A stretch of DNA of 64,000 bases, taken from Halococcus sediminicola (GTDB taxonomy: Archaea; Halobacteriota; Halobacteria; Halobacteriales; Halococcaceae). Positions 1 through 64,000 of this stretch are shown here, one piece after another (positions within the stretch are counted from its first letter, which is position 1; the number at the start of each line of letters is the position of its first letter). The translations under genes and the position numbers were made by a program. The stretch covers positions 434,001 to 498,000 of the forward strand of contig NZ_BBMP01000022.1 of assembly GCF_000755245.1 (NCBI RefSeq). The letters run 5' to 3'. The notes under the pieces were generated by a model. It ran no database searches, was not told where the DNA came from, and worked only from the letters and a program-made list of their open reading frames with translations.

Positions 1-60
1 GGCTGTGCGGCCAACGCCGGCATCGCCGAGGCGGCCAAAGAGCGCGCGAAGAACGCCTGA
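1..60 (+). CDS. 3' end of an unidentified gene
   Basis: The first 60 bases read as an open frame of 19 codons closed by TGA, translating as GCAANAGIAEAAKERAKNA. The codon use and the Ala/Lys/Glu-rich helical tail fit a haloarchaeal protein C-terminus, and the next gene starts 9 bases later on the same strand, so the two may be cotranscribed. The rest of the gene lies outside the window, and the tail is too short for me to recognise a family. Confidence 0.55.
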   Translation, partial: GCAANAGIAEAAKERAKNA

Positions 61-69
61 ACGGTCCCC

Positions 70-309
70 GTGAGCCACCACGTCTACATCGTCGAGTGTA
101 GCGACGGCACCCTCTACACGGGCTACACGACCGACGTCGAGCGCCGCGTCGGCGAACACAACGCCAGCGAGGGGGCGAAGTACACCCGCGGACGGACGCC
201 CGTCGAGTGTCGCCACACCGAGGAGTTCGAGTCGAGAGGAACCGCGTTATCGCGCGAACACGAGATCAAGCGGCTGTCGCGGGCGGAGAAGGAACGGCTG
301 TGCGAGTGA
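70..309 (+). CDS. GIY-YIG domain protein (UPF0213 / YhbQ-like)
   Basis: This 79-residue protein is almost entirely one GIY-YIG nuclease-fold domain. Residues 5-19 (VYIVECSDGTLYTGY) carry the paired YIV and YTG strands, followed by the conserved Arg of TTDVERRV and a His in GEHN. A Glu near the C-terminus (REHEIKRL) fits the metal-binding position. Stand-alone proteins of this family are usual in haloarchaea and of unproven role, possibly DNA repair or processing. The start is GTG, chosen because the YIG strand begins four residues later. It follows the preceding gene by 9 bases. Confidence 0.85.
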   Translation: MSHHVYIVECSDGTLYTGYTTDVERRVGEHNASEGAKYTRGRTPVECRHTEEFESRGTALSREHEIKRLSRAEKERLCE

Positions 310-345
310 CGGGAAGCTTTTGTTCACGGCGGCGACACCCGAGGC

Positions 346-1731
346 ATGGACGCCATCTCCTTCGGCACCGACGGCTGGCGGGCGACGCTCGACACCTTCA
401 CCGCGCCGCGCGTGCGGATGGTCGGGCAGGCGGTCGCTACACACCTCCGCGAGGCAGGTCACAGCGCGCCAGTGGGCGTCTGCTACGACGCCCGCGAGAC
501 CTCCAGGGGATTCGCCGAGGACCTCTCACGGGTGCTCGCGGCCAACGGATTCGACGTCCTGCTCCCCGAGCGCGACCGCCCGACGCCGCTGCTCGCGTGG
601 GCCATCGACGAGCGCGAACTGGCGGGCGGGCTGATGGTCACGGCCTCGCACAACCCCGCCGACTACAACGGCGTGAAGTTCATCCCCGACGACGGCGCGC
701 CCGCCCTGCCCGAGACAACCGAAACAATCGAGGCGAACCTCGCCGAGCCGGAGGCGCTGCCCGAAGGGGAGTGGGGAACCGTTCGAGAGGTTGATTTCGT
801 CGCCTCGCACGCCGAGCACGCCCGCGACCTCGCCGGCGACTATGGAAAAAGCGCACTCGACGGTCTCACCGTCGCCTACGACGCCATGCACGGCAGCGGT
901 CGCGGCGTCACCGACGAACTGCTCTCGCGGGCAGGGGCGTCGGTCAAGCGACTGCGCTGCGAGCGCGCACCGGATTTCGGCGGCACGCCGCCCGAGCCAA
1001 ACTCCGAGCATCTCACAGAACTGGAAGCGTGCGTCCGGGATGGCGCGGCGAATCTCGGCATCGCCAACGACGGCGACGCCGACCGGCTCGCAGTCGTCAC
1101 CCCGGAACGGGGCTATCTCGACGAGAACCTGTTTTTCGCCGCGCTGTACGACTACCTCCTCGAATCGGATTCGGGTCCCGCAGTCCGGACCGTCTCGACG
1201 ACGTTTCTCGTGGACAGGGTCGCCGAGGCCCACGGTGAGGAAGTCGTCGAGACCGCGGTCGGGTTCAAGTGGGTCGCGCGGGCGATGGCCGAGCACGACG
1301 CGCTCGTCGGCGGCGAGGAGTCGGGTGGGTTCTCGGTTCGTGGTCACATCCGCGAGAAGGATGGGGTACTGCTAGCGCTGCTCGCGGCGGCCGCCGAAAA
1401 GGAAGAATCGCTCGACAACCGGGTGGATCGCTTACTCGAAGAGTATGGAGAAATCCACCAGTCGAAGGTCAGCGTCGAGTGTCCTGAGAGCGAGAAAACA
1501 CGGGTACTCGACGAGTTGGAGGGAGAACTGCCCGAGCGCGTCGCGGGCGAGGCGGTGGCGGAGGTGGTCACCAAAGACGGGTTCAAGATCCTGCTCGACA
1601 GCGGCGCGTGGCTACTCGTTCGTCCCAGCGGCACCGAACCCGTGTTGCGGGTGTATGCCGAAGCCGAAAGCGAAGAGCGAGTCGGGGAGTTGCTCGACGC
1701 CGGTCGGGAGTTGGTCACGCCGCTCGTCTGA
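346..1731 (+). CDS. Phosphoglucomutase/phosphomannomutase family protein
   Basis: A 461-residue alpha-D-phosphohexomutase, which interconverts hexose 1- and 6-phosphates to supply sugar nucleotides for glycans. All four active-site loops are visible: the phosphoserine loop TASHNPADYNG (about residues 99-109), the metal-binding loop DGDADRLA (about 242-249), the sugar loop GGEESGGF (about 325-332), and the phosphate-binding loop RPSGTEPVLRVY near the C-terminus. Length is normal. It ends 6 bases before the longest frame of the next gene. Glucosamine-specific members (GlmM) look alike, so the exact substrate is not fixed. Confidence 0.92.
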   Translation: MDAISFGTDGWRATLDTFTAPRVRMVGQAVATHLREAGHSAPVGVCYDARETSRGFAEDLSRVLAANGFDVLLPERDRPTPLLAWAIDERELAGGLMVTASHNPADYNGVKFIPDDGAPALPETTETIEANLAEPEALPEGEWGTVREVDFVASHAEHARDLAGDYGKSALDGLTVAYDAMHGSGRGVTDELLSRAGASVKRLRCERAPDFGGTPPEPNSEHLTELEACVRDGAANLGIANDGDADRLAVVTPERGYLDENLFFAALYDYLLESDSGPAVRTVSTTFLVDRVAEAHGEEVVETAVGFKWVARAMAEHDALVGGEESGGFSVRGHIREKDGVLLALLAAAAEKEESLDNRVDRLLEEYGEIHQSKVSVECPESEKTRVLDELEGELPERVAGEAVAEVVTKDGFKILLDSGAWLLVRPSGTEPVLRVYAEAESEERVGELLDAGRELVTPLV

Positions 1732-1791
1732 TGTGGTATGGGCGGCGAAAGCGTTTTGCCCGTCAGCGAAGCACCATCCGTCGAACAGCAC

Positions 1792-2517
1792 ATGCTCGAA
1801 CTCACGCTCGACGTCGAGCAGTACGACTGCCCGTACATCGCGGCGACCGACGACCACAGGGTGGCCTTCTCGACGCTGAACTGGGAGTTCGACCGCACGG
1901 CGGCGGAACTCGAAACCCGGATGGTCGTCGAGGGCGCGGACAGGACGAGCCTCGATGCGGGACTCCGGACGCTGCGCGCCCGCGACGAAATCCTCGATTA
2001 CGAACTGGTGGCCAAACGCGACGGCGTCGCGCGCATCCGCTCGACGATCCCGACGACGGACGCGATGGGCGTGATTCGAGACCACGAGGGCTACATCACC
2101 GGTCCGTTCCAGATCGAGTCGGGCAGCGAGCGCTGGCAGGTAGGCTTCGACGCCGAGGGAGCCGCCGAGGGAGCGCTCGCGGCGCTCGAAAAGAACAACG
2201 AATTTACCGTCGAGACGCGCGAACAACTCGAACTCCCGGCGATGAGCAGCTACGTCCGGACCGTCGGCGCGGCGATGACGCTCGTCGACGGCTGTCGTGA
2301 CCTCTCGGCGACCGAGCGCCGGACGCTCGAAGCCGCTGTCGATGGTGGCTACTTCGAACGCCCGCGCGATGCCGACCTCGGGGCGCTCGCCGACGAGTTC
2401 GGCGTCTCGAAACCCGCGGTCTCGAACACCCTCCGCCGGGGCCAAGAGCGCGTGCTCTCGCGGGTCGTGGACGCGCTCGACGACCTCAACGCGACCGAAG
2501 TACGGCGGAGCGACTAA
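1792..2517 (+). CDS. Bacterio-opsin-activator (Bat) type HTH regulator
   Basis: Encodes 241 residues from ATG 1792. An in-frame ATG at 1738 would add 18 residues, but MLELTLDVEQYDCP is the typical beginning of the family. The N-terminal two thirds matches the Bat-like ligand or sensor region seen in haloarchaea. The C-terminus, from about LSATERRTLEAAVDGGYFE through LADEFGVSKPAVSNTLRRGQERV, is the HTH_10 DNA-binding domain. Such proteins are one-component or kinase-associated transcription regulators. The target is unknown, and the neighbouring sugar mutase gives only a weak hint. Confidence 0.85.
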   Translation: MLELTLDVEQYDCPYIAATDDHRVAFSTLNWEFDRTAAELETRMVVEGADRTSLDAGLRTLRARDEILDYELVAKRDGVARIRSTIPTTDAMGVIRDHEGYITGPFQIESGSERWQVGFDAEGAAEGALAALEKNNEFTVETREQLELPAMSSYVRTVGAAMTLVDGCRDLSATERRTLEAAVDGGYFERPRDADLGALADEFGVSKPAVSNTLRRGQERVLSRVVDALDDLNATEVRRSD

Positions 2518-3384
2518 TTGCCAGGGGAGTGCAGTTCGTTTGGCAGATGAGAGCCGTTCCGTGAAAAGTGTCGAAACCGTCGACGAGAGTCGTTTTATCG
2601 GCGGTGTCGGGTAATTTCCTAGCCACACTCAAAGATATAGGACGATCGTCGTGAGATACCGACCGATCTTCATACACCATACAGTGCTATAGAGAGTATC
2701 GATGATGACCGAGGTCGCGCTCGGTGAAAGCGACCCGGCGAAAATCAACCACCGAGAGGAACTGTACTGTCGGTCGAATCCGTGACGGGATGCTCCGATA
2801 CAACCGAAAGCCAGCGAAACGTCTCACGATGGCTACGGCGGATTTCCGGCCGACAGTAGCCGAGTTTGTCTGTGTGATCCCGAGACATCAATCACGGGCC
2901 GGGGCGGACTGTAAACGCAAGAGGTTCGAGCATCACGAGACGGTTCGAGGGCTGGTAGAGGTTCGGATCCGACACCGGACTCCGCTCGTTCAGCGGTCCG
3001 GGGATGGCGTGGACAGACCACCGTTCGGCCTGCTGGCCAGCGCGCCCGCGCCGATCGATGGCTGCCGAACTGGTGCGTCGCTGGCCGGCACGGTGGTCCA
3101 CACTCACACGGCGAAAGCTGGTTCTCGAAGAGGGTTCGTTCGGCGTTCGAGAAGGATGATTTCGTGTGCAACGGCGTCGGCGAGACGATGTTTCGCTCCG
3201 TGCTCCGGCTCACGCCGTGCGGGACCAGTTCGGTATCGTGGCATGGGATGTATTAGATGGCATACCTGCGAGGAATGGTATCGGCTGAACACCTCGAAGA
3301 GCGCGTCATCTCGCAATCGATGGCCGAAACCGTACTATCGGTGCGTGATCACCGGTTGCATCGAGCGCCGCTGACGGTTTCGGT
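2518..3384. other. Gene-poor gap of about 870 bases
   Basis: No convincing gene. The base composition is more AT-rich than the neighbours up to about 2760, then GC-rich, with no frame showing sustained haloarchaeal codon use. Fragments such as the frame ending at the TAG near 3255 (reading ESWFSKRVRSAFEKDDFVC before it) and a 33-codon frame from ATG 3059 look like remnants, but I cannot match them to a family. A 27-codon frame at 2702-2785 is listed separately. The gap could be decayed coding sequence or hold an unrecognised RNA. Confidence 0.5.
2702..2785 (+). CDS. Possible 27-residue microprotein
   Basis: Reads MMTEVALGESDPAKINHREE and then LYCRSNP, closed by TGA. The composition is acidic like other proteins here, and a TATA-like CTATAGAG lies roughly 10-17 bases upstream of the ATG pair, rather close for a haloarchaeal promoter. 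Nothing else supports it and I do not recognise it. It may be chance. Confidence 0.15.
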   Translation: MMTEVALGESDPAKINHREELYCRSNP

Positions 3385-3753
3385 TCACTCGCGACACCCG
3401 CGGAACCGGTCCGGCTCGTCGGTCGGCTTGATCGCGAACCCGAGCGCGTCGTAAAACGGACGGCTGCGGCGATGAAAATCGGCCCACAGTGCTCCATCGA
3501 CCGACGTGGCGGCGTGTTCGACCAACGCGGTACCGATGCCTTGCCCGCGCCGTCGGCGGCGGACGGCGATGGCGTCGATTTCCCGACCGTCGAGAACGCA
3601 CGTGCCGAGGACCCGGCCATCGGCGACGGCAACGAGCACCACGCCCGCCGCGATGCGCTCGCGGACGTTCTCGGCATCGACCGACAGCGACGCGCCGTCG
3701 AGCACGTTCATCACCGCCGGGAGGTCCGCCGGGCGTGCGGTGCGGACGTCCAC
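3385..3753 (-). CDS. GNAT family N-acetyltransferase
   Basis: A 122-residue acetyltransferase of the Gcn5-related fold. Residues about 65-76 (VRRRRRGQGIGT) form the acetyl-CoA pyrophosphate loop (R/Q-x-x-G-x-G/A), and the C-terminal RSRPFYDALGF motif is the usual helix 4 / strand 5 region. The start is GTG, placed 3 bases after the stop of samp2, so the two genes form one short minus-strand operon. The substrate is unknown. Because SAMP modification acts on lysines, a lysine acetyltransferase next to samp2 is suggestive only. Confidence 0.85.
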   Translation of the reverse strand: MDVRTARPADLPAVMNVLDGASLSVDAENVRERIAAGVVLVAVADGRVLGTCVLDGREIDAIAVRRRRRGQGIGTALVEHAATSVDGALWADFHRRSRPFYDALGFAIKPTDEPDRFRGCRE

Positions 3754-3756
3754 GGG

Positions 3757-3948
3757 TCAGCCGCCCTTGATGAGCCTGAGCACGCGCACGAATTCGGCGT
3801 CGATCTCCCCATCTGCGGGAACGGGCCGGCCATCGCGGAGGACCGTCGCCTCGTGACGGCTCAGGCCGACCGCGTCGAGCAGGTCGCCGTAAGTTCCCTC
3901 GACGGCGAGTTCGTGGGTCTCGCCGCCGACGATGTCGACCGTGACCAT
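3757..3948 (-). CDS. samp2: Ubiquitin-like small archaeal modifier protein SAMP2
   Basis: A 63-residue beta-grasp protein ending in Gly-Gly. Its second half, HEATVLRDGRPVPADGEI followed by VRVLRLIKGG, closely resembles the Haloferax volcanii SAMP2 I remember (HVO_0202). SAMP2 is adenylated by the E1-like UbaA, is attached through its C-terminal Gly to target lysines, and supplies sulfur for tRNA wobble-uridine thiolation. The ATG is at 3948. As in Haloferax, the gene lies divergent from rfcA. It is followed after 3 bases by the acetyltransferase gene. Confidence 0.88.
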   Translation of the reverse strand: MVTVDIVGGETHELAVEGTYGDLLDAVGLSRHEATVLRDGRPVPADGEIDAEFVRVLRLIKGG

Positions 3949-4025
3949 GCCGAGACGAGTCGACGAGCGCGCTTGAGCGTGTCGTCCGCGTGCTCGCCGG
4001 TCGGCGGCGGCTATCGGTCTCGGGT

Positions 4026-4056
4026 GGCTTAAGAGTGGGCCACCCATCGTACTGCC
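4026..4056 (+). promoter_or_regulatory. TATA-like promoter of rfcA (leaderless)
   Basis: GGCTTAAG at about 4026-4033 is centred some 28 bases before the rfcA ATG, the spacing expected when transcription begins at the start codon. It lies in the 108-base divergent gap between samp2 and rfcA. By eye only. Confidence 0.45.
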
Positions 4057-5031
4057 ATGAGCGAGGCAAGCGAGTCGGGGGGCCGTGGCGAGATCTGGAT
4101 CGAGAAATATCGCCCACAGACGCTCGCGGCGGTCGCCGGACAGGACGACATCACCGAACGCCTCCGGAGTTACGTCGCACAGGACGACCTGCCACATCTG
4201 CTCTTTTCGGGACCGGCAGGCGTCGGGAAAACCACCTCGGCGATGGCCATCGCGCGCGAGGTCTATGGCGAGGACTGGCGCGAAAATTTCTTGGAACTCA
4301 ACGCCTCGGACGAGCGCGGCATCGACGTCGTCCGGGACCGTATCAAGAACTTCGCGCGGGCGAGTTTCGGCGGCCACGACTATCGGGTCATCTTCCTCGA
4401 CGAGGCCGACGCGCTGACGAGCGACGCCCAGTCCGCGCTCCGCCGGACGATGGAGCAGTTCGCGGGCACCACCCGCTTCATCCTCTCGTGTAACTACTCC
4501 AGTCAGATCATCGACCCGATCCAGTCGCGCTGTGCGGTCTTCCGGTTCGGGCCACTTCCCGAGGAGGCGGTCGCCGAGTACGTCCGAACGATCGCGGGTG
4601 AAGAGGGCATCGACGTCACCGACGACGGCGTGGATGCGCTCGTGTACGCCGCCGACGGCGACATGCGCAAGGCCATCAACGGGTTGCAGGCCGCCGCCAC
4701 AACGGGAGGAACGGTCGACGAGGAGGCGGTCTACGCCATCACGGCCGCCGCACGCCCCGAGGAGATCGAGGCGATGGTCCAGCACGCTGTCGGGGGTGAT
4801 TTCGCCGCTGCGCGCGCGAAACTCGACGACCTGCTCACCGACTGGGGGCTCGGCGGCGGCGACGTCATCGACCAACTGCACCGCTCTGCGTGGGCGTTCG
4901 AGTTGGACGACCGAGCGACCGTGCGGCTGCTCGAACGAGTTGGAGAAACCGACTACCGCATCACGCAGGGCGCGAACGAACGCCTCCAGTTGGAGGCGCT
5001 GCTCGCATCGCTCGCACTCGAAGCGGAGTGA
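4057..5031 (+). CDS. rfcA: Replication factor C small subunit
   Basis: A 324-residue AAA+ clamp-loader subunit that loads PCNA onto primed DNA. Visible are the Walker [12 protein letters not shown] (about residues 51-61), the [20 protein letters not shown] motif typical of RfcS, Walker B with the box FLDEADALT, and the SRC arginine-finger motif in [10 protein letters not shown]. Length matches archaeal RfcS. The C-terminal helical collar is intact. Gene order samp2-rfcA is the one I recall in Haloferax. Confidence 0.95.
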
Positions 5032-5082
5032 AGCAGGACGGAAACGACAGCAATCAAATAACCCACTGCCGAAACGTACCCA

Positions 5083-6906
5083 ATGTCGTTCGGCGCGCTC
5101 GCAGTCAGTATCGGACAGCTACCGCCGATAACGACCGGGATGGCCGTCGTCTTCGCCGTCACCATCATGGCCTTCGCGCTCTTTGCGAGCGAACTCGTCC
5201 CCGTGGACGTCACCGCACTGCTCGTCATGGTCGCGCTGATGGTGCTCGAACCGTGGACGCAGGTCTCAATCGAAGAGGGTGTCTCGGGGTTTTCGAACAG
5301 CGCGACCATCACGGTGCTTGCGATGTTCATCCTGAGCGCGGGCATCAGCCGGACGGGCGCGGTCCAGCGCCTCGGGAAGTGGATGGCCGGCGTCGCCCGC
5401 GACGACGAACGCCGGCAGCTCCTTTCGGTCATCGGCGTCGCCGGTCTTCCGTCGGGGCTGCTCAACAACACGCCCATCGTTGCGATGCTGATTCCGGCGG
5501 TCTCCGATCTGGCGCGCGAGGGCGGGACCTCGCCCTCGAAACTCCTGTTGCCGCTGTCGTACGCCTCGATGGTCGGGGGCATGCTCACCCTGATTGGAAC
5601 CTCGACCAACCTCGTGGCCAGCGACGTCTCGGCACGCCTGCTCGACCATCCCTTCTCGATGTTCGAGTTCACCGGACTTGGCGCGCTCGTCTTCCTCACG
5701 GGAGCGTTGTATCTCCTGTTGGTCGGCCATCGGCTCATCCCCGAGCGCATCGCGACCGGCGAGGGATTGCTTGCCGAGTTCGAGATGAGCGAGTATCTGA
5801 CCGAGGTGGCTCTCGACGAGGGATCGCCGCTCGTCGGGCGGACGGTCGCGGCGGTCAACGAGGAGATCGGGCCGACCGTCGTGCAGGTGATTCGTGACGG
5901 CGCGGGCCGCATCGAACCGTTCGCCGCGGAGCGACTCGAAGCGGGCGACGCGCTCATCGTGCGGGGCGGAGTCGAGGAACTCCGCGCGTTCACTACGATG
6001 GACGGGCTCACGATTGCGACGACCGACGTGGACGAGCGCGATTTCGCGGCGGGCGAGCGCCAGCGCTTCGTCGAACTCGTCGTTCCCACGGGGTCGTCGC
6101 TCGTCGGCGTTCGACTCGCCGAATCGCCGTTCGGCGAGGGGGTAAACCCCCTGTCGCTGCGCCGCGGGGCCGAGTTGCTCCATCGCCGGTTGGGCGACGT
6201 GGCGCTCGACCGTGGCGATACGGTTCTCGTGCAGGCGACCGCCGAGCGCATCGAGCGGCTGGCGACCGACCCGAACGTCATCGTCGCGCGCGAACTCGAA
6301 GGAACCGACTACCGAACCGAGAAAATGCCCGTCGCCATCGGCATCGTGCTCTCGGTCGTGGGTCTGGCCGCGTTCGGCGTGCTCGACATCCTCGTGGCGG
6401 CGCTCGCTGGCGTCGTGGCGATGGTGCTCGGGGGCGTGCTCGACCCCGACGAACTCTACGACGCCGTCGAGTGGGACGTCATCCTCCTGCTCGCGGGATT
6501 GATTCCGCTCGGTATCGCCTTCTCCCAAACCGGGGCGGCCGGCCTCATCGGTGCGCTGGTCGCCGAGAGCGCCCAATATCTCCCGCCGCTGGGCGTGCTC
6601 TGGGTGTTTTACGTGATTACGGCGCTCACGACCGCCGTGGTGAGCAACGCCGGCAGCGTCGTGCTCATGATTCCGGTGGGCGTGGCGACGGCGGTTCAGA
6701 TCGGCACGAATCCCTTCGCGTTCGTTTTGGCTGTCACGTTCGCAGCGAGCGCCGACTTCATGACGCCCATCGGCTACCAGACCAACCTGCTGGTGTACGG
6801 CCCGGGCGGCTACCGCTTCACTGACTACTTCCGGGTCGGCGCACCCCTTCAAATCCTGCTGTCGGTCGTGACGGTCCTCGGCATTTCGGTATTTTGGGGG
6901 CTGTGA
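5083..6906 (+). CDS. SLC13-type anion permease with central RCK-C (TrkA-C) domains
   Basis: A 607-residue membrane protein. The N-terminal transport half contains family signatures such as GLLNNTPIVAMLIP and GTSTNLVASDV (about residues 125-185). Between roughly 230 and 405 are two soluble TrkA-C like modules (e.g. GSPLVGRTVAAVNEEIG and DALIVRGGVEEL). The second transport half has NAGSVVLMIPVGVA and TPIGYQTNLLVYGPGGYRFTDY. This architecture is shared with bacterial and archaeal SLC13 permeases for sulfate or organic anions. The substrate cannot be read from sequence. A TATA-like CAAATAAC lies about 25 bases before the ATG. Confidence 0.88.
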   Translation: MSFGALAVSIGQLPPITTGMAVVFAVTIMAFALFASELVPVDVTALLVMVALMVLEPWTQVSIEEGVSGFSNSATITVLAMFILSAGISRTGAVQRLGKWMAGVARDDERRQLLSVIGVAGLPSGLLNNTPIVAMLIPAVSDLAREGGTSPSKLLLPLSYASMVGGMLTLIGTSTNLVASDVSARLLDHPFSMFEFTGLGALVFLTGALYLLLVGHRLIPERIATGEGLLAEFEMSEYLTEVALDEGSPLVGRTVAAVNEEIGPTVVQVIRDGAGRIEPFAAERLEAGDALIVRGGVEELRAFTTMDGLTIATTDVDERDFAAGERQRFVELVVPTGSSLVGVRLAESPFGEGVNPLSLRRGAELLHRRLGDVALDRGDTVLVQATAERIERLATDPNVIVARELEGTDYRTEKMPVAIGIVLSVVGLAAFGVLDILVAALAGVVAMVLGGVLDPDELYDAVEWDVILLLAGLIPLGIAFSQTGAAGLIGALVAESAQYLPPLGVLWVFYVITALTTAVVSNAGSVVLMIPVGVATAVQIGTNPFAFVLAVTFAASADFMTPIGYQTNLLVYGPGGYRFTDYFRVGAPLQILLSVVTVLGISVFWGL

Positions 6907-6907
6907 G

Positions 6908-7411
6908 TCAGTTGAGCGTCCAGATGGCGTAGTTCAGCGCCGTCGCAAACGAGACCCACGCGAGATACGGCACCAGCAGGGCGGCGGCCCGGCGCTCGAC
7001 GCGCGCGGCGGTCCCGATGGTGGCGACGATGGCGATCCAGAGCGGGACGATGACCGCCAGCCCCAAAATCGGCGATTCGAGACCAAAGAAGGCCGGCGAC
7101 CACGCGAGGTTGAGGACGAACTGAATGGTGAACAGTGCGAGCGCGATTCGTACCCGCCGGCGGTCGAGACCCGCTTTCCAGACGAGCCACGCGGCCAGTC
7201 CCTGAAGGGCGTACAGCACCGTCCAGACCGGCCCGAAGACCCAACTCGGCGGCGTGAAGCCGGGCTTGTCGAGCGTCGAATACCACGTCTCGATCTGTGG
7301 GGCCGTGATGAGACCACCGGCCGCGCCGAGGAGGATACAGGCGACGACGACCGACGAGAGCGTGACGAGCGGACGGCGGTCGGGGAGCGAGCGCCAGTCG
7401 ACCGTGGACAT
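6908..7411 (-). CDS. tspO: TspO/MBR family membrane protein
   Basis: A 167-residue five-helix protein of the translocator/benzodiazepine receptor family, which binds tetrapyrroles and similar hydrophobic ligands. Signatures include WYSTLDKPGFTPPSWVFGPV followed by WTVLYALQGLAAWLVW, then LNLAWSPAFFGLESP, all with the characteristic Trp and Pro residues. It is convergent with the SLC13 gene, ends 2 bases from its stop, and has an AT-rich GCTAAATC about 30 bases before its ATG. Function in haloarchaea is unproven. Confidence 0.92.
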   Translation of the reverse strand: MSTVDWRSLPDRRPLVTLSSVVVACILLGAAGGLITAPQIETWYSTLDKPGFTPPSWVFGPVWTVLYALQGLAAWLVWKAGLDRRRVRIALALFTIQFVLNLAWSPAFFGLESPILGLAVIVPLWIAIVATIGTAARVERRAAALLVPYLAWVSFATALNYAIWTLN

Positions 7412-7531
7412 GGATTCGATAGATGAGCCAGCGATTTAGCGTTGCCGCCGGACGGGTGGCGGGCGACGATCGATTCGCCCGAAATCGCCCGACGAGGCGG
7501 CGAGCAGGCCGTTCCGAAACGGTACGCAACT

Positions 7532-7563
7532 GTTTTAGGCAAACGGTGGCTTGAGCGGATACC
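7532..7563 (+). promoter_or_regulatory. TATA-like promoter of alaS (leaderless)
   Basis: GTTTTAGG at about 7532-7539 sits near -28 relative to the alaS ATG at 7564, giving a leaderless transcript. The rest of the 152-base gap from tspO holds nothing else I can identify. Confidence 0.4.
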
Positions 7564-10344
7564 ATGAGTACGCTCGAAACGGAGTATCGCCTGAAGTATT
7601 TCGAGGAAGAGGGGTTCGTCAGGAAGGAGTGTCCCGACTGCGGCGATTTCTTCTGGACGCGCGACGAGAGCCGCGAGAACTGCGGCGAGCCGCCCTGTGC
7701 GGAGTACGCCTTCATCGGGAACCCGAGCCTCGACGAAGAACATAGTTTAGAAGAGATGCGCGAGGCGTTTCTCTCCTTCTTCGAAGACCACGACCACGAG
7801 CGCATCGAACCATATCCTGTAGCGGCCAACCGCTGGCGCGACGACGTCCTGTTGACCCAGGCGTCGGTCTACGACTTCCAGCCACTCGTCACGTCGGGCG
7901 CGACGCCGCCACCGGCGAACCCGCTGACGATCAGCCAGCCCTGCATCCGGATGCAGGACATCGACAACGTCGGGAAGACGGGCCGCCACACGATGGCCTT
8001 CGAGATGATGGCCCACCACGCCTTCAACGCGCGTGAGGACCTCGACGACCCAGGCCAGTACGCCTACGAGGGTGAGGTCTACTGGAAGGACCAAACCGTG
8101 GAGTACTGCGACGAGTTCTTCGAGGCGATGGGAGCCAACCCCGAAGAGATCACCTACATCGAGGACCCGTGGGTCGGCGGCGGCAACGCCGGCCCGGCCA
8201 TCGAAGTCATCTATCGCGGTGTGGAACTCGCCACGCTCGTCTTCATGTCGATGGAACAGGATCCGGATGGTGAGTACGAACTGAAGGACGGCAACACGTA
8301 CTCGAAGATGGACACCTATATCGTCGACACGGGCTACGGGCTCGAACGCTGGACGTGGGTCTCACAGGGCACTCCCACAGTGTACGAGGCGATCTACCCC
8401 GAGATGATCTCCTTTTTGAAGGCAAATGCAGGAATCGACCACACCGACGAGCAGGAAGAACTCGTCACGCGCGCGGCGACCTTGGCTGGCCACATGGACA
8501 TCGACGAAGCCGAGGACGCCGAACGCGCCCGCGGGACGATCGCCGAGCAGCTCGGCGTCGACGTCACCGAACTCCGCGAACTGCTCGAGCCGCTGGAGGC
8601 GATCTACGCCATCGCCGACCACTGCCGGACGCTCGCCTACATGCTCGGCGACGAGATCGTCCCCTCCAACGTAGGGACAGGCTATCTCGCGCGGATGGTG
8701 CTCCGGCGGACGAAACGACTCTGTGATACAGTAGGAGTGGACGCACCGCTCGACGAGTTGGTGGACATACAGGCCGAGCGGCTGGGCTACGAAAATCGGG
8801 ATACGATCCGTGACATCGTGCGCACCGAACTCGAAAAGTACCGCGAAACGCTCGAACGCGGCGGGCGGCGGGTGCGCCAGCTCGCCGAGCAGTACGCCGA
8901 CTGGGGCGAACCGATCCCTACCGACGAACTCATCGAGCTGTACGATTCCCACGGGATCCAGCCCGACATGGTCGCCGACATCGCCCGCGAGAAGGGGACT
9001 GATGTATCCGTGCCGGACGACTTCTACAGCCTCGTGGCCGCCCGCCACGGCGACGAGGGTGTGGTCGAGGAGACGGGAGAGAAAGCCGACGAGCGCGTGA
9101 CCGGCCTTCCCGAGACGGAACTGCTCTACTACGACGACCAGAGCCGGATGGAGTTCGAGGCGATGGTGCTCGACGTCTTCGAGCGCGACGCGGGTTACGA
9201 CGTGGTGCTCGACCGAACCCTGTTCTATCCGGAGGGTGGCGGTCAGCCAGCCGACACGGGCACCCTGAGCACGGACGACACGACCATCGACGTCGAGGAC
9301 GTCCGCCGCGAGGGGAGCGTGGTGGTCCACCACACCGACGGCGACCCCGGCACCGGCGAGTTCGTCCGCGGGCAGGTCGACGCCGACCGGCGGCGACAGC
9401 TCATGCGCAACCACACCGCGACCCACATCGTGATTCACGCCGCGCGGCGAGTGCTCGGCGAGCACGTCAGACAGGCCGGCGCGCAGAAAGGCACTGACAA
9501 ATCGCGCATCGACGTGCGTCACTACGCGCGCATCGACCGCGAGCAGGTGCGCGAGATCGAGCGCATCGCCAACGGCATCGTCACCGACAACGTCTCCGTG
9601 AGTTCGGAGTGGCCAGACCGCCACGACGCCGAGGACAGGTACGGCTTCGATCTCTATCAGGGCGGGATTCCGCCGGGCGAGCGCATTCGACTGATCCACG
9701 TCGCCGACGACGTCCAGGCCTGTGGCGGCACGCACGTCTCACGGACGGGCGACATCGGCACGATAAAGATCCTGAACACCGAGCGTGTCCAGGACGGCGT
9801 CGAGCGCCTCTCCTTTGCGGCCGGCCCGGCGGCCATCGAGGCGACCCAGCGGACCGAAGAGGCGCTCTCCGGGGCGGCCGAGACCCTCGACGTGACCCCC
9901 GAAGAGGTCCCCGAGACCGCCGCGCGCTTTTTCACCGAGTGGAAGGAGCGCGGCAAGCGCATCGAGGACCTCGAAGAACAGCTCGCCACGGCGCGCGCCA
10001 GCGGCGGCGTCGAGGGCGAAGAGGTCGCCGTCGGCGAGACGAGCGCCGTGATCCAGCGCATCGACAGCGACGTCGAGGAGCTGCGCGCGACGGCGAACGC
10101 GCTCGCGGAAGGTGGGCAGGTCGCGGTCGTCGCCAGCGGAACCGACGGCGCACAGTTCGTCGTCGCCGTGCCCGACGGCGTGGGCATCGACGCCGGCGAA
10201 GTGGTCGGCGAACTCGCCGGGCGCGTCGGGGGTGGCGGCGGCGGCCCGTCGGACTTCGCGCAGGGCGGCGGTCCCGAAACCGGGGCGCTCGACGGGGCGC
10301 TCGACGAGGCCCCCGACGTGCTGCGACAGGTGCTGAACGCCTGA
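7564..10344 (+). CDS. alaS: Alanyl-tRNA synthetase
   Basis: A 926-residue class II synthetase of the archaeal type. It has the archaeal N-terminal zinc extension ([19 protein letters not shown]), the aminoacylation core with [20 protein letters not shown] and [16 protein letters not shown], and then the editing domain with the HxxxH motif [14 protein letters not shown]. The downstream zinc site is [13 protein letters not shown]. The C-terminal dimerisation region ends in a Gly-rich [15 protein letters not shown], as in AlaRS C-Ala domains. Length is normal for archaea. Confidence 0.97.
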
Positions 10345-10416
10345 GAATCGCGTTCGATCGTTCGTGTACGGTAGCTGTGAACAACGCTTTTGGTTCTCAC
10401 GATGAAAGCTCGTCCG

Positions 10417-11928
10417 ATGGTAGGCACCGAGGACGCAACGACGCCGGCGGTTCGCGTCGCCGTCGGCTCGGCGGAGTACGAGCGTGCGCAGGCCGTGCTT
10501 TCGGCGGCGCGCGAGGCGGCGGACGCCCCCGTCCACGAGACCGGCCCGACCGGTGCGGCGGCTCTCGCCCCGGTGGTGCTGGTCACGGCGGACGAACGGA
10601 CGGCGTTTCACGCGAACGTCACGCCCGCCCGCGCCCGCGAACTGGTCGCGGCGCTCGACGATGGGGAATTGCCGACCGACGGCGCACACGCGGTCGTCGA
10701 TCGTGACGAGAGGCTACCGACGCCCGATGCGGGACCGCTCGCGGTCGGTCGGCGGCGCGTCCTCGCGCGCTGTGGCTGGGCCACACCGGCGGCGCTCGAC
10801 GAGTCGCTCACCGAACGAACGCGCGACGACCCGGACGATCTCCGGGAGGCCGTGGCCGGTACGGGCCTGCTCGGACGCGGGCGCGGCGACGGCCACACCG
10901 ACGAGCCGATTTCGGAAGGCTGGAAGAACGCCCGCGGGAGCGACGGCGAGGCGGTGGTCGTCGTCAACGGCAACGAGAGCGATCCCGCCGTGGACGGCGA
11001 CCGACTGCTGCTCGAAAGCCGTCCCGCGGAGATCGTCGACGGCGCGCTGGCGGTCGCGGCGGCCGTCGAGGCGACCGACGTCGTCGTCTATCTGAGCGAC
11101 GAGGACGACCTCGCGGCGCGGCGGGTCCGCGAGGCCGTCGAGAGCGTCGATGCGGGCGGGACCGGCGTCGACATCGTCGCCGGACCGGACAGCTACATCG
11201 CCGGCGAGATGACGATGGCGCTCGAAGCGATGGAGGGTGCCGACCGTCTCGAAGCCCGCCTCCGCCCGCCGGGGCCGAGCGAGGTCGGGCTCTACGGCCG
11301 GCCGACGGTCGTCCACACGCCGCGGACGCTCGCACAGATACGCGCGTTCGCGGCCGCTCCAGACGAGTTCGAGACGAGCGCTGCCGACCCCGGCACCCGA
11401 CTCCTCACCGTGACGGGCGACGGCGTGGCCGGGCCGACGACGGTCGAACTGGCCACCGACACCGCGCTGGCGGAGGCGGTCGCCAGTAGTGACGAGTACA
11501 AGATGGCCTGCGTCGGCGGGCGTTTCGGGGGTATCACGCGCTCGCTCGACGTGCCCGCGAGCGCGCCCGCATTGACCGGTGCGCGCCTCGGCACCGAAGG
11601 AGGGATCGAACTGTTCAACGGGGCGACGTGTGCGCTCGAACTCGCCGGTTCGCGCGCGAAGTTCGCCCGCGAGGCGAACTGCGGGCGCTGCGTGCCCTGC
11701 CGCGAGGGGTCGAAACAGCTCGTCGACCTCTTGCGCGACGTCTACGAGGGGCAGTATCAGCCGAGCGAGCTGCGCGAGCTGAGTCGTGTCGTCGCGGAAT
11801 CGAGCACCTGCGAGTTCGGACAGGCCGCCCCACGACCGATAACGACGGCGATGGACGCCTTCGAGCGCGAGATCGCCGCTCACGCCGAGGGGCGCTGTCC
11901 GAGCGGCGTCTGCATGGAGAGTAACTAA
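10417..11928 (+). CDS. NuoF-like (51 kDa) subunit of a formate dehydrogenase / diaphorase module
   Basis: About 503 residues. The C-terminal third is clearly NuoF: ANCGRCVPCREGSKQL gives three of the N3-type 4Fe-4S cysteines, and STCEFG about 46 residues on gives the fourth. The N-terminal 110 residues resemble the thioredoxin-like NuoE portion fused to NuoF in soluble dehydrogenases (VVLVTADERTAFHANVTP), but the 2Fe-2S cysteines are missing. The FMN/NADH loop, normally GRGGAGFPTG, is only GRGRGDGHTDEP, and NADESEPG is NGNESDPA. In-frame TTG 10390 and ATG 10402 lie upstream. I chose ATG 10417 because CGCTTTTGG lies near -28. First gene of the fdh operon. Confidence 0.8.
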   Translation: MVGTEDATTPAVRVAVGSAEYERAQAVLSAAREAADAPVHETGPTGAAALAPVVLVTADERTAFHANVTPARARELVAALDDGELPTDGAHAVVDRDERLPTPDAGPLAVGRRRVLARCGWATPAALDESLTERTRDDPDDLREAVAGTGLLGRGRGDGHTDEPISEGWKNARGSDGEAVVVVNGNESDPAVDGDRLLLESRPAEIVDGALAVAAAVEATDVVVYLSDEDDLAARRVREAVESVDAGGTGVDIVAGPDSYIAGEMTMALEAMEGADRLEARLRPPGPSEVGLYGRPTVVHTPRTLAQIRAFAAAPDEFETSAADPGTRLLTVTGDGVAGPTTVELATDTALAEAVASSDEYKMACVGGRFGGITRSLDVPASAPALTGARLGTEGGIELFNGATCALELAGSRAKFAREANCGRCVPCREGSKQLVDLLRDVYEGQYQPSELRELSRVVAESSTCEFGQAAPRPITTAMDAFEREIAAHAEGRCPSGVCMESN

Positions 11929-11929
11929 C

Positions 11930-12880
11930 ATGAGTACTGACCAGACCGAACGGGCAGAATCGCTCCCGAGCGTGCCGTCGATCGACGATCCGCGGCCACA
12001 ACCGCCGCTGACCGAGCATTTCAACCCGGGTACCGCGACCGACCCCGACGTGGGCGCGCGCGAGACGAGCAGCCTCACCGTCGACGGCGAAGAGGTGAGC
12101 GTCGGCGAAGAGGCGACGATCATCGACGCGCTCGAAGAAGTGGGAGCCGACGAGGACCTGTCGGCGCTATGCTATTACGACCGCGAGGACACCGACAGGA
12201 TCGGCCCGCGCAGCGAATGTCGGACCTGTATGGTCGAGACCGACGAACACGGCCTGGTACCGTCGTGTAGCTTCCCCGCCGAGGAGGGGCTGACGGTGCG
12301 GACGGATAGTACAGAGGCCGAAGAGGCACGATCGGTCAATCTCGACCTCGTGCTCTCGGACCACAACCTCCGGTGTACGACCTGTGGGAAGAACGGCCGC
12401 TGCGAGCTCCAGGACGCCGCCATCGAGGCGGACGTCGAGGTGCCCCGGTATGGGGTGTTCGACGACCGCGACGAGTACGAACCCATCGACGAGTCCTCAC
12501 CGTTCATCCAGATCGACCGCAACAAGTGCATCCTCTGCAATCGCTGCGTCGAAGCCTGCAACGACGTCCAGGTCGAGGGCGTGCTGCGCATCGAGGGGAG
12601 CGGCCCGGACACGCGCATCGGCTTTCAAAATGGTGCCGACGAGATGATGGACTCGACGTGTGTCTCCTGTGGCCACTGTGCGACGGTCTGTCCGACCGGT
12701 TCGCTCGTCGAACAGGACTACACCGACGCGGCGACGATCCCGCTGCCGGGATTCACCCAGGAGAACTCCATCGGGAAGACCATCGGCGAGGACTACGACG
12801 GGCAGCCGAACCCGGCGACGCCGATGAAGGGCAACCAGACCTACGAGGACGACGCGCTCGGGGAGGCCAACGATGACTGA
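11930..12880 (+). CDS. NuoG-like iron-sulfur subunit (2Fe-2S plus 4Fe-4S ferredoxin domains)
   Basis: A 316-residue electron-transfer protein. After a 60-residue leader it has a 2Fe-2S domain (LCYYDREDTDRIGPRSECRT with MVETDEHGLVPSCSF), the NuoG HxxxCxxCxxxxxC site in HNLRCTTCGKNGRCELQ, then a two-cluster ferredoxin domain (CILCNRCVEACNDVQ and CVSCGHCATVCPTG). This is the order in the N-terminus of NuoG and of bacterial FdsA/FdhF-type enzymes, here as a separate polypeptide. It follows the NuoF-like gene by 1 base and overlaps the catalytic subunit gene by 8 bases, so the three are translationally coupled. Confidence 0.88.
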   Translation: MSTDQTERAESLPSVPSIDDPRPQPPLTEHFNPGTATDPDVGARETSSLTVDGEEVSVGEEATIIDALEEVGADEDLSALCYYDREDTDRIGPRSECRTCMVETDEHGLVPSCSFPAEEGLTVRTDSTEAEEARSVNLDLVLSDHNLRCTTCGKNGRCELQDAAIEADVEVPRYGVFDDRDEYEPIDESSPFIQIDRNKCILCNRCVEACNDVQVEGVLRIEGSGPDTRIGFQNGADEMMDSTCVSCGHCATVCPTGSLVEQDYTDAATIPLPGFTQENSIGKTIGEDYDGQPNPATPMKGNQTYEDDALGEANDD

Positions 12881-15221
12881 ACAGCAAAACGGCGGCGGGG
12901 AGGGTGGGGAGGACGAGAAGAAGGGCGTCGCGGGCTTCATGCAGCGCGCACGCGAGCAGGCCAGCGCGGCGAGCGAGACGGACGTGACGAAGACGGCCCC
13001 GTTCAAGGCGTTCGAACACGCCACCGAGTCGGTCGCGCTGAACACGATGACCGAGGGGCGACTGTTCGACGTGGCCGACGCGCTCTCCGATTACCGTCTG
13101 CAGGACGTGGACGTGACCGACACAACCTGTGGCTACTGCGCCGTAGGCTGTCGGTTCGATCTCCACACCAAAGATGGAGAGGTGCTCGGTGCACGACCGA
13201 CCGATCCCGAGAAAGCGCCGATCAACGGCATCTCGACCTGCGTGAAGGGGAAGTTCAGCTACAATTACGTGAACAGCGACGAACGCCTCACCGAACCGCT
13301 CGTCAAGGAAGACGGCGAGTTCCGGGAAGCGTCGTGGGACGAGGCGCTCTCGCGGGTAGTGGAGGGACTCGGCGACATCATCAAGGAAGATAGCCCGGAC
13401 GCGCTCGGGTTGATCTCCTCGTCGAAGGCGACCAACGAGGACAACTACGCGATGCAGCGGTTCGCCCGCGAGGTCATCGGGACCAACAACGTCGACAACT
13501 GCAACCGCCTCTGTCACGCGCCGACGGTCGCGGCGCTCAAACAGACCGTCGGTTACGGCGCGGCCTCGGTGGGGATGGACGACCTCGAAAACACCGACTG
13601 CTACCTGCTCTCGGGGTCGAACACGACCGAAGCCCACCCCGTGCTTGCGACGCGCATCAAACAGAACGTCGCCGACGGGGCTGACATGGTGGTCTTCGAC
13701 CCCCGGAAAGTCCAGATCGCCGAGTACGCGACCCAGTACACCAGAACAGAACCGGGCTACGACACGGCCTGGATCAACGGACTCACTCGCTATATCATCG
13801 AACACGACCTCCACGACGAGGAGTTCATCGACGAGCGCACCGACGGCTTCGACGACCTGAAGGAGCATCTCGACCAGTTCACCCCCGAGTACGTCGAGCG
13901 GGTGTCGGGGGTCCCACCGGAAGAGTTGGCGTCGGCAGCGGAGACGATCGCCGAAGCGGAGTCGTGCTGTTTCTGCTGGACACTCGGGCTGACCGAGCAC
14001 ACGAATGGTACAGAAAACATCATCTCGATGTCGAACCTCGCGCTCGTCACCGGCAACATCGGCAAGCCCGGTGCGGGGCTGTCGCCGTTTAGAGGACAGA
14101 ACAACGTCCAGGGTGGCGGCGGGGACATGGGCCCGCTGCCGAACAACTTCCCGGGCTACCAACCGGTGACCGACGACGAGATCCGCGAGAAGTTCGAGGA
14201 AGCCTACGGGACGGAGATCCCCGAAGAAGAGGGGTGGCGGACGACCGAACAGTTCCTCGCGGCCGACCGGGGCGACCTCCGCGGGATGTACATCATGGGC
14301 GAGAACGCCTCGCTCTCCGAACCCGGCGTCGAGCACGCCCAGGAGGTCTTGGACGATCTCGATTTCCTCGTGGTGCAGGACATCTTTCTCACCGAGACCG
14401 CCGAACACGCCGACGTCGTCCTGCCGGCGACGACCGCCGTCGAATCGAACGGGACGTTCACGAGTTCGAGCCGGCACGTCCAGTTGGTGAAGCGCGCGAT
14501 CGAGCCGAAGGGCAACAGTCGCGGGGACTGGGAGATCCTCCAGGCGCTCGCCGGTCGGTTCGGCCACGACTGGGGGTTCGAATCGCCATCGGAGATCATG
14601 GACGAGATCGCCGAGCTGACACCCATCTACGGGGGAATCAGCCACGAACGCCTCGAAAGCGGTGCGGAGCTCCAGTGGCCCTGCTGGGACGACGACCACC
14701 CGGGCACCACGCGACTGTACGAGGAGGAGTTCAACACCGCGGACGGCAAGGCGTCGCTCATCCCGACGGGACCGAACGAGCCGGCCGACCTCACGGACGA
14801 CGAGTTCCCGCTGACGATGACCACCGGACGGGTGCTCTACCAGTACCACACGGGGACGATGACCCACCGCGAGGAGGGGATCATGTCCTACGTCGGCGAG
14901 GACTTCGTCGAGATCAACCCGCGGACGGCCGCCGACGCGGGTATCGAAAACGGCGAGTACGTCCGCGTCGAGTCGCGCCACGGGACGATCCGCGTCAAGG
15001 CACAGGTCACCGAGCGGCCCGGTCGCGACACCGTGTTCGTCCCGATGCACTTCGCCGAATCGGCCGTGAACACGCTCACCGACGAGAACGACCTCGACGC
15101 GGCGGCGCGAACGCCCGAGTACAAGGTGACGAGCGTGCGGCTTCGCTCGGGTGAGGAGAGCGACCCGGCGCGCACGACGCGCGAGACCGGCGACCGAGCG
15201 CTCGCGGAGTCAGACGACTGA
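12873..15221 (+). CDS. Formate dehydrogenase alpha (molybdopterin/tungstopterin) subunit
   Basis: A 782-residue bis-MGD oxidoreductase. A 4Fe-4S site starts at TTCGYCAVGCRF (about residue 86) and is completed by STCVKGKFSYNY, whose Lys is the usual electron relay. The active-site segment NRLCHAPTVAALKQTVGYGA has the Cys-His pair that marks formate dehydrogenases (Sec or Cys plus His). The C-terminal MGD-binding domain is present (LTMTTGRVLYQYHTGTMTHR). There is no twin-arginine signal, so the complex is probably cytoplasmic. About 80 acidic N-terminal residues precede the catalytic core. A related oxidoreductase activity remains possible. Confidence 0.88.
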   Translation: MTEQQNGGGEGGEDEKKGVAGFMQRAREQASAASETDVTKTAPFKAFEHATESVALNTMTEGRLFDVADALSDYRLQDVDVTDTTCGYCAVGCRFDLHTKDGEVLGARPTDPEKAPINGISTCVKGKFSYNYVNSDERLTEPLVKEDGEFREASWDEALSRVVEGLGDIIKEDSPDALGLISSSKATNEDNYAMQRFAREVIGTNNVDNCNRLCHAPTVAALKQTVGYGAASVGMDDLENTDCYLLSGSNTTEAHPVLATRIKQNVADGADMVVFDPRKVQIAEYATQYTRTEPGYDTAWINGLTRYIIEHDLHDEEFIDERTDGFDDLKEHLDQFTPEYVERVSGVPPEELASAAETIAEAESCCFCWTLGLTEHTNGTENIISMSNLALVTGNIGKPGAGLSPFRGQNNVQGGGGDMGPLPNNFPGYQPVTDDEIREKFEEAYGTEIPEEEGWRTTEQFLAADRGDLRGMYIMGENASLSEPGVEHAQEVLDDLDFLVVQDIFLTETAEHADVVLPATTAVESNGTFTSSSRHVQLVKRAIEPKGNSRGDWEILQALAGRFGHDWGFESPSEIMDEIAELTPIYGGISHERLESGAELQWPCWDDDHPGTTRLYEEEFNTADGKASLIPTGPNEPADLTDDEFPLTMTTGRVLYQYHTGTMTHREEGIMSYVGEDFVEINPRTAADAGIENGEYVRVESRHGTIRVKAQVTERPGRDTVFVPMHFAESAVNTLTDENDLDAAARTPEYKVTSVRLRSGEESDPARTTRETGDRALAESDD

Positions 15222-15490
15222 TGACGCTCACACGACGCATCAAGCAGGCGGCGGGGCTCGCCGACGGCGAGGTCGGCGTCGAGAGCGACCGCGAACACGA
15301 CGTTCGGGAGTGTACGGTCTGCGGGGAGCACTTCGACCCCGATACGACGACGTGTCCGGCCTGCGGCAGTCGGCTGAGCCGGACGAAGACGGTCGTGCCG
15401 CACGCACGTTTGAATCTCCTCGTGGTGCTCGCGGCGACCGGCCTGCACGCGATCCGGAACGTGCTCACGGGCAACATCCCGCCGGAATAG
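15221..15490 (+). CDS. Small zinc-ribbon protein with C-terminal hydrophobic segment
   Basis: An 89-residue protein sharing one base with the stop of the formate dehydrogenase gene (TGATG). Residues about 30-55 contain a Cys4 zinc ribbon, CTVCGEHFDPDTTTCPACGS. Residues 64-82 (ARLNLLVVLAATGLHAIRN) form a moderately hydrophobic helix that could anchor it or pack on a partner. I do not recognise a named family. Tight coupling to fdh suggests an assembly or accessory role, which is an inference. Confidence 0.75.
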   Translation: MTLTRRIKQAAGLADGEVGVESDREHDVRECTVCGEHFDPDTTTCPACGSRLSRTKTVVPHARLNLLVVLAATGLHAIRNVLTGNIPPE

Positions 15491-15546
15491 CCCTCGATTT
15501 TTCCCTGGCCAGCGCCCTTATCCGTTTTCCGTCCCGAAAAGCATGC

Positions 15547-15681
15547 ATGACACGCCACGAGGATCAACCGACGCCCGACGGGAGCGACGAGTTGTTCGTC
15601 TGTCTGGACTGTGGCTACGAAAGTATCGAAGAGACCGAGAACTGTCCGGAGTGTGGCGGTGAATTGGCGGTCAAACACTGA
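15547..15681 (+). CDS. Rubrerythrin-like / rubredoxin-type zinc-ribbon microprotein
   Basis: 44 residues from ATG 15547. The core [20 protein letters not shown] followed by ECGGEL is a CxxC...CxxC knuckle like the rubredoxin-like domain of rubrerythrins. Such mini-proteins are common in haloarchaea, where several act in zinc-dependent regulation. It lies 56 bases beyond the previous zinc-ribbon gene. Its iron or zinc content is not known. Confidence 0.7.
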
Positions 15682-15699
15682 CCGCGGGTCGGAAGAGAG

Positions 15700-15772
15700 T
15701 AGTCCCACCAGGAGTCGAACCTGGGTCGAAGCCCCCAGAAGGCTTCAGGATTGGCCGCTACCCCATGGGACT
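15700..15772 (-). tRNA. tRNA-Gln (anticodon CTG)
   Basis: Read on the minus strand, the 73 bases fold as a full cloverleaf. The acceptor stem is AGTCCCA with TGGGACT, and the D arm is GGGT with ATCC. The anticodon stem AAGCC/GGCTT encloses loop TTCTGGG, giving anticodon CTG. The variable loop is CGACC, and the T arm CCAGG/CCTGG has loop TTCGACT. The discriminator is A and CCA is not encoded, as usual in haloarchaea. No intron is seen. It is convergent with the zinc-ribbon gene and divergent from purO. Confidence 0.95.
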
Positions 15773-15862
15773 GTACACCCACCTATTTCGCCGACCCACC
15801 TAAGCGTTGCGCGTTCGACCGACGACCGCCAGCTACTTGCGGCCGAAAGCGGGAGGACTGCC

Positions 15863-16435
15863 ATGTACGTCGGACGATTCCTCGTCGTCGGTCCCGACAT
15901 CGGTGCCTACCGCGTCTCCTCGCGGTCGTTCCCCCATCGAAAGATCGTCGAACGCGACGACGCCCTCACCGTGGTGCCGACCGACGCGGCCGACGAGACG
16001 GACAACCCGTACGTCTCATACAACTGCGTGCGACCGGTCGGCGAGCGGGTCGTCGTCGGCAACGGCTCGCACACCGACCCGATCGCCGAGAAACTCGCGC
16101 TCGGCTATCCCGCCCGCGACGCACTCGCCCTGTCCTTGCTCGCGCTCGATTTCGAGAAGGACGACTACGACACTCCGCGCATCGCCGGCGTCGTCGGTCC
16201 GCAGAGTTTCATCGGAACGGTCCGCCGCGACGGACTCGTCGTCGAGGAAGTGACGGAGCCGACGCTGGTGGCGACCTACGAGAAAGACAGTCCCGAGCCA
16301 ACGGAGTTCGACGTCGAGGGTGCGAAAGAGGCGGCGAGCGCCGTCTACGAACGGGAGTTCGAGCATCCGGTCTGTGCGGCCGGCGTCGCACGGGTTGGTG
16401 GAGGATTCGAGACGGCCATCGAAAACGGCGATTGA
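15863..16435 (+). CDS. purO: Archaeal IMP cyclohydrolase
   Basis: A 190-residue protein starting [10 protein letters not shown], with [14 protein letters not shown] and VSYNCVRPV, the signature segments of the archaeal PurO family. It closes FAICAR to IMP, the last step of purine synthesis, replacing the bacterial PurH domain. ATG 15863 fits the family start precisely. It ends 25 bases before the phosphodiesterase gene on the same strand. Confidence 0.93.
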
Positions 16436-16460
16436 AGTCCCGCGAGGTCCTACACGGAGC

Positions 16461-17120
16461 ATGAACGTCGGCGTCATCGCGGACATTCATGGCAATCGGG
16501 TCGCGCTCGATGCGGTCCTCGACGACATGCTACCCGTCGATGGACTGATCTGTGCCGGCGACGTGGTGGGCTACAACCCGTGGCCCGGCGCGTGCGTCGA
16601 TGCGGTGCGCGAGCGGGAAACCCCGACCGTGATGGGCAACCACGACCGCGCGGTCGCGACCGACACGAGCTTTTCGTTCAACAGCATGGCCGGTGCCGGC
16701 GTCGCGTACGCCCGCGAGCAACTCGACGACGAGCAGATGGCGTGGCTCGCGGAACTGCCCAACGAGCGCACCGCGTTCGATGGACGAATGAAGATCGTCC
16801 ACGGCCATCCCGAGGATCCGGACCGCTACACCTACCCCGATATGTTCGCCGCGGACATGCTCGGCGACGAGGACGTGCTCGTGCTGGGCCACACGCACGT
16901 CCAACACTACGAATCGTACGACGAAGGTATCGTCCTGAACCCGGGCAGCGTCGGTCAACCGCGCGACGGCGACCCGCGGGCGGCGTACGCAGTTCTCGAT
17001 TCGGATGCGATGACCGTCACCGAACACCGAGTCGAGTACGACATCGAGAGCGTCGAGCAGGCGGTGAGCGAGGCGGGGCTACCCGACGCGATCGGGAGCC
17101 GACTGTGGAAGGGCCGCTGA
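16461..17120 (+). CDS. Metallophosphoesterase (YfcE/MJ0936-like)
   Basis: A 219-residue calcineurin-fold phosphoesterase. The metal-ligand motifs appear in order: DIHGN (8-12), GDVVGYN, GNHDRA, HGHPEDP and GHTHVQ, with the closing NPGSVGQPRDGDPRA typical of the YfcE/MJ0936 group, which are mostly Mn-dependent phosphodiesterases. Substrate is unknown. It probably shares a transcript with purO. Confidence 0.9.
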   Translation: MNVGVIADIHGNRVALDAVLDDMLPVDGLICAGDVVGYNPWPGACVDAVRERETPTVMGNHDRAVATDTSFSFNSMAGAGVAYAREQLDDEQMAWLAELPNERTAFDGRMKIVHGHPEDPDRYTYPDMFAADMLGDEDVLVLGHTHVQHYESYDEGIVLNPGSVGQPRDGDPRAAYAVLDSDAMTVTEHRVEYDIESVEQAVSEAGLPDAIGSRLWKGR

Positions 17121-17253
17121 CGCGCGTGCGCCACAAACGCGGTTGTTCTCGTCGAAATCCGGCCGGAGAGATGATCGTCTTTCCTCGAACTTCCTGAAAT
17201 TTAATAGCCTAGATACTCACGTTAACGGAGTTCTGTCCATCCGATATGGTGTA

Positions 17254-18231
17254 ATGATGGGACGTCTTTCGTTGCTGAATCAACTCGCCGCGGGGTCGAC
17301 CGAATGGCTCGAACCCGCCTTCGACTCGACGACGGGCACCGTGCGCTATCCGGGTGTCGAAGGGGACGGAGCCGGCGAGAGTCTGCCGACGGCGCTCGAA
17401 GCGCTGGCGACGCGGGGAGTGTTGGACGAGGAGTTCGACGAACGGGTCGTCGCGTGTCCGGACTGTGGATCGGGCGGCCTCGACGTCCGGCCGTCGTGTC
17501 CCAACTGTGAGTCACGGAACACCACGGCGGTCGCGGTGGTCGAACACGTCGTCTGTGGCTGTGTCAGGCCGCGGGCGGAGTTCGAGGCGGACGGGGAGTT
17601 CGTCTGTCCGAAATGCGAGAGCGAGATCGACTCGCTCGACGAGGGCTGCGAGCGGATGGGGACGATGCAGTGCTGTCGTGACTGTGGCGAGCGCTCGGAC
17701 GCGCTCACCCATCGCCTCGACTGCGCCACCTGTGGCAGTTGCACGCCCGAGGAGGCGAACGACGTCCGACTCTACCGCTATCGCTTCGACGACGACCGGC
17801 GCGATTGGCTCGAAACGCTTCTCGGCGTCAGGGAGGGCCTGACCGACGCGCTCGAAGCACGTGGATACGACGTGCGCCGGGACGTCGCCGTCGACGGTGA
17901 CGCCGGCCAACGGTACATCGATTGCTACGCCAGCGACACGACGTTCGGCGTCGAGATCGTCGCCGCCGTTCACGACGCCGTCGACGTCCAGGCCATCGAG
18001 GAGTTGCGGGCGGTCGCGGACGCGACCGGAGCGCGCCCCGTCATCGCAACCCCGGTCACGGGGCGGAACGGCGCGGCGGTGGCGCTCGCCGAAGCGAAGG
18101 GCATCACCGTGATGGCAATCGACGAAAGCGGCGCGGTGGTGGGACAGTCCCCGGTAGCCGCTCCCGCGAGCAGCGTTTCCGGACCCGCCACGGCCGCGAC
18201 GGGCGCTTCGACGGCGTCCCGGTCCCGATGA
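17254..18231 (+). CDS. Cys-rich metal-binding protein (TackOD1-like) with possible REase-fold C-terminus
   Basis: 325 residues from ATG 17254 (a second ATG follows at once). An N-terminal helical part is followed by a dense zinc-binding region at about 67-155: CPDCGSGGLDVRPSCPNC, VEHVVCGCVRP, CPKC, CCRDCG and CATCGSC. The VEHVVCG...CPKC...CRDCG order resembles the TackOD1 output domain as I remember it. Residues about 195-290 (RYIDCYASDTTFGVEIV then ARPVIATPVTG and EAKGITVMAID) look like a restriction-endonuclease fold with D and E but no clear Lys. It overlaps the next gene by 4 bases. Likely a regulator or nucleic-acid binding component of the polysaccharide cluster. Confidence 0.65.
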   Translation: MMGRLSLLNQLAAGSTEWLEPAFDSTTGTVRYPGVEGDGAGESLPTALEALATRGVLDEEFDERVVACPDCGSGGLDVRPSCPNCESRNTTAVAVVEHVVCGCVRPRAEFEADGEFVCPKCESEIDSLDEGCERMGTMQCCRDCGERSDALTHRLDCATCGSCTPEEANDVRLYRYRFDDDRRDWLETLLGVREGLTDALEARGYDVRRDVAVDGDAGQRYIDCYASDTTFGVEIVAAVHDAVDVQAIEELRAVADATGARPVIATPVTGRNGAAVALAEAKGITVMAIDESGAVVGQSPVAAPASSVSGPATAATGASTASRSR

Positions 18232-19346
18232 GTTCGCGCGCACGCGTCGTCGCGGTCTCGGTGGCGCTGCTCGCGCTCGTCACGGTCGCCTCGGTGACGG
18301 TCGGACTGTCCTCGCTCGGCGTCTCCACGGGCGACGCCACCGACGCCGGCGTGGCGACCGACACCGCCTCCGACACGACGCCGATGGCGGAAGAGGCACT
18401 CCTCGACCGCTCGACGCTCCCCGAACGGACGCCCGACGGGAGATCGTATCAATCGATAGTTATCTTCCGCAACGACGACATCCAGGGCAACTACCGCCCG
18501 GCGACGATGCGGGCGGTCGACGACATCTTCGTCGAGGAGGAGGTGCCGGTGACGCTCGCGGTCATCCCGCGCATCGGCGATCGGCCCATCACCGACAGCG
18601 AGGGGACGTGTTCGTATCTCGTCGAGACCAAACGCGCCCACCCGAAACTGTTCGAGTTCTCGCTACACGGCTACACCCACGACTCGGCGACAGAGTTCTA
18701 CGAGGAAAGCGAGTTCGGCGGTCTGCCCGCCGCCGAACAGGCGGACCGCATCGCCAGCGGGAAGCGGACCTTGGAGAACTGCACCGGTCTCACACCGCGG
18801 ACGTTCGTGCCACCGTTCAACACCTACGACGCGAACACGACCGCCGCGCTCGGCGCACAGGACATCACGACCGTCTCGGGCGGCGACTGGTTCACCGAAC
18901 AGTACTACGGACAGGGAGAGCCGTTCACGAGCGGCGGGGCCGTCCACGTCCCCTCGACGCACTCGTTCGTCGGGAACTGGACGACCGACGAGTTCCATAG
19001 TCAAGCGGAGATGCGCCGCGGGTTCGATGCCGCCTACGCGAACGGGTCGGTGTACGTCCAGATGCTCCACTACCCGACGTTCAACACTACGGAAAAGCGC
19101 GAGCGCCTGCGCTCGTTCGTCCGCTACACGAAGTCTCACGACGACGTGAAGTTCATGACCGTCGAGGAGTTCGGGCGGGCGACACACGAAGGAACGCTCC
19201 AGCGTACGTCGGAGGGGTGGTACTACGGGAACCGGAATAGTGCGACCCCCTCGGCGTTCGCGGCGAACGCCAGCGTTCGAGACGTGAACGCGACGCCCGG
19301 AGCGGTCAAGGCGAGCGAAGGCGACGGACGGAGGGCCGGGGCGTGA
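18228..19346 (+). CDS. DUF2334-type polysaccharide deacetylase-like exported protein
   Basis: 372 residues from ATG 18228 (ATGA overlap with the preceding stop). Residues 5-28 are a hydrophobic signal or anchor helix, so the rest is outside the cell. The fold resembles NodB polysaccharide deacetylases: FRNDDIQGNY carries the Asp pair, SLHGYTHDS the His motif, and RTFVPPFNTYDANT the later active-site strand. DUF2334 proteins are deacetylase relatives of largely unproven activity. It probably acts on the polymer made by the glycosyltransferase next door, a pairing like PgaB/PgaC or IcaB/IcaA. Many N-x-T/S sites fit an exported glycoprotein. Confidence 0.78.
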   Translation: MSSRARVVAVSVALLALVTVASVTVGLSSLGVSTGDATDAGVATDTASDTTPMAEEALLDRSTLPERTPDGRSYQSIVIFRNDDIQGNYRPATMRAVDDIFVEEEVPVTLAVIPRIGDRPITDSEGTCSYLVETKRAHPKLFEFSLHGYTHDSATEFYEESEFGGLPAAEQADRIASGKRTLENCTGLTPRTFVPPFNTYDANTTAALGAQDITTVSGGDWFTEQYYGQGEPFTSGGAVHVPSTHSFVGNWTTDEFHSQAEMRRGFDAAYANGSVYVQMLHYPTFNTTEKRERLRSFVRYTKSHDDVKFMTVEEFGRATHEGTLQRTSEGWYYGNRNSATPSAFAANASVRDVNATPGAVKASEGDGRRAGA

Positions 19347-20809
19347 GCCGGTTCGAGCGGGCCGCCGCCATCGTGGGCATCGTGGTCGTCTTCTGTTCGT
19401 TCGGCCTGCTGTATCTCCTGATGAACCGGTACGTGTTCTTCATCTGTGCCGGCGTCGGGGTCGTGACGGCCGCCGGGAGCCTGCTCGCGATCGCCGTACT
19501 CGACCGGACCGACAACCGCGAGGAGATGTGGCTGCTCGGCTTCTTCTATCTGCTGGCCATCCTCACCCCGCCGGTGTTCGCGTTTGCACTGTTCGACGGC
19601 GTGCTCGCGCCGCTGTCGGTCGTCTTCCTCGTCGCGCTGACGCTCGTGTTCTTCTACTACTCGTACTTCCTCCCGATTGCGCTGTTCGACGTGAGCACGA
19701 CCGAGAGCCACACCGCGAGCGCGCCGTATCCGACGGTGTCGGTGCTCGTCCCGGCGTACAACGAGGCGGGCGGTATTGGCGCGTGCATCGACGCGCTCCG
19801 GGCGAGCGAGTATCCTGAAGACAAACGCGAGATCATCGTCATCGACGACGGCTCGACCGACGGCACCTACGAGGAGGCGCTAGCACACGCCGGCGAGGGC
19901 GTGAAAGTCGTCCGCAAGCGAAACGGCGGGAAGCACTCGGCGATGAACTACGGGATGCTCTACGCCGACGGCGAGATCGTCGTCACCGTCGATGCCGACA
20001 GCGTGGTAGCTCCGAACGCGCTCGACAGGCTGGTCGGGGCCTTCCAGGCCGACCCGGACCTCGGCGCGGTCGCGGGCAACATCAAGGTCGACAACCGGGG
20101 CAGCCTCGTCACGAACCTCCAGTCGCTCGAATACATCGTCGGCATCCTCGTCTTCCGGCGGGCGTTCAGCGCGCTCGGCTCCGTGCCGGTGGTGCCCGGC
20201 GCGCTCGGTGCCTACCGCCGCGAGGTGCTCGACGCCGTGGGGCTGTACGACCCCGACACGCTGACCGAGGACTTCGATACCTCCATCAAGACGCTGAAGG
20301 GGGATTGGAAGATCCGCTCGGTCGATGCTCTGTGCAAGACCGAGGCCCCGATGACGTGGACGGACCTCTACAAGCAGCGTCTGCGGTGGTATCGGGGCAA
20401 CTTCATGACGCTCATCAAACACCGCGACGTGTTCACGAACACGCGCTTTGGCTACCTGCAGGGCGGGGTCTTCCCGATGATGCTGCTGAACCTCACGGTC
20501 GTCCCGCTCGCGGGGTTCGTCATCGTCGCCTCCATCCTCCTGCAGGCGCTCGCGGGCGAGTTCCTCACGCTGCTGTCGATGTTCGCCTTCTTCGCGCTGT
20601 TGCAGGGCCTGCTCTCGCTCATCGCGCTGTGGATGGACGGCGAGCGCGCGTCGCTCGCGCTGTACGCGCCGCTGTTCATCGTCGGCTATCGCCAGTTCAT
20701 CGATACCGTCGTGTTGAAGGCCGTCCTCGACGTGCTCACCGAGCGCGACCTGCAATGGACGAGCGCGAAACGCAGCACCGAGCGGCTTCGAGCGAGGGAG
20801 GGCGACTGA
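19343..20809 (+). CDS. Processive family 2 glycosyltransferase (HasA/PgaC/cellulose-synthase-like)
   Basis: 488 residues from GTG 19343, overlapping the previous stop by 4 bases. Two to three N-terminal membrane helices (about 7-100) precede the GT-A domain: VSVLVPAYNEAGGIG, IVIDDGSTDGT, TVDADS (metal-binding Asp), TEDFDTS (catalytic Asp) and the processivity motif QRLRWYRGN. Further membrane helices follow (about 375-455). The arrangement matches synthases that polymerise a beta-linked polysaccharide and extrude it through the membrane. The sugar is unknown. The overlapping deacetylase-like gene hints at an N-acetylated sugar. Confidence 0.88.
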   Translation: MSRFERAAAIVGIVVVFCSFGLLYLLMNRYVFFICAGVGVVTAAGSLLAIAVLDRTDNREEMWLLGFFYLLAILTPPVFAFALFDGVLAPLSVVFLVALTLVFFYYSYFLPIALFDVSTTESHTASAPYPTVSVLVPAYNEAGGIGACIDALRASEYPEDKREIIVIDDGSTDGTYEEALAHAGEGVKVVRKRNGGKHSAMNYGMLYADGEIVVTVDADSVVAPNALDRLVGAFQADPDLGAVAGNIKVDNRGSLVTNLQSLEYIVGILVFRRAFSALGSVPVVPGALGAYRREVLDAVGLYDPDTLTEDFDTSIKTLKGDWKIRSVDALCKTEAPMTWTDLYKQRLRWYRGNFMTLIKHRDVFTNTRFGYLQGGVFPMMLLNLTVVPLAGFVIVASILLQALAGEFLTLLSMFAFFALLQGLLSLIALWMDGERASLALYAPLFIVGYRQFIDTVVLKAVLDVLTERDLQWTSAKRSTERLRAREGD

Positions 20810-21915
20810 CCCAGTCCGCATCCCGACCCGAGCCGACGCGCCGGGCGTTCCTACGAGCCGGGGCGGTCGCGGGGCTGACGGTCGCCGGTGGCTGCGGGCG
20901 GCTCGGATCGGATAGAAGTCAGCCGTGGACGGTGCTCGGGGCGTATCCGGGAGCGAACCCGACGCGCCGGGCAACGTTCGGCCCGTTCGAGCGGTGGCTC
21001 GGGCGGCGACACGCGGTCATCGTCTGCTACGTCGATGCGGGCGGGGAGTCGCCGGCGGCCATCGAACGCTTCGTCGACGGGCTGACGCGGCTCTGGGAGA
21101 GCGGTCACGTCCCGATGGTGACGTGGCAGCCACGACCGCGGACACCAGAGGAGCGCCGGAATCTCACTCGGACCATCGAGCGGGGGAACTACGACGCGGT
21201 GGTCGACCGGTGGGCCGAACGGCTCGCCGCGTGGGTGCGTGCGGACCCGAATCGGCGGTTCTACTTCCGGCCGCTGCCCGAGATGAACCGTCCGGGAGTG
21301 GTGTGGGGCGGCGCGAACGCGACGCCCGCGAGCTACGTCGGCGCGTGGGTGCGCCTCCGCGAGCGGTTCGCGCGGACGAGTTTGGGGAAAGAAGAAATCC
21401 AGTGGATATGGAACCCGAACGCGACCGACGTCGGCGACGTGCGTGCCGAGCGGTACTATCCGGGCGACAGTCACGTGGAGTGGGTCGGCATCGACGGCTA
21501 CAACTTCGGCGACAGTGCGCCGTGGTCGACGTGGCAGGAGCCGGAAGCGGTGTTCGCGCCGATGGTCGAGCGCATGCGGGCACTCGCCGACAAGCCGCTC
21601 GCGATTCCGGAGTTCGCCAGCACCTCGTTGCGCGGCGGCCGGTACGAGCCACGGAAAAAGGCCGAGTGGATCGCCGATGCGTTCGCGTACGTCCGCCGCG
21701 AGCGCATCCGGATGGCGTGCTGGTTCGACATCGACAAGGAGACCGACTGGGCGGTCTTCGGCGGCGAGCGCGGAACCGACAGCTACCGCCAATCGGGCGC
21801 GCGCTATCGTGTCTACGGAAGCTACCGGCGGGCCGCGAACGAAGAACACGTTCTCGAAGCGAGACCGGCGTCCGAGGGCGTGCTCTCGGATGAAACGTTC
21901 ACCGGAACCGACTGA
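20755..21915 (+). CDS. GH26-like glycoside hydrolase, Tat lipoprotein
   Basis: 386 residues if ATG 20755 is the start, which overlaps the glycosyltransferase gene by 55 bases. No later start precedes the signal. TRRAFLRAGAVAGLTVAGGC is a twin-arginine signal with a lipobox, so the protein is exported folded and lipid-anchored. The catalytic part is a TIM-barrel like mannanases of GH26: FYFRPLPEMNRPG holds the putative acid/base Glu, and ADKPLAIPEFAST holds the nucleophile Glu. WIWNPNATDVGD and WVGIDGYNFGD are also typical of the clan. It probably trims or edits the polymer made by its operon partner. Confidence 0.75.
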   Translation: MDERETQHRAASSEGGRLTQSASRPEPTRRAFLRAGAVAGLTVAGGCGRLGSDRSQPWTVLGAYPGANPTRRATFGPFERWLGRRHAVIVCYVDAGGESPAAIERFVDGLTRLWESGHVPMVTWQPRPRTPEERRNLTRTIERGNYDAVVDRWAERLAAWVRADPNRRFYFRPLPEMNRPGVVWGGANATPASYVGAWVRLRERFARTSLGKEEIQWIWNPNATDVGDVRAERYYPGDSHVEWVGIDGYNFGDSAPWSTWQEPEAVFAPMVERMRALADKPLAIPEFASTSLRGGRYEPRKKAEWIADAFAYVRRERIRMACWFDIDKETDWAVFGGERGTDSYRQSGARYRVYGSYRRAANEEHVLEARPASEGVLSDETFTGTD

Positions 21916-21994
21916 TGTCGCACGGTCGATTAGCTCGGAAACCGGCGAGCCGCGACCGTATCGGTTGTCCACAGGTGCGTTTCGTGGTGGCGAT

Positions 21995-23176
21995 TCAATC
22001 GAACGTCTCTTGAATCAGTGACAGCGCCTGCTCGCGGTCGTCCCAGTCGACGAACACCGCCACCGAGGTCGCGCTCGTGATCACGTCGTGAACGACGATG
22101 TGCTCGTCGGCGAGAGTCTCGATCATCCCCTGTGCGACGCCCGATTGGGTGGGGAGTTCGCCGCCGGTGACTCGGAGGGCGGCGACGTCCGCATCCACTG
22201 TGACGCTGGAGAGGGCGTCCTCGTCGATGACGCGCTCGTGGAGCACCGTCTCGGCCTCGGTCGCGTCCTCGGTGTAGACGTAGAAGGTGATCGAATCGAG
22301 ACCGCTCGCGGCCGCGTCGATGTTGATACCCACGTCCGAGAGTGCGCCCGACAGCGCCGCGAGGATGCCCGGGCGGTTCCTGATGGCCCGCCCGGCGACC
22401 GTGAGACACGACAACGGCATCTCCTGGAGGTCGATGAGCGTCTCGAAAGTGCCCTCGATGCTGGTTCCGCCCTGTAACAGGTCGCCGTGTTGGTAGTGGA
22501 CGACCCGAACCCCGAGGTCCGAACCCTTGTAGTTGAGCGCGCTCGGCGCGATGACTTCGGCCCCGCGAAAGGAGAGGTTGCGCAGTTCGTCGACGCTGAT
22601 CTCGGCGACGTTGCGTGCACCCTCCACGACCCGGGGATCGCCGGTCATCACGCCCTCGACGTCGGTGACGATGACGACCTCCTCGGCGTCCATGTAGTTG
22701 CCGAGCATCACGGCAGTGGTATCCGACCCGCCGCGGCCGAGGGTGGTGACCGAACCGGCGTGGTCCTCGGCGAGAAAGCCCGCGATCACCGGGACAGTGT
22801 CGCCCATCCGGTCGGCGAGCGCCTGCGCGCGACGGGTGGTCTCCTCAACGTCGACTTCTCCCCGCGAGTCGGTGACGACGGGCCAACCCTCGCCGCCGGG
22901 TTCGAGGAACTCGGCATCGACGCCGCGCGCCGAGAGGGCGGCCTTGACCATCCGGGCGGAGGTGCGCTCGCCCATGCTGACGATTTCGGCTCGATCGCCC
23001 TCCTCGGCGTCGAACTGGATCTCGCGCAGCAGGAAGTCCGTGGTGGAACCCATCGCACTGACGACGACCGCTATCTCGTGACCGGCCTCGACGGCGGCCG
23101 CGACCGAATCCGCAGCCCGGTTCACCCGGTCGCCGCTGCCCAAACTCGTGCCCCCGAACTTCGCTACGACGCGCAT
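21995..23176 (-). CDS. lysC: Aspartate kinase
   Basis: 393 residues. KFGGTSLGSG at the N-terminus and GRGGSDTTAVMLGNYMDAEEV in the middle are kinase signatures, and two ACT modules at the C-terminus (after about 260) are the allosteric region. It phosphorylates aspartate as the first step to threonine, methionine and lysine. This fits with metX, metY and thrC elsewhere in the window, although those are not adjacent. It is divergent from the small GNAT-like gene. Confidence 0.95.
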   Translation of the reverse strand: MRVVAKFGGTSLGSGDRVNRAADSVAAAVEAGHEIAVVVSAMGSTTDFLLREIQFDAEEGDRAEIVSMGERTSARMVKAALSARGVDAEFLEPGGEGWPVVTDSRGEVDVEETTRRAQALADRMGDTVPVIAGFLAEDHAGSVTTLGRGGSDTTAVMLGNYMDAEEVVIVTDVEGVMTGDPRVVEGARNVAEISVDELRNLSFRGAEVIAPSALNYKGSDLGVRVVHYQHGDLLQGGTSIEGTFETLIDLQEMPLSCLTVAGRAIRNRPGILAALSGALSDVGINIDAAASGLDSITFYVYTEDATEAETVLHERVIDEDALSSVTVDADVAALRVTGGELPTQSGVAQGMIETLADEHIVVHDVITSATSVAVFVDWDDREQALSLIQETFD

Positions 23177-23333
23177 TCGATCCTCCGCCGACGAACGCCT
23201 ACCGTGTGAGTGTGGTGCATGGTTTGCGGTGGTCTCGATGGAGGATAACTGCTTTCATCTACGGTGTCTCGCCGGTCGGCCACCGACCGTGGTCCGTGTC
23301 AGGGTTTAACTACCTCCGTCCCGACGGCGTGGC

Positions 23334-23717
23334 ATGGAGGTGCGCGATGCCGTCGAAGCCGACGCCGGACGGCTGGCCGCGCTCGGCGACGCGCCGGCGG
23401 AGACGATGCGAAACCTGGTCCACGATAGAACGGTGCGCGTGGCTGACGAGGGCGACAGCGTCGTCGGGTTCGTGAGTTTCGATGCCCGCCGCGACGCGGT
23501 CCACGTCACCCAGTTCGACGGCCAGCCGAAGGCGGTCGAACGCCTGCTCGACGAACCCGCACGGTTCGCCCGAAACGAAGGGATGGCCGCCGAACTGCTC
23601 GTCGAGGCGTCGAACGAGGGTCTCAGACGTGCCGCAACCGAGGCGGGGTTTCGAGAGGTCGGCTCGGGACCACGCTTCGACGGTGCGGCGACGGTGAAGT
23701 TCCGACTCGATGCGTAG
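23334..23717 (+). CDS. GNAT-like protein
   Basis: 127 residues. Its start, MEVRDAVEADAGRLAALGD, and the strand VADEGDSVVGFVSFDARRDA match GNAT acetyltransferases, but the acetyl-CoA loop is poorly conserved: RNEGMAAELLVEASNEG stands where Q/R-x-x-G-x-G/A is expected. It may be a diverged or inactive member. TATA-like GTTTAACT near -28 supports the ATG. It is convergent with the DNA polymerase gene. Confidence 0.7.
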   Translation: MEVRDAVEADAGRLAALGDAPAETMRNLVHDRTVRVADEGDSVVGFVSFDARRDAVHVTQFDGQPKAVERLLDEPARFARNEGMAAELLVEASNEGLRRAATEAGFREVGSGPRFDGAATVKFRLDA

Positions 23718-23723
23718 CGGGGA

Positions 23724-25280
23724 TTACCGGAACTTCTGAATGGTGAGGTCGAGCGTGTCGAGGTCAACGATGGGCGCGTAGCCCACGTCGGGGTCGATGT
23801 TGACGCTCTTTTGGAAGCTCGTCTGCTCCTGCCAACAGCCCGAATTCAGTGCGAGCACGTTGTGATACTTGCCGTAGCCGAGTTTGTGGACGTGGCCCGT
23901 GTGGAAGACATCGGGGACCTCCTCCATCACGAGGTAGTCGCGTTCCTCGGGCGCGATGCGCGTGTGACCGCCATATTGGGGTGCGACGTGGCGTTTCTTG
24001 AGGAGCTGGTACATCGGTTTGTGAGGTTCGTCGTAGTTCGCCTTCTCCTCGGGGAGTTCGGCGATGACCTCGTCGAGGCTCACGCCGTGATACATCAGGA
24101 TCGAGACGCCTTCGACGGTGACGGTCGAGGGATTGCCCGAGATGTGGGGGTCGTGGGCGCTCATGATCTCCCGGAGGTCGTCGTCGAAGCCGGGTTGGGG
24201 TTCGGCGAGGCGAACGGCGTCGTGGTTGCCGGGGATCAAGAGGATCTCCATGTCGCCGGGCACTTCCTTCAGATACTCCGCGAACTGCTCGTACTGCTCG
24301 TAGATGTCCACGATGTCGAGTTCCTCGTCTTGATTCGGATAGACGCCCACGCCCTCGACCATGTCGCCGGCGACGAGGAGGTACTCGACGGCGCTCGCTT
24401 CCTCGGTGTGGAGCCAGTCGGCAAAGGCCGACCACGCCTCGCGGGCGAACTCCTGGCTTCCCACGTGAACGTCCGAGATGAGCGCCGCGCGGACGTGGCG
24501 GTCGGCCGTCGAGGGTCGGTAGGTGCGCGGGACGTCGGGAAAGTGGAGGTCGTCGACGAACAGAATGCCGCCGTCGCCGGCGAGGGTTCCCTCGACGGCG
24601 ATTACCTCGTCGAGCAGAAGTTCGTCCACGACGCCGGCGAGTTCGCGGTCCTTCATGACGAGACACGGGAAGGTGCCGGTCGTGTCTTCGAGTTCGACCA
24701 GCCAGTGGCCGTTCGCGGTCGAGCGGATGTCCGAGATCATCCCGACGATGGCGGCGTCGCTGCCGCCCGCCATCGCGTGGACGGCCTCGGTCGGGCGGTG
24801 GTTGACCCGCGAGCGCAGTAGTTTCGAGAGGCGCTCGTAGCGGTCGCGGAAGGTGCCCACGAAGTCGGCGTACTCGCCCGTGCCGGTCGAACGACCGGTA
24901 ATGTCGCCGTCGATGGCGAGCGAGCGCAGCTCCGGGTCGGCGGAGCGGCCGGTCGGTGCGTCGGCTTTTCCATCGGCCTCGCCAGACCCCTCCGTTTCGA
25001 CTGGAGCAGTAGTTTCGGTTTCGACCGGTGTATCGTGGTTTCCACCCGAAACAGAGGGGTTGTGAGTCGCTGTCGTGGAGGCGGGTTCGTCGGCGTCGAT
25101 ACTGCGTCGGACGTGTTCGGCCGAGATGGTGAGTGCGTTCTCCGGGACCGATTCGACGGCACGCTCGATGGTGCGTTCGGGGTCGTTCGCGCCCGCGATG
25201 AGCGTGACGGCCTCGCGCTCGGCGTTGTAGCCGCGGCTGGCGAGTTCGGTGACGACGCGGACCGAGGTCGAACGCGGCAC
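23724..25280 (-). CDS. polB: DNA polymerase D small subunit DP1 (3'-5' exonuclease)
   Basis: 518 residues from GTG 25280. An upstream open frame continues to 25709 but runs antisense over the signal peptidase gene, and VPRSTSVRVVTELASRGYNA is the family N-terminus. An acidic low-complexity linker (about 80-140) is followed by an OB domain and an Mre11-like nuclease domain with motifs DVHVGS, AGDMVEG, GNHDAVRL, MYHGVS and GHVHKL, all intact. It is the proofreading subunit of the euryarchaeal replicase. Its position near the origin with sec11 and orc1 is the Haloferax arrangement as I recall it. The gene is also called polA1 in haloarchaea. Confidence 0.92.
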   Translation of the reverse strand: MPRSTSVRVVTELASRGYNAEREAVTLIAGANDPERTIERAVESVPENALTISAEHVRRSIDADEPASTTATHNPSVSGGNHDTPVETETTAPVETEGSGEADGKADAPTGRSADPELRSLAIDGDITGRSTGTGEYADFVGTFRDRYERLSKLLRSRVNHRPTEAVHAMAGGSDAAIVGMISDIRSTANGHWLVELEDTTGTFPCLVMKDRELAGVVDELLLDEVIAVEGTLAGDGGILFVDDLHFPDVPRTYRPSTADRHVRAALISDVHVGSQEFAREAWSAFADWLHTEEASAVEYLLVAGDMVEGVGVYPNQDEELDIVDIYEQYEQFAEYLKEVPGDMEILLIPGNHDAVRLAEPQPGFDDDLREIMSAHDPHISGNPSTVTVEGVSILMYHGVSLDEVIAELPEEKANYDEPHKPMYQLLKKRHVAPQYGGHTRIAPEERDYLVMEEVPDVFHTGHVHKLGYGKYHNVLALNSGCWQEQTSFQKSVNIDPDVGYAPIVDLDTLDLTIQKFR

Positions 25281-25365
25281 GGAATCGGGTTTCGCGGCGG
25301 GAACCAAAAGGATAGCGGAGGGTGGGAAGGAAACGTTGAAACGACCGCCGGAGATAGGGGAGTCA

Positions 25366-26295
25366 ATGGGTTCCGGAGACGGGGACGAAGGATGGCCCGG
25401 GCGCTGGGACGGCCGGGGGACCGACTCCGGAGCGGACGAGGCGGCCAACGAGGGCGAGGGTGGATGGAACGCCGACGAGGTCACGGACGACGAACGCGAG
25501 GACCGTGACGGCGCGATCGAACGCGACGAGGGCGGACCGGTCGCGCGTGCGCGCTGGTTCATGAACACCGACGAGGAGTGGGTGGTGTTCGTCCGCGAGG
25601 TGGTTTCGAGCCTCGCGGTCGTGGCGATAGTCGGCCTGCTTCTGTTCGCTGTGTCCGGTCTCTGGCCGCCGATGGTCGCCATCGAGAGCCCGAGTATGGA
25701 ACCCCACATGGAACGGGGTGACCTCGTCTTCTTGATGGAGGAACACCGCTTCGCCGGCGGGGCGGCCTACGACGAAACCGGCGTCGTCCCGTATCAGGCG
25801 GGTGCTGCCGCCGGCTACAAGGAGTTCAGCGAGTACGGTGACGTCATCGTCTACCAGCCCGACGGCGACGAGGCGACGACACCCATCATCCACCGCGCAC
25901 GGTTCTGGGTCAACGACAGCGAGAACTGGTACGAGAAGGCCGACGAGGAGTATCTCGGCGGGGTCGAAGACTGCGAGAAGTTGGCGAACTGTCCGGCCCC
26001 ACACGAGGGATTCGTCACGAAAGGCGACAACAACGGTCTCTACGATCAGGTCGACACCGGCAGCGGGCCGATCAGCGGCCCCGTCAGGTCCGAGTGGGTC
26101 ATCGGGACCGCCGAGTTCAGGATCCCGTGGCTCGGCCAGATCCGACTGCTGTTCGGTTCGGCCGGAACCAGTATCGGTTCGCCCGCGAGTTCCGTTTCGT
26201 CCGTGGGTTCCGTTTCGCCTGCGGATCCGCAGGCGAGCATCGCCGTCGGCGGAGTTGGAACTAGCGTCGGAACCGAAAACGCACTCGCCGGCTGA
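25366..26295 (+). CDS. sec11: Signal peptidase I (archaeal Sec11 type)
   Basis: 309 residues. An acidic N-terminus of about 65 residues is followed by a membrane helix (VVSSLAVVAIVGLLLFAVSG). The catalytic Ser is in ESPSMEPHMERGD, the His that replaces bacterial Lys in archaeal and ER enzymes is in PIIHRARFWVN, and the Asp is in VTKGDNNGLYDQ. A Ser-rich C-terminal tail with PASSVSSVGSVS-like repeats follows. It removes Sec signal peptides at the outer membrane face. It sits divergently from the DP1 gene and convergent with orc1. Confidence 0.9.
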   Translation: MGSGDGDEGWPGRWDGRGTDSGADEAANEGEGGWNADEVTDDEREDRDGAIERDEGGPVARARWFMNTDEEWVVFVREVVSSLAVVAIVGLLLFAVSGLWPPMVAIESPSMEPHMERGDLVFLMEEHRFAGGAAYDETGVVPYQAGAAAGYKEFSEYGDVIVYQPDGDEATTPIIHRARFWVNDSENWYEKADEEYLGGVEDCEKLANCPAPHEGFVTKGDNNGLYDQVDTGSGPISGPVRSEWVIGTAEFRIPWLGQIRLLFGSAGTSIGSPASSVSSVGSVSPADPQASIAVGGVGTSVGTENALAG

Positions 26296-26303
26296 AAGGA
26301 CGG

Positions 26304-27890
26304 TTAGCTGTCGAAGCGTGCCTGCACGAACGGCTGGACGTCCTCGATGTCGCCGAGTCGAGAGTCGCTCGTGAGCACGGCCTCGGTGTCGTCGATGGGC
26401 ACTGAAAGATTCATCTCCTTGGTGCGACCGTATCTTCCCTTCGAGACCACGACCGCGTTGACGATGCCGAGCATGTCGAGTTCGGAGATGAGGTCCGTGA
26501 CGCGGCGCTGGGTGAGCACGTCGGCGTCGATCTCGTCACAGAGCCGGCGATAGATGTTGTAGACTTCGCCGGTGTTGATGTTCTGTGCGCCGTTACGTTC
26601 GAGCAGGATGACGGCGAAGAGGACGACCTTCGACTGGGTCGGGAGGGTGCGGACGACCTCGACCACCCTGTCGAGTTCGATCTTCTCCTGGGCGTCGCGG
26701 ACGTGCTCTTCGTCGACGCGCTCGGTCTGGCCGCGCTCGGCGAGTTCGCCCGCCGTCCGGAGGAGGTCGAGCGCGCGCCGGGCGTCGCCGTGTTCCTGGG
26801 CGGCAAAGGCCGCACAGAGCGGGATGACGTCCTCCGAGAGGGCGTTCTCGACGAAGGCGATGTCCGCGCGCGCCGAGAGGATGTCACGCAGTTGGGTGGC
26901 GTCGTAGGGCGGGAAGACGATCTCCTCTTCGCCCAGGGAGGATTTGACCCGCGGGTCGAGGAATTCGGTGAACTTGAGGTCATTCGAGATGCCGAGGATC
27001 GAGACGCGCGAGTTCTCCAGTTCGGAGTTCATCCGCGAGAGGTTGTAGAGGGTGTCGTCGCCGCTCTTCTCGACGAGCTTGTCGATCTCGTCGAGCATGA
27101 TGACGACGACGCGCTCGTGGTAATCGACCGCCTCGAAGAAGGTGGAGTAGACGCGGTCGGTCGGCCAACCGGTCATCGGGACGGGTTCGAAGTCGTCGAG
27201 GTCGGCCTCCAATTCTTCGATGCGACGCTCGATTTCGTCGACGGAATCGAATTCGGCGTCGACGTCGGGGTTATCGAGTGCCGTCGGGTCGGTCTCGGCG
27301 CGGTCGGCGAGGGTACGGAGGTCGTCGAGGCGCTGTTCGATGTGGGTCTCGTTGGCCTCGATGAAGGTGTTCGCGAGCTGGGCAAGCACCCGGTACTGGG
27401 TGTCGGTCACCTCGCAGTTGATGTACTCGACCTCGCAGGGGACGGCGTACTTCCGCGAGGTGGTTTCGAGTTCGTTGCTGACGAACTTCGCGCTCGCGGT
27501 CTTCCCAGTACCGGTTTTCCCGTAGATGAGGATGTTCGAGGGGGTCTCGCCACGGAGCGCGCCGACGAGCACCGTCGCCATCGTGTTGATCTGTTCGTTG
27601 CGATGGGGGAGTCGTTCGGGCGTGTACGACGGCCTGAGCACGTCCTTGTTCTCGAAGATCGGTTCGCCGCTGAGGAGGTCGTCGAACAGTCCCGGTTCGG
27701 CCTCCGTTCGTGGCTCGTCGGCGTCGTCGGGTTGGTCCCCACGACTCGAAGTCTCATCGTCGTCTTCGGACAGGATGCTCGTGTGGTCGGTGGATGGCTC
27801 GGACGGTGTGTCGCCGCCGGCATCCTCGTCGGAGTTCTCCAGTGGGTCCCCGGCGGTGCGGTCGTCGGTTGGTCGGTCGTTCCCTGTCAT
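26304..27890 (-). CDS. orc1: Origin-associated Orc1/Cdc6 initiator
   Basis: 528 residues. An acidic disordered N-terminus (about 85 residues) precedes the AAA+ domain: IYGKTGTGKTASAKFV (Walker A), VIMLDEIDKLVEK (Walker B), ILGISNDLKFTEFLDPRVKS (sensor 1 plus initiator-specific motif) and ARRALDLLRTAGELAE (sensor 2). The C-terminal winged helix begins near QSKVVLFAVILLERNG. A 60-residue acidic insertion lies at about 190-245. The gene faces away from the adjacent array of origin recognition boxes, so it is very likely the initiator for this origin. An ORB-like box overlaps its promoter, giving a route for self-regulation. Confidence 0.95.
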   Translation of the reverse strand: MTGNDRPTDDRTAGDPLENSDEDAGGDTPSEPSTDHTSILSEDDDETSSRGDQPDDADEPRTEAEPGLFDDLLSGEPIFENKDVLRPSYTPERLPHRNEQINTMATVLVGALRGETPSNILIYGKTGTGKTASAKFVSNELETTSRKYAVPCEVEYINCEVTDTQYRVLAQLANTFIEANETHIEQRLDDLRTLADRAETDPTALDNPDVDAEFDSVDEIERRIEELEADLDDFEPVPMTGWPTDRVYSTFFEAVDYHERVVVIMLDEIDKLVEKSGDDTLYNLSRMNSELENSRVSILGISNDLKFTEFLDPRVKSSLGEEEIVFPPYDATQLRDILSARADIAFVENALSEDVIPLCAAFAAQEHGDARRALDLLRTAGELAERGQTERVDEEHVRDAQEKIELDRVVEVVRTLPTQSKVVLFAVILLERNGAQNINTGEVYNIYRRLCDEIDADVLTQRRVTDLISELDMLGIVNAVVVSKGRYGRTKEMNLSVPIDDTEAVLTSDSRLGDIEDVQPFVQARFDS

Positions 27891-27909
27891 TGCCGTTCGG
27901 TTCCCGATG

Positions 27910-27934
27910 TGACCCCCTTCTTTCGGATGGAGGA
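27910..27934 (-). repeat. ORB-like box 1 (weak, outer)
   Basis: On the minus strand this reads TCCTCCATCCGAAAGAAGGG then GGTCA, matching the ORB core CTCCACCCGAAACGAAGGGG with a few changes and in the same orientation as box 2. It lies just upstream of the orc1 start. Confidence 0.55.
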
Positions 27935-28153
27935 CCCCTCACGCACCGGCGAAAGCAGTCCCAAACCACCGAGAGAGGATCGCTGCGGCGGTATGTGGTG
28001 CTGAAGGCCATCGATACGTTTGGTAAATCGTGCAGCGGAACCAGAGGTTGGGTGTACATTAATCTTGTTGATTGGGACGGACATGCCGCGGAAACGAACA
28101 ATCGTATCGAAGGGTCTGAACGAATCGACCCGTAGAAACGAGCCGGTGATCCG

Positions 28154-28183
28154 AACCCCCCACCCCTTCGTTTCGGGTGGAGC
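28154..28183 (-). repeat. Origin recognition box 2 (strong)
   Basis: On the minus strand this reads GCTCCACCCGAAACGAAGGG followed by GTGGGGGGTT. It differs at only a few positions from the box at 28430-28460 on the opposite strand. The G-rich tail is the typical haloarchaeal G-string of the ORB. Confidence 0.88.
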
Positions 28184-28219
28184 GGCCGAGAGGGTGAGGA
28201 GGGGGGTAGAGGCAGTCCC

Positions 28220-28340
28220 TGATTTGGGAAAGTATTAAGTAAAGACGCTTTGAACAGCAACCGAAGTAGAAAAGGAAGCTACTATGGACGACACACTTTT
28301 ATTACTCTAGCAATCGTGTCGACTTCTTGATACTGTACCG
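28220..28340. other. AT-rich duplex-unwinding element candidate
   Basis: Between the inverted boxes, 28221-28340 contains about 72 A/T in 120 bases by hand count, far above the surrounding sequence. It includes AAAGTATTAAGTAAAGACG, GTAGAAAAGGAAG and CACTTTTATTACTCTAG. It has no coding frame. Confidence 0.75.
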
Positions 28341-28429
28341 GACTCTCTAGAGGAATTCTTGATCGAACGTCGTCATCTTCGGCGCTTCTCACTGCCGAGA
28401 GTCCGTCTTCGCTCACCGAAACGTCGGCG

Positions 28430-28460
28430 TTCCACCTGAAACGAAGGGGTGGGGGTCGAC
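28430..28460 (+). repeat. Origin recognition box 3 (strong)
   Basis: Reads TTCCACCTGAAACGAAGGGG then TGGGGGTCGAC on the plus strand, the inverted partner of box 2. It lies on the oapA side of the AT-rich core. Confidence 0.88.
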
Positions 28461-28500
28461 TATAGTGTGCTAGTATGTCATACGAAGAGTCCTCGGACCG

Positions 28501-28525
28501 GTCGACTCGAAACGGTGGGGGTTCG
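28501..28525 (+). repeat. ORB-like box 4 (weak, outer)
   Basis: GTCGACTCGAAACGGTGGGG followed by GTTCG has the GAAACG core and G-string in the same orientation as box 3, but with a shortened spacer. Together with box 1 it makes the array roughly symmetrical. Confidence 0.45.
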
Positions 28526-28639
28526 AGCGAGCGGCCGTCAGAACGAATCAGCAAGCCTGATACGTGTCTGACGTGGGTTTATGTGTATGCAGTATCGTTG
28601 TACGCCCGAATTCGCCCGACGGGCGGGTGGGAGAGACTA

Positions 28640-29272
28640 ATGGGACTACTCGCAGGACTCAGAGACAGCATTTCGGACCTCTTTTCGGGCGGGCAGAAAC
28701 AGCGCCGCATCGGCATCTACGGACCGCCGAACGCGGGCAAGACGACGCTCGCGAACCGCATCGCGCGCGACTGGACCGGCGACGCCGTGGGGCCGGAGAG
28801 CCACATTCCCCACGAAACGCGGCGCGCCCGGCGAAAGGAGGACATCGAGATCGAGCGCAACGGCAAGTCGGTGAACATCGACATCGTCGATACACCAGGT
28901 GTGGCCACGAAGGTCGACTACGAGGAGTTCATCGAGCACGATATGGAGAAGGACGACGCCGTGCGCCGGTCCAGAGAGGCGACCGAGGGCGTCGCCGAGG
29001 CGATGCACTGGCTGCGCGAGGACGTCGACGGCGTCATCTACGTGCTCGACTCGGCCGAAGACCCCTTCACTCAGGTGAACACGATGCTCGTCGGCATCAT
29101 CGAGAGCCAGGACCTCCCCGTCCTGATCTTCGCCAACAAGATCGACCTCGAGGACGCGAGCATCCAGCGCATCAAGAACGCCTTCCCTCAACACGAGACC
29201 GTTCCCCTGTCGGCGCTCGAAGGTGAGAACATGGACGAGGTGTACGAGAAAATCGCGGAGTACTTCGGCTGA
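28640..29272 (+). CDS. oapA: Origin-associated GTP-binding protein OapA
   Basis: A 210-residue small GTPase of the Era/Obg-like class. G1 is GPPNAGKTTLAN (about 28-39), G3 is VDTPGVATK, G4 is NKID, and LSALEGENMD resembles G5. Conserved haloarchaeal segments such as HIPHETRRARRKEDIEIE surround switch I. It is the first of three genes beside the main origin, known in Haloferax as oapABC. Their role is not settled. The start ATG 28640 puts the P-loop at a normal distance and leaves the origin boxes upstream. Confidence 0.9.
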   Translation: MGLLAGLRDSISDLFSGGQKQRRIGIYGPPNAGKTTLANRIARDWTGDAVGPESHIPHETRRARRKEDIEIERNGKSVNIDIVDTPGVATKVDYEEFIEHDMEKDDAVRRSREATEGVAEAMHWLREDVDGVIYVLDSAEDPFTQVNTMLVGIIESQDLPVLIFANKIDLEDASIQRIKNAFPQHETVPLSALEGENMDEVYEKIAEYFG

Positions 29273-29670
29273 TGTCCGAAGCAGACGACTCCACCGGCGA
29301 CGCCGACGGCAGCGGCGTCCAACTGGACATGATCAGCGGCGAGCGGATGGACCAGCTCGCAAGCATGGAGAAGATTCGACTGATCCTCGACAGCGTCCAC
29401 GACGGTAACATCGTCATCCTCGAAGAGGGTCTCGACCCCGACGAGGAGTCGAAGCTCATCGAGGTGACGATGACCGAGATCAGCCCCGACGAATTCACCG
29501 GCATCGAGATCGAGACCTACCCCGGCTCGACGAAATCCGGTGGGGGATTCCTCGACCGGCTGATGGGTCGCGAGACGGAGACGAAACTCACCGTCATCGG
29601 GCCGGCCAACCGTCTCGAAACCCTCCACAAGGACGAGACGCTCATCTCGGCGCTCGTCACGCGCAAGTGA
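29272..29670 (+). CDS. oapB: Origin-associated protein OapB (DUF2073)
   Basis: 132 residues, start overlapping the oapA stop by one base (TGATG). After an acidic leader it matches the DUF2073 family: ISGERMDQLASMEKIRLILD, NIVILEEGLDPDEESKLIEV and TKLTVIGPANRLETLHKD. The family is almost always linked to the OapA GTPase in euryarchaea, implying a partner role. OapB homologues have been linked to RNA binding, which I cannot judge here. Confidence 0.9.
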   Translation: MSEADDSTGDADGSGVQLDMISGERMDQLASMEKIRLILDSVHDGNIVILEEGLDPDEESKLIEVTMTEISPDEFTGIEIETYPGSTKSGGGFLDRLMGRETETKLTVIGPANRLETLHKDETLISALVTRK

Positions 29671-29739
29671 TCGCCCACCCGTCACTTCCCCTGCAACGCC
29701 GCCGACGCCCTCTTTGCGCTCGGCGGCCACGTCCCGCTA

Positions 29740-30333
29740 ATGCCCCACCAGTGCACCGACTGCGGCCACACGTTCCCCGACGGCTCGAAGGAGATGCTGT
29801 CGGGCTGTCCGGACTGTGGCGGCAACAAGTTCCGATTCGAACCGGCGGCCGACGCGCGCGCATCGAGCGCCACACAGTCGGCGGCCGACACCGCAGACAC
29901 GCCCGAATCCCGCTCTGCCGACGGCCAAGCACCGACTCAGCCCCCACCAACCGGCGATTCATCCGTCGACGGCCCGACAGCCGTCGACACCGAAGACAGC
30001 GCACAGGCCGACGCCCGGCGCGACGTCGCCTCACCCGACGAACTCGCCGCGGGCGCAACCTCCGAGACCGGCGGCGAACCTAATACTTCCTCCGCAGCCG
30101 AAACCGACCCCTCGTCCGACACCGGCGACGACGGGAACGACACGGATGACGATTCGGAGATGGCGGCGCTCCGGCAGGAACTCGACGACCAGTTCGAGAG
30201 CATCAAGATCCTTGAACCCGGCCAGTACGAACTCAACTTGATGGAACTCTACAACCGCGAGGAGTACATCATCGCCCTCCAGGAGGACGGCCAGTACGTC
30301 ATCGAAGTGCCCGAATCCTGGCACGGCGACTAA
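29740..30333 (+). CDS. oapC: Origin-associated zinc-ribbon protein OapC
   Basis: 197 residues. The N-terminal zinc ribbon (residues 1-32, CTDCGHTFPDGSKEMLSGCP then DCGGNKF) is followed by a long Ala/Asp/Thr-rich acidic linker of about 110 residues that is probably disordered. A conserved C-terminal block ends with SIKILEPGQYELNLMELYNR and the QYVIEVPESW tail. This is the standard architecture of the third origin-linked gene. It lies 69 bases after oapB. Confidence 0.88.
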   Translation: MPHQCTDCGHTFPDGSKEMLSGCPDCGGNKFRFEPAADARASSATQSAADTADTPESRSADGQAPTQPPPTGDSSVDGPTAVDTEDSAQADARRDVASPDELAAGATSETGGEPNTSSAAETDPSSDTGDDGNDTDDDSEMAALRQELDDQFESIKILEPGQYELNLMELYNREEYIIALQEDGQYVIEVPESWHGD

Positions 30334-30714
30334 CCCGAAAGCCCTCGCTCGCGCTTGGCGCGCTCGTTCGCCCTTTTTATGTCCACCAGGCCGCAACCGC
30401 AACGCATTGCGCGCGCCGGGCGCGTGGCCCGGCCTGCGCCGAGTCCGTTATCTGCTGCTACTGCTCTGCACAGCAGGTCCTACCTTTCCCGTCGTCGCGC
30501 GCCCGGCCGACGCCGGACACGCTCCAGCCACCAGCCCCGCAACCACCACAACTCCACTACAGCCCCGCAACCGCCCGCGCAACCGCAAACCGCCACAGCA
30601 CCGCAACCACGACCGCGACCCGCGCCGCAACCGCCACCGCACGCCGCCACACCGCCGAAGCGCTCCGACGCGGGGATTGAAGCACTTAACAGGGGGCCGC
30701 GAGAACCCCTCTCC
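30334..30714. repeat. Gene-free low-complexity tract rich in CCGCAACC-type motifs
   Basis: About 380 bases without a credible gene. From about 30390 to 30650 the plus strand is C/A-rich, with the motif CCGCAACC or its variants repeated irregularly (CCCCGCAACCACC, CCCCGCAACCGCCC, CACCGCAACCACG, GCGCCGCAACCGCC). All frames give biased peptides: Pro/Gln/Arg/Thr forward, Cys/Gly/Arg reverse. A TATA-like CACTTAAC at about 30683-30690 probably serves the 29-residue frame that follows. Confidence 0.55.
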
Positions 30715-30804
30715 ATGAGTCAGGCAACCAAAATCGTGCTGGGGACGGTCGGCGTCGCCGCGCTACTCTCGGTGGGCATCATCGTCGCGCTCGCGCTCGC
30801 GTAG
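30715..30804 (+). CDS. 29-residue single-span membrane peptide
   Basis: Reads MSQATKIVLGTVGVAALLSV plus GIIVALALA and ends directly before the next ATG with no spacer. It is one transmembrane helix with a short N-terminal tail. A TATA-like CACTTAAC centred near -28 supports a leaderless transcript, and coupling to the next gene supports translation. The function is unknown. Confidence 0.6.
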   Translation: MSQATKIVLGTVGVAALLSVGIIVALALA

Positions 30805-31584
30805 ATGTTCGACCCGCGCGACCTCTCGGGCGAACTCGCGGCCGTCCGCGACGAGCACGCCCCCGACGCGCTGGTCCTCGACACCGAACGGGACTTCGAG
30901 ACGCTCGACCCGGCGGTCGCCGAATCGCTCGGGCCGCTCTGTGAGTCGCTCGACCCCGTTTCCTACCCCGCCGAGTGGCTTCCATCCGATGCGCCCGAAC
31001 CCCTCCGCGACTACGCCAGCAGCTCGTTCACGGTCGGCATGCCCGGCGACGGCGGCGTCGCGTGGACTACCCAGACCCATCCACCCACGGTGTTCGTCAA
31101 ACCTCGGCTCGCGGGCTCACCCGAGTCGTTCGTCGACTTCCTCGTCGCCGAGGCGCTGGTCGAAGTCGGTCTCGGCGAACCGGAGCAGTTCCTCGGCTTC
31201 TTCGGCGAGCGCTACCGCGACCTCGACGAGGCAACCTCGCTCGACCCCGCAGGCACGTACCAACTCGCCGCCGCGCTCTACGACGCCTGTCTCGGCCGCG
31301 CAACATACGATATCTTCGCCGACTGGGAGGACGATTATCCGGAACTCCACGCCGCGTGGACCGACGCCGGCGAACGCCTCGCGCCCCGGCTCGCCGACCT
31401 ACCGGGCGAGATCGCCGCCGGCGAGACCTCCTTTGCGGCGGCCGCCGAACTCGCTTGTAGCGGGGTCAAACACGACGTCGCGATTCCGACGCCCTTCGGT
31501 GCGCTCGACACCCGTGCCTACCGCGAGTACGGTCCCGACTACGCCGTCGAGTGGGCGACGAAGACCTTCGAGAAACTCGATTAG
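30805..31584 (+). CDS. Conserved haloarchaeal hypothetical protein
   Basis: A 259-residue soluble, acidic protein that I do not recognise as a characterised family. Features include FVKPRLAGSPESFVDFLVAE, a Leu/Gly/Glu-rich helical middle (LVEVGLGEPEQFLGFFGERY) and SGVKHDVAIPTPFGALDTRA. No catalytic motif, signal or membrane segment is obvious. It starts right after the membrane peptide and its stop overlaps by 4 bases the end of the convergent RecA-fold gene. Confidence 0.75.
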   Translation: MFDPRDLSGELAAVRDEHAPDALVLDTERDFETLDPAVAESLGPLCESLDPVSYPAEWLPSDAPEPLRDYASSSFTVGMPGDGGVAWTTQTHPPTVFVKPRLAGSPESFVDFLVAEALVEVGLGEPEQFLGFFGERYRDLDEATSLDPAGTYQLAAALYDACLGRATYDIFADWEDDYPELHAAWTDAGERLAPRLADLPGEIAAGETSFAAAAELACSGVKHDVAIPTPFGALDTRAYREYGPDYAVEWATKTFEKLD

Positions 31585-32159
31585 AACGTGCCGCGAACCT
31601 CGCCGTCGATATCGAGCGAAATCACGCCGTCGAACAGTTCCCGATAGTCCTCGACGACCGACTCGTCGTGGACTTCCTCCGCGAGGTGGAACAGTCCGAC
31701 GGCGTCGTGAGTCTCCAGGAGGTCGAGCAGCGCCGCGACGGCCTCGCGGGCGCGCTCCTCGTCGGCGTAGTAGGCCATCTCGGTGACCGAGTCGACGCTC
31801 ACGCGGAGCTTTCCCGAATGCGTGTCGAGAAACTCGCCGACGGTCTCGACGATGCCCTCCAGATCGTCCGGCGAGGAGACGTAATGGACTCCTTCGCCGG
31901 ACCGCCGCGAGTAGCCGCGCTCGATGCTCAGGGCATCCAGAATCGTCGCCTTCTCCCGGTCGACGTCGTAGTGTTCGAGTTTCTGTTCGACTTCGCGGGC
32001 GGTGGTTCGTGTCGAGACCACCAAAAAGTGGTCCGTGTCGGTCTTGAGGAAGTCGGTGTCGATTCTGTCAGTTTCACCCGTGCTCGGGTGCACCAGGAGC
32101 ACGCCGGTCCCGCCGGCGATCGTCTCGGGAGTGTCCTCGACTGCGAGCGCGTAATCCAT
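31581..32159 (-). CDS. RecA/KaiC-fold protein with degenerate P-loop
   Basis: 192 residues. The fold resembles the RecA/KaiC superfamily: GGTGVLLVHPSTGETDRI stands where Walker A (GxxxxGKT/S) should be, and LRVSVDSVTEMAYYADEE is a Walker B-like strand. The usual Lys is missing, with Glu in its place, so ATP binding is doubtful. Many haloarchaea carry such non-catalytic paralogues, perhaps as signalling or scaffold proteins. It is convergent with the preceding gene. Confidence 0.6.
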   Translation of the reverse strand: MDYALAVEDTPETIAGGTGVLLVHPSTGETDRIDTDFLKTDTDHFLVVSTRTTAREVEQKLEHYDVDREKATILDALSIERGYSRRSGEGVHYVSSPDDLEGIVETVGEFLDTHSGKLRVSVDSVTEMAYYADEERAREAVAALLDLLETHDAVGLFHLAEEVHDESVVEDYRELFDGVISLDIDGEVRGTF

Positions 32160-32200
32160 GCACCGAACGGCGGCGGGGGGCGTCTTAATCCCTGCGCATA

Positions 32201-32626
32201 TCAGAAAACGCTGTCGGCGGTGGCCGCCCCGACGACGCTGAACACCGCTCCCACCGAGATGGCCCGCAGCGTCGTCAGCAGCCGCTCCTCGGGCGCGATC
32301 GTTCCGAGAAACGTCTCCGGCGCGTCGAACACCATCGCGAGGATGACCACCGACCCGAAGGCGACGCCCATCAGCGAGATGAATCGCACCGGCACCCCCA
32401 CGACGGCGTGCTCACGCTCCGGGTCGCGGTCGTCGTCGGCCTTGTAGAGCGCGCCGTAGCCGATGGTGAGGACGATGGCAACAGTGAACACGGTGTTCAG
32501 CGGCCCCATGTTCGTCGCGAGCGTCCAGACCTCCTCGGTGACGACGAACGGTCCGGCGAGCAAGAACCCGCCGACGACCTGCTGGGCGATGTCCGCCACC
32601 TGAAAACGGGGCCTCCATCTCGCCAT
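32201..32626 (-). CDS. DUF2391 family membrane protein
   Basis: A 141-residue protein with four predicted membrane segments: VGGFLLAGPFVVTEEVWTLA, NTVFTVAIVLTIGYGALY, VRFISLMGVAFGSVVILAMV and LRAISVGAVFSVVGAAT. The first matches the DUF2391 signature (G-x-x-LAGPFVVTEEVW). The function is unknown. It runs in the same direction as the RecA-fold gene. Confidence 0.8.
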   Translation of the reverse strand: MARWRPRFQVADIAQQVVGGFLLAGPFVVTEEVWTLATNMGPLNTVFTVAIVLTIGYGALYKADDDRDPEREHAVVGVPVRFISLMGVAFGSVVILAMVFDAPETFLGTIAPEERLLTTLRAISVGAVFSVVGAATADSVF

Positions 32627-32731
32627 ACCGATGGCTCACGGTCCGGCCTCAAGACGCCTGCGCTCTCACGACCGTCTCCCGTCCCCGCCGTCCGTCGAAC
32701 GGGTTTTCACCCCCGCCCGCTTCGTCCCGCC

Positions 32732-33409
32732 ATGACCGTCAGAGAGGAGTTCGACGCGTGGGCCGCCGAGGGGCGCGACCGCGGGATGGAAGAGCGCCAC
32801 TGGCACACCGCCAAACACGCCCTCGCGCGGATGCCCGTCGAGCCGGGTGAGCGCGTGCTCGATCTGGGCACCGGCAGCGGCTATGCCGGACGTGCTCTCC
32901 ACGAGGCGACGGGTGCGTCCGTCTGCGGTCTCGACGGTTCACCCGAGATGGCACGCAACGCCCGGTCGTACACCGATTCAGATAATATCGAGTTTCTCGT
33001 CGGCGATTTCGACCACCTCCCGTTCGCCGAGAACTCCCTCGATCACGCCTTCTCGATGGAGGCGTTCTACTACGCCGCCGACCCCCACGCGGCTCTCCGT
33101 GAACTCCGGCGCACGCTGCGCCCGGGTGGGACGTTCTCCTGTGCGGTCAACTACTACGAGGAGAACGTCCACAGCCACGACTGGGAGGATTCGATCAGTG
33201 TGGCGATGACCCGCTGGACGATGGCCGAGTATCGGGAGGCGTTCCGCGAGGCGGGCTTTCACGTCGCCGCGCAGGACACCATCCCCGACCGCGACATCGA
33301 GATTCCACCGAGCGAGGAGTTTCCGACCGACGAGTTCGAGAGCCGCGAGGCGATGGTCGAGCGCTATCGTACCTTCGGGACGCTGCTCACCGTCGGCGTC
33401 GTCCCCTGA
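32732..33409 (+). CDS. Class I SAM-dependent methyltransferase
   Basis: A 225-residue Rossmann methyltransferase. Motif I is VLDLGTGSGYAG (about 42-53), the acidic loop is CGLDGSPEMARNA, then VGDFDHLPFAENSLDHAFSM and the motif LRRTLRPGGTFSC follow, as in UbiE/Methyltransf_11 proteins. The C-terminus (YREAFREAGFHVAAQDT) is normal. The acceptor is unknown. The ATG 32732 was chosen over upstream in-frame codons because VREEFDAWAAEG is the usual beginning. Confidence 0.88.
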   Translation: MTVREEFDAWAAEGRDRGMEERHWHTAKHALARMPVEPGERVLDLGTGSGYAGRALHEATGASVCGLDGSPEMARNARSYTDSDNIEFLVGDFDHLPFAENSLDHAFSMEAFYYAADPHAALRELRRTLRPGGTFSCAVNYYEENVHSHDWEDSISVAMTRWTMAEYREAFREAGFHVAAQDTIPDRDIEIPPSEEFPTDEFESREAMVERYRTFGTLLTVGVVP

Positions 33410-33423
33410 CCGAATGCCCGTCG

Positions 33424-33561
33424 TCAGGCGTACTCGCCGGGATTCTCCTCGAAGCGCTCTTGGCACTCCGTCGAGTCGAAGTAGTACGTCTCGCCCTCGT
33501 GTTCGGCCTGCTCCGGTTCGTCCTCCTTGTGGATGTCGGCTCCACAAACCGTACACTGCAT
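33424..33561 (-). CDS. YHS-domain metal-binding microprotein
   Basis: A 45-residue protein with CTVCGADI at the N-terminus and TYYFDSTECQERFEENPGEY, the YHS/TRASH-type knuckle with cysteines that bind zinc or another thiophilic metal. Single-domain YHS proteins are frequent in haloarchaea, often as metal sensors or carriers. It is convergent with the methyltransferase gene. The 240 bases beyond it, up to the rhodanese gene, hold a promoter and nothing else recognisable. Confidence 0.78.
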   Translation of the reverse strand: MQCTVCGADIHKEDEPEQAEHEGETYYFDSTECQERFEENPGEYA

Positions 33562-33773
33562 ACTCGATACTGGGAATCCGTGCAAATACGCTCCGTGCCG
33601 GCAGGCGCAGGCACTTCCGTGAGAACATCCGATACCGGCAACCGAACCCGCCTTTCGTCCTTCTCTGTGATTCCGAGCGTCGCTTTGTGCACGGCGGGCC
33701 GTGAACGCACGAATATACGGGAAAAAATTGCCGGGAAGTGCGCAGTAGTGGCGGAACCTGCCGAAAGTACCGG

Positions 33774-33804
33774 TAATATATACCTTCGCGTCGAAGGGAG
33801 GGAT
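33774..33804 (+). promoter_or_regulatory. TATA-box promoter of the sulfurtransferase gene
   Basis: GGTAATATATACC (about 33773-33785) is a strong TATA-like element about 26-30 bases before the start codons at 33803 and 33809, predicting a leaderless or nearly leaderless transcript. The element is almost palindromic. Confidence 0.5.
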
Positions 33805-33808
33805 GGTC

Positions 33809-34696
33809 ATGAGTGATTACGCGAACGACGTGCTCGTCTCGGCTGACTGGGTCGAGGAGCACCTCGACGAGTTCCAGAGCGACGATTCCGACTACCGACT
33901 GCTAGAAGTGAACAACCCCACCGTCACGGCGGACTCGGAGTACACCGCCTACGAGGAGGGTCACGCGCCCGGCGCGATCTTCTTCGACTGGGAGGAGGAC
34001 TTCACCGACCAGCACAACCGCGACATCCTCTCGAAGGACGCCTTCGAGGAGACGATGGGCGAGGCGGGCATCACCGAGGACGACACGATAGTGTTCTACG
34101 GTGGTGGCCGGGTTCCCAACTGGTTCGCGCTGTTCGCCTACTGGCAGGCCAAATACTACGGCCACGAGGACGCGAAGGTGCTCGACGGCGGGAAGGGCTA
34201 CTGGGTCGCAAACGACTACCCGCTCACCGACGAGGTCCCCGACTTCAGTGCCCAGGATTACAACGCCCGTGGTCCCTTCGAATCGATCCGTGCCTACCGC
34301 GACGACGTCGACACGGCCATCGAGCAGGGACTGCCGATGGTCGACGTGCGCTCGCCCGAGGAGTTCTCCGGCGAGGTCATCGCCCCCGAGGGACTGCAGG
34401 AGACCGCCCAGCGCGGCGGTCACATCCCCGGTGCGTCGAACGTCCCCATCGCGACCATTCTGAACGACGACGACACGTTCAAAAGTGCCGACGAACTCCG
34501 CGAACTCTACGCCGAGGCCGGCGTCGACGGCGAGGAGTCGACCATCGCCTACTGCCGCGTCGGCGAGCGCTCTTCGATCGAGTGGTTCGCGCTGCGCGAA
34601 CTGCTCGGCTTCGAGGACGTGCGGAACTACGACGGCTCGTGGACCGAGTGGGGCAGCATGATCCGCACCCCGATCGAGACCGGCGAGGGCGACTGA
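33809..34696 (+). CDS. Thiosulfate/3-mercaptopyruvate sulfurtransferase (two rhodanese domains)
   Basis: 295 residues from ATG 33809 (in-frame ATG 33803 adds two residues). Two rhodanese domains are present. The first is inactive-type (about 1-140, with FYGGGRVPNWFALFAYWQ), and the second carries the catalytic Cys in IAYCRVGERSS near residue 245. The CRVGERS loop is the thiosulfate sulfurtransferase type. DVRSPEEFSGEVIAPEG and the GHIPGASNVP segment are typical. It moves sulfane sulfur to thiol or cyanide acceptors. Confidence 0.9.
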   Translation: MSDYANDVLVSADWVEEHLDEFQSDDSDYRLLEVNNPTVTADSEYTAYEEGHAPGAIFFDWEEDFTDQHNRDILSKDAFEETMGEAGITEDDTIVFYGGGRVPNWFALFAYWQAKYYGHEDAKVLDGGKGYWVANDYPLTDEVPDFSAQDYNARGPFESIRAYRDDVDTAIEQGLPMVDVRSPEEFSGEVIAPEGLQETAQRGGHIPGASNVPIATILNDDDTFKSADELRELYAEAGVDGEESTIAYCRVGERSSIEWFALRELLGFEDVRNYDGSWTEWGSMIRTPIETGEGD

Positions 34697-34746
34697 GTCG
34701 ACACGCCCACTATTATTTTATTAGCCGCTGAGTGGTCAGTAGTCGT

Positions 34747-35157
34747 ATGACTACATCGTTCTCATCGCGATGGTGGTACGGAATCGCCACGACGCTCGTA
34801 CTGCTACTGTTTGTCTGGGTCGCATGGGCAGGTGTCAAGCTCACCACTGCTGTCGTACCCGAAACTGACCCGAGCCAGCTTGCTCCCCAAGGAATCGAAT
34901 CACTCCTTTTTCTCCTTGGAACGCTCGTTTTCGTGGTAATAACGTGGGCGAGCGCGCCGATATTTTCCATCAGTTTATTCATGGATGCTCGCGTCGTCCA
35001 TCGGGGCAATCTCGATTGGCAACCGAATCAGTATCTGTACGGTCTCATCGGTTTGCTCCATCTCGGTGCGCTATTCACCGTCGTCGTTTACGCCGTTAGC
35101 GTGCCCGTCGCGCTGTTCTATCTCTATCGTCGGCATCGGTACGTCGGAATTCCCTGA
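34747..35157 (+). CDS. Small multi-span membrane protein, unknown
   Basis: 136 residues from ATG 34747 (an in-frame GTG/ATG at 34732 would add five residues). Three hydrophobic stretches are visible, at about 10-30, 55-80 and 100-125. Less GC-biased third positions than its neighbours (TTT, ATA and CAA are used freely) hint at a different origin. AT-rich TATTATTTTATTAG about 20-30 bases before the start could be its promoter. I do not recognise the family. Confidence 0.6.
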   Translation: MTTSFSSRWWYGIATTLVLLLFVWVAWAGVKLTTAVVPETDPSQLAPQGIESLLFLLGTLVFVVITWASAPIFSISLFMDARVVHRGNLDWQPNQYLYGLIGLLHLGALFTVVVYAVSVPVALFYLYRRHRYVGIP

Positions 35158-35232
35158 TTGTTCCGCACGTCGATCGGTGGCTGATTCACCCCGAGCGAGC
35201 GCGTCAAGTGGCTCCAGCCCCTCTATTGGTCA

Positions 35233-37302
35233 ATGAGTGATACCCAGTCCGGCCCGCTCCAGCCGGACCGTCCCGGAAAGGAGATCCCGTTTCGCGTCGA
35301 GGCACCGTTCGATCCCGCGGGCGATCAGCCCGAAGCCATCGAACAGCTCGCGGCGGGGTTCGAGCAGGGGATGGACGCCCAGACCCTGCTCGGGGTCACG
35401 GGGTCCGGTAAAACGAATACCGTCTCGTGGGTCGTCGAGGAAATCCAGAAACCGACGCTCGTCATCGCGCACAACAAGACCCTCGCCGCACAGCTCTACG
35501 AGGAGTTCCGCAACCTCTTCCCGGACAACGCCGTCGAGTATTTCGTCTCGTACTACGACTACTACCAGCCCGAGGCCTACGTCGAGGCCAGCGACACCTA
35601 CATCGACAAGGACGCCTCGATCAACGACGAGATCGACCGGCTCAGACACTCCGCGACGCGCTCGCTGCTCACCCGCGACGACGTGATCGTGGTCGCCTCC
35701 GTCTCCGCGATCTACGGGCTCGGTGACCCGAAGAACTACATCGATATGAGCCTCGAACTCGAAGTGGGTCAGGAGATCGACCGCGACGAGTTGTTGAAGG
35801 GTCTCGTCGATCTGAACTACGAGCGCAACGACGTCGACTTCACGCAGGGCACCTTCCGTGTTCGGGGCGATACGGTGGAAATCTTCCCGATGTACGGCCG
35901 TTTCGCCGTTCGGGTCGAGTTCTGGGGCGACGAAATCGACCGCTTGACGAAACTCGACCCGCTCGAAGGCGAGGTCAAAAGCGAGGAGCCGGCCGTCCTC
36001 ATCCACCCCGCAGAGCACTACTCGATCCCCGAAAATCGCCTCGAAACGGCCATCGGGGAAATCGAGGAGCTGATGGACGAACGGGTCTCCTATTTCGAGC
36101 GCGAGGGCGACCTCGTCGCGGCCCAGCGCATCGAGGAGCGCACCACTTTCGACCTCGAAATGTTGCGCGAGACGGGCTACTGCTCGGGCATCGAGAACTA
36201 TTCGGTGCATCTCTCCGACCGCGATTCGGGTGACGCGCCGTTCACCCTCCTGGACTACTTCCCCGACGACTTTCTGACTGTCATCGACGAATCCCACCAG
36301 ACCGTGCCCCAGATCAGGGGTCAGTTCGCGGGCGACAAATCCCGCAAGGACTCGCTGGTGGGCAACGGTTTCCGCCTGCCGACGGCCTACGACAACCGTC
36401 CGCTCCGCCAGCCCGAGTTCGCCGAAAAGACCGGCCAGACTCTCTACGTGAGCGCGACGCCTGCCGACTACGAGCGTGAGCAGTCCGAACAGATCGTCGA
36501 GCAGATCGTTCGGCCCACCCATCTCGTCGATCCGAAGGTCGAGATCTCGCCGGTCGACGGCCAGATCGACGATCTCCTCGAACGGATCGACGGGCGCGTC
36601 GAGCGCGACGAGCGGATCCTCGTCACCACGCTCACCAAGCGGATGGCCGAGGACCTCACCGAATACCTCGAAGAGGCCGGCATCGCCGTCGAGTACATGC
36701 ACGACGAGACGGACACGCTCGAACGCCACGAACTCGTCCGCGGCCTTCGTTTGGGGGAGTTCGACGTGCTCGTGGGCATCAACCTCCTCCGTGAGGGCCT
36801 CGACATTCCCGAAGTCTCGCTGGTGGCGATCCTCGACGCCGATCAGGAGGGGTTCCTCCGCTCGGAAACCACGCTCGTCCAGACGATGGGTCGCGCAGCG
36901 AGAAACGTCAACGGCGAAGTGGTACTCTACGCCGACGACGTGACCGACTCGATGGAGTCGGCGATCGACGAGACCCAGCGCCGCCGCGAGATCCAGCAGG
37001 AGTACAACGCCGAGCACGGCTTCGAGCCACGGACCATCGAGAAGGAGGTCGGCGAGACGAACCTCCCCGGATCGGAGACCGATACTGGAGGCACGGCGAC
37101 CCTCGAACCGGACTCAACCGAGGAAGCCAGAGAACTCGTCGCCGACCTCGAAGATCGGATGGACGAGGCCGCCGGCAACCTGGAGTTCGAGCTCGCGGCG
37201 GACATCCGCGATCGCATCCGCGAACTCCGCAACGAGTTCGATCTCGAAAGCAAAGGGGGCGTTCCACCCGAAGAAGACGTGCCGCCGGAAGCCGAGTTCT
37301 AA
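35233..37302 (+). CDS. uvrB: Excinuclease ABC subunit B
   Basis: A 689-residue DNA damage verifier of bacterial-type nucleotide excision repair. Visible are Walker [14 protein letters not shown] (about 53-65), the beta-hairpin segment [11 protein letters not shown] that clamps DNA, the helicase motif [24 protein letters not shown] (motif V) and QTMGRAARN (motif VI). The UVR domain at the C-terminus binds UvrC. The last 50 residues are acidic. uvrC is also in the window, uvrA is not. Confidence 0.97.
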
Positions 37303-37329
37303 CCGGTCGTCCGTTCCGAACCCACCGTA

Positions 37330-37364
37330 ACACAAACATAGTTGTATTACTGAAAGCAGTATTG
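37330..37364 (+). promoter_or_regulatory. Tandem imperfect palindromes upstream of nrdA (possible operator)
   Basis: ACACAAACATAGTTGT (37330-37345) is an imperfect 16-base palindrome that resembles the NrdR-box pattern, and TACTGAAAGCAGTA (37348-37361) is a second inverted repeat directly after it. A TATA-like GGTTTATGC (about 37369-37377) follows. The distance to the nrdA ATG leaves a leader of about 85 bases, unusual in this window. Suggests regulation of the reductase operon. By eye only. Confidence 0.35.
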
Positions 37365-37482
37365 GAAAGGTTTATGCGAGTTCCGCGTGCCCGTTCGATA
37401 CGGACGCGGTTCCCGGTCGACGGAAACCGCCGGACAGCGATCGACAGCGAGTCACAACCATGTGCCGACAGTCAGCCACACC

Positions 37483-39930
37483 ATGAGCGAAGGAGCACAG
37501 GCCACCCAAGCGGACGTCGTTCGCCGGGCGCTCGACCGAGCGCGCCCGGACGGCGAGGAGATCATCACCGAGAGCGCCGCCGCGGACGTCGTCGCCGCGA
37601 CCGAACGCGACCTCTACGCGGGCGCGGCCGACGTGGCGGCCCGCGAGGCGCTGATCGGGGTGTTGACCGCCCGCATCGAGCACGAGCCGGGGTACAAACG
37701 GCTCGCCGCCGCGGTGTTCCGCCATCAGCACTACCGCGACGTCACGGGCGAGGAACCCGGCCCGGAGGAGATCCCCGAAACGGGCTACCGCGAGACATTC
37801 AGATGGGGGATCGAGCGCGGCATCGAAGCGGATCTCCTCGACGAACGGATGGGCGAGTACGATCTCGACGCACTCGCCGACCACCTCGATCCCGCGCGCG
37901 ACGACCGACTCGAATACATGGCGATGACGACGCTCGCCCAGCGGTACTTCCTCACCATCGACGACGAACCGATCGAGCTTCCACAGGCGTTCTGGATGCG
38001 CGTCGCGATGGGCATCGCACTCGCCGAACCCGCAGGCGAGCGCCTCGCGCGCGCGAAGGAATTCTACAACGAACTCTCCACCCTCCGCTTCGTCTTCTCG
38101 ACGCCGACGCTGTTTCACGCCGGGACGACCCACCCGCAGCTCTCGTCGTGCTATCTCACGACCGTGCCGGACGATCTAGAGGGGATCTTCGATTCGTACA
38201 AGGCCCACGCGAAGCTCTCGAAGTGGTCCGGCGGGCTCGGCAACGACTGGACGAACGTCCGGGCGGCGGGCGCACGCATCGCATCGACGGGCGTCGAATC
38301 GACGGGCACGGTCCCGTTCCTCAACATCTCGAACGACGTGACCGCGGCGATCAACCGGTCGGGAAAGCGCCGCGGTGCGGCGTGTGCCTATCTCGAACCG
38401 TGGCATCTCGACTTCCCGGCCTTCCTGGATCTGAAGCGCAACACGGGCGACGAGCGCCGGCGCACCCACGAGATGAACACCGCGGCGTGGGTGCCCGATC
38501 TGTTCATGAAGCGCGTCGAGAACGACGAGCGATGGACCTTGTTCTCGCCCGACGAAACGTCCGATCTCCACGGAACCTATGGCGAGGCGTTCGAGCAACG
38601 CTATTGCGAGTACGAGCGCCAGGCCGACGAGGGCGAGATCGACCAGTACGAGCGCCGCGACGCCACCGAGCTCTGGCGAACGATGCTCACCCGCCTGTTC
38701 GAGACCGGCCATCCGTGGCTCACGTTCAAGGACGCCTGCAACGTCCGTTCGCCCCAGAACCACGCGGGCGTCGTCAACTCCTCGAATCTCTGTACCGAGA
38801 TCACGCTCAACACCTCCGCCGAGGAGACCGCGGTCTGCAATCTCGGCTCGGTGAATCTCGCTCGCCACGTCGGCGAGGACGGGATCGATCGCGAGCGCCT
38901 CGCCGACACCATCGAGACGGCGATGCGGATGCTCGACAACGTGGTGGATCTCAACTTCTATCCCACCGACCGCGCCGAGCGCTCGAACACCCGCCATCGA
39001 CCCGTCGGTCTCGGCATGATGGGCTTTCACGAGGCGCTGATCGAGCAGGACATCCCGATGGCGAGCGACGAGGCCATCGACTTCGCCGACCGCATCGCGG
39101 AGTTTCACTCCTATCACGCTATACTCAATTCCTCACGCCTCGCTGCGGAACGCGGCCCCTACGACTCCTACGAGGGTTCGAAGTGGGATCGCGATCTCTT
39201 CCCGCAGGACACCGTCTCGCTGTTGGAGGACGAACGCGATCGCGAGATCCCGATCGACGTGACCGAACGCCTCGACTGGGGACCAGTTCGCGAGCACGTC
39301 GCCGAGCACGGGATGCGCAACTCGAACACGATGGCGATCGCGCCGACGGCGACGATCTCGACGATCGCCGGCACCACCCCCTCGATCGAGCCGCTCTATT
39401 CGAATCTCTACGTCAAATCGAACATGAGCGGCGAGTTCACCGTCGTCAACGACCGCCTCGTCGCCGATCTCGACGAGCGCGATCTCTGGGACGAGGAGAT
39501 GCTCGATCGGATCAAGTATCACGATGGCTCGATCCAGGATATTCCCGAAATTCCCGAGGAGATCCGCGAGCGCCATCGCGGCGCGTTCGAGATCGACCCG
39601 CGCCACCAGCTCGAACTCGCCGCTCACAGGTGTATCTGGCTCGATCAGAGCCAGTCGGTCAACGTCTTCTTCCCCTCGACGGACGGCTCGCTGCTCGACG
39701 ACGTCTACCGAACGGCCTGGAAACTCGGCCTGAAGACGACCTACTATCTCCGTACGCTGGGCGCGAGCCAGTTCGAGAAATCCACTATCGACATGGCCGA
39801 GTACGGCCGGACGCAGACGCGCGACGTGGAGGACGACGGCACCGAAGACACCGACAGCACCGACGACGGTGACGGAGACGAAACCGACCTTCCGACGGTC
39901 GAAGATCCGACCTGCGAGGCCTGCCAGTAA
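37483..39930 (+). CDS. nrdA: Ribonucleoside-diphosphate reductase alpha subunit (class I R1)
   Basis: 815 residues from ATG 37483. Reduces ribonucleotides to deoxyribonucleotides. Active-site elements are present: LSSCYLTTV (first redox Cys), NLCTEITLN (radical Cys with Asn and Glu), AVCNLGSVNL (second redox Cys), NVFFPSTDGS, and the Tyr-Tyr radical relay in LKTTYYLRTLG. The C-terminal tail ends PTCEACQ, giving the shuttle Cys pair after a 50-residue acidic linker. I see no ATP-cone motif at the N-terminus, so overall activity control may be absent. The stop overlaps nrdB by one base. Confidence 0.94.
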   Translation: MSEGAQATQADVVRRALDRARPDGEEIITESAAADVVAATERDLYAGAADVAAREALIGVLTARIEHEPGYKRLAAAVFRHQHYRDVTGEEPGPEEIPETGYRETFRWGIERGIEADLLDERMGEYDLDALADHLDPARDDRLEYMAMTTLAQRYFLTIDDEPIELPQAFWMRVAMGIALAEPAGERLARAKEFYNELSTLRFVFSTPTLFHAGTTHPQLSSCYLTTVPDDLEGIFDSYKAHAKLSKWSGGLGNDWTNVRAAGARIASTGVESTGTVPFLNISNDVTAAINRSGKRRGAACAYLEPWHLDFPAFLDLKRNTGDERRRTHEMNTAAWVPDLFMKRVENDERWTLFSPDETSDLHGTYGEAFEQRYCEYERQADEGEIDQYERRDATELWRTMLTRLFETGHPWLTFKDACNVRSPQNHAGVVNSSNLCTEITLNTSAEETAVCNLGSVNLARHVGEDGIDRERLADTIETAMRMLDNVVDLNFYPTDRAERSNTRHRPVGLGMMGFHEALIEQDIPMASDEAIDFADRIAEFHSYHAILNSSRLAAERGPYDSYEGSKWDRDLFPQDTVSLLEDERDREIPIDVTERLDWGPVREHVAEHGMRNSNTMAIAPTATISTIAGTTPSIEPLYSNLYVKSNMSGEFTVVNDRLVADLDERDLWDEEMLDRIKYHDGSIQDIPEIPEEIRERHRGAFEIDPRHQLELAAHRCIWLDQSQSVNVFFPSTDGSLLDDVYRTAWKLGLKTTYYLRTLGASQFEKSTIDMAEYGRTQTRDVEDDGTEDTDSTDDGDGDETDLPTVEDPTCEACQ

Positions 39931-40925
39931 TGCCGATCACCTACACCACCGATTCGGATGGACACGACCCGAACAAGATCCTGCCGATCGACTACGAGTG
40001 GGCGCGCGAATACTACCGCGACGGCGTGGCGAACAACTGGGTTCCCGAGGAGATCCCGATGGGCGAGGACGTTCGCCAATGGAACGAGGGTGAACTCACC
40101 GACGCCGAGCGCCAACTCGTCGAGTGGAACCTGGGTTTTTTCTCCACCGCGGAATCGCTGACCGCGAACAACATCGTGCTCGCGGTCTACGACCACGTCA
40201 CCGCCCCCGAGTGTCGCCAGTATCTCCTCCGTCAAGCCTACGAGGAAGCCGTCCACACGGACACGTTCATCTACTGCTGCGACAGTCTGGGCTTCGATCC
40301 GGACTATCTCTACGGGATGTACGACCGGATTCCCGCCATCGAGGAGAAAGACGAGTTCGTGGTCGATCTCACCAGAGTAATCGACCGCGACGACTTCGAG
40401 ATCGATAGCCAAGACGACGTTCGAGCGTTCATGCGCGATCTGATCGGCTTTTACGTCATCATGGAGGGCATCTTCTTCTACGCCGGCTTCGCGATGATGC
40501 TCGGGCTCAAGCGCCAGGGGAAGATGACCGGCATCGGCCAGCAGTTCGAGTACATCATGCGCGACGAGTCCCTGCATTTGGGATTCGGCGTCGATCTCAT
40601 CGATGCCATCCGCACGGAGACCGGCGCGTGGACCGCCGACTTCGGTCGTGAGGTCCGCGAACTCGTCACCGAGGCCGTCGATCTCGAACGCCGCTACGCC
40701 CGCGAGGCCTGCCCGGAGGAGATCCTCGGGATGGGCCCCGACCAGTTCGCCGAGTACGTCGAGTACGTCGCCGACCGCCGGCTCGGCCAGCTCGATCTCG
40801 ACCCCGAGTACGGAACTGACAACCCGTTCCCGTGGCTCTCGGCAGCCGCCGACCTGAATAAAGAAAAGAACTTCTTCGAGACCCAGGTAACGGAGTACCG
40901 CACCGGCGGCTCGCTGGAGTGGTGA
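39930..40925 (+). CDS. nrdB: Ribonucleoside-diphosphate reductase beta subunit, class Ic-like R2
   Basis: 331 residues. The metal ligands align by spacing with E. coli R2: E75, E106, H109, E179, E213 and H216 correspond to D84, E115, H118, E204, E238 and H241 (intervals 31 and 34 kept). Two substitutions define class Ic: the first ligand is Glu (STAESL) rather than Asp, and Phe113 stands at the radical Tyr122 position (EEAVHTDTFIY). The Chlamydia R2c enzyme with these residues uses a Mn/Fe cofactor and no tyrosyl radical, and the same is inferred here. It is translationally coupled to nrdA. Confidence 0.93.
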   Translation: MPITYTTDSDGHDPNKILPIDYEWAREYYRDGVANNWVPEEIPMGEDVRQWNEGELTDAERQLVEWNLGFFSTAESLTANNIVLAVYDHVTAPECRQYLLRQAYEEAVHTDTFIYCCDSLGFDPDYLYGMYDRIPAIEEKDEFVVDLTRVIDRDDFEIDSQDDVRAFMRDLIGFYVIMEGIFFYAGFAMMLGLKRQGKMTGIGQQFEYIMRDESLHLGFGVDLIDAIRTETGAWTADFGREVRELVTEAVDLERRYAREACPEEILGMGPDQFAEYVEYVADRRLGQLDLDPEYGTDNPFPWLSAAADLNKEKNFFETQVTEYRTGGSLEW

Positions 40926-41476
40926 GCGTGGCCGAAGCGAACGCCGCGGCCGATCGCACGACTGTCAACGATGAGGGGAGTACCGGTGACGGGAATGTCG
41001 ACGACGAGAACGCTGGCGAAATGACCCTCGGCGCGTCGTACACGGAGATGAGCGAGATCCTGATGCCGACCGATACCAACAATTTGGGATGCGCGCTCGG
41101 CGGACGGGTGCTCCACTGGATGGACATCTGCGCGGCGATCGCCTCACGGCGGTTTTCGGGTGGGTTGACCGTCACCGCGGCGATGGAGGGCGTTGCATTT
41201 CTCGCGCCGATCGAGCAGGGCGAGATCGTCACGCTCTCGGGCTACGTCTTCGCGACGGGGCGGACGAGTATGGACGTGAAAGTCACTGTCACGGCCGAAC
41301 GCCCGGCGGCCGACGAACTCCGCGAGACGACGACCTCGTTTTTCACCTTCGTCGCCGTCGACGGCTCGCATGGCACGCGACCGGTGCCCGACCTCGTCTG
41401 CGCGGGCGATCACCAGCACGCGCTCCGCGATCGTGCTCTCGAACAACGCCGCGAGCACCGCAAACGTACCGGATAA
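40922..41476 (+). CDS. Hotdog-fold acyl-CoA thioesterase
   Basis: About 184 residues from GTG 40922, overlapping the nrdB stop (GTG 40919 is the alternative). The N-terminal 30 residues are acidic and low-complexity. The hotdog domain follows: EILMPTDTNNLGCALGGRVL, HWMDICAAIASRRFSG, TVTAAMEGVAFLAPIEQGEI, as in cytosolic acyl-CoA hydrolases (YciA/ACOT7 type) with the catalytic Asp in the helix. It hydrolyses acyl-CoA thioesters. The link to nrdAB is probably only positional. Confidence 0.85.
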   Translation: MSVAEANAAADRTTVNDEGSTGDGNVDDENAGEMTLGASYTEMSEILMPTDTNNLGCALGGRVLHWMDICAAIASRRFSGGLTVTAAMEGVAFLAPIEQGEIVTLSGYVFATGRTSMDVKVTVTAERPAADELRETTTSFFTFVAVDGSHGTRPVPDLVCAGDHQHALRDRALEQRREHRKRTG

Positions 41477-41533
41477 CGGTCGTCCCGCCGAAAACGGAGC
41501 TTTAACTTATTACGGACTGATGGTTCTGCAATC

Positions 41534-41740
41534 ATGGTCGATCCGTCCTCGCTGGAAACCGAACGTACGTCCGCGTTCGCGTTCGAGACCCGCTCACAGC
41601 TGGACATGCTCGTCTTTCTCGTCGCACTCGTCGGTGCCGGCGTGACTCTTGGCCCCACGATCGGCTTTCTGGCCGGACTGGTCTGTGTCGGGATCGCCGT
41701 CATCACGCTCGGGCGACTCTACCGTCGCGAGTTTCGGTGA
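41534..41740 (+). CDS. Small two-helix membrane protein, unknown
   Basis: 68 residues. A charged N-terminus (about 24 residues) is followed by two hydrophobic helices, DMLVFLVALVGAGVTLGPTI and FLAGLVCVGIAVITLGRLY, and a basic end RREFR. TATA-like TTTAACTTA centred near -28 supports the ATG and leaderless expression. I do not recognise the family. Confidence 0.65.
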   Translation: MVDPSSLETERTSAFAFETRSQLDMLVFLVALVGAGVTLGPTIGFLAGLVCVGIAVITLGRLYRREFR

Positions 41741-41778
41741 CGTGGTTTTCCATCCGCGAACGGTCCAGCGCCGCGAGC

Positions 41779-43515
41779 TCAGAGCCGTCCCTGGATCGTC
41801 GTGGCGGTCTTCTCGCCCACTCCAGAGACCGACTGCAGTTCGTCGGGCGAGGCCGCGCGCACCCCGTCGACGCTGCCGAAGCGCCGGAGCAGACGTTTTC
41901 TCGTTTCCGGGCCGATGCCGGGGACGTCGTCGAGCACGGTCTTCACCTCGTCGCGCAGGGTCTGGTGGTACTGCACCGCGAACCGATGGGACTCGTCGCG
42001 CACGCGCTGGAGCAGGTGGCGCTCGGGCGCGTCGTCGGGCCACGCGAAACTCCCCTCGGGGGTGACGACGCGTTCTTCGGCCTTCGCCAGTCCGATCGCG
42101 GGTACGTCCCAGCCGACCTCGGAGAGCGCATCGCGCGCGGCGTTCAACTGCCCTTCGCCGCCGTCGATGAGCAGCAGGTCGGGTTCCGGCCTATCATCTC
42201 GCCCCTCGACGGCCCGCCGAGCGCGCCACGCCACAAGCGCGCGCATGTTGGCGTAGTCGTCGTTTTCGTCTTGCAATTTCTTTCGCCGGTAGTCGGATTT
42301 CTCGGGACTACCGTCGACGAACGTCACGTCGCTGCCGACGGCGGCCCGGCCCTGTGCGTGGCTCACGTCGAACCCCTCGATCCTGTTCGCCCGTTCGATG
42401 CCGAGGCGTTCGGCGAGTGCCGCCGTCCCGTCGGCCTTTCCGCGTCCGCGGCGGGCGTTTTTGAGCGCCAGCTCCACGAGGGTCGCTTCGCGCCCCGCAC
42501 CGGGAACGCGCACCGCGACGTTCTCACTACTGAGCCAGTCGTCGAGTTCGTCGTCCACGAATCGCTCCGAGAGCAGCAGTGCATCGGGCAGCGAGCGCTC
42601 GGCGTAATACTGGACGATGAACGCCGCGAGCACGCTCCCCACACCCTCCTCGCCGTCGTCGGGCACCGAGAGTGTGTGGCGGTCGCGCTCGACGAGCTGG
42701 CCGCCCTCGCTGTGTAATCTGGCGACCGTCGCGCTCTCACCCTCGACGACCGCGCCCAGCACGTCGACCCACTCCTCACCGGTTTGGGCCGACACGGCCT
42801 CGCCGCCGCCCTCGTGGAACGATTCCACGACCTGAAGCTTATCGCGCAGGTTCGCGGCCCGCTCGAAGTTTTTCTTCTGTGTTGCGCGCTCCATCTCCCG
42901 AGTGAGGGGATCGGCGAGCAGTCCCGGACTCCCCTCGAAAAAGCGCTCGACGGACTCGACGTCGGCGATGTACTCCTCACCACCGATCTCGCCGGTACAC
43001 GGCGCGGTGCAGAGTCCGAGGTCGTGGTCGAGACAGGGCCGATCGCGTCCGGAAAACTTGTGATCCGAACAGCCCCGCACGCCGTAGGTCTCCCGGAGTG
43101 CCTTCACCACGGTCTCGACGCGCCCGCGCTCGGTGTACGGCCCGAACGCCACGGCACCCGGGTTCGGGTCCCGTGTCACCTCGATGCGCGGGAACTCGTG
43201 ATCGGTGAGTTGCACTAATGGATACGACTTGTCGTCCTTCAGGCGGACGTTGTACCGTGGCTGGTGGCGCTTGATGAGGTTCGCCTCCAGCAGGAGGGCC
43301 TGCGTCTCGGTGTCCGTGACCGCACACTCGATCTCTTTCGCGCGCTCGACCATCTTCCCGATGCGGTACGAGCGCGGGTCGGCGTACGAGCGCACCCGCT
43401 CGCGGATATCGACGGCCTTCCCCACATAAAGGGTCGTCCCGTCCGCTCGAAACTGATAGACGCCCGGTTCGCGCGGGAGGTCGGCGGCGCGCTCGCGGAC
43501 GTGCGCTGCGTCCAT
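41779..43515 (-). CDS. uvrC: Excinuclease ABC subunit C
   Basis: A 578-residue dual-incision nuclease. The GIY-YIG domain at the N-terminus ([22 protein letters not shown], about 18-40) makes the 3' cut. The UVR domain [20 protein letters not shown] binds UvrB. The RNase H-like domain with [21 protein letters not shown] and [14 protein letters not shown] makes the 5' cut. The C-terminal helix-hairpin-helix motifs ([20 protein letters not shown] and [14 protein letters not shown]) bind DNA. Length is normal. Confidence 0.97.
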
Positions 43516-43541
43516 CGACTAGTGCAGGCGCGCGAGGCGCT

Positions 43542-54661: not shown

Positions 54662-55294
54662 TCAGTCGAGCCGCTCGGCGAGCAGTTCCTGTAACTCTGC
54701 CATCGAGGTCACCACGGTATCACAGTGTGGTTCGACTGCGGGTTTCGGCTCGTAGCCCACGGCGAAACCCGCTGCGCGGAGCATCGGCAGGTCGTTCGCG
54801 CCGTCGCCGACGGCGACCATCTCTTCGATGGCGACGCCAGCGTTGTCCGCCACCGCCCGGAGCGCGTCGTCTTTGGTTCCCTCGACGAGCGGGCCGGATA
54901 CGTCGCCGCTGAGTTCGCTTTCTTCGAATTCGAGCTGGTTGGCGACGATGGTATCCACGGGGGTATCGGTCCGTGCGAGCACGCTCTCGACACCCCGGCC
55001 GAACCCACCAGTGATGATCGCCGTCACGACGCCGGCGTCGTTCAGTTCGTGAATCACATCGCTCGCCCCGGGGCGAAGTTCGACGCTCTCGAAGGCCGCC
55101 TCGCATCCCTCGACCGACAATCCCTCCAGCAGCGCGACCCGCTCGCGCAGGCTCTCGGCGTACTCGATCTCGTCGTTCATCGCCCGTTCGGTGATTGTGG
55201 CCATCTCCTCGGCGACGCCACACTGTTCGCCGAGTAGCACGCTCATCTCCGAGTCCGAGAGCGTCCCGTCGAAGTCGAATGCGACCAGTTTCAT
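54662..55294 (-). CDS. serB: Phosphoserine phosphatase
   Basis: 210 residues. HAD phosphatase: FDFDGTLSDSEM at residues 5-16 holds the nucleophile Asp, AIITGGFGRGVE is motif II, and VAVGDGANDLPMLRAAGFAVG is motif III with the two metal Asp residues. The helical cap between is of SerB type. It removes phosphate from phosphoserine, the last step of the serine pathway started by SerA about 560 bases away. It is convergent with metX. Confidence 0.9.
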   Translation of the reverse strand: MKLVAFDFDGTLSDSEMSVLLGEQCGVAEEMATITERAMNDEIEYAESLRERVALLEGLSVEGCEAAFESVELRPGASDVIHELNDAGVVTAIITGGFGRGVESVLARTDTPVDTIVANQLEFEESELSGDVSGPLVEGTKDDALRAVADNAGVAIEEMVAVGDGANDLPMLRAAGFAVGYEPKPAVEPHCDTVVTSMAELQELLAERLD

Positions 55295-55409
55295 GTCCGA
55301 CTCTCGGCGTGTGGGGGTTCAAAACGTTCGCATCCGTGGCCGCTATTCACGTTCCCGTTGGCTCGTCGTTTACACAAAATTTATGACTGGATAGCCTCCG
55401 GATTTTCGT

Positions 55410-55799
55410 ATGGCGGAGCACGACTCGTTGTACGCGCGGTTCAAGGCCGACGTGTTCTCGTCGTCGTCGATGGTGATCCTCGTCGCCGCGGTGTTCGCGC
55501 TCGTCGGGGCGTACGCCACGCAGGCGTGGACCGCCGGGGCGGTTTCCGGTGTTGGCGCGCTGCTGGGCGTCGGCATCGGCGTTCCGTCGTTGTACGACGA
55601 GTGGAACACCGATATCGCCGCCAGGAAAGCATTCATCTGGGCAGTTCTCGCAAGCGCCGTCGCGCTCGGCGTCTACGCGCTCGCGTTCGTCGGTCTCACA
55701 CGGCTCGGGGTCGGCGCGGGTCTCGGCGACGCGCTCGCCGGCGGGGCGACGGTCGCGCTGGCCATCGCCTACGCGCTCTATCGGACACACGTCGCGTAG
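55410..55799 (+). CDS. Four-helix membrane protein, unknown
   Basis: 129 residues with hydrophobic segments MVILVAAVFALVGAYATQAW, GAVSGVGALLGVGIGVPSLY, AFIWAVLASAVALGVYALAF and ALAGGATVALAIAYALYRT. A TATA-like ATTTATG near -31 supports the ATG. The codon use is normal for the window. I do not recognise the family. Confidence 0.65.
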   Translation: MAEHDSLYARFKADVFSSSSMVILVAAVFALVGAYATQAWTAGAVSGVGALLGVGIGVPSLYDEWNTDIAARKAFIWAVLASAVALGVYALAFVGLTRLGVGAGLGDALAGGATVALAIAYALYRTHVA

Positions 55800-55858
55800 C
55801 GGCCGGCGAGTCGTGCCAGTGAAGAAAGCGTTAACCTTCCTGCGTCGGAGGGTTCGCC

Positions 55859-57451
55859 ATGAAGGTACTCGTCACGGACCCCATCGCCGAGCCGGGTCTC
55901 GCGCGCCTGCGCGAGGCCGGCCACACGGTCGCAACGGCCTACGACGCCGAGGGCGACGCCCTCTTCGAGGCTATCGCCGACGCCAATGCCTTGGTCGTGC
56001 GCTCGGGTACGGAGGTCACCGCAGAACTGCTCGACGCCGCCCCCGACCTCACCATCGTCGGCCGGGCGGGCATCGGGGTGGACAACATCGACATCGACGC
56101 CGCCACCGAGCAGGGAGTGATCGTCGCCAACGCCCCCGAGGGCAACGTCCGCGCGGCCGCCGAACACACCGCCGCCATGACCTTCGCCGCCGCGCGCTCG
56201 ATCCCGCAGGCCCACGCCCGTCTCAAGGCCGGTGAGTGGGCCAAGGGCGACTATCTGGGCACGGAACTCGATGGCGCGACGCTCGGGGTCGTCGGTTTCG
56301 GCCGCGTCGGCCAGGAAGTCGCCAAAAAGCTCGACGGTCTCGGAATGAATCTCGTCGCCTACGATCCCTACATCTCCGAGGAGCGCGCCGCGAACCTCGG
56401 GGCGAAACTCGTCGACCTCGACGACTGTCTCGCGCGCGCGGACGTCCTGACGATGCACACGCCGCTGACGCCCGAGACGGAGGATCTCATTGGCGAGGAG
56501 GAGTTGGAGCGCCTCGGTGGTGGCTATCTCGTCAACTGCGCGCGCGGCGGCGTCGTCGACGAACGCGCGCTCGCGGCCGCCGTCGACGACGGCACGCTCG
56601 CGGGCGCGGCCATCGACGTCTTCGCCGACGAACCGCTCGACGCCGACAGCCCACTTCTGCGTGTCGAGGACGTGATCGTGACGCCGCATCTCGGCGCGAG
56701 CACGCATGCCGCACAAAAGAACGTCGCCACCGACATCGCCGACCAGATCCTGTCGGCCTTCCGTGGCGAGCCGGTGATGAACGCGCTCAACGCGCCCTCG
56801 ATGGACGCGAGCGCGTTCCCGCGCGTTGAGCCGTATCTCGACATCGCCTCCACGGCGGGCAAGATCGCCACGCAGTTGCTTGACGGGCGCGTCGAGGGGG
56901 TCGAGGTCACCTACGCCGGCGACATCGCGAGTGAGGAGGTCGACCTCGTGACCGCGAGCGCCCTTCAAGGGGTCTTCGAACCGCTCGAATGGCAAGTCAA
57001 CGCCGTGAACGCCCCACAGATCGCCGAAGAACGCGGCATCGACGTGACCGAGTCGAAGACCCACACTGCCGAGGACTTCCAGAGTCTGGTGACCGTCACG
57101 GTGCGCAACGGCGATACCGAGATCGGCGTCTGCGGGACGCTGTTCGCCGGCGAGGACCCCCGTATCGTCCGTATCGACGGCTTTCGGGTGGATGCGATTC
57201 CGTCGGGGCACATGCTCGTCGCGCGCAACGAGGACACGCCCGGTCTCATCGGCTTTATTGGAACCGTGCTGGGCGATGCGAACGTCAACATCGCGGGCAT
57301 GTTCAACGCCCGCGAGACCATCGGCGGCGAGGCGCTGTCGGTCTACAACCTCGACGAACCCGTCACTGAAGAGCTGCGCGGGCAGTTGGAGGGCGACGAG
57401 CGCGTCATCGCCACCACGTACATCGCGCTCAACGGCACCGACGGCGAGTAA
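55859..57451 (+). CDS. serA: D-3-phosphoglycerate dehydrogenase
   Basis: 530 residues, the long form. The N-terminal catalytic part and NAD domain show VGRAGIGVDNIDIDAATEQG, LGVVGFGRVGQEVAKKL (Rossmann loop), MHTPLTPETEDLIG, NCARGGVVDERAL (Arg), and TPHLGASTHAAQKNVA (His). An allosteric substrate-binding domain and a C-terminal ACT domain (LIGFIGTVLGDANVNIAGMF) follow. It commits glycolytic carbon to serine. TATA-like CGTTAACC lies near -28. Confidence 0.95.
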   Translation: MKVLVTDPIAEPGLARLREAGHTVATAYDAEGDALFEAIADANALVVRSGTEVTAELLDAAPDLTIVGRAGIGVDNIDIDAATEQGVIVANAPEGNVRAAAEHTAAMTFAAARSIPQAHARLKAGEWAKGDYLGTELDGATLGVVGFGRVGQEVAKKLDGLGMNLVAYDPYISEERAANLGAKLVDLDDCLARADVLTMHTPLTPETEDLIGEEELERLGGGYLVNCARGGVVDERALAAAVDDGTLAGAAIDVFADEPLDADSPLLRVEDVIVTPHLGASTHAAQKNVATDIADQILSAFRGEPVMNALNAPSMDASAFPRVEPYLDIASTAGKIATQLLDGRVEGVEVTYAGDIASEEVDLVTASALQGVFEPLEWQVNAVNAPQIAEERGIDVTESKTHTAEDFQSLVTVTVRNGDTEIGVCGTLFAGEDPRIVRIDGFRVDAIPSGHMLVARNEDTPGLIGFIGTVLGDANVNIAGMFNARETIGGEALSVYNLDEPVTEELRGQLEGDERVIATTYIALNGTDGE

Positions 57452-57466
57452 TCGGGCGGGACCATA

Positions 57467-57501
57467 ACTATATAGTGGTGGTTCGGTGTAGAGTCTGAGA
57501 T
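57467..57501 (+). promoter_or_regulatory. TATA-box promoter of the NhaC gene (leaderless)
   Basis: AACTATATAG (about 57467-57476) is a strong TATA-like element centred about 31 bases before the ATG at 57502. Confidence 0.5.
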
Positions 57502-59064
57502 ATGAGTACCGACGGGGGCGACGACCCAGCCGAGGAGTACGGCGAGGGTCTGGCCGACGGCGACGACGACCGAAGCATCGAGTTCTACGGCGGGCGGTGG
57601 ATGAGTGCGCTCCCACTGGCGATCTTCGTCGTCTGGGCGGTCTTCCAAAGTGGCGTGCTTCAGATCGGCGACACCACGGGGCTGGTCGCGGGCATGCTCG
57701 TCGCCCTCATTGTTGGGATGCTGTTCGCAAAGGGCGACTGGAAGCAGTACGCCAACACCATCTTCGAGGGGATGACCCAACCCGTGGCGGCGACGGCCAT
57801 CGTCGCGTGGCTCTGGGCCGGCATGTTCGCCGACACCCTCCAAGTAGGGGGATTCGTCGACGGTCTCATCTGGGCGGCGACCGCGCTCAACATCGGTGCG
57901 GCGCTGTTCCCGGCGGCGGCGTTCGTTCTTGCAGGGTTGCTCGCAACCGGCATCGGCACCGGGTATGGTACTGTCGTCGCGTTCACGACCCTCTTCTTCC
58001 CGGCGGGCGTCCTGTTGGGAGCGAATCCCGTCCTCACCTTCGGAGCCATCCTCTCGGGGGCGGTCTTCGGCGACAACCTCGCCCCCGTGAGCGACACGAC
58101 CATCGTCAGCGCCGTCACGCAGAACTCCGACATCGGCGGCGTGGTCTCCTCACGATTCAAGTACGCCATCGTCGCGGCGGTGCTCTCGCTGGTGGGATAC
58201 ATCGTCGCCGGGAGCACGATGGGCGGTCTCGACATCGCCCGACAGGCCGGCGGACTGCTCGCCGAGAACAGCAATCCACTGGGACTCGTCCACCTCCTCT
58301 CGGTCGCGGTCGTCATCGGCACGGCGATTCAGGGTCGCCACATCGTCGAGGCCATCTCGTGGGGGCTCATCGTCTCCGTGATACTGAGTCTCTTCACGGG
58401 ACTGGCGAGCGTGAGCGACGTGCTCGTCTTTCAGGCCCCGCAGACCTCCGGCATCGCCCAGTCGCTGTCCGTGCTGCCGTTCATCGAACTCGTTCCGAGC
58501 GCCGAGACGGCCGTCGGCGGCAGCCTCTACTCCGGTGCGAGCGGCTTCTTCCCGCTGATCGTCCTCACACTCCTCATCGTCGCGGGTGCACAAATTCTGG
58601 TCCGAGGCGGCGGGTTCGAGGCGATGCAGGACCTCCTGCTCGGGTCGGTCGCCACGAGCGTCCGGCGTGCGGAACTGACGATGGTCCTCGGCACCGCTGG
58701 CGTCAACGCGATGATAACCATCAACACCGCCGCCGAAATCGCTATCGCTCCCTACATCGCCCGCATCGGCGAGCGCTTCAATATCAACGGCTACCGTCGT
58801 GCGAACATCCTCGACGCGAACACCTCCGCGCTCGGCTACATCTTCCCGTGGGGTGGCGGCCTGCTCGCGGGCTACACGGCCATGCTGGGATTGCCTGAAC
58901 AGTACGATTGGTTCACCCAGTCGATGCTCGTCAATCCGGCGCAGGTCTGGCCGTTCGTCTTCCACGGCTGGCTGCTCTTTTTCGTCTTCATCCTCGCTGC
59001 CATCACGGGCTTCGGGCTCGAATACACGTCCGACCGCGAGACGGGTGAGGTGGCGCGGGTATGA
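57502..59064 (+). CDS. NhaC-family Na+/H+ antiporter
   Basis: A 520-residue protein with an acidic N-terminus of about 30 residues, then about eleven membrane helices. Family signatures are GIGTGYGTVVAFTTLFFPAG, FGAILSGAVFGDNLAPVSDT and TTIVSAVTQNSDIGGVV, containing the conserved Asp and Ser/Thr residues of the ion path. It probably extrudes sodium or exchanges another solute pair. NhaC relatives also include amino-acid/Na+ exchangers. The next small gene overlaps by 4 bases. Confidence 0.9.
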   Translation: MSTDGGDDPAEEYGEGLADGDDDRSIEFYGGRWMSALPLAIFVVWAVFQSGVLQIGDTTGLVAGMLVALIVGMLFAKGDWKQYANTIFEGMTQPVAATAIVAWLWAGMFADTLQVGGFVDGLIWAATALNIGAALFPAAAFVLAGLLATGIGTGYGTVVAFTTLFFPAGVLLGANPVLTFGAILSGAVFGDNLAPVSDTTIVSAVTQNSDIGGVVSSRFKYAIVAAVLSLVGYIVAGSTMGGLDIARQAGGLLAENSNPLGLVHLLSVAVVIGTAIQGRHIVEAISWGLIVSVILSLFTGLASVSDVLVFQAPQTSGIAQSLSVLPFIELVPSAETAVGGSLYSGASGFFPLIVLTLLIVAGAQILVRGGGFEAMQDLLLGSVATSVRRAELTMVLGTAGVNAMITINTAAEIAIAPYIARIGERFNINGYRRANILDANTSALGYIFPWGGGLLAGYTAMLGLPEQYDWFTQSMLVNPAQVWPFVFHGWLLFFVFILAAITGFGLEYTSDRETGEVARV

Positions 59065-59327
59065 GCCGTCTCGATGCCTTCCGGAAGGGACTCACGCTCC
59101 GGACGAACAAACCGATCTTCGAACCGGGTACGGAGTTCAAGGCGTTCGTCACCGGCTACGAGGGCGAGACGGCGCTCGTGCGCCTCGGCGACAGCATCCT
59201 CCGGGTTCCGGACGCCCCGGCAGGACTGCTCGACACGCAGGTAAACATCCGTGTCGAGGAGTTCGACGACAACGACCACACCGGGCGGGCGACAGTGCTC
59301 GAAGAACCCGGCGGCCGGTCGTCCTGA
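59061..59327 (+). CDS. Small TRAM/OB-like protein coupled to the antiporter
   Basis: 88 residues overlapping the antiporter stop by 4 bases (ATGA). After a basic N-terminus the rest reads as a small beta-barrel, FKAFVTGYEGETALVRLGDS and VNIRVEEFDDNDHTGRATVL, like a TRAM or OB fold. It is probably soluble, and perhaps a nucleic-acid or ligand binding partner. The translational coupling to nhaC may be fortuitous. Family membership is an inference. Confidence 0.65.
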   Translation: MSRLDAFRKGLTLRTNKPIFEPGTEFKAFVTGYEGETALVRLGDSILRVPDAPAGLLDTQVNIRVEEFDDNDHTGRATVLEEPGGRSS

Positions 59328-59333
59328 ATCCGG

Positions 59334-60587
59334 TTACCCGTCCAGATGGTCGAGCACCGCCTCGGTGTCGTTCGGTACCGATTCGGGCTCCGACCCCGCG
59401 GCGGCGGCCGCATCGGGGTCTTTCAGCAGATGGCCGGTCGTCAGACAGACCACGTCTTCATCACTACCGACGACGCCCGACATCCGGAGTTTCCGCAGGC
59501 CGGCGACGCTCGCCGCCGAAGCGGGTTCGACGCCGATCCCCTCCTCGGCGAGCGCGCGCTGGGCGTCGGTGATTTCGGTATCCGAGACCGAGATGGTCGT
59601 GCCGTCGGTTTCCCGGATGCCGGGGATTGCTTTCGGCGCGTTCACGGGATTGCCGATGCGGATGGCCGTCGCGCGCGTCTCGACCGAGTCCCAGCGCTCG
59701 GTGTCGTCCCATCCTTCCTCGACGGCCTCGACCATCGGCGCGGCTCCCTCGGCCTGCACGCCGGTGAGCTTCGGCACCTCCTCTTCGGCGAGTGCCCCTG
59801 ACGCGACGAGTTCGCGGAAGGCCTTGTAGAGCGCGGCGGTGTTGCCGGCGTTCCCGACGGGCAGGACGATGCGGTCGGGAAATCGGTCGTACTCGTCCCG
59901 AAAGGCTTCGAGAATCTCGAAGCCGATGGTCTTCTGGCCCTCCAGCCGGAAGGGGTTCAGCGAGTTCAGGAGGTAGGCCTCGCCGCGGTCGGCGAGGTCG
60001 CTCACGATGTCGAGACACGAATCGAAGTTGCCGTCGACTTCGAGGATGCGCGCGCCGTGGAGGGCCGCCTGTGCGACTTTGCCGGCCGCGACCTTTCCGT
60101 CGGGGAGCAAGACGAGCGTTTCGAGACCCGCCCGCCCGCCGTACGCGGCGAGCGCCGCGCTCGTGTTGCCCGTAGAGGCACACGCCAGCCGCGAAACGCC
60201 GAGTTCCTCGGCGACGCGCACCCCGACGGTCATGCCTCTGTCCTTGAAACTCCCCGTGGGGTTCATCCCCTCGTGTTTGATCCTGAGACTCCGAACACCC
60301 ATCTCGGATTCGAGCCGCGGGACTCTGTGGAGGGGCGTGTCGCCTTCGGGTAGCGAAACCCCCTGTTCGAACGGCAGCGCCGCGGCGTAGCGCCAGACAC
60401 CACGGCCCGCGAAACCCTCGAAGGTCGGATAGCTCTCGTAACGCGCTTCGAGCAGGCCCTCACACTCGGGACAGCGATATACGGGAGTATCGAACGGCGC
60501 GAGTTCGTGTCCGCAGTCGATACAGGCGAGCCAGACGCCGTTTTCCGCGCACGCGGGTGTGGTTGCGGCGAGGTCGAGGTCGGGCAT
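59334..60587 (-). CDS. thrC: Threonine synthase
   Basis: 417 residues from ATG 60585-60587 on the minus strand. An N-terminal zinc ribbon (CIDCGHELAPFDTPVYRCPE) is typical of archaeal ThrC. The PLP Lys is in GMNPTGSFKDRGMTVGV, and the phosphate loop is in VLPVGNAGNTAALYKAF. CASTGNTSAALAAYGGRAG is also diagnostic. It converts O-phosphohomoserine to threonine, downstream of the lysC step. It is convergent with the TRAM-like gene. Confidence 0.94.
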   Translation of the reverse strand: MPDLDLAATTPACAENGVWLACIDCGHELAPFDTPVYRCPECEGLLEARYESYPTFEGFAGRGVWRYAAALPFEQGVSLPEGDTPLHRVPRLESEMGVRSLRIKHEGMNPTGSFKDRGMTVGVRVAEELGVSRLACASTGNTSAALAAYGGRAGLETLVLLPDGKVAAGKVAQAALHGARILEVDGNFDSCLDIVSDLADRGEAYLLNSLNPFRLEGQKTIGFEILEAFRDEYDRFPDRIVLPVGNAGNTAALYKAFRELVASGALAEEEVPKLTGVQAEGAAPMVEAVEEGWDDTERWDSVETRATAIRIGNPVNAPKAIPGIRETDGTTISVSDTEITDAQRALAEEGIGVEPASAASVAGLRKLRMSGVVGSDEDVVCLTTGHLLKDPDAAAAAGSEPESVPNDTEAVLDHLDG

Positions 60588-60644
60588 GCGTGGGGCAGGC
60601 GCGGCGCGGGCAAAAGTGGGCTGGTCGAGACAGTCGCAAGCGTG

Positions 60645-60676
60645 GTGTTTACCCACGTGTGGGCGAACGTCCGGCC
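60645..60676 (+). promoter_or_regulatory. TATA-like element and short palindrome before the protease gene
   Basis: GTTTACCC (about 60647-60654) near -28 of the ATG at 60677 is followed at 60652-60663 by CCCACGTGTGGG, a 5-base inverted repeat with 2-base spacer at the expected transcription start. It might be an operator. Confidence 0.35.
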
Positions 60677-61786
60677 ATGAGCCCCCAGCGGACGACGCGA
60701 CGGCGCTACCTCGGCGCGCTCTCGGCGACGCTCGGCGCTTCACTCGCGGGCTGTTCGGGCGTGTTGGGCAGCGAGAACACGACGACGGACTCGGAGACGA
60801 CGACCGCAGGGACCGAGACGCAAGCGGGGAACGCGACCACGGCGAACGGGAACGAATCGCCGAGTCCGTACACGCGGGTCTACCGCGAGGCCATCGACTC
60901 GGTCGTGCTCGTCCGCGTCACCGGCCGATCGGGTGGCGGACAGGGGTCGGGGTTCGTCTTTCGCGGCACCCACATCGTCACGAACGCCCACGTCGTCAGT
61001 GGTGCGAGCACGGTCGAGGTCCGGTTTTCGCGCGGCCAGTGGCGCTCGGCGTCGGTCGCCGGGGTGGACCCGTCGAGCGACCTCGCGGTCGTCGCAGTCG
61101 AGAACCCACCGAGATACGCGAAGCCGCTCCCGCTGGTCGCAAACGAACCCGCAATCGGTACCGAGGTGGTCGCCATCGGCAACCCCTACGGGTTCGAGGG
61201 ATCGATCACCTCGGGGCTGGTCAGCGGGGTGAACCGCTCGATTCCCGCCCCGAATGGCTACACGATCCCCGACGCGATCCAGACCGGCGCGCCGGTCAAT
61301 CCCGGTAACTCGGGCGGACCGCTCGTGAACCTCGATGGCCGCGTGGTCGGCGTCATCAGTTCTGGTGGTGGCGACAACCTCGCGTTCGCCATCTCGGCGG
61401 CGCTCGTCGGGCGAGTGATACCAACACTCATCGAAAACGGCGAGTACGATCACGCCTACATGGGTATCGGGCTGGCGACCGTCACGCCGGAGATCGCCGA
61501 ACGGGTGGGTCTCGACCGTGCCCGTGGCGTGCTCGTCCGCGAGGTGGTGTCGGACGGACCATCGGCCGGCACGCTCAGGCAGGGTGACGTCATCGTCGGT
61601 CTCGGTGGGAAGCGAATCGACGGCCGCCAGCGGCTCTCGTCGTATCTCGCCCTGCGGGCTTCGCCGGGCGAGACGGTCGACGTGACGGTGCTCCGTGGCG
61701 GGAACCGTCGGACGCTCTCGCTCACGCTCGGCACGCGGCCCGACCGGCCCGGCGCGTTCGGACGCACGCCCGGTTCGGGATCGTAG
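60677..61786 (+). CDS. HtrA/DegP-type serine protease with PDZ domain, Tat lipoprotein
   Basis: 369 residues. TTRRRYLGALSATLGASLAGC is a Tat signal with lipobox, so the enzyme is outside and lipid-anchored. A Thr/Glu/Asn-rich linker leads to a trypsin-like domain with the triad His in IVTNAHVVSG, Asp in DPSSDLAVVAVE and Ser in NPGNSGGPLVNLDGRV. One C-terminal PDZ domain (MGIGLATVTPEIAERVGLDR and LRQGDVIVGLGGKRIDG) follows. Such enzymes degrade or refold damaged exported proteins. Confidence 0.93.
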   Translation: MSPQRTTRRRYLGALSATLGASLAGCSGVLGSENTTTDSETTTAGTETQAGNATTANGNESPSPYTRVYREAIDSVVLVRVTGRSGGGQGSGFVFRGTHIVTNAHVVSGASTVEVRFSRGQWRSASVAGVDPSSDLAVVAVENPPRYAKPLPLVANEPAIGTEVVAIGNPYGFEGSITSGLVSGVNRSIPAPNGYTIPDAIQTGAPVNPGNSGGPLVNLDGRVVGVISSGGGDNLAFAISAALVGRVIPTLIENGEYDHAYMGIGLATVTPEIAERVGLDRARGVLVREVVSDGPSAGTLRQGDVIVGLGGKRIDGRQRLSSYLALRASPGETVDVTVLRGGNRRTLSLTLGTRPDRPGAFGRTPGSGS

Positions 61787-61792
61787 TAGCAC

Positions 61793-62185
61793 CTAATCGA
61801 GTGCCTCGTCGTCGAACTCGTCGATGCGCGAGTGGACGTAGGCGGTCCACTCGTCGAGGGTGTCGTGCATCAGCTCCTTGGCCTCGGGCAGCGGCGTCGC
61901 GGTGTACTGATAGATGTGGCCACCGCCGTCGAGCAGTCGCCGGCCGCGTTCTGCAAGCCCTTTCTCGCGCAGGGTCGACAGGGATCGATTGACGTTCGAG
62001 CGGTCGCGCTCTAGCTCCGCGGCGAGTTCCTCGACGGTGCTTCCCGGGCGGTCACAGAGCACCTGATAGGTCCTTGTCTCGTGGCGCTGGATGCCGAACA
62101 CACAGACCATCACTTCCTCGAAGCCCGGTTCGGAATCGAGCATGAGGTCGCGAAAGCGCTGTGGGTCCGGGTCGGTCTCGACCAT
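61793..62185 (-). CDS. TrmB-like winged-helix regulator
   Basis: 130 residues. The segment TRTYQVLCDRPGSTVEELAA then RDRSNVNRSLSTLREKGLAE followed by RGRRLLDGGGHIYQYTATPL is the N-terminal winged helix of the TrmB family. The usual sugar-binding C-terminal domain is absent, and a helical tail takes its place. It probably represses or activates a nearby target. The gene is divergent from the membrane protein at 62308 and convergent with the protease. Confidence 0.82.
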   Translation of the reverse strand: MVETDPDPQRFRDLMLDSEPGFEEVMVCVFGIQRHETRTYQVLCDRPGSTVEELAAELERDRSNVNRSLSTLREKGLAERGRRLLDGGGHIYQYTATPLPEAKELMHDTLDEWTAYVHSRIDEFDDEALD

Positions 62186-62307
62186 GCGAGCCGTTCGGCG
62201 GCTCGGAAAATAAACCCGGCCCTGCGGTCGTGTGTGGCCCGCGCCAATGCGTGTGCCATACCAACACGAGACACGGTTATCCCGGCCCGTTTCCTATCGC
62301 CTCGTGT

Positions 62308-62781
62308 ATGAGCCAAGAAACTCGCACCGAAACGACGGCGGCGACCGGAACTGCACTCAGCGACTGGCAGGCGGGTGTCGTCGGCGGACTGGTCGGCGGC
62401 GCGGCGATGGGCGTGATGATTTCGATGATGATGCCGCCGGTCATCGAGATGGCGATTCCGGCGCTCTATGGGTTACAGGGCGGACTCGCCGGCTGGGTCG
62501 TCCACATGGCTCACAGCGCGATCCTGGGAGTGGTGTTCGTGGCGATAGCGACCACCACCGGACTCGGGAGCGGCGTCGGCCGGTCGGCGGTCGCCGGGTT
62601 GGTCTACGGGATCGTTCTCTGGGCCGTGCTCGCGGCGCTCGTGATGCCGATCTGGCTCGGGGCTCTCGGCTTCGCCGGTGCACCGCCGTTCCCGAACTTC
62701 GCGCTCCCTGGAAGCCTGCCGGCACACGCCGTCTACGGCCTGCTTCTCGGTGCGGTCGTTCCGTTCGTCAACGGTCGCTGA
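62308..62781 (+). CDS. Four-helix membrane protein, unknown
   Basis: 157 residues. Hydrophobic segments are GVVGGLVGGAAMGVMISMMM, LAGWVVHMAHSAILGVVFVA, VAGLVYGIVLWAVLAALVMP and GLLLGAVVPFVNG. The small-residue and Met-rich helix 1 and a His in helix 2 are notable. CGGTTATCC near -31 supports leaderless expression. It is divergent from the TrmB-like regulator, which may control it. I do not recognise the family. Confidence 0.65.
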   Translation: MSQETRTETTAATGTALSDWQAGVVGGLVGGAAMGVMISMMMPPVIEMAIPALYGLQGGLAGWVVHMAHSAILGVVFVAIATTTGLGSGVGRSAVAGLVYGIVLWAVLAALVMPIWLGALGFAGAPPFPNFALPGSLPAHAVYGLLLGAVVPFVNGR

Positions 62782-62832
62782 ATCGTCGGCCATGTTCGCC
62801 GGGAGATCGCGAAACACACGAACCGGACCCCG

Positions 62833-63546
62833 TTATCCGCGCTCGAAGGTTCCACGGAGAAAGGTCCGTCCGATTTCGACCGTATCGATTGCTTCGTCGA
62901 CCGCGGCACGCTCCGCACCAGCCTCGACGCCGAGGGGCGATTCGAGTGCACTTAACCGGAATCGGTAGGTGTGCGGCCCGTCGCCCTCCGGCGGACACGG
63001 TCCCGTATAGCCGGTGCCACCGGCCTCGTTCGTTCCCTGCAGCGCGCCGTCGAGCGCTGAAACCGTCCCGTTTTGCGGGACGTTCGCGGGGAGTTCTGTC
63101 GTGTCCGGCGGAAGGTTCCAGAGCAGCCAGTGGGTGAACGGCTGCGCCCCGGCGTCCGGGTCGTCGACGACGAGCGCGAGCGCTTCGGTGCTCGCGGGCA
63201 CGCCATCGATGGCGAGCGGCGGGGAGACGTTCGCCCCCGAACAGGTGAACCGCTGTGGGATGGTCTCGCCGGCATCGAACGCCGTCGAGGTGAGGCCCAA
63301 CGACGCTCCCGCCGCGGTCGTGGCCGCAGTCCCTCGACCGCCACCGTTTCGGGTGGTTTCGGTGGGGCCGTTCTGACTTTCCGGCTGTCCGCCACTTCGA
63401 GTGGTTTCGGTGGATTGGCTACCAGTATTTTCGGATCGATCGCTCCCGTCAGTCCCGGTTTCGCTGTCGTCCGATTGGTTCCCCGCACAACCCGCGAGGG
63501 CGGCGAATCCGGTCGCCGTTGCGAGGAGATACCGCCGGCGATGCAT
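62833..63546 (-). CDS. PEBP (YbhB/YbcL) family lipoprotein
   Basis: 237 residues from ATG 63546. RRRYLLATATGFAALAGC is a Tat-like lipoprotein signal. A Ser/Thr/Gly/Gln linker with TETTRSGG-type repeats follows. The phosphatidylethanolamine-binding protein domain begins near SLGLTSTAFDAGETIPQRFT and has the anion pocket motifs VVDDPDAGAQPFTHWLLWNL and TGYTGPCPPEGDGPHTYRF. The ligand in archaea is unknown. Confidence 0.9.
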   Translation of the reverse strand: MHRRRYLLATATGFAALAGCAGNQSDDSETGTDGSDRSENTGSQSTETTRSGGQPESQNGPTETTRNGGGRGTAATTAAGASLGLTSTAFDAGETIPQRFTCSGANVSPPLAIDGVPASTEALALVVDDPDAGAQPFTHWLLWNLPPDTTELPANVPQNGTVSALDGALQGTNEAGGTGYTGPCPPEGDGPHTYRFRLSALESPLGVEAGAERAAVDEAIDTVEIGRTFLRGTFERG

Positions 63547-63674
63547 ATCGACGACAGGGACGCGGCGTATATGATTTGTCGGGTGGCGAACCCCCGTCAT
63601 TTCCGGACCGCCCAGAAAACCGTTGCGGCGTCGGTGGACGAATCCCGACGGTGTTCGCCGGTCGTCGACGTCCG

Positions 63675-63983
63675 TCACTTCACGGTTACGTAGGTCAAGA
63701 ACACGAGCGCCACCGTTTGAAGCACCCGCATGACGGTCACCACCTGCTGTACCGCCGGATCCATCGTGTACAGTGCTTGCATGGTGAGGAAATAATAGAG
63801 CGAAACGGCGTTTTCGAGGAGCAACACCGCGCCGAACGCGATGAGACCGAGCAGCAGCCCTGTGCGGAACGTCCGGTAGTTGCGAACCCAGACGGCCGTG
63901 AGGGTGACCAGCAGGAACACGCTCACGGCCGAGAAGGCACTCGCAACGAGCATCGTATCGCTCAGCAGTATCGTTTGGGTCAT
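63675..63983 (-). CDS. Three-helix membrane protein, unknown
   Basis: 102 residues. Hydrophobic segments are LVASAFSAVSVFLLVTLTAV, TGLLLGLIAFGAVLLLENAV and VTVMRVLQTVALVFLTYVTV. Small haloarchaeal membrane proteins of this layout often sit beside regulators, but its upstream side runs off the window. I do not recognise the family. Confidence 0.65.
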   Translation of the reverse strand: MTQTILLSDTMLVASAFSAVSVFLLVTLTAVWVRNYRTFRTGLLLGLIAFGAVLLLENAVSLYYFLTMQALYTMDPAVQQVVTVMRVLQTVALVFLTYVTVK

Positions 63984-64000
63984 TGCGTATCTATTTCGAC

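Follow-up and report, generated by a model that had tools for sequence, protein, structure and literature searches.

Little is known about the synthesis and modification of matrix polysaccharides in archaea. The EPS genes known from Haloarcula hispanica are described as other glycosyltransferases (PMC5467301, PMC9943897). In bacteria, the ydaJKLMN operon of Bacillus subtilis combines three genes for EPS production with a hydrolase gene and a c-di-GMP receptor gene (PMC13274460). Its likeness to the haloarchaeal locus is one of gene content: a compact operon with a membrane GT2 (YdaM), the protein YdaL, a glycosyl hydrolase at the cell surface (YdaJ), and a regulatory or receptor gene (YdaK). 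YdaL is presumably a DUF2334 protein, and B. subtilis is among the genomes with a match to the DUF2334 profile PF10096. The pss operon of Listeria is a further related system.

Layout of the four-gene unit

The window, meaning the whole stretch of DNA that was analysed, comprises 64,000 nucleotides of Halococcus sediminicola (contig NZ_BBMP01000022.1, positions 434,001 to 498,000). All coordinates refer to the window, and its relevant features are the following:

17121 to 21994, no strand: inserted block holding the four genes, from the metallophosphoesterase (MPE) to the aspartokinase gene, which adjoin in eight same-genus genomes
17200 to 17206, + strand: TATA-like TTTAATA, candidate for a single promoter serving the unit (matched to the consensus by eye only)
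17254 to 18231, + strand: gene 1, TackOD1 protein, 325 aa (Pfam PF18551, 100.3 bits)
18228 to 19346, + strand: gene 2, N-terminal membrane anchor and putative DUF2334 CE4-like deacetylase domain, 372 aa (PF10096, 88.8 bits; PF01522, 28.8 bits)
19343 to 20809, + strand: gene 3, membrane GT2 polysaccharide synthase, 488 aa, GTG start (PF00535/PF13641)
20755 to 21915, + strand: gene 4, Tat-signal lipoprotein GH26 hydrolase, 386 aa (PF02156, 31.7 bits)

All four genes lie on the + strand between 17254 and 21915 and overlap successively by 4, 4, and 55 bases, as the sequence-only reading had claimed to the base. The 55-base overlap of the GT2 and GH26 genes holds because, from 20700 to 20900, the GH26 frame has no ATG, GTG, or TTG start other than 20755. 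The families that had been named—TackOD1, DUF2334, a QxxRW-type GT2, and a Tat lipoprotein GH26—were recovered by Pfam profiles and motifs. The TTTAATA element precedes gene 1 by about 50 bp. The left-flanking MPE gene ends at 17120 and the right-flanking aspartokinase gene occupies 21995 to 23176 on the − strand; the four genes fill exactly this gap, with no further gene in the block. In the eight same-genus genomes, MPE and aspartokinase are convergent and 2 to 370 bp apart, with no cluster between them. Both the overlapping genes and the insertion as a block bear out the view of the four genes as one unit.

As expected of a ydaJKLMN-type system, if YdaL is taken as DUF2334, a DUF2334 protein and a processive GT2 stand side by side. 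A YdaK receptor, YdaN, and a YdaJ-type hydrolase were not found among the four proteins by Pfam, nor in the whole inserted block. Compared with ydaJKLMN, the unit thus has neither a c-di-GMP receptor nor a YdaN-like subunit but a TackOD1 zinc ribbon instead, and its hydrolase is a GH26 Tat lipoprotein.

Synthase, deacetylase, and hydrolase

The synthase contains the motifs DDG, DADS, TED, and QRLRW (the latter at residue 345), which are kept in 41 homologues, and its hydrophobic segments lie within residues 4–117 and 375–433. Several GT2 Pfam models match, including the two listed above. Two general features of synthase-dependent exopolysaccharide systems are present: a GT2 in the membrane that carries the D,D,D/TED,QxxRW motifs, and genetically linked polymer-modifying enzymes. 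The best NCBIfam model is PgaC_IcaA (TIGR03937). In this match, in the CE4-type deacetylase partner, and in a hydrolase in the export path, the unit resembles the PNAG systems pgaABCD and icaADBC; it differs by DUF2334 replacing PgaB/IcaB and by GH26 taking the place of the PgaB hydrolase domain. None of PgaA, PgaD, IcaC, IcaD, or PgaB/IcaB was found in the inserted block, and gene 2 matches only DUF2334 and Polysacc_deac_1. With 186.6 bits against an equivalog cut-off of 422.3 and with these partners missing, PNAG membership was rejected. Cellulose and mixed-linkage synthases, i.e. BcsA, RiGT2 (PMC10374906), and BgsA, likewise are GT2 enzymes that have the D,D,D,QxxRW signature and membrane helices, and the GH26 neighbour of our synthase is lichenase-like. 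Membership of the cellulose (bcs) systems was rejected too, since the CelA model gives 71.3 bits against a cut-off of 699.1 and no PilZ or BcsB match occurs in the unit.

The gene 2 protein has one hydrophobic helix at about residues 2–33, by which the DUF2334 domain would be anchored facing outside. It had been called an exported deacetylase-like protein; the outward-facing, deacetylase-like domain stands, whereas the single N-terminal helix points to an anchored rather than a freely exported protein. Its DUF2334 score of 88.8 bits compares with a cut-off of 26, and PF01522 is the Polysacc_deac_1 model. Residues D83, D84, H147, H151, and H281 are invariant in the DUF2334 alignment (A1). A sequence search of the PDB gave no convincing relative; the fold search with the AF2 model (pLDDT 82) did, its top Foldseek matches being polysaccharide deacetylases (3rxz, E 6e-12), CE4 enzymes, and ArnD. 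The NodB-type fold together with the D-D/HxxxH metal site suggests a CE4-type deacetylase whose metal site is intact.

The unit is probably a horizontally moving system for a synthase-dependent, deacetylated extracellular polysaccharide with a ydaJKLMN-like plan, and we hold this reading with good confidence. Herein, the membrane GT2 would polymerise a nucleotide-sugar and push the chain through the single membrane unaided, in the manner of HasA or PgaC. By the exit, the anchored DUF2334 protein would strip N-acetyl (or O-acetyl) groups by metal-dependent CE4-type chemistry, so that the polymer would probably be partly cationic and contain hexosamine. The GH26 lipoprotein, exported by Tat, may cut this polymer and set its length or release, and the cytosolic TackOD1 zinc ribbon may act with deacetylase and synthase as an assembly subunit or a switch; in other species it would form the deacetylase's cytosolic head. 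A synthase, a deacetylase and a hydrolase that both face outward, and a cytosolic partner would together make up a minimal system for a single-membrane cell.

The gene 4 protein scores 31.7 bits with Glyco_hydro_26 (cut-off 20.2) and carries RR29-30 and the lipobox Cys47, as expected of a Tat lipoprotein. Its best PDB match is the lichenase CtLic26A (E 2.6e-26 over 287 residues), with whose two corresponding Glu residues the catalytic Glu176 and Glu286 align; the motifs are kept in 12 synthase-linked copies. The proposed GH26-like hydrolase with catalytic Glu residues and a Tat lipoprotein signal is therefore retained, its nearest relative being a lichenase and not a mannanase. A conserved PEMN motif, RPLPEMN in the window, stands where CtLic26A has RPLHEANG, and a synthase-linked GH26 of Deinococcus reads APEMN; in both, Pro thus replaces the His that precedes the acid/base Glu. 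Because of this exchange, the specificity may be shifted relative to CtLic26A, and no substrate is assigned; a reading as mannanase is weakened by the same residue and by the lichenase relationship. The characterised members of GH26 act on mannan, glucan, or xylan; these substrates fit a hexosamine polymer poorly and in this respect speak against the favoured reading.

As a sub-case of this reading, the product could be a mixed-linkage or mannan-like β-glucan, with GH26 defining a β-1,4-rich glucan or mannan and DUF2334 removing O-acetyl groups. CtLic26A as the nearest solved relative and the overlapping GH26 and GT2 genes of Deinococcus would agree with such a polymer, which we nonetheless regard as rather doubtful: the synthase scores 187 bits with PgaC versus 71 with BcsA, no PilZ match is present, GH26 is the least constant partner, and the His of CtLic26A is Pro both here and in the Deinococcus copy. 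A literature search for mixed-linkage glucan operons with GH26 remained without result. The Deinococcus pair lies on plasmid p_TS293_4 of Deinococcus taeanensis (NZ_CP083458.1), where a GT2 (33% identity) is followed by a GH26 (28%) with a 4-base overlap. A membrane protein gene precedes them, also overlapping, whose product has no Pfam match above cut-off and looks GGDEF-like by eye only. Unlike the window, this operon contains neither DUF2334 nor a zinc ribbon.

Further bacterial arrangements comprise a deacetylase–GT2 fusion beside a chitinase in Kocuria and a single polypeptide of GH18-like, deacetylase, and GT2 parts. The expectation that the component families would differ from those of bacteria was thus not upheld: DUF2334, GT2, and a secreted hydrolase fit ydaJKLMN, given our assumption on YdaL, and GT2 and GH26 genes overlap in Deinococcus. 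Set against bacteria, the novelty lies in the TackOD1 zinc ribbon and in the joining of this domain to the deacetylase. The logic of the system is already known; no precedent for its zinc ribbon partner, the deacetylase fusion, GH26, or the archaeal spread turned up in the literature searched.

Chain length cannot be read from the sequence, and the operon is tiny; a short secreted or lipid-linked oligosaccharide of the NodC/NodB kind, or a glycoprotein glycan, might hence be made in place of a long matrix polymer. Matches of the synthase to NodC (78 bits) and to chitin-synthase-like models agree with this, yet the PNAG synthase model is best by far (187 bits, the next reaching 104), the unit has no oligosaccharyltransferase, acyltransferase, or flippase, and an endo-acting GH26 lipoprotein suits a polymer better. 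We deem a short product improbable.

TackOD1 and the zinc ribbon fusion

TackOD1 has been published as a response-regulator output domain, mainly thaumarchaeal, with 11 Cys in five CXXC and one HXXC motif, and its function was called obscure (PMC5847659). Gene 1 exceeds the profile cut-off (100.3 versus 32 bits) and shows exactly this pattern. Its zinc module, at about residues 68–160, has 11 invariant Cys and one His, namely C68, C71, C82, C85, H98, C101, C118, C121, C141, C144, C157, and C160 (alignment A3). In contrast to the published domain, it has no receiver domain, is tied to a polysaccharide synthase, and is fused to the deacetylase in other genomes. No hydrophobic helix was found in the protein, which is predicted to be soluble and cytosolic. 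Its C-terminal domain (about 176–290) matches the PD-(D/E)XK nuclease-like proteins 2vld and 1y88 in a Foldseek search with an AF2 model; nuclease activity would not be expected, since no conserved E-x-K was seen in this domain.

In most loci with zinc ribbon, DUF2334, and GT2, the zinc ribbon forms the N-terminal part of a fusion with the membrane helix and DUF2334. The order C-x2-C...EH-x-CG...C-x-KC...C-x2-CG, membrane helix, DUF2334 forms one polypeptide in most species (alignment A1), meaning that the first two genes of the window are a single protein elsewhere; in the window and in Halorussus, the two parts are overlapping genes. The fusion suggests that TackOD1 is functionally tied to the deacetylase and places it on the cytosolic side, where it would also be expected from the positive residues preceding the membrane helix. 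Together with the co-conservation described below, the fusion puts the DUF2334 and TackOD1 families in one pathway. As a search handle, TackOD1 proved misleading because the genus has a housekeeping copy; this copy adjoins aRF1-like and MinD-like genes, and no polysaccharide gene lies in its vicinity.

A bolder proposal, which we offer tentatively, is that the unit represents an archaeal class of synthase complexes with cytosolic TackOD1 as a built-in subunit that is linked through the membrane to the deacetylase. It might sense a cytosolic signal (zinc, redox, or nucleotide), replace c-di-GMP receptors, and couple polymerisation to deacetylation. If TackOD1 is such a subunit, this would be the first function for the domain, and a mobile haloarchaeal matrix polymer would have been described; the unit offers a test bed for the polymer and for possible c-di-GMP-free control.

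Distribution, insertion, and mobility

In a survey of 292 Halobacteria genomes (cut-offs E 1e-60 for GT2 and 1e-20 for both DUF2334 and GH26), GT2 was present in 38, DUF2334 in 25, and GH26 in 27 genomes. GT2 and DUF2334 occur together in 24 of the 292 versus about three expected (Fisher p 2.5e-24, no phylogeny correction), i.e. in all but one of the 25 with DUF2334. GT2 and GH26 share 12 genomes (genome-wide Fisher 1.9e-5, likewise uncorrected for phylogeny). The GT2 and DUF2334 genes mostly adjoin on one strand, in unrelated genera; where linked in haloarchaea, they are always on the same strand, with domain ends 107 to 655 bp apart.

The locus survey comprised 39 complete GT2 loci outside the window. 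Zinc ribbon, DUF2334, and GT2 occur together in 19 of these, zinc ribbon, GT2, and GH26 in six, and DUF2334, GT2, and GH26 without the zinc ribbon in two (L108, L112); all four parts are present in L101 and L085. GH26 lies inside 10 of the 39 loci and joins the core pair more loosely, as the least constant partner. The three closest homologues of the window GH26 come from genomes with GT2 and DUF2334, none of its own genus. Actinobacterial plasmid relatives of GH26 have no GT2 beside them; GH26 alone is therefore no marker of such systems. Its absence from most GT2 loci and its independent abundance in the genus count against the favoured reading.

The remaining 12 loci have none of the three partners. 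Two of them (L105, L107) encode related Tat-type proteins directly after GT2, in the place of DUF2334, one with a Polysacc_deac_1 match in a Pfam scan that covered these 12 loci only partially. In the GT2 tree, computed by a quick method with several weak forks, nine partner-less synthases (SH-aLRT 86) stand apart from the module clade (88, drawn open), within which the window GT2 falls among DUF2334 loci. The nine-member clade without any partner is a further point against the favoured reading and means that the synthase can act alone or serves differently there.

GTDB was scanned with the deacetylase alignment, a single-sequence GT2 query having given no match there; the scan shares several genomes with the class survey. 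GT2 adjoins DUF2334 on the same strand in 20 of 23 haloarchaeal loci, one being cut by a contig end and two having DUF2334 alone, and all four parts recur in other gene orders in L177 and L184. Two Thermoproteota MAGs have a divergent QxxRW GT2 beside DUF2334, one of them with a large glycosidase-like gene nearby. Locus surveys and co-occurrence thus show the composition of synthase and deacetylase, with or without zinc ribbon and hydrolase, to be conserved across haloarchaea. GH26 genes without GT2 are common in the genus, which would suit a foraging cluster, in which GH26 and deacetylase degrade environmental polysaccharide next to an unrelated GT2. This is very unlikely, given that no neighbour accompanies DUF2334 more constantly than GT2, that the unit has no transporter or catabolic gene, and that its genes overlap by 4 bases.

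Conservation in relatives, which the sequence-only reading had made one of its touchstones, holds outside the genus and fails inside it: GT2 is absent from the other nine same-genus genomes, all those searched, and DUF2334 from all seven of these covered by its search. In other genera, relatives are plasmid-borne (Halorubrum lacusprofundi, Natrinema thermotolerans, Halorussus halophilus), with transposase or integrase genes a few kb away on the plasmids of the first two. The cluster is an accessory unit, in some species on plasmids. A structural cell-wall polymer, which synthase and modifying enzymes would fit and which had been raised as an alternative, is hardly credible in view of this accessory distribution, with GT2 and DUF2334 missing in the searched genus members, the unit inserted between core genes, and its relatives carried on plasmids. 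The compact, transferable unit is present in culturable strains, for example Halorubrum lacusprofundi ATCC 49239 (plasmid pHLAC01), whose DUF2334 and GT2 genes are HLAC_RS15980 and HLAC_RS15975, respectively. The G+C content of the cluster in the window (0.675) is close to that of its flanks (0.65–0.66).

Surroundings of the unit and further TackOD1 genes

Window 15699-15772, minus strand: tRNA-Gln (CTG)
G000:C22:222019-222531 (L047 4987-5967): second TackOD1 gene in the genus of the window organism, 38% identity with gene 1, the TackOD1 gene of the unit

The tRNA lies upstream of the inserted four-gene unit, at a distance of about 1.3 kb. The second TackOD1 gene is a housekeeping TackOD1, and its protein contains no receiver domain. 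It is conserved within the genus and flanked by aRF1-like and aconitase-like genes, with a MinD-like gene close by. In another genus of the same family (g3; loci L009, L020, and L030), TackOD1 genes occur in tandem.

GH26-like matches in the genus

G000:C22:612085-614114; 46098-46769: examples of GH26-like matches

Genomes of the genus have 3-6 such matches apiece, without the GT2. Some lie within open frames of 1000-1350 codons, and some are paired divergently or convergently.

Loci in Thermoproteota and Deinococcus

L199 2591-8790, Thermoproteota MAG: DUF2334, divergent QxxRW GT2, and 742-aa glycosidase-like gene
L168 7084-10114, Deinococcus taeanensis plasmid: operon in which the genes for a membrane protein, GT2, and GH26 overlap
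L170 3694-7143, Deinococcus sp. KNUC1210: GH18-like, polysaccharide deacetylase, and GT2 domains joined in a single polypeptide of 1149 aa

The Thermoproteota locus is a possible counterpart of the unit beyond Halobacteria; its DUF2334 frame is broken on the MAG contig examined. The membrane protein of the D. taeanensis operon, which gave no Pfam match above cut-off, may be GGDEF-like as judged by eye. In strain KNUC1210, the gene of the three-domain polypeptide is followed by a diguanylate cyclase gene.
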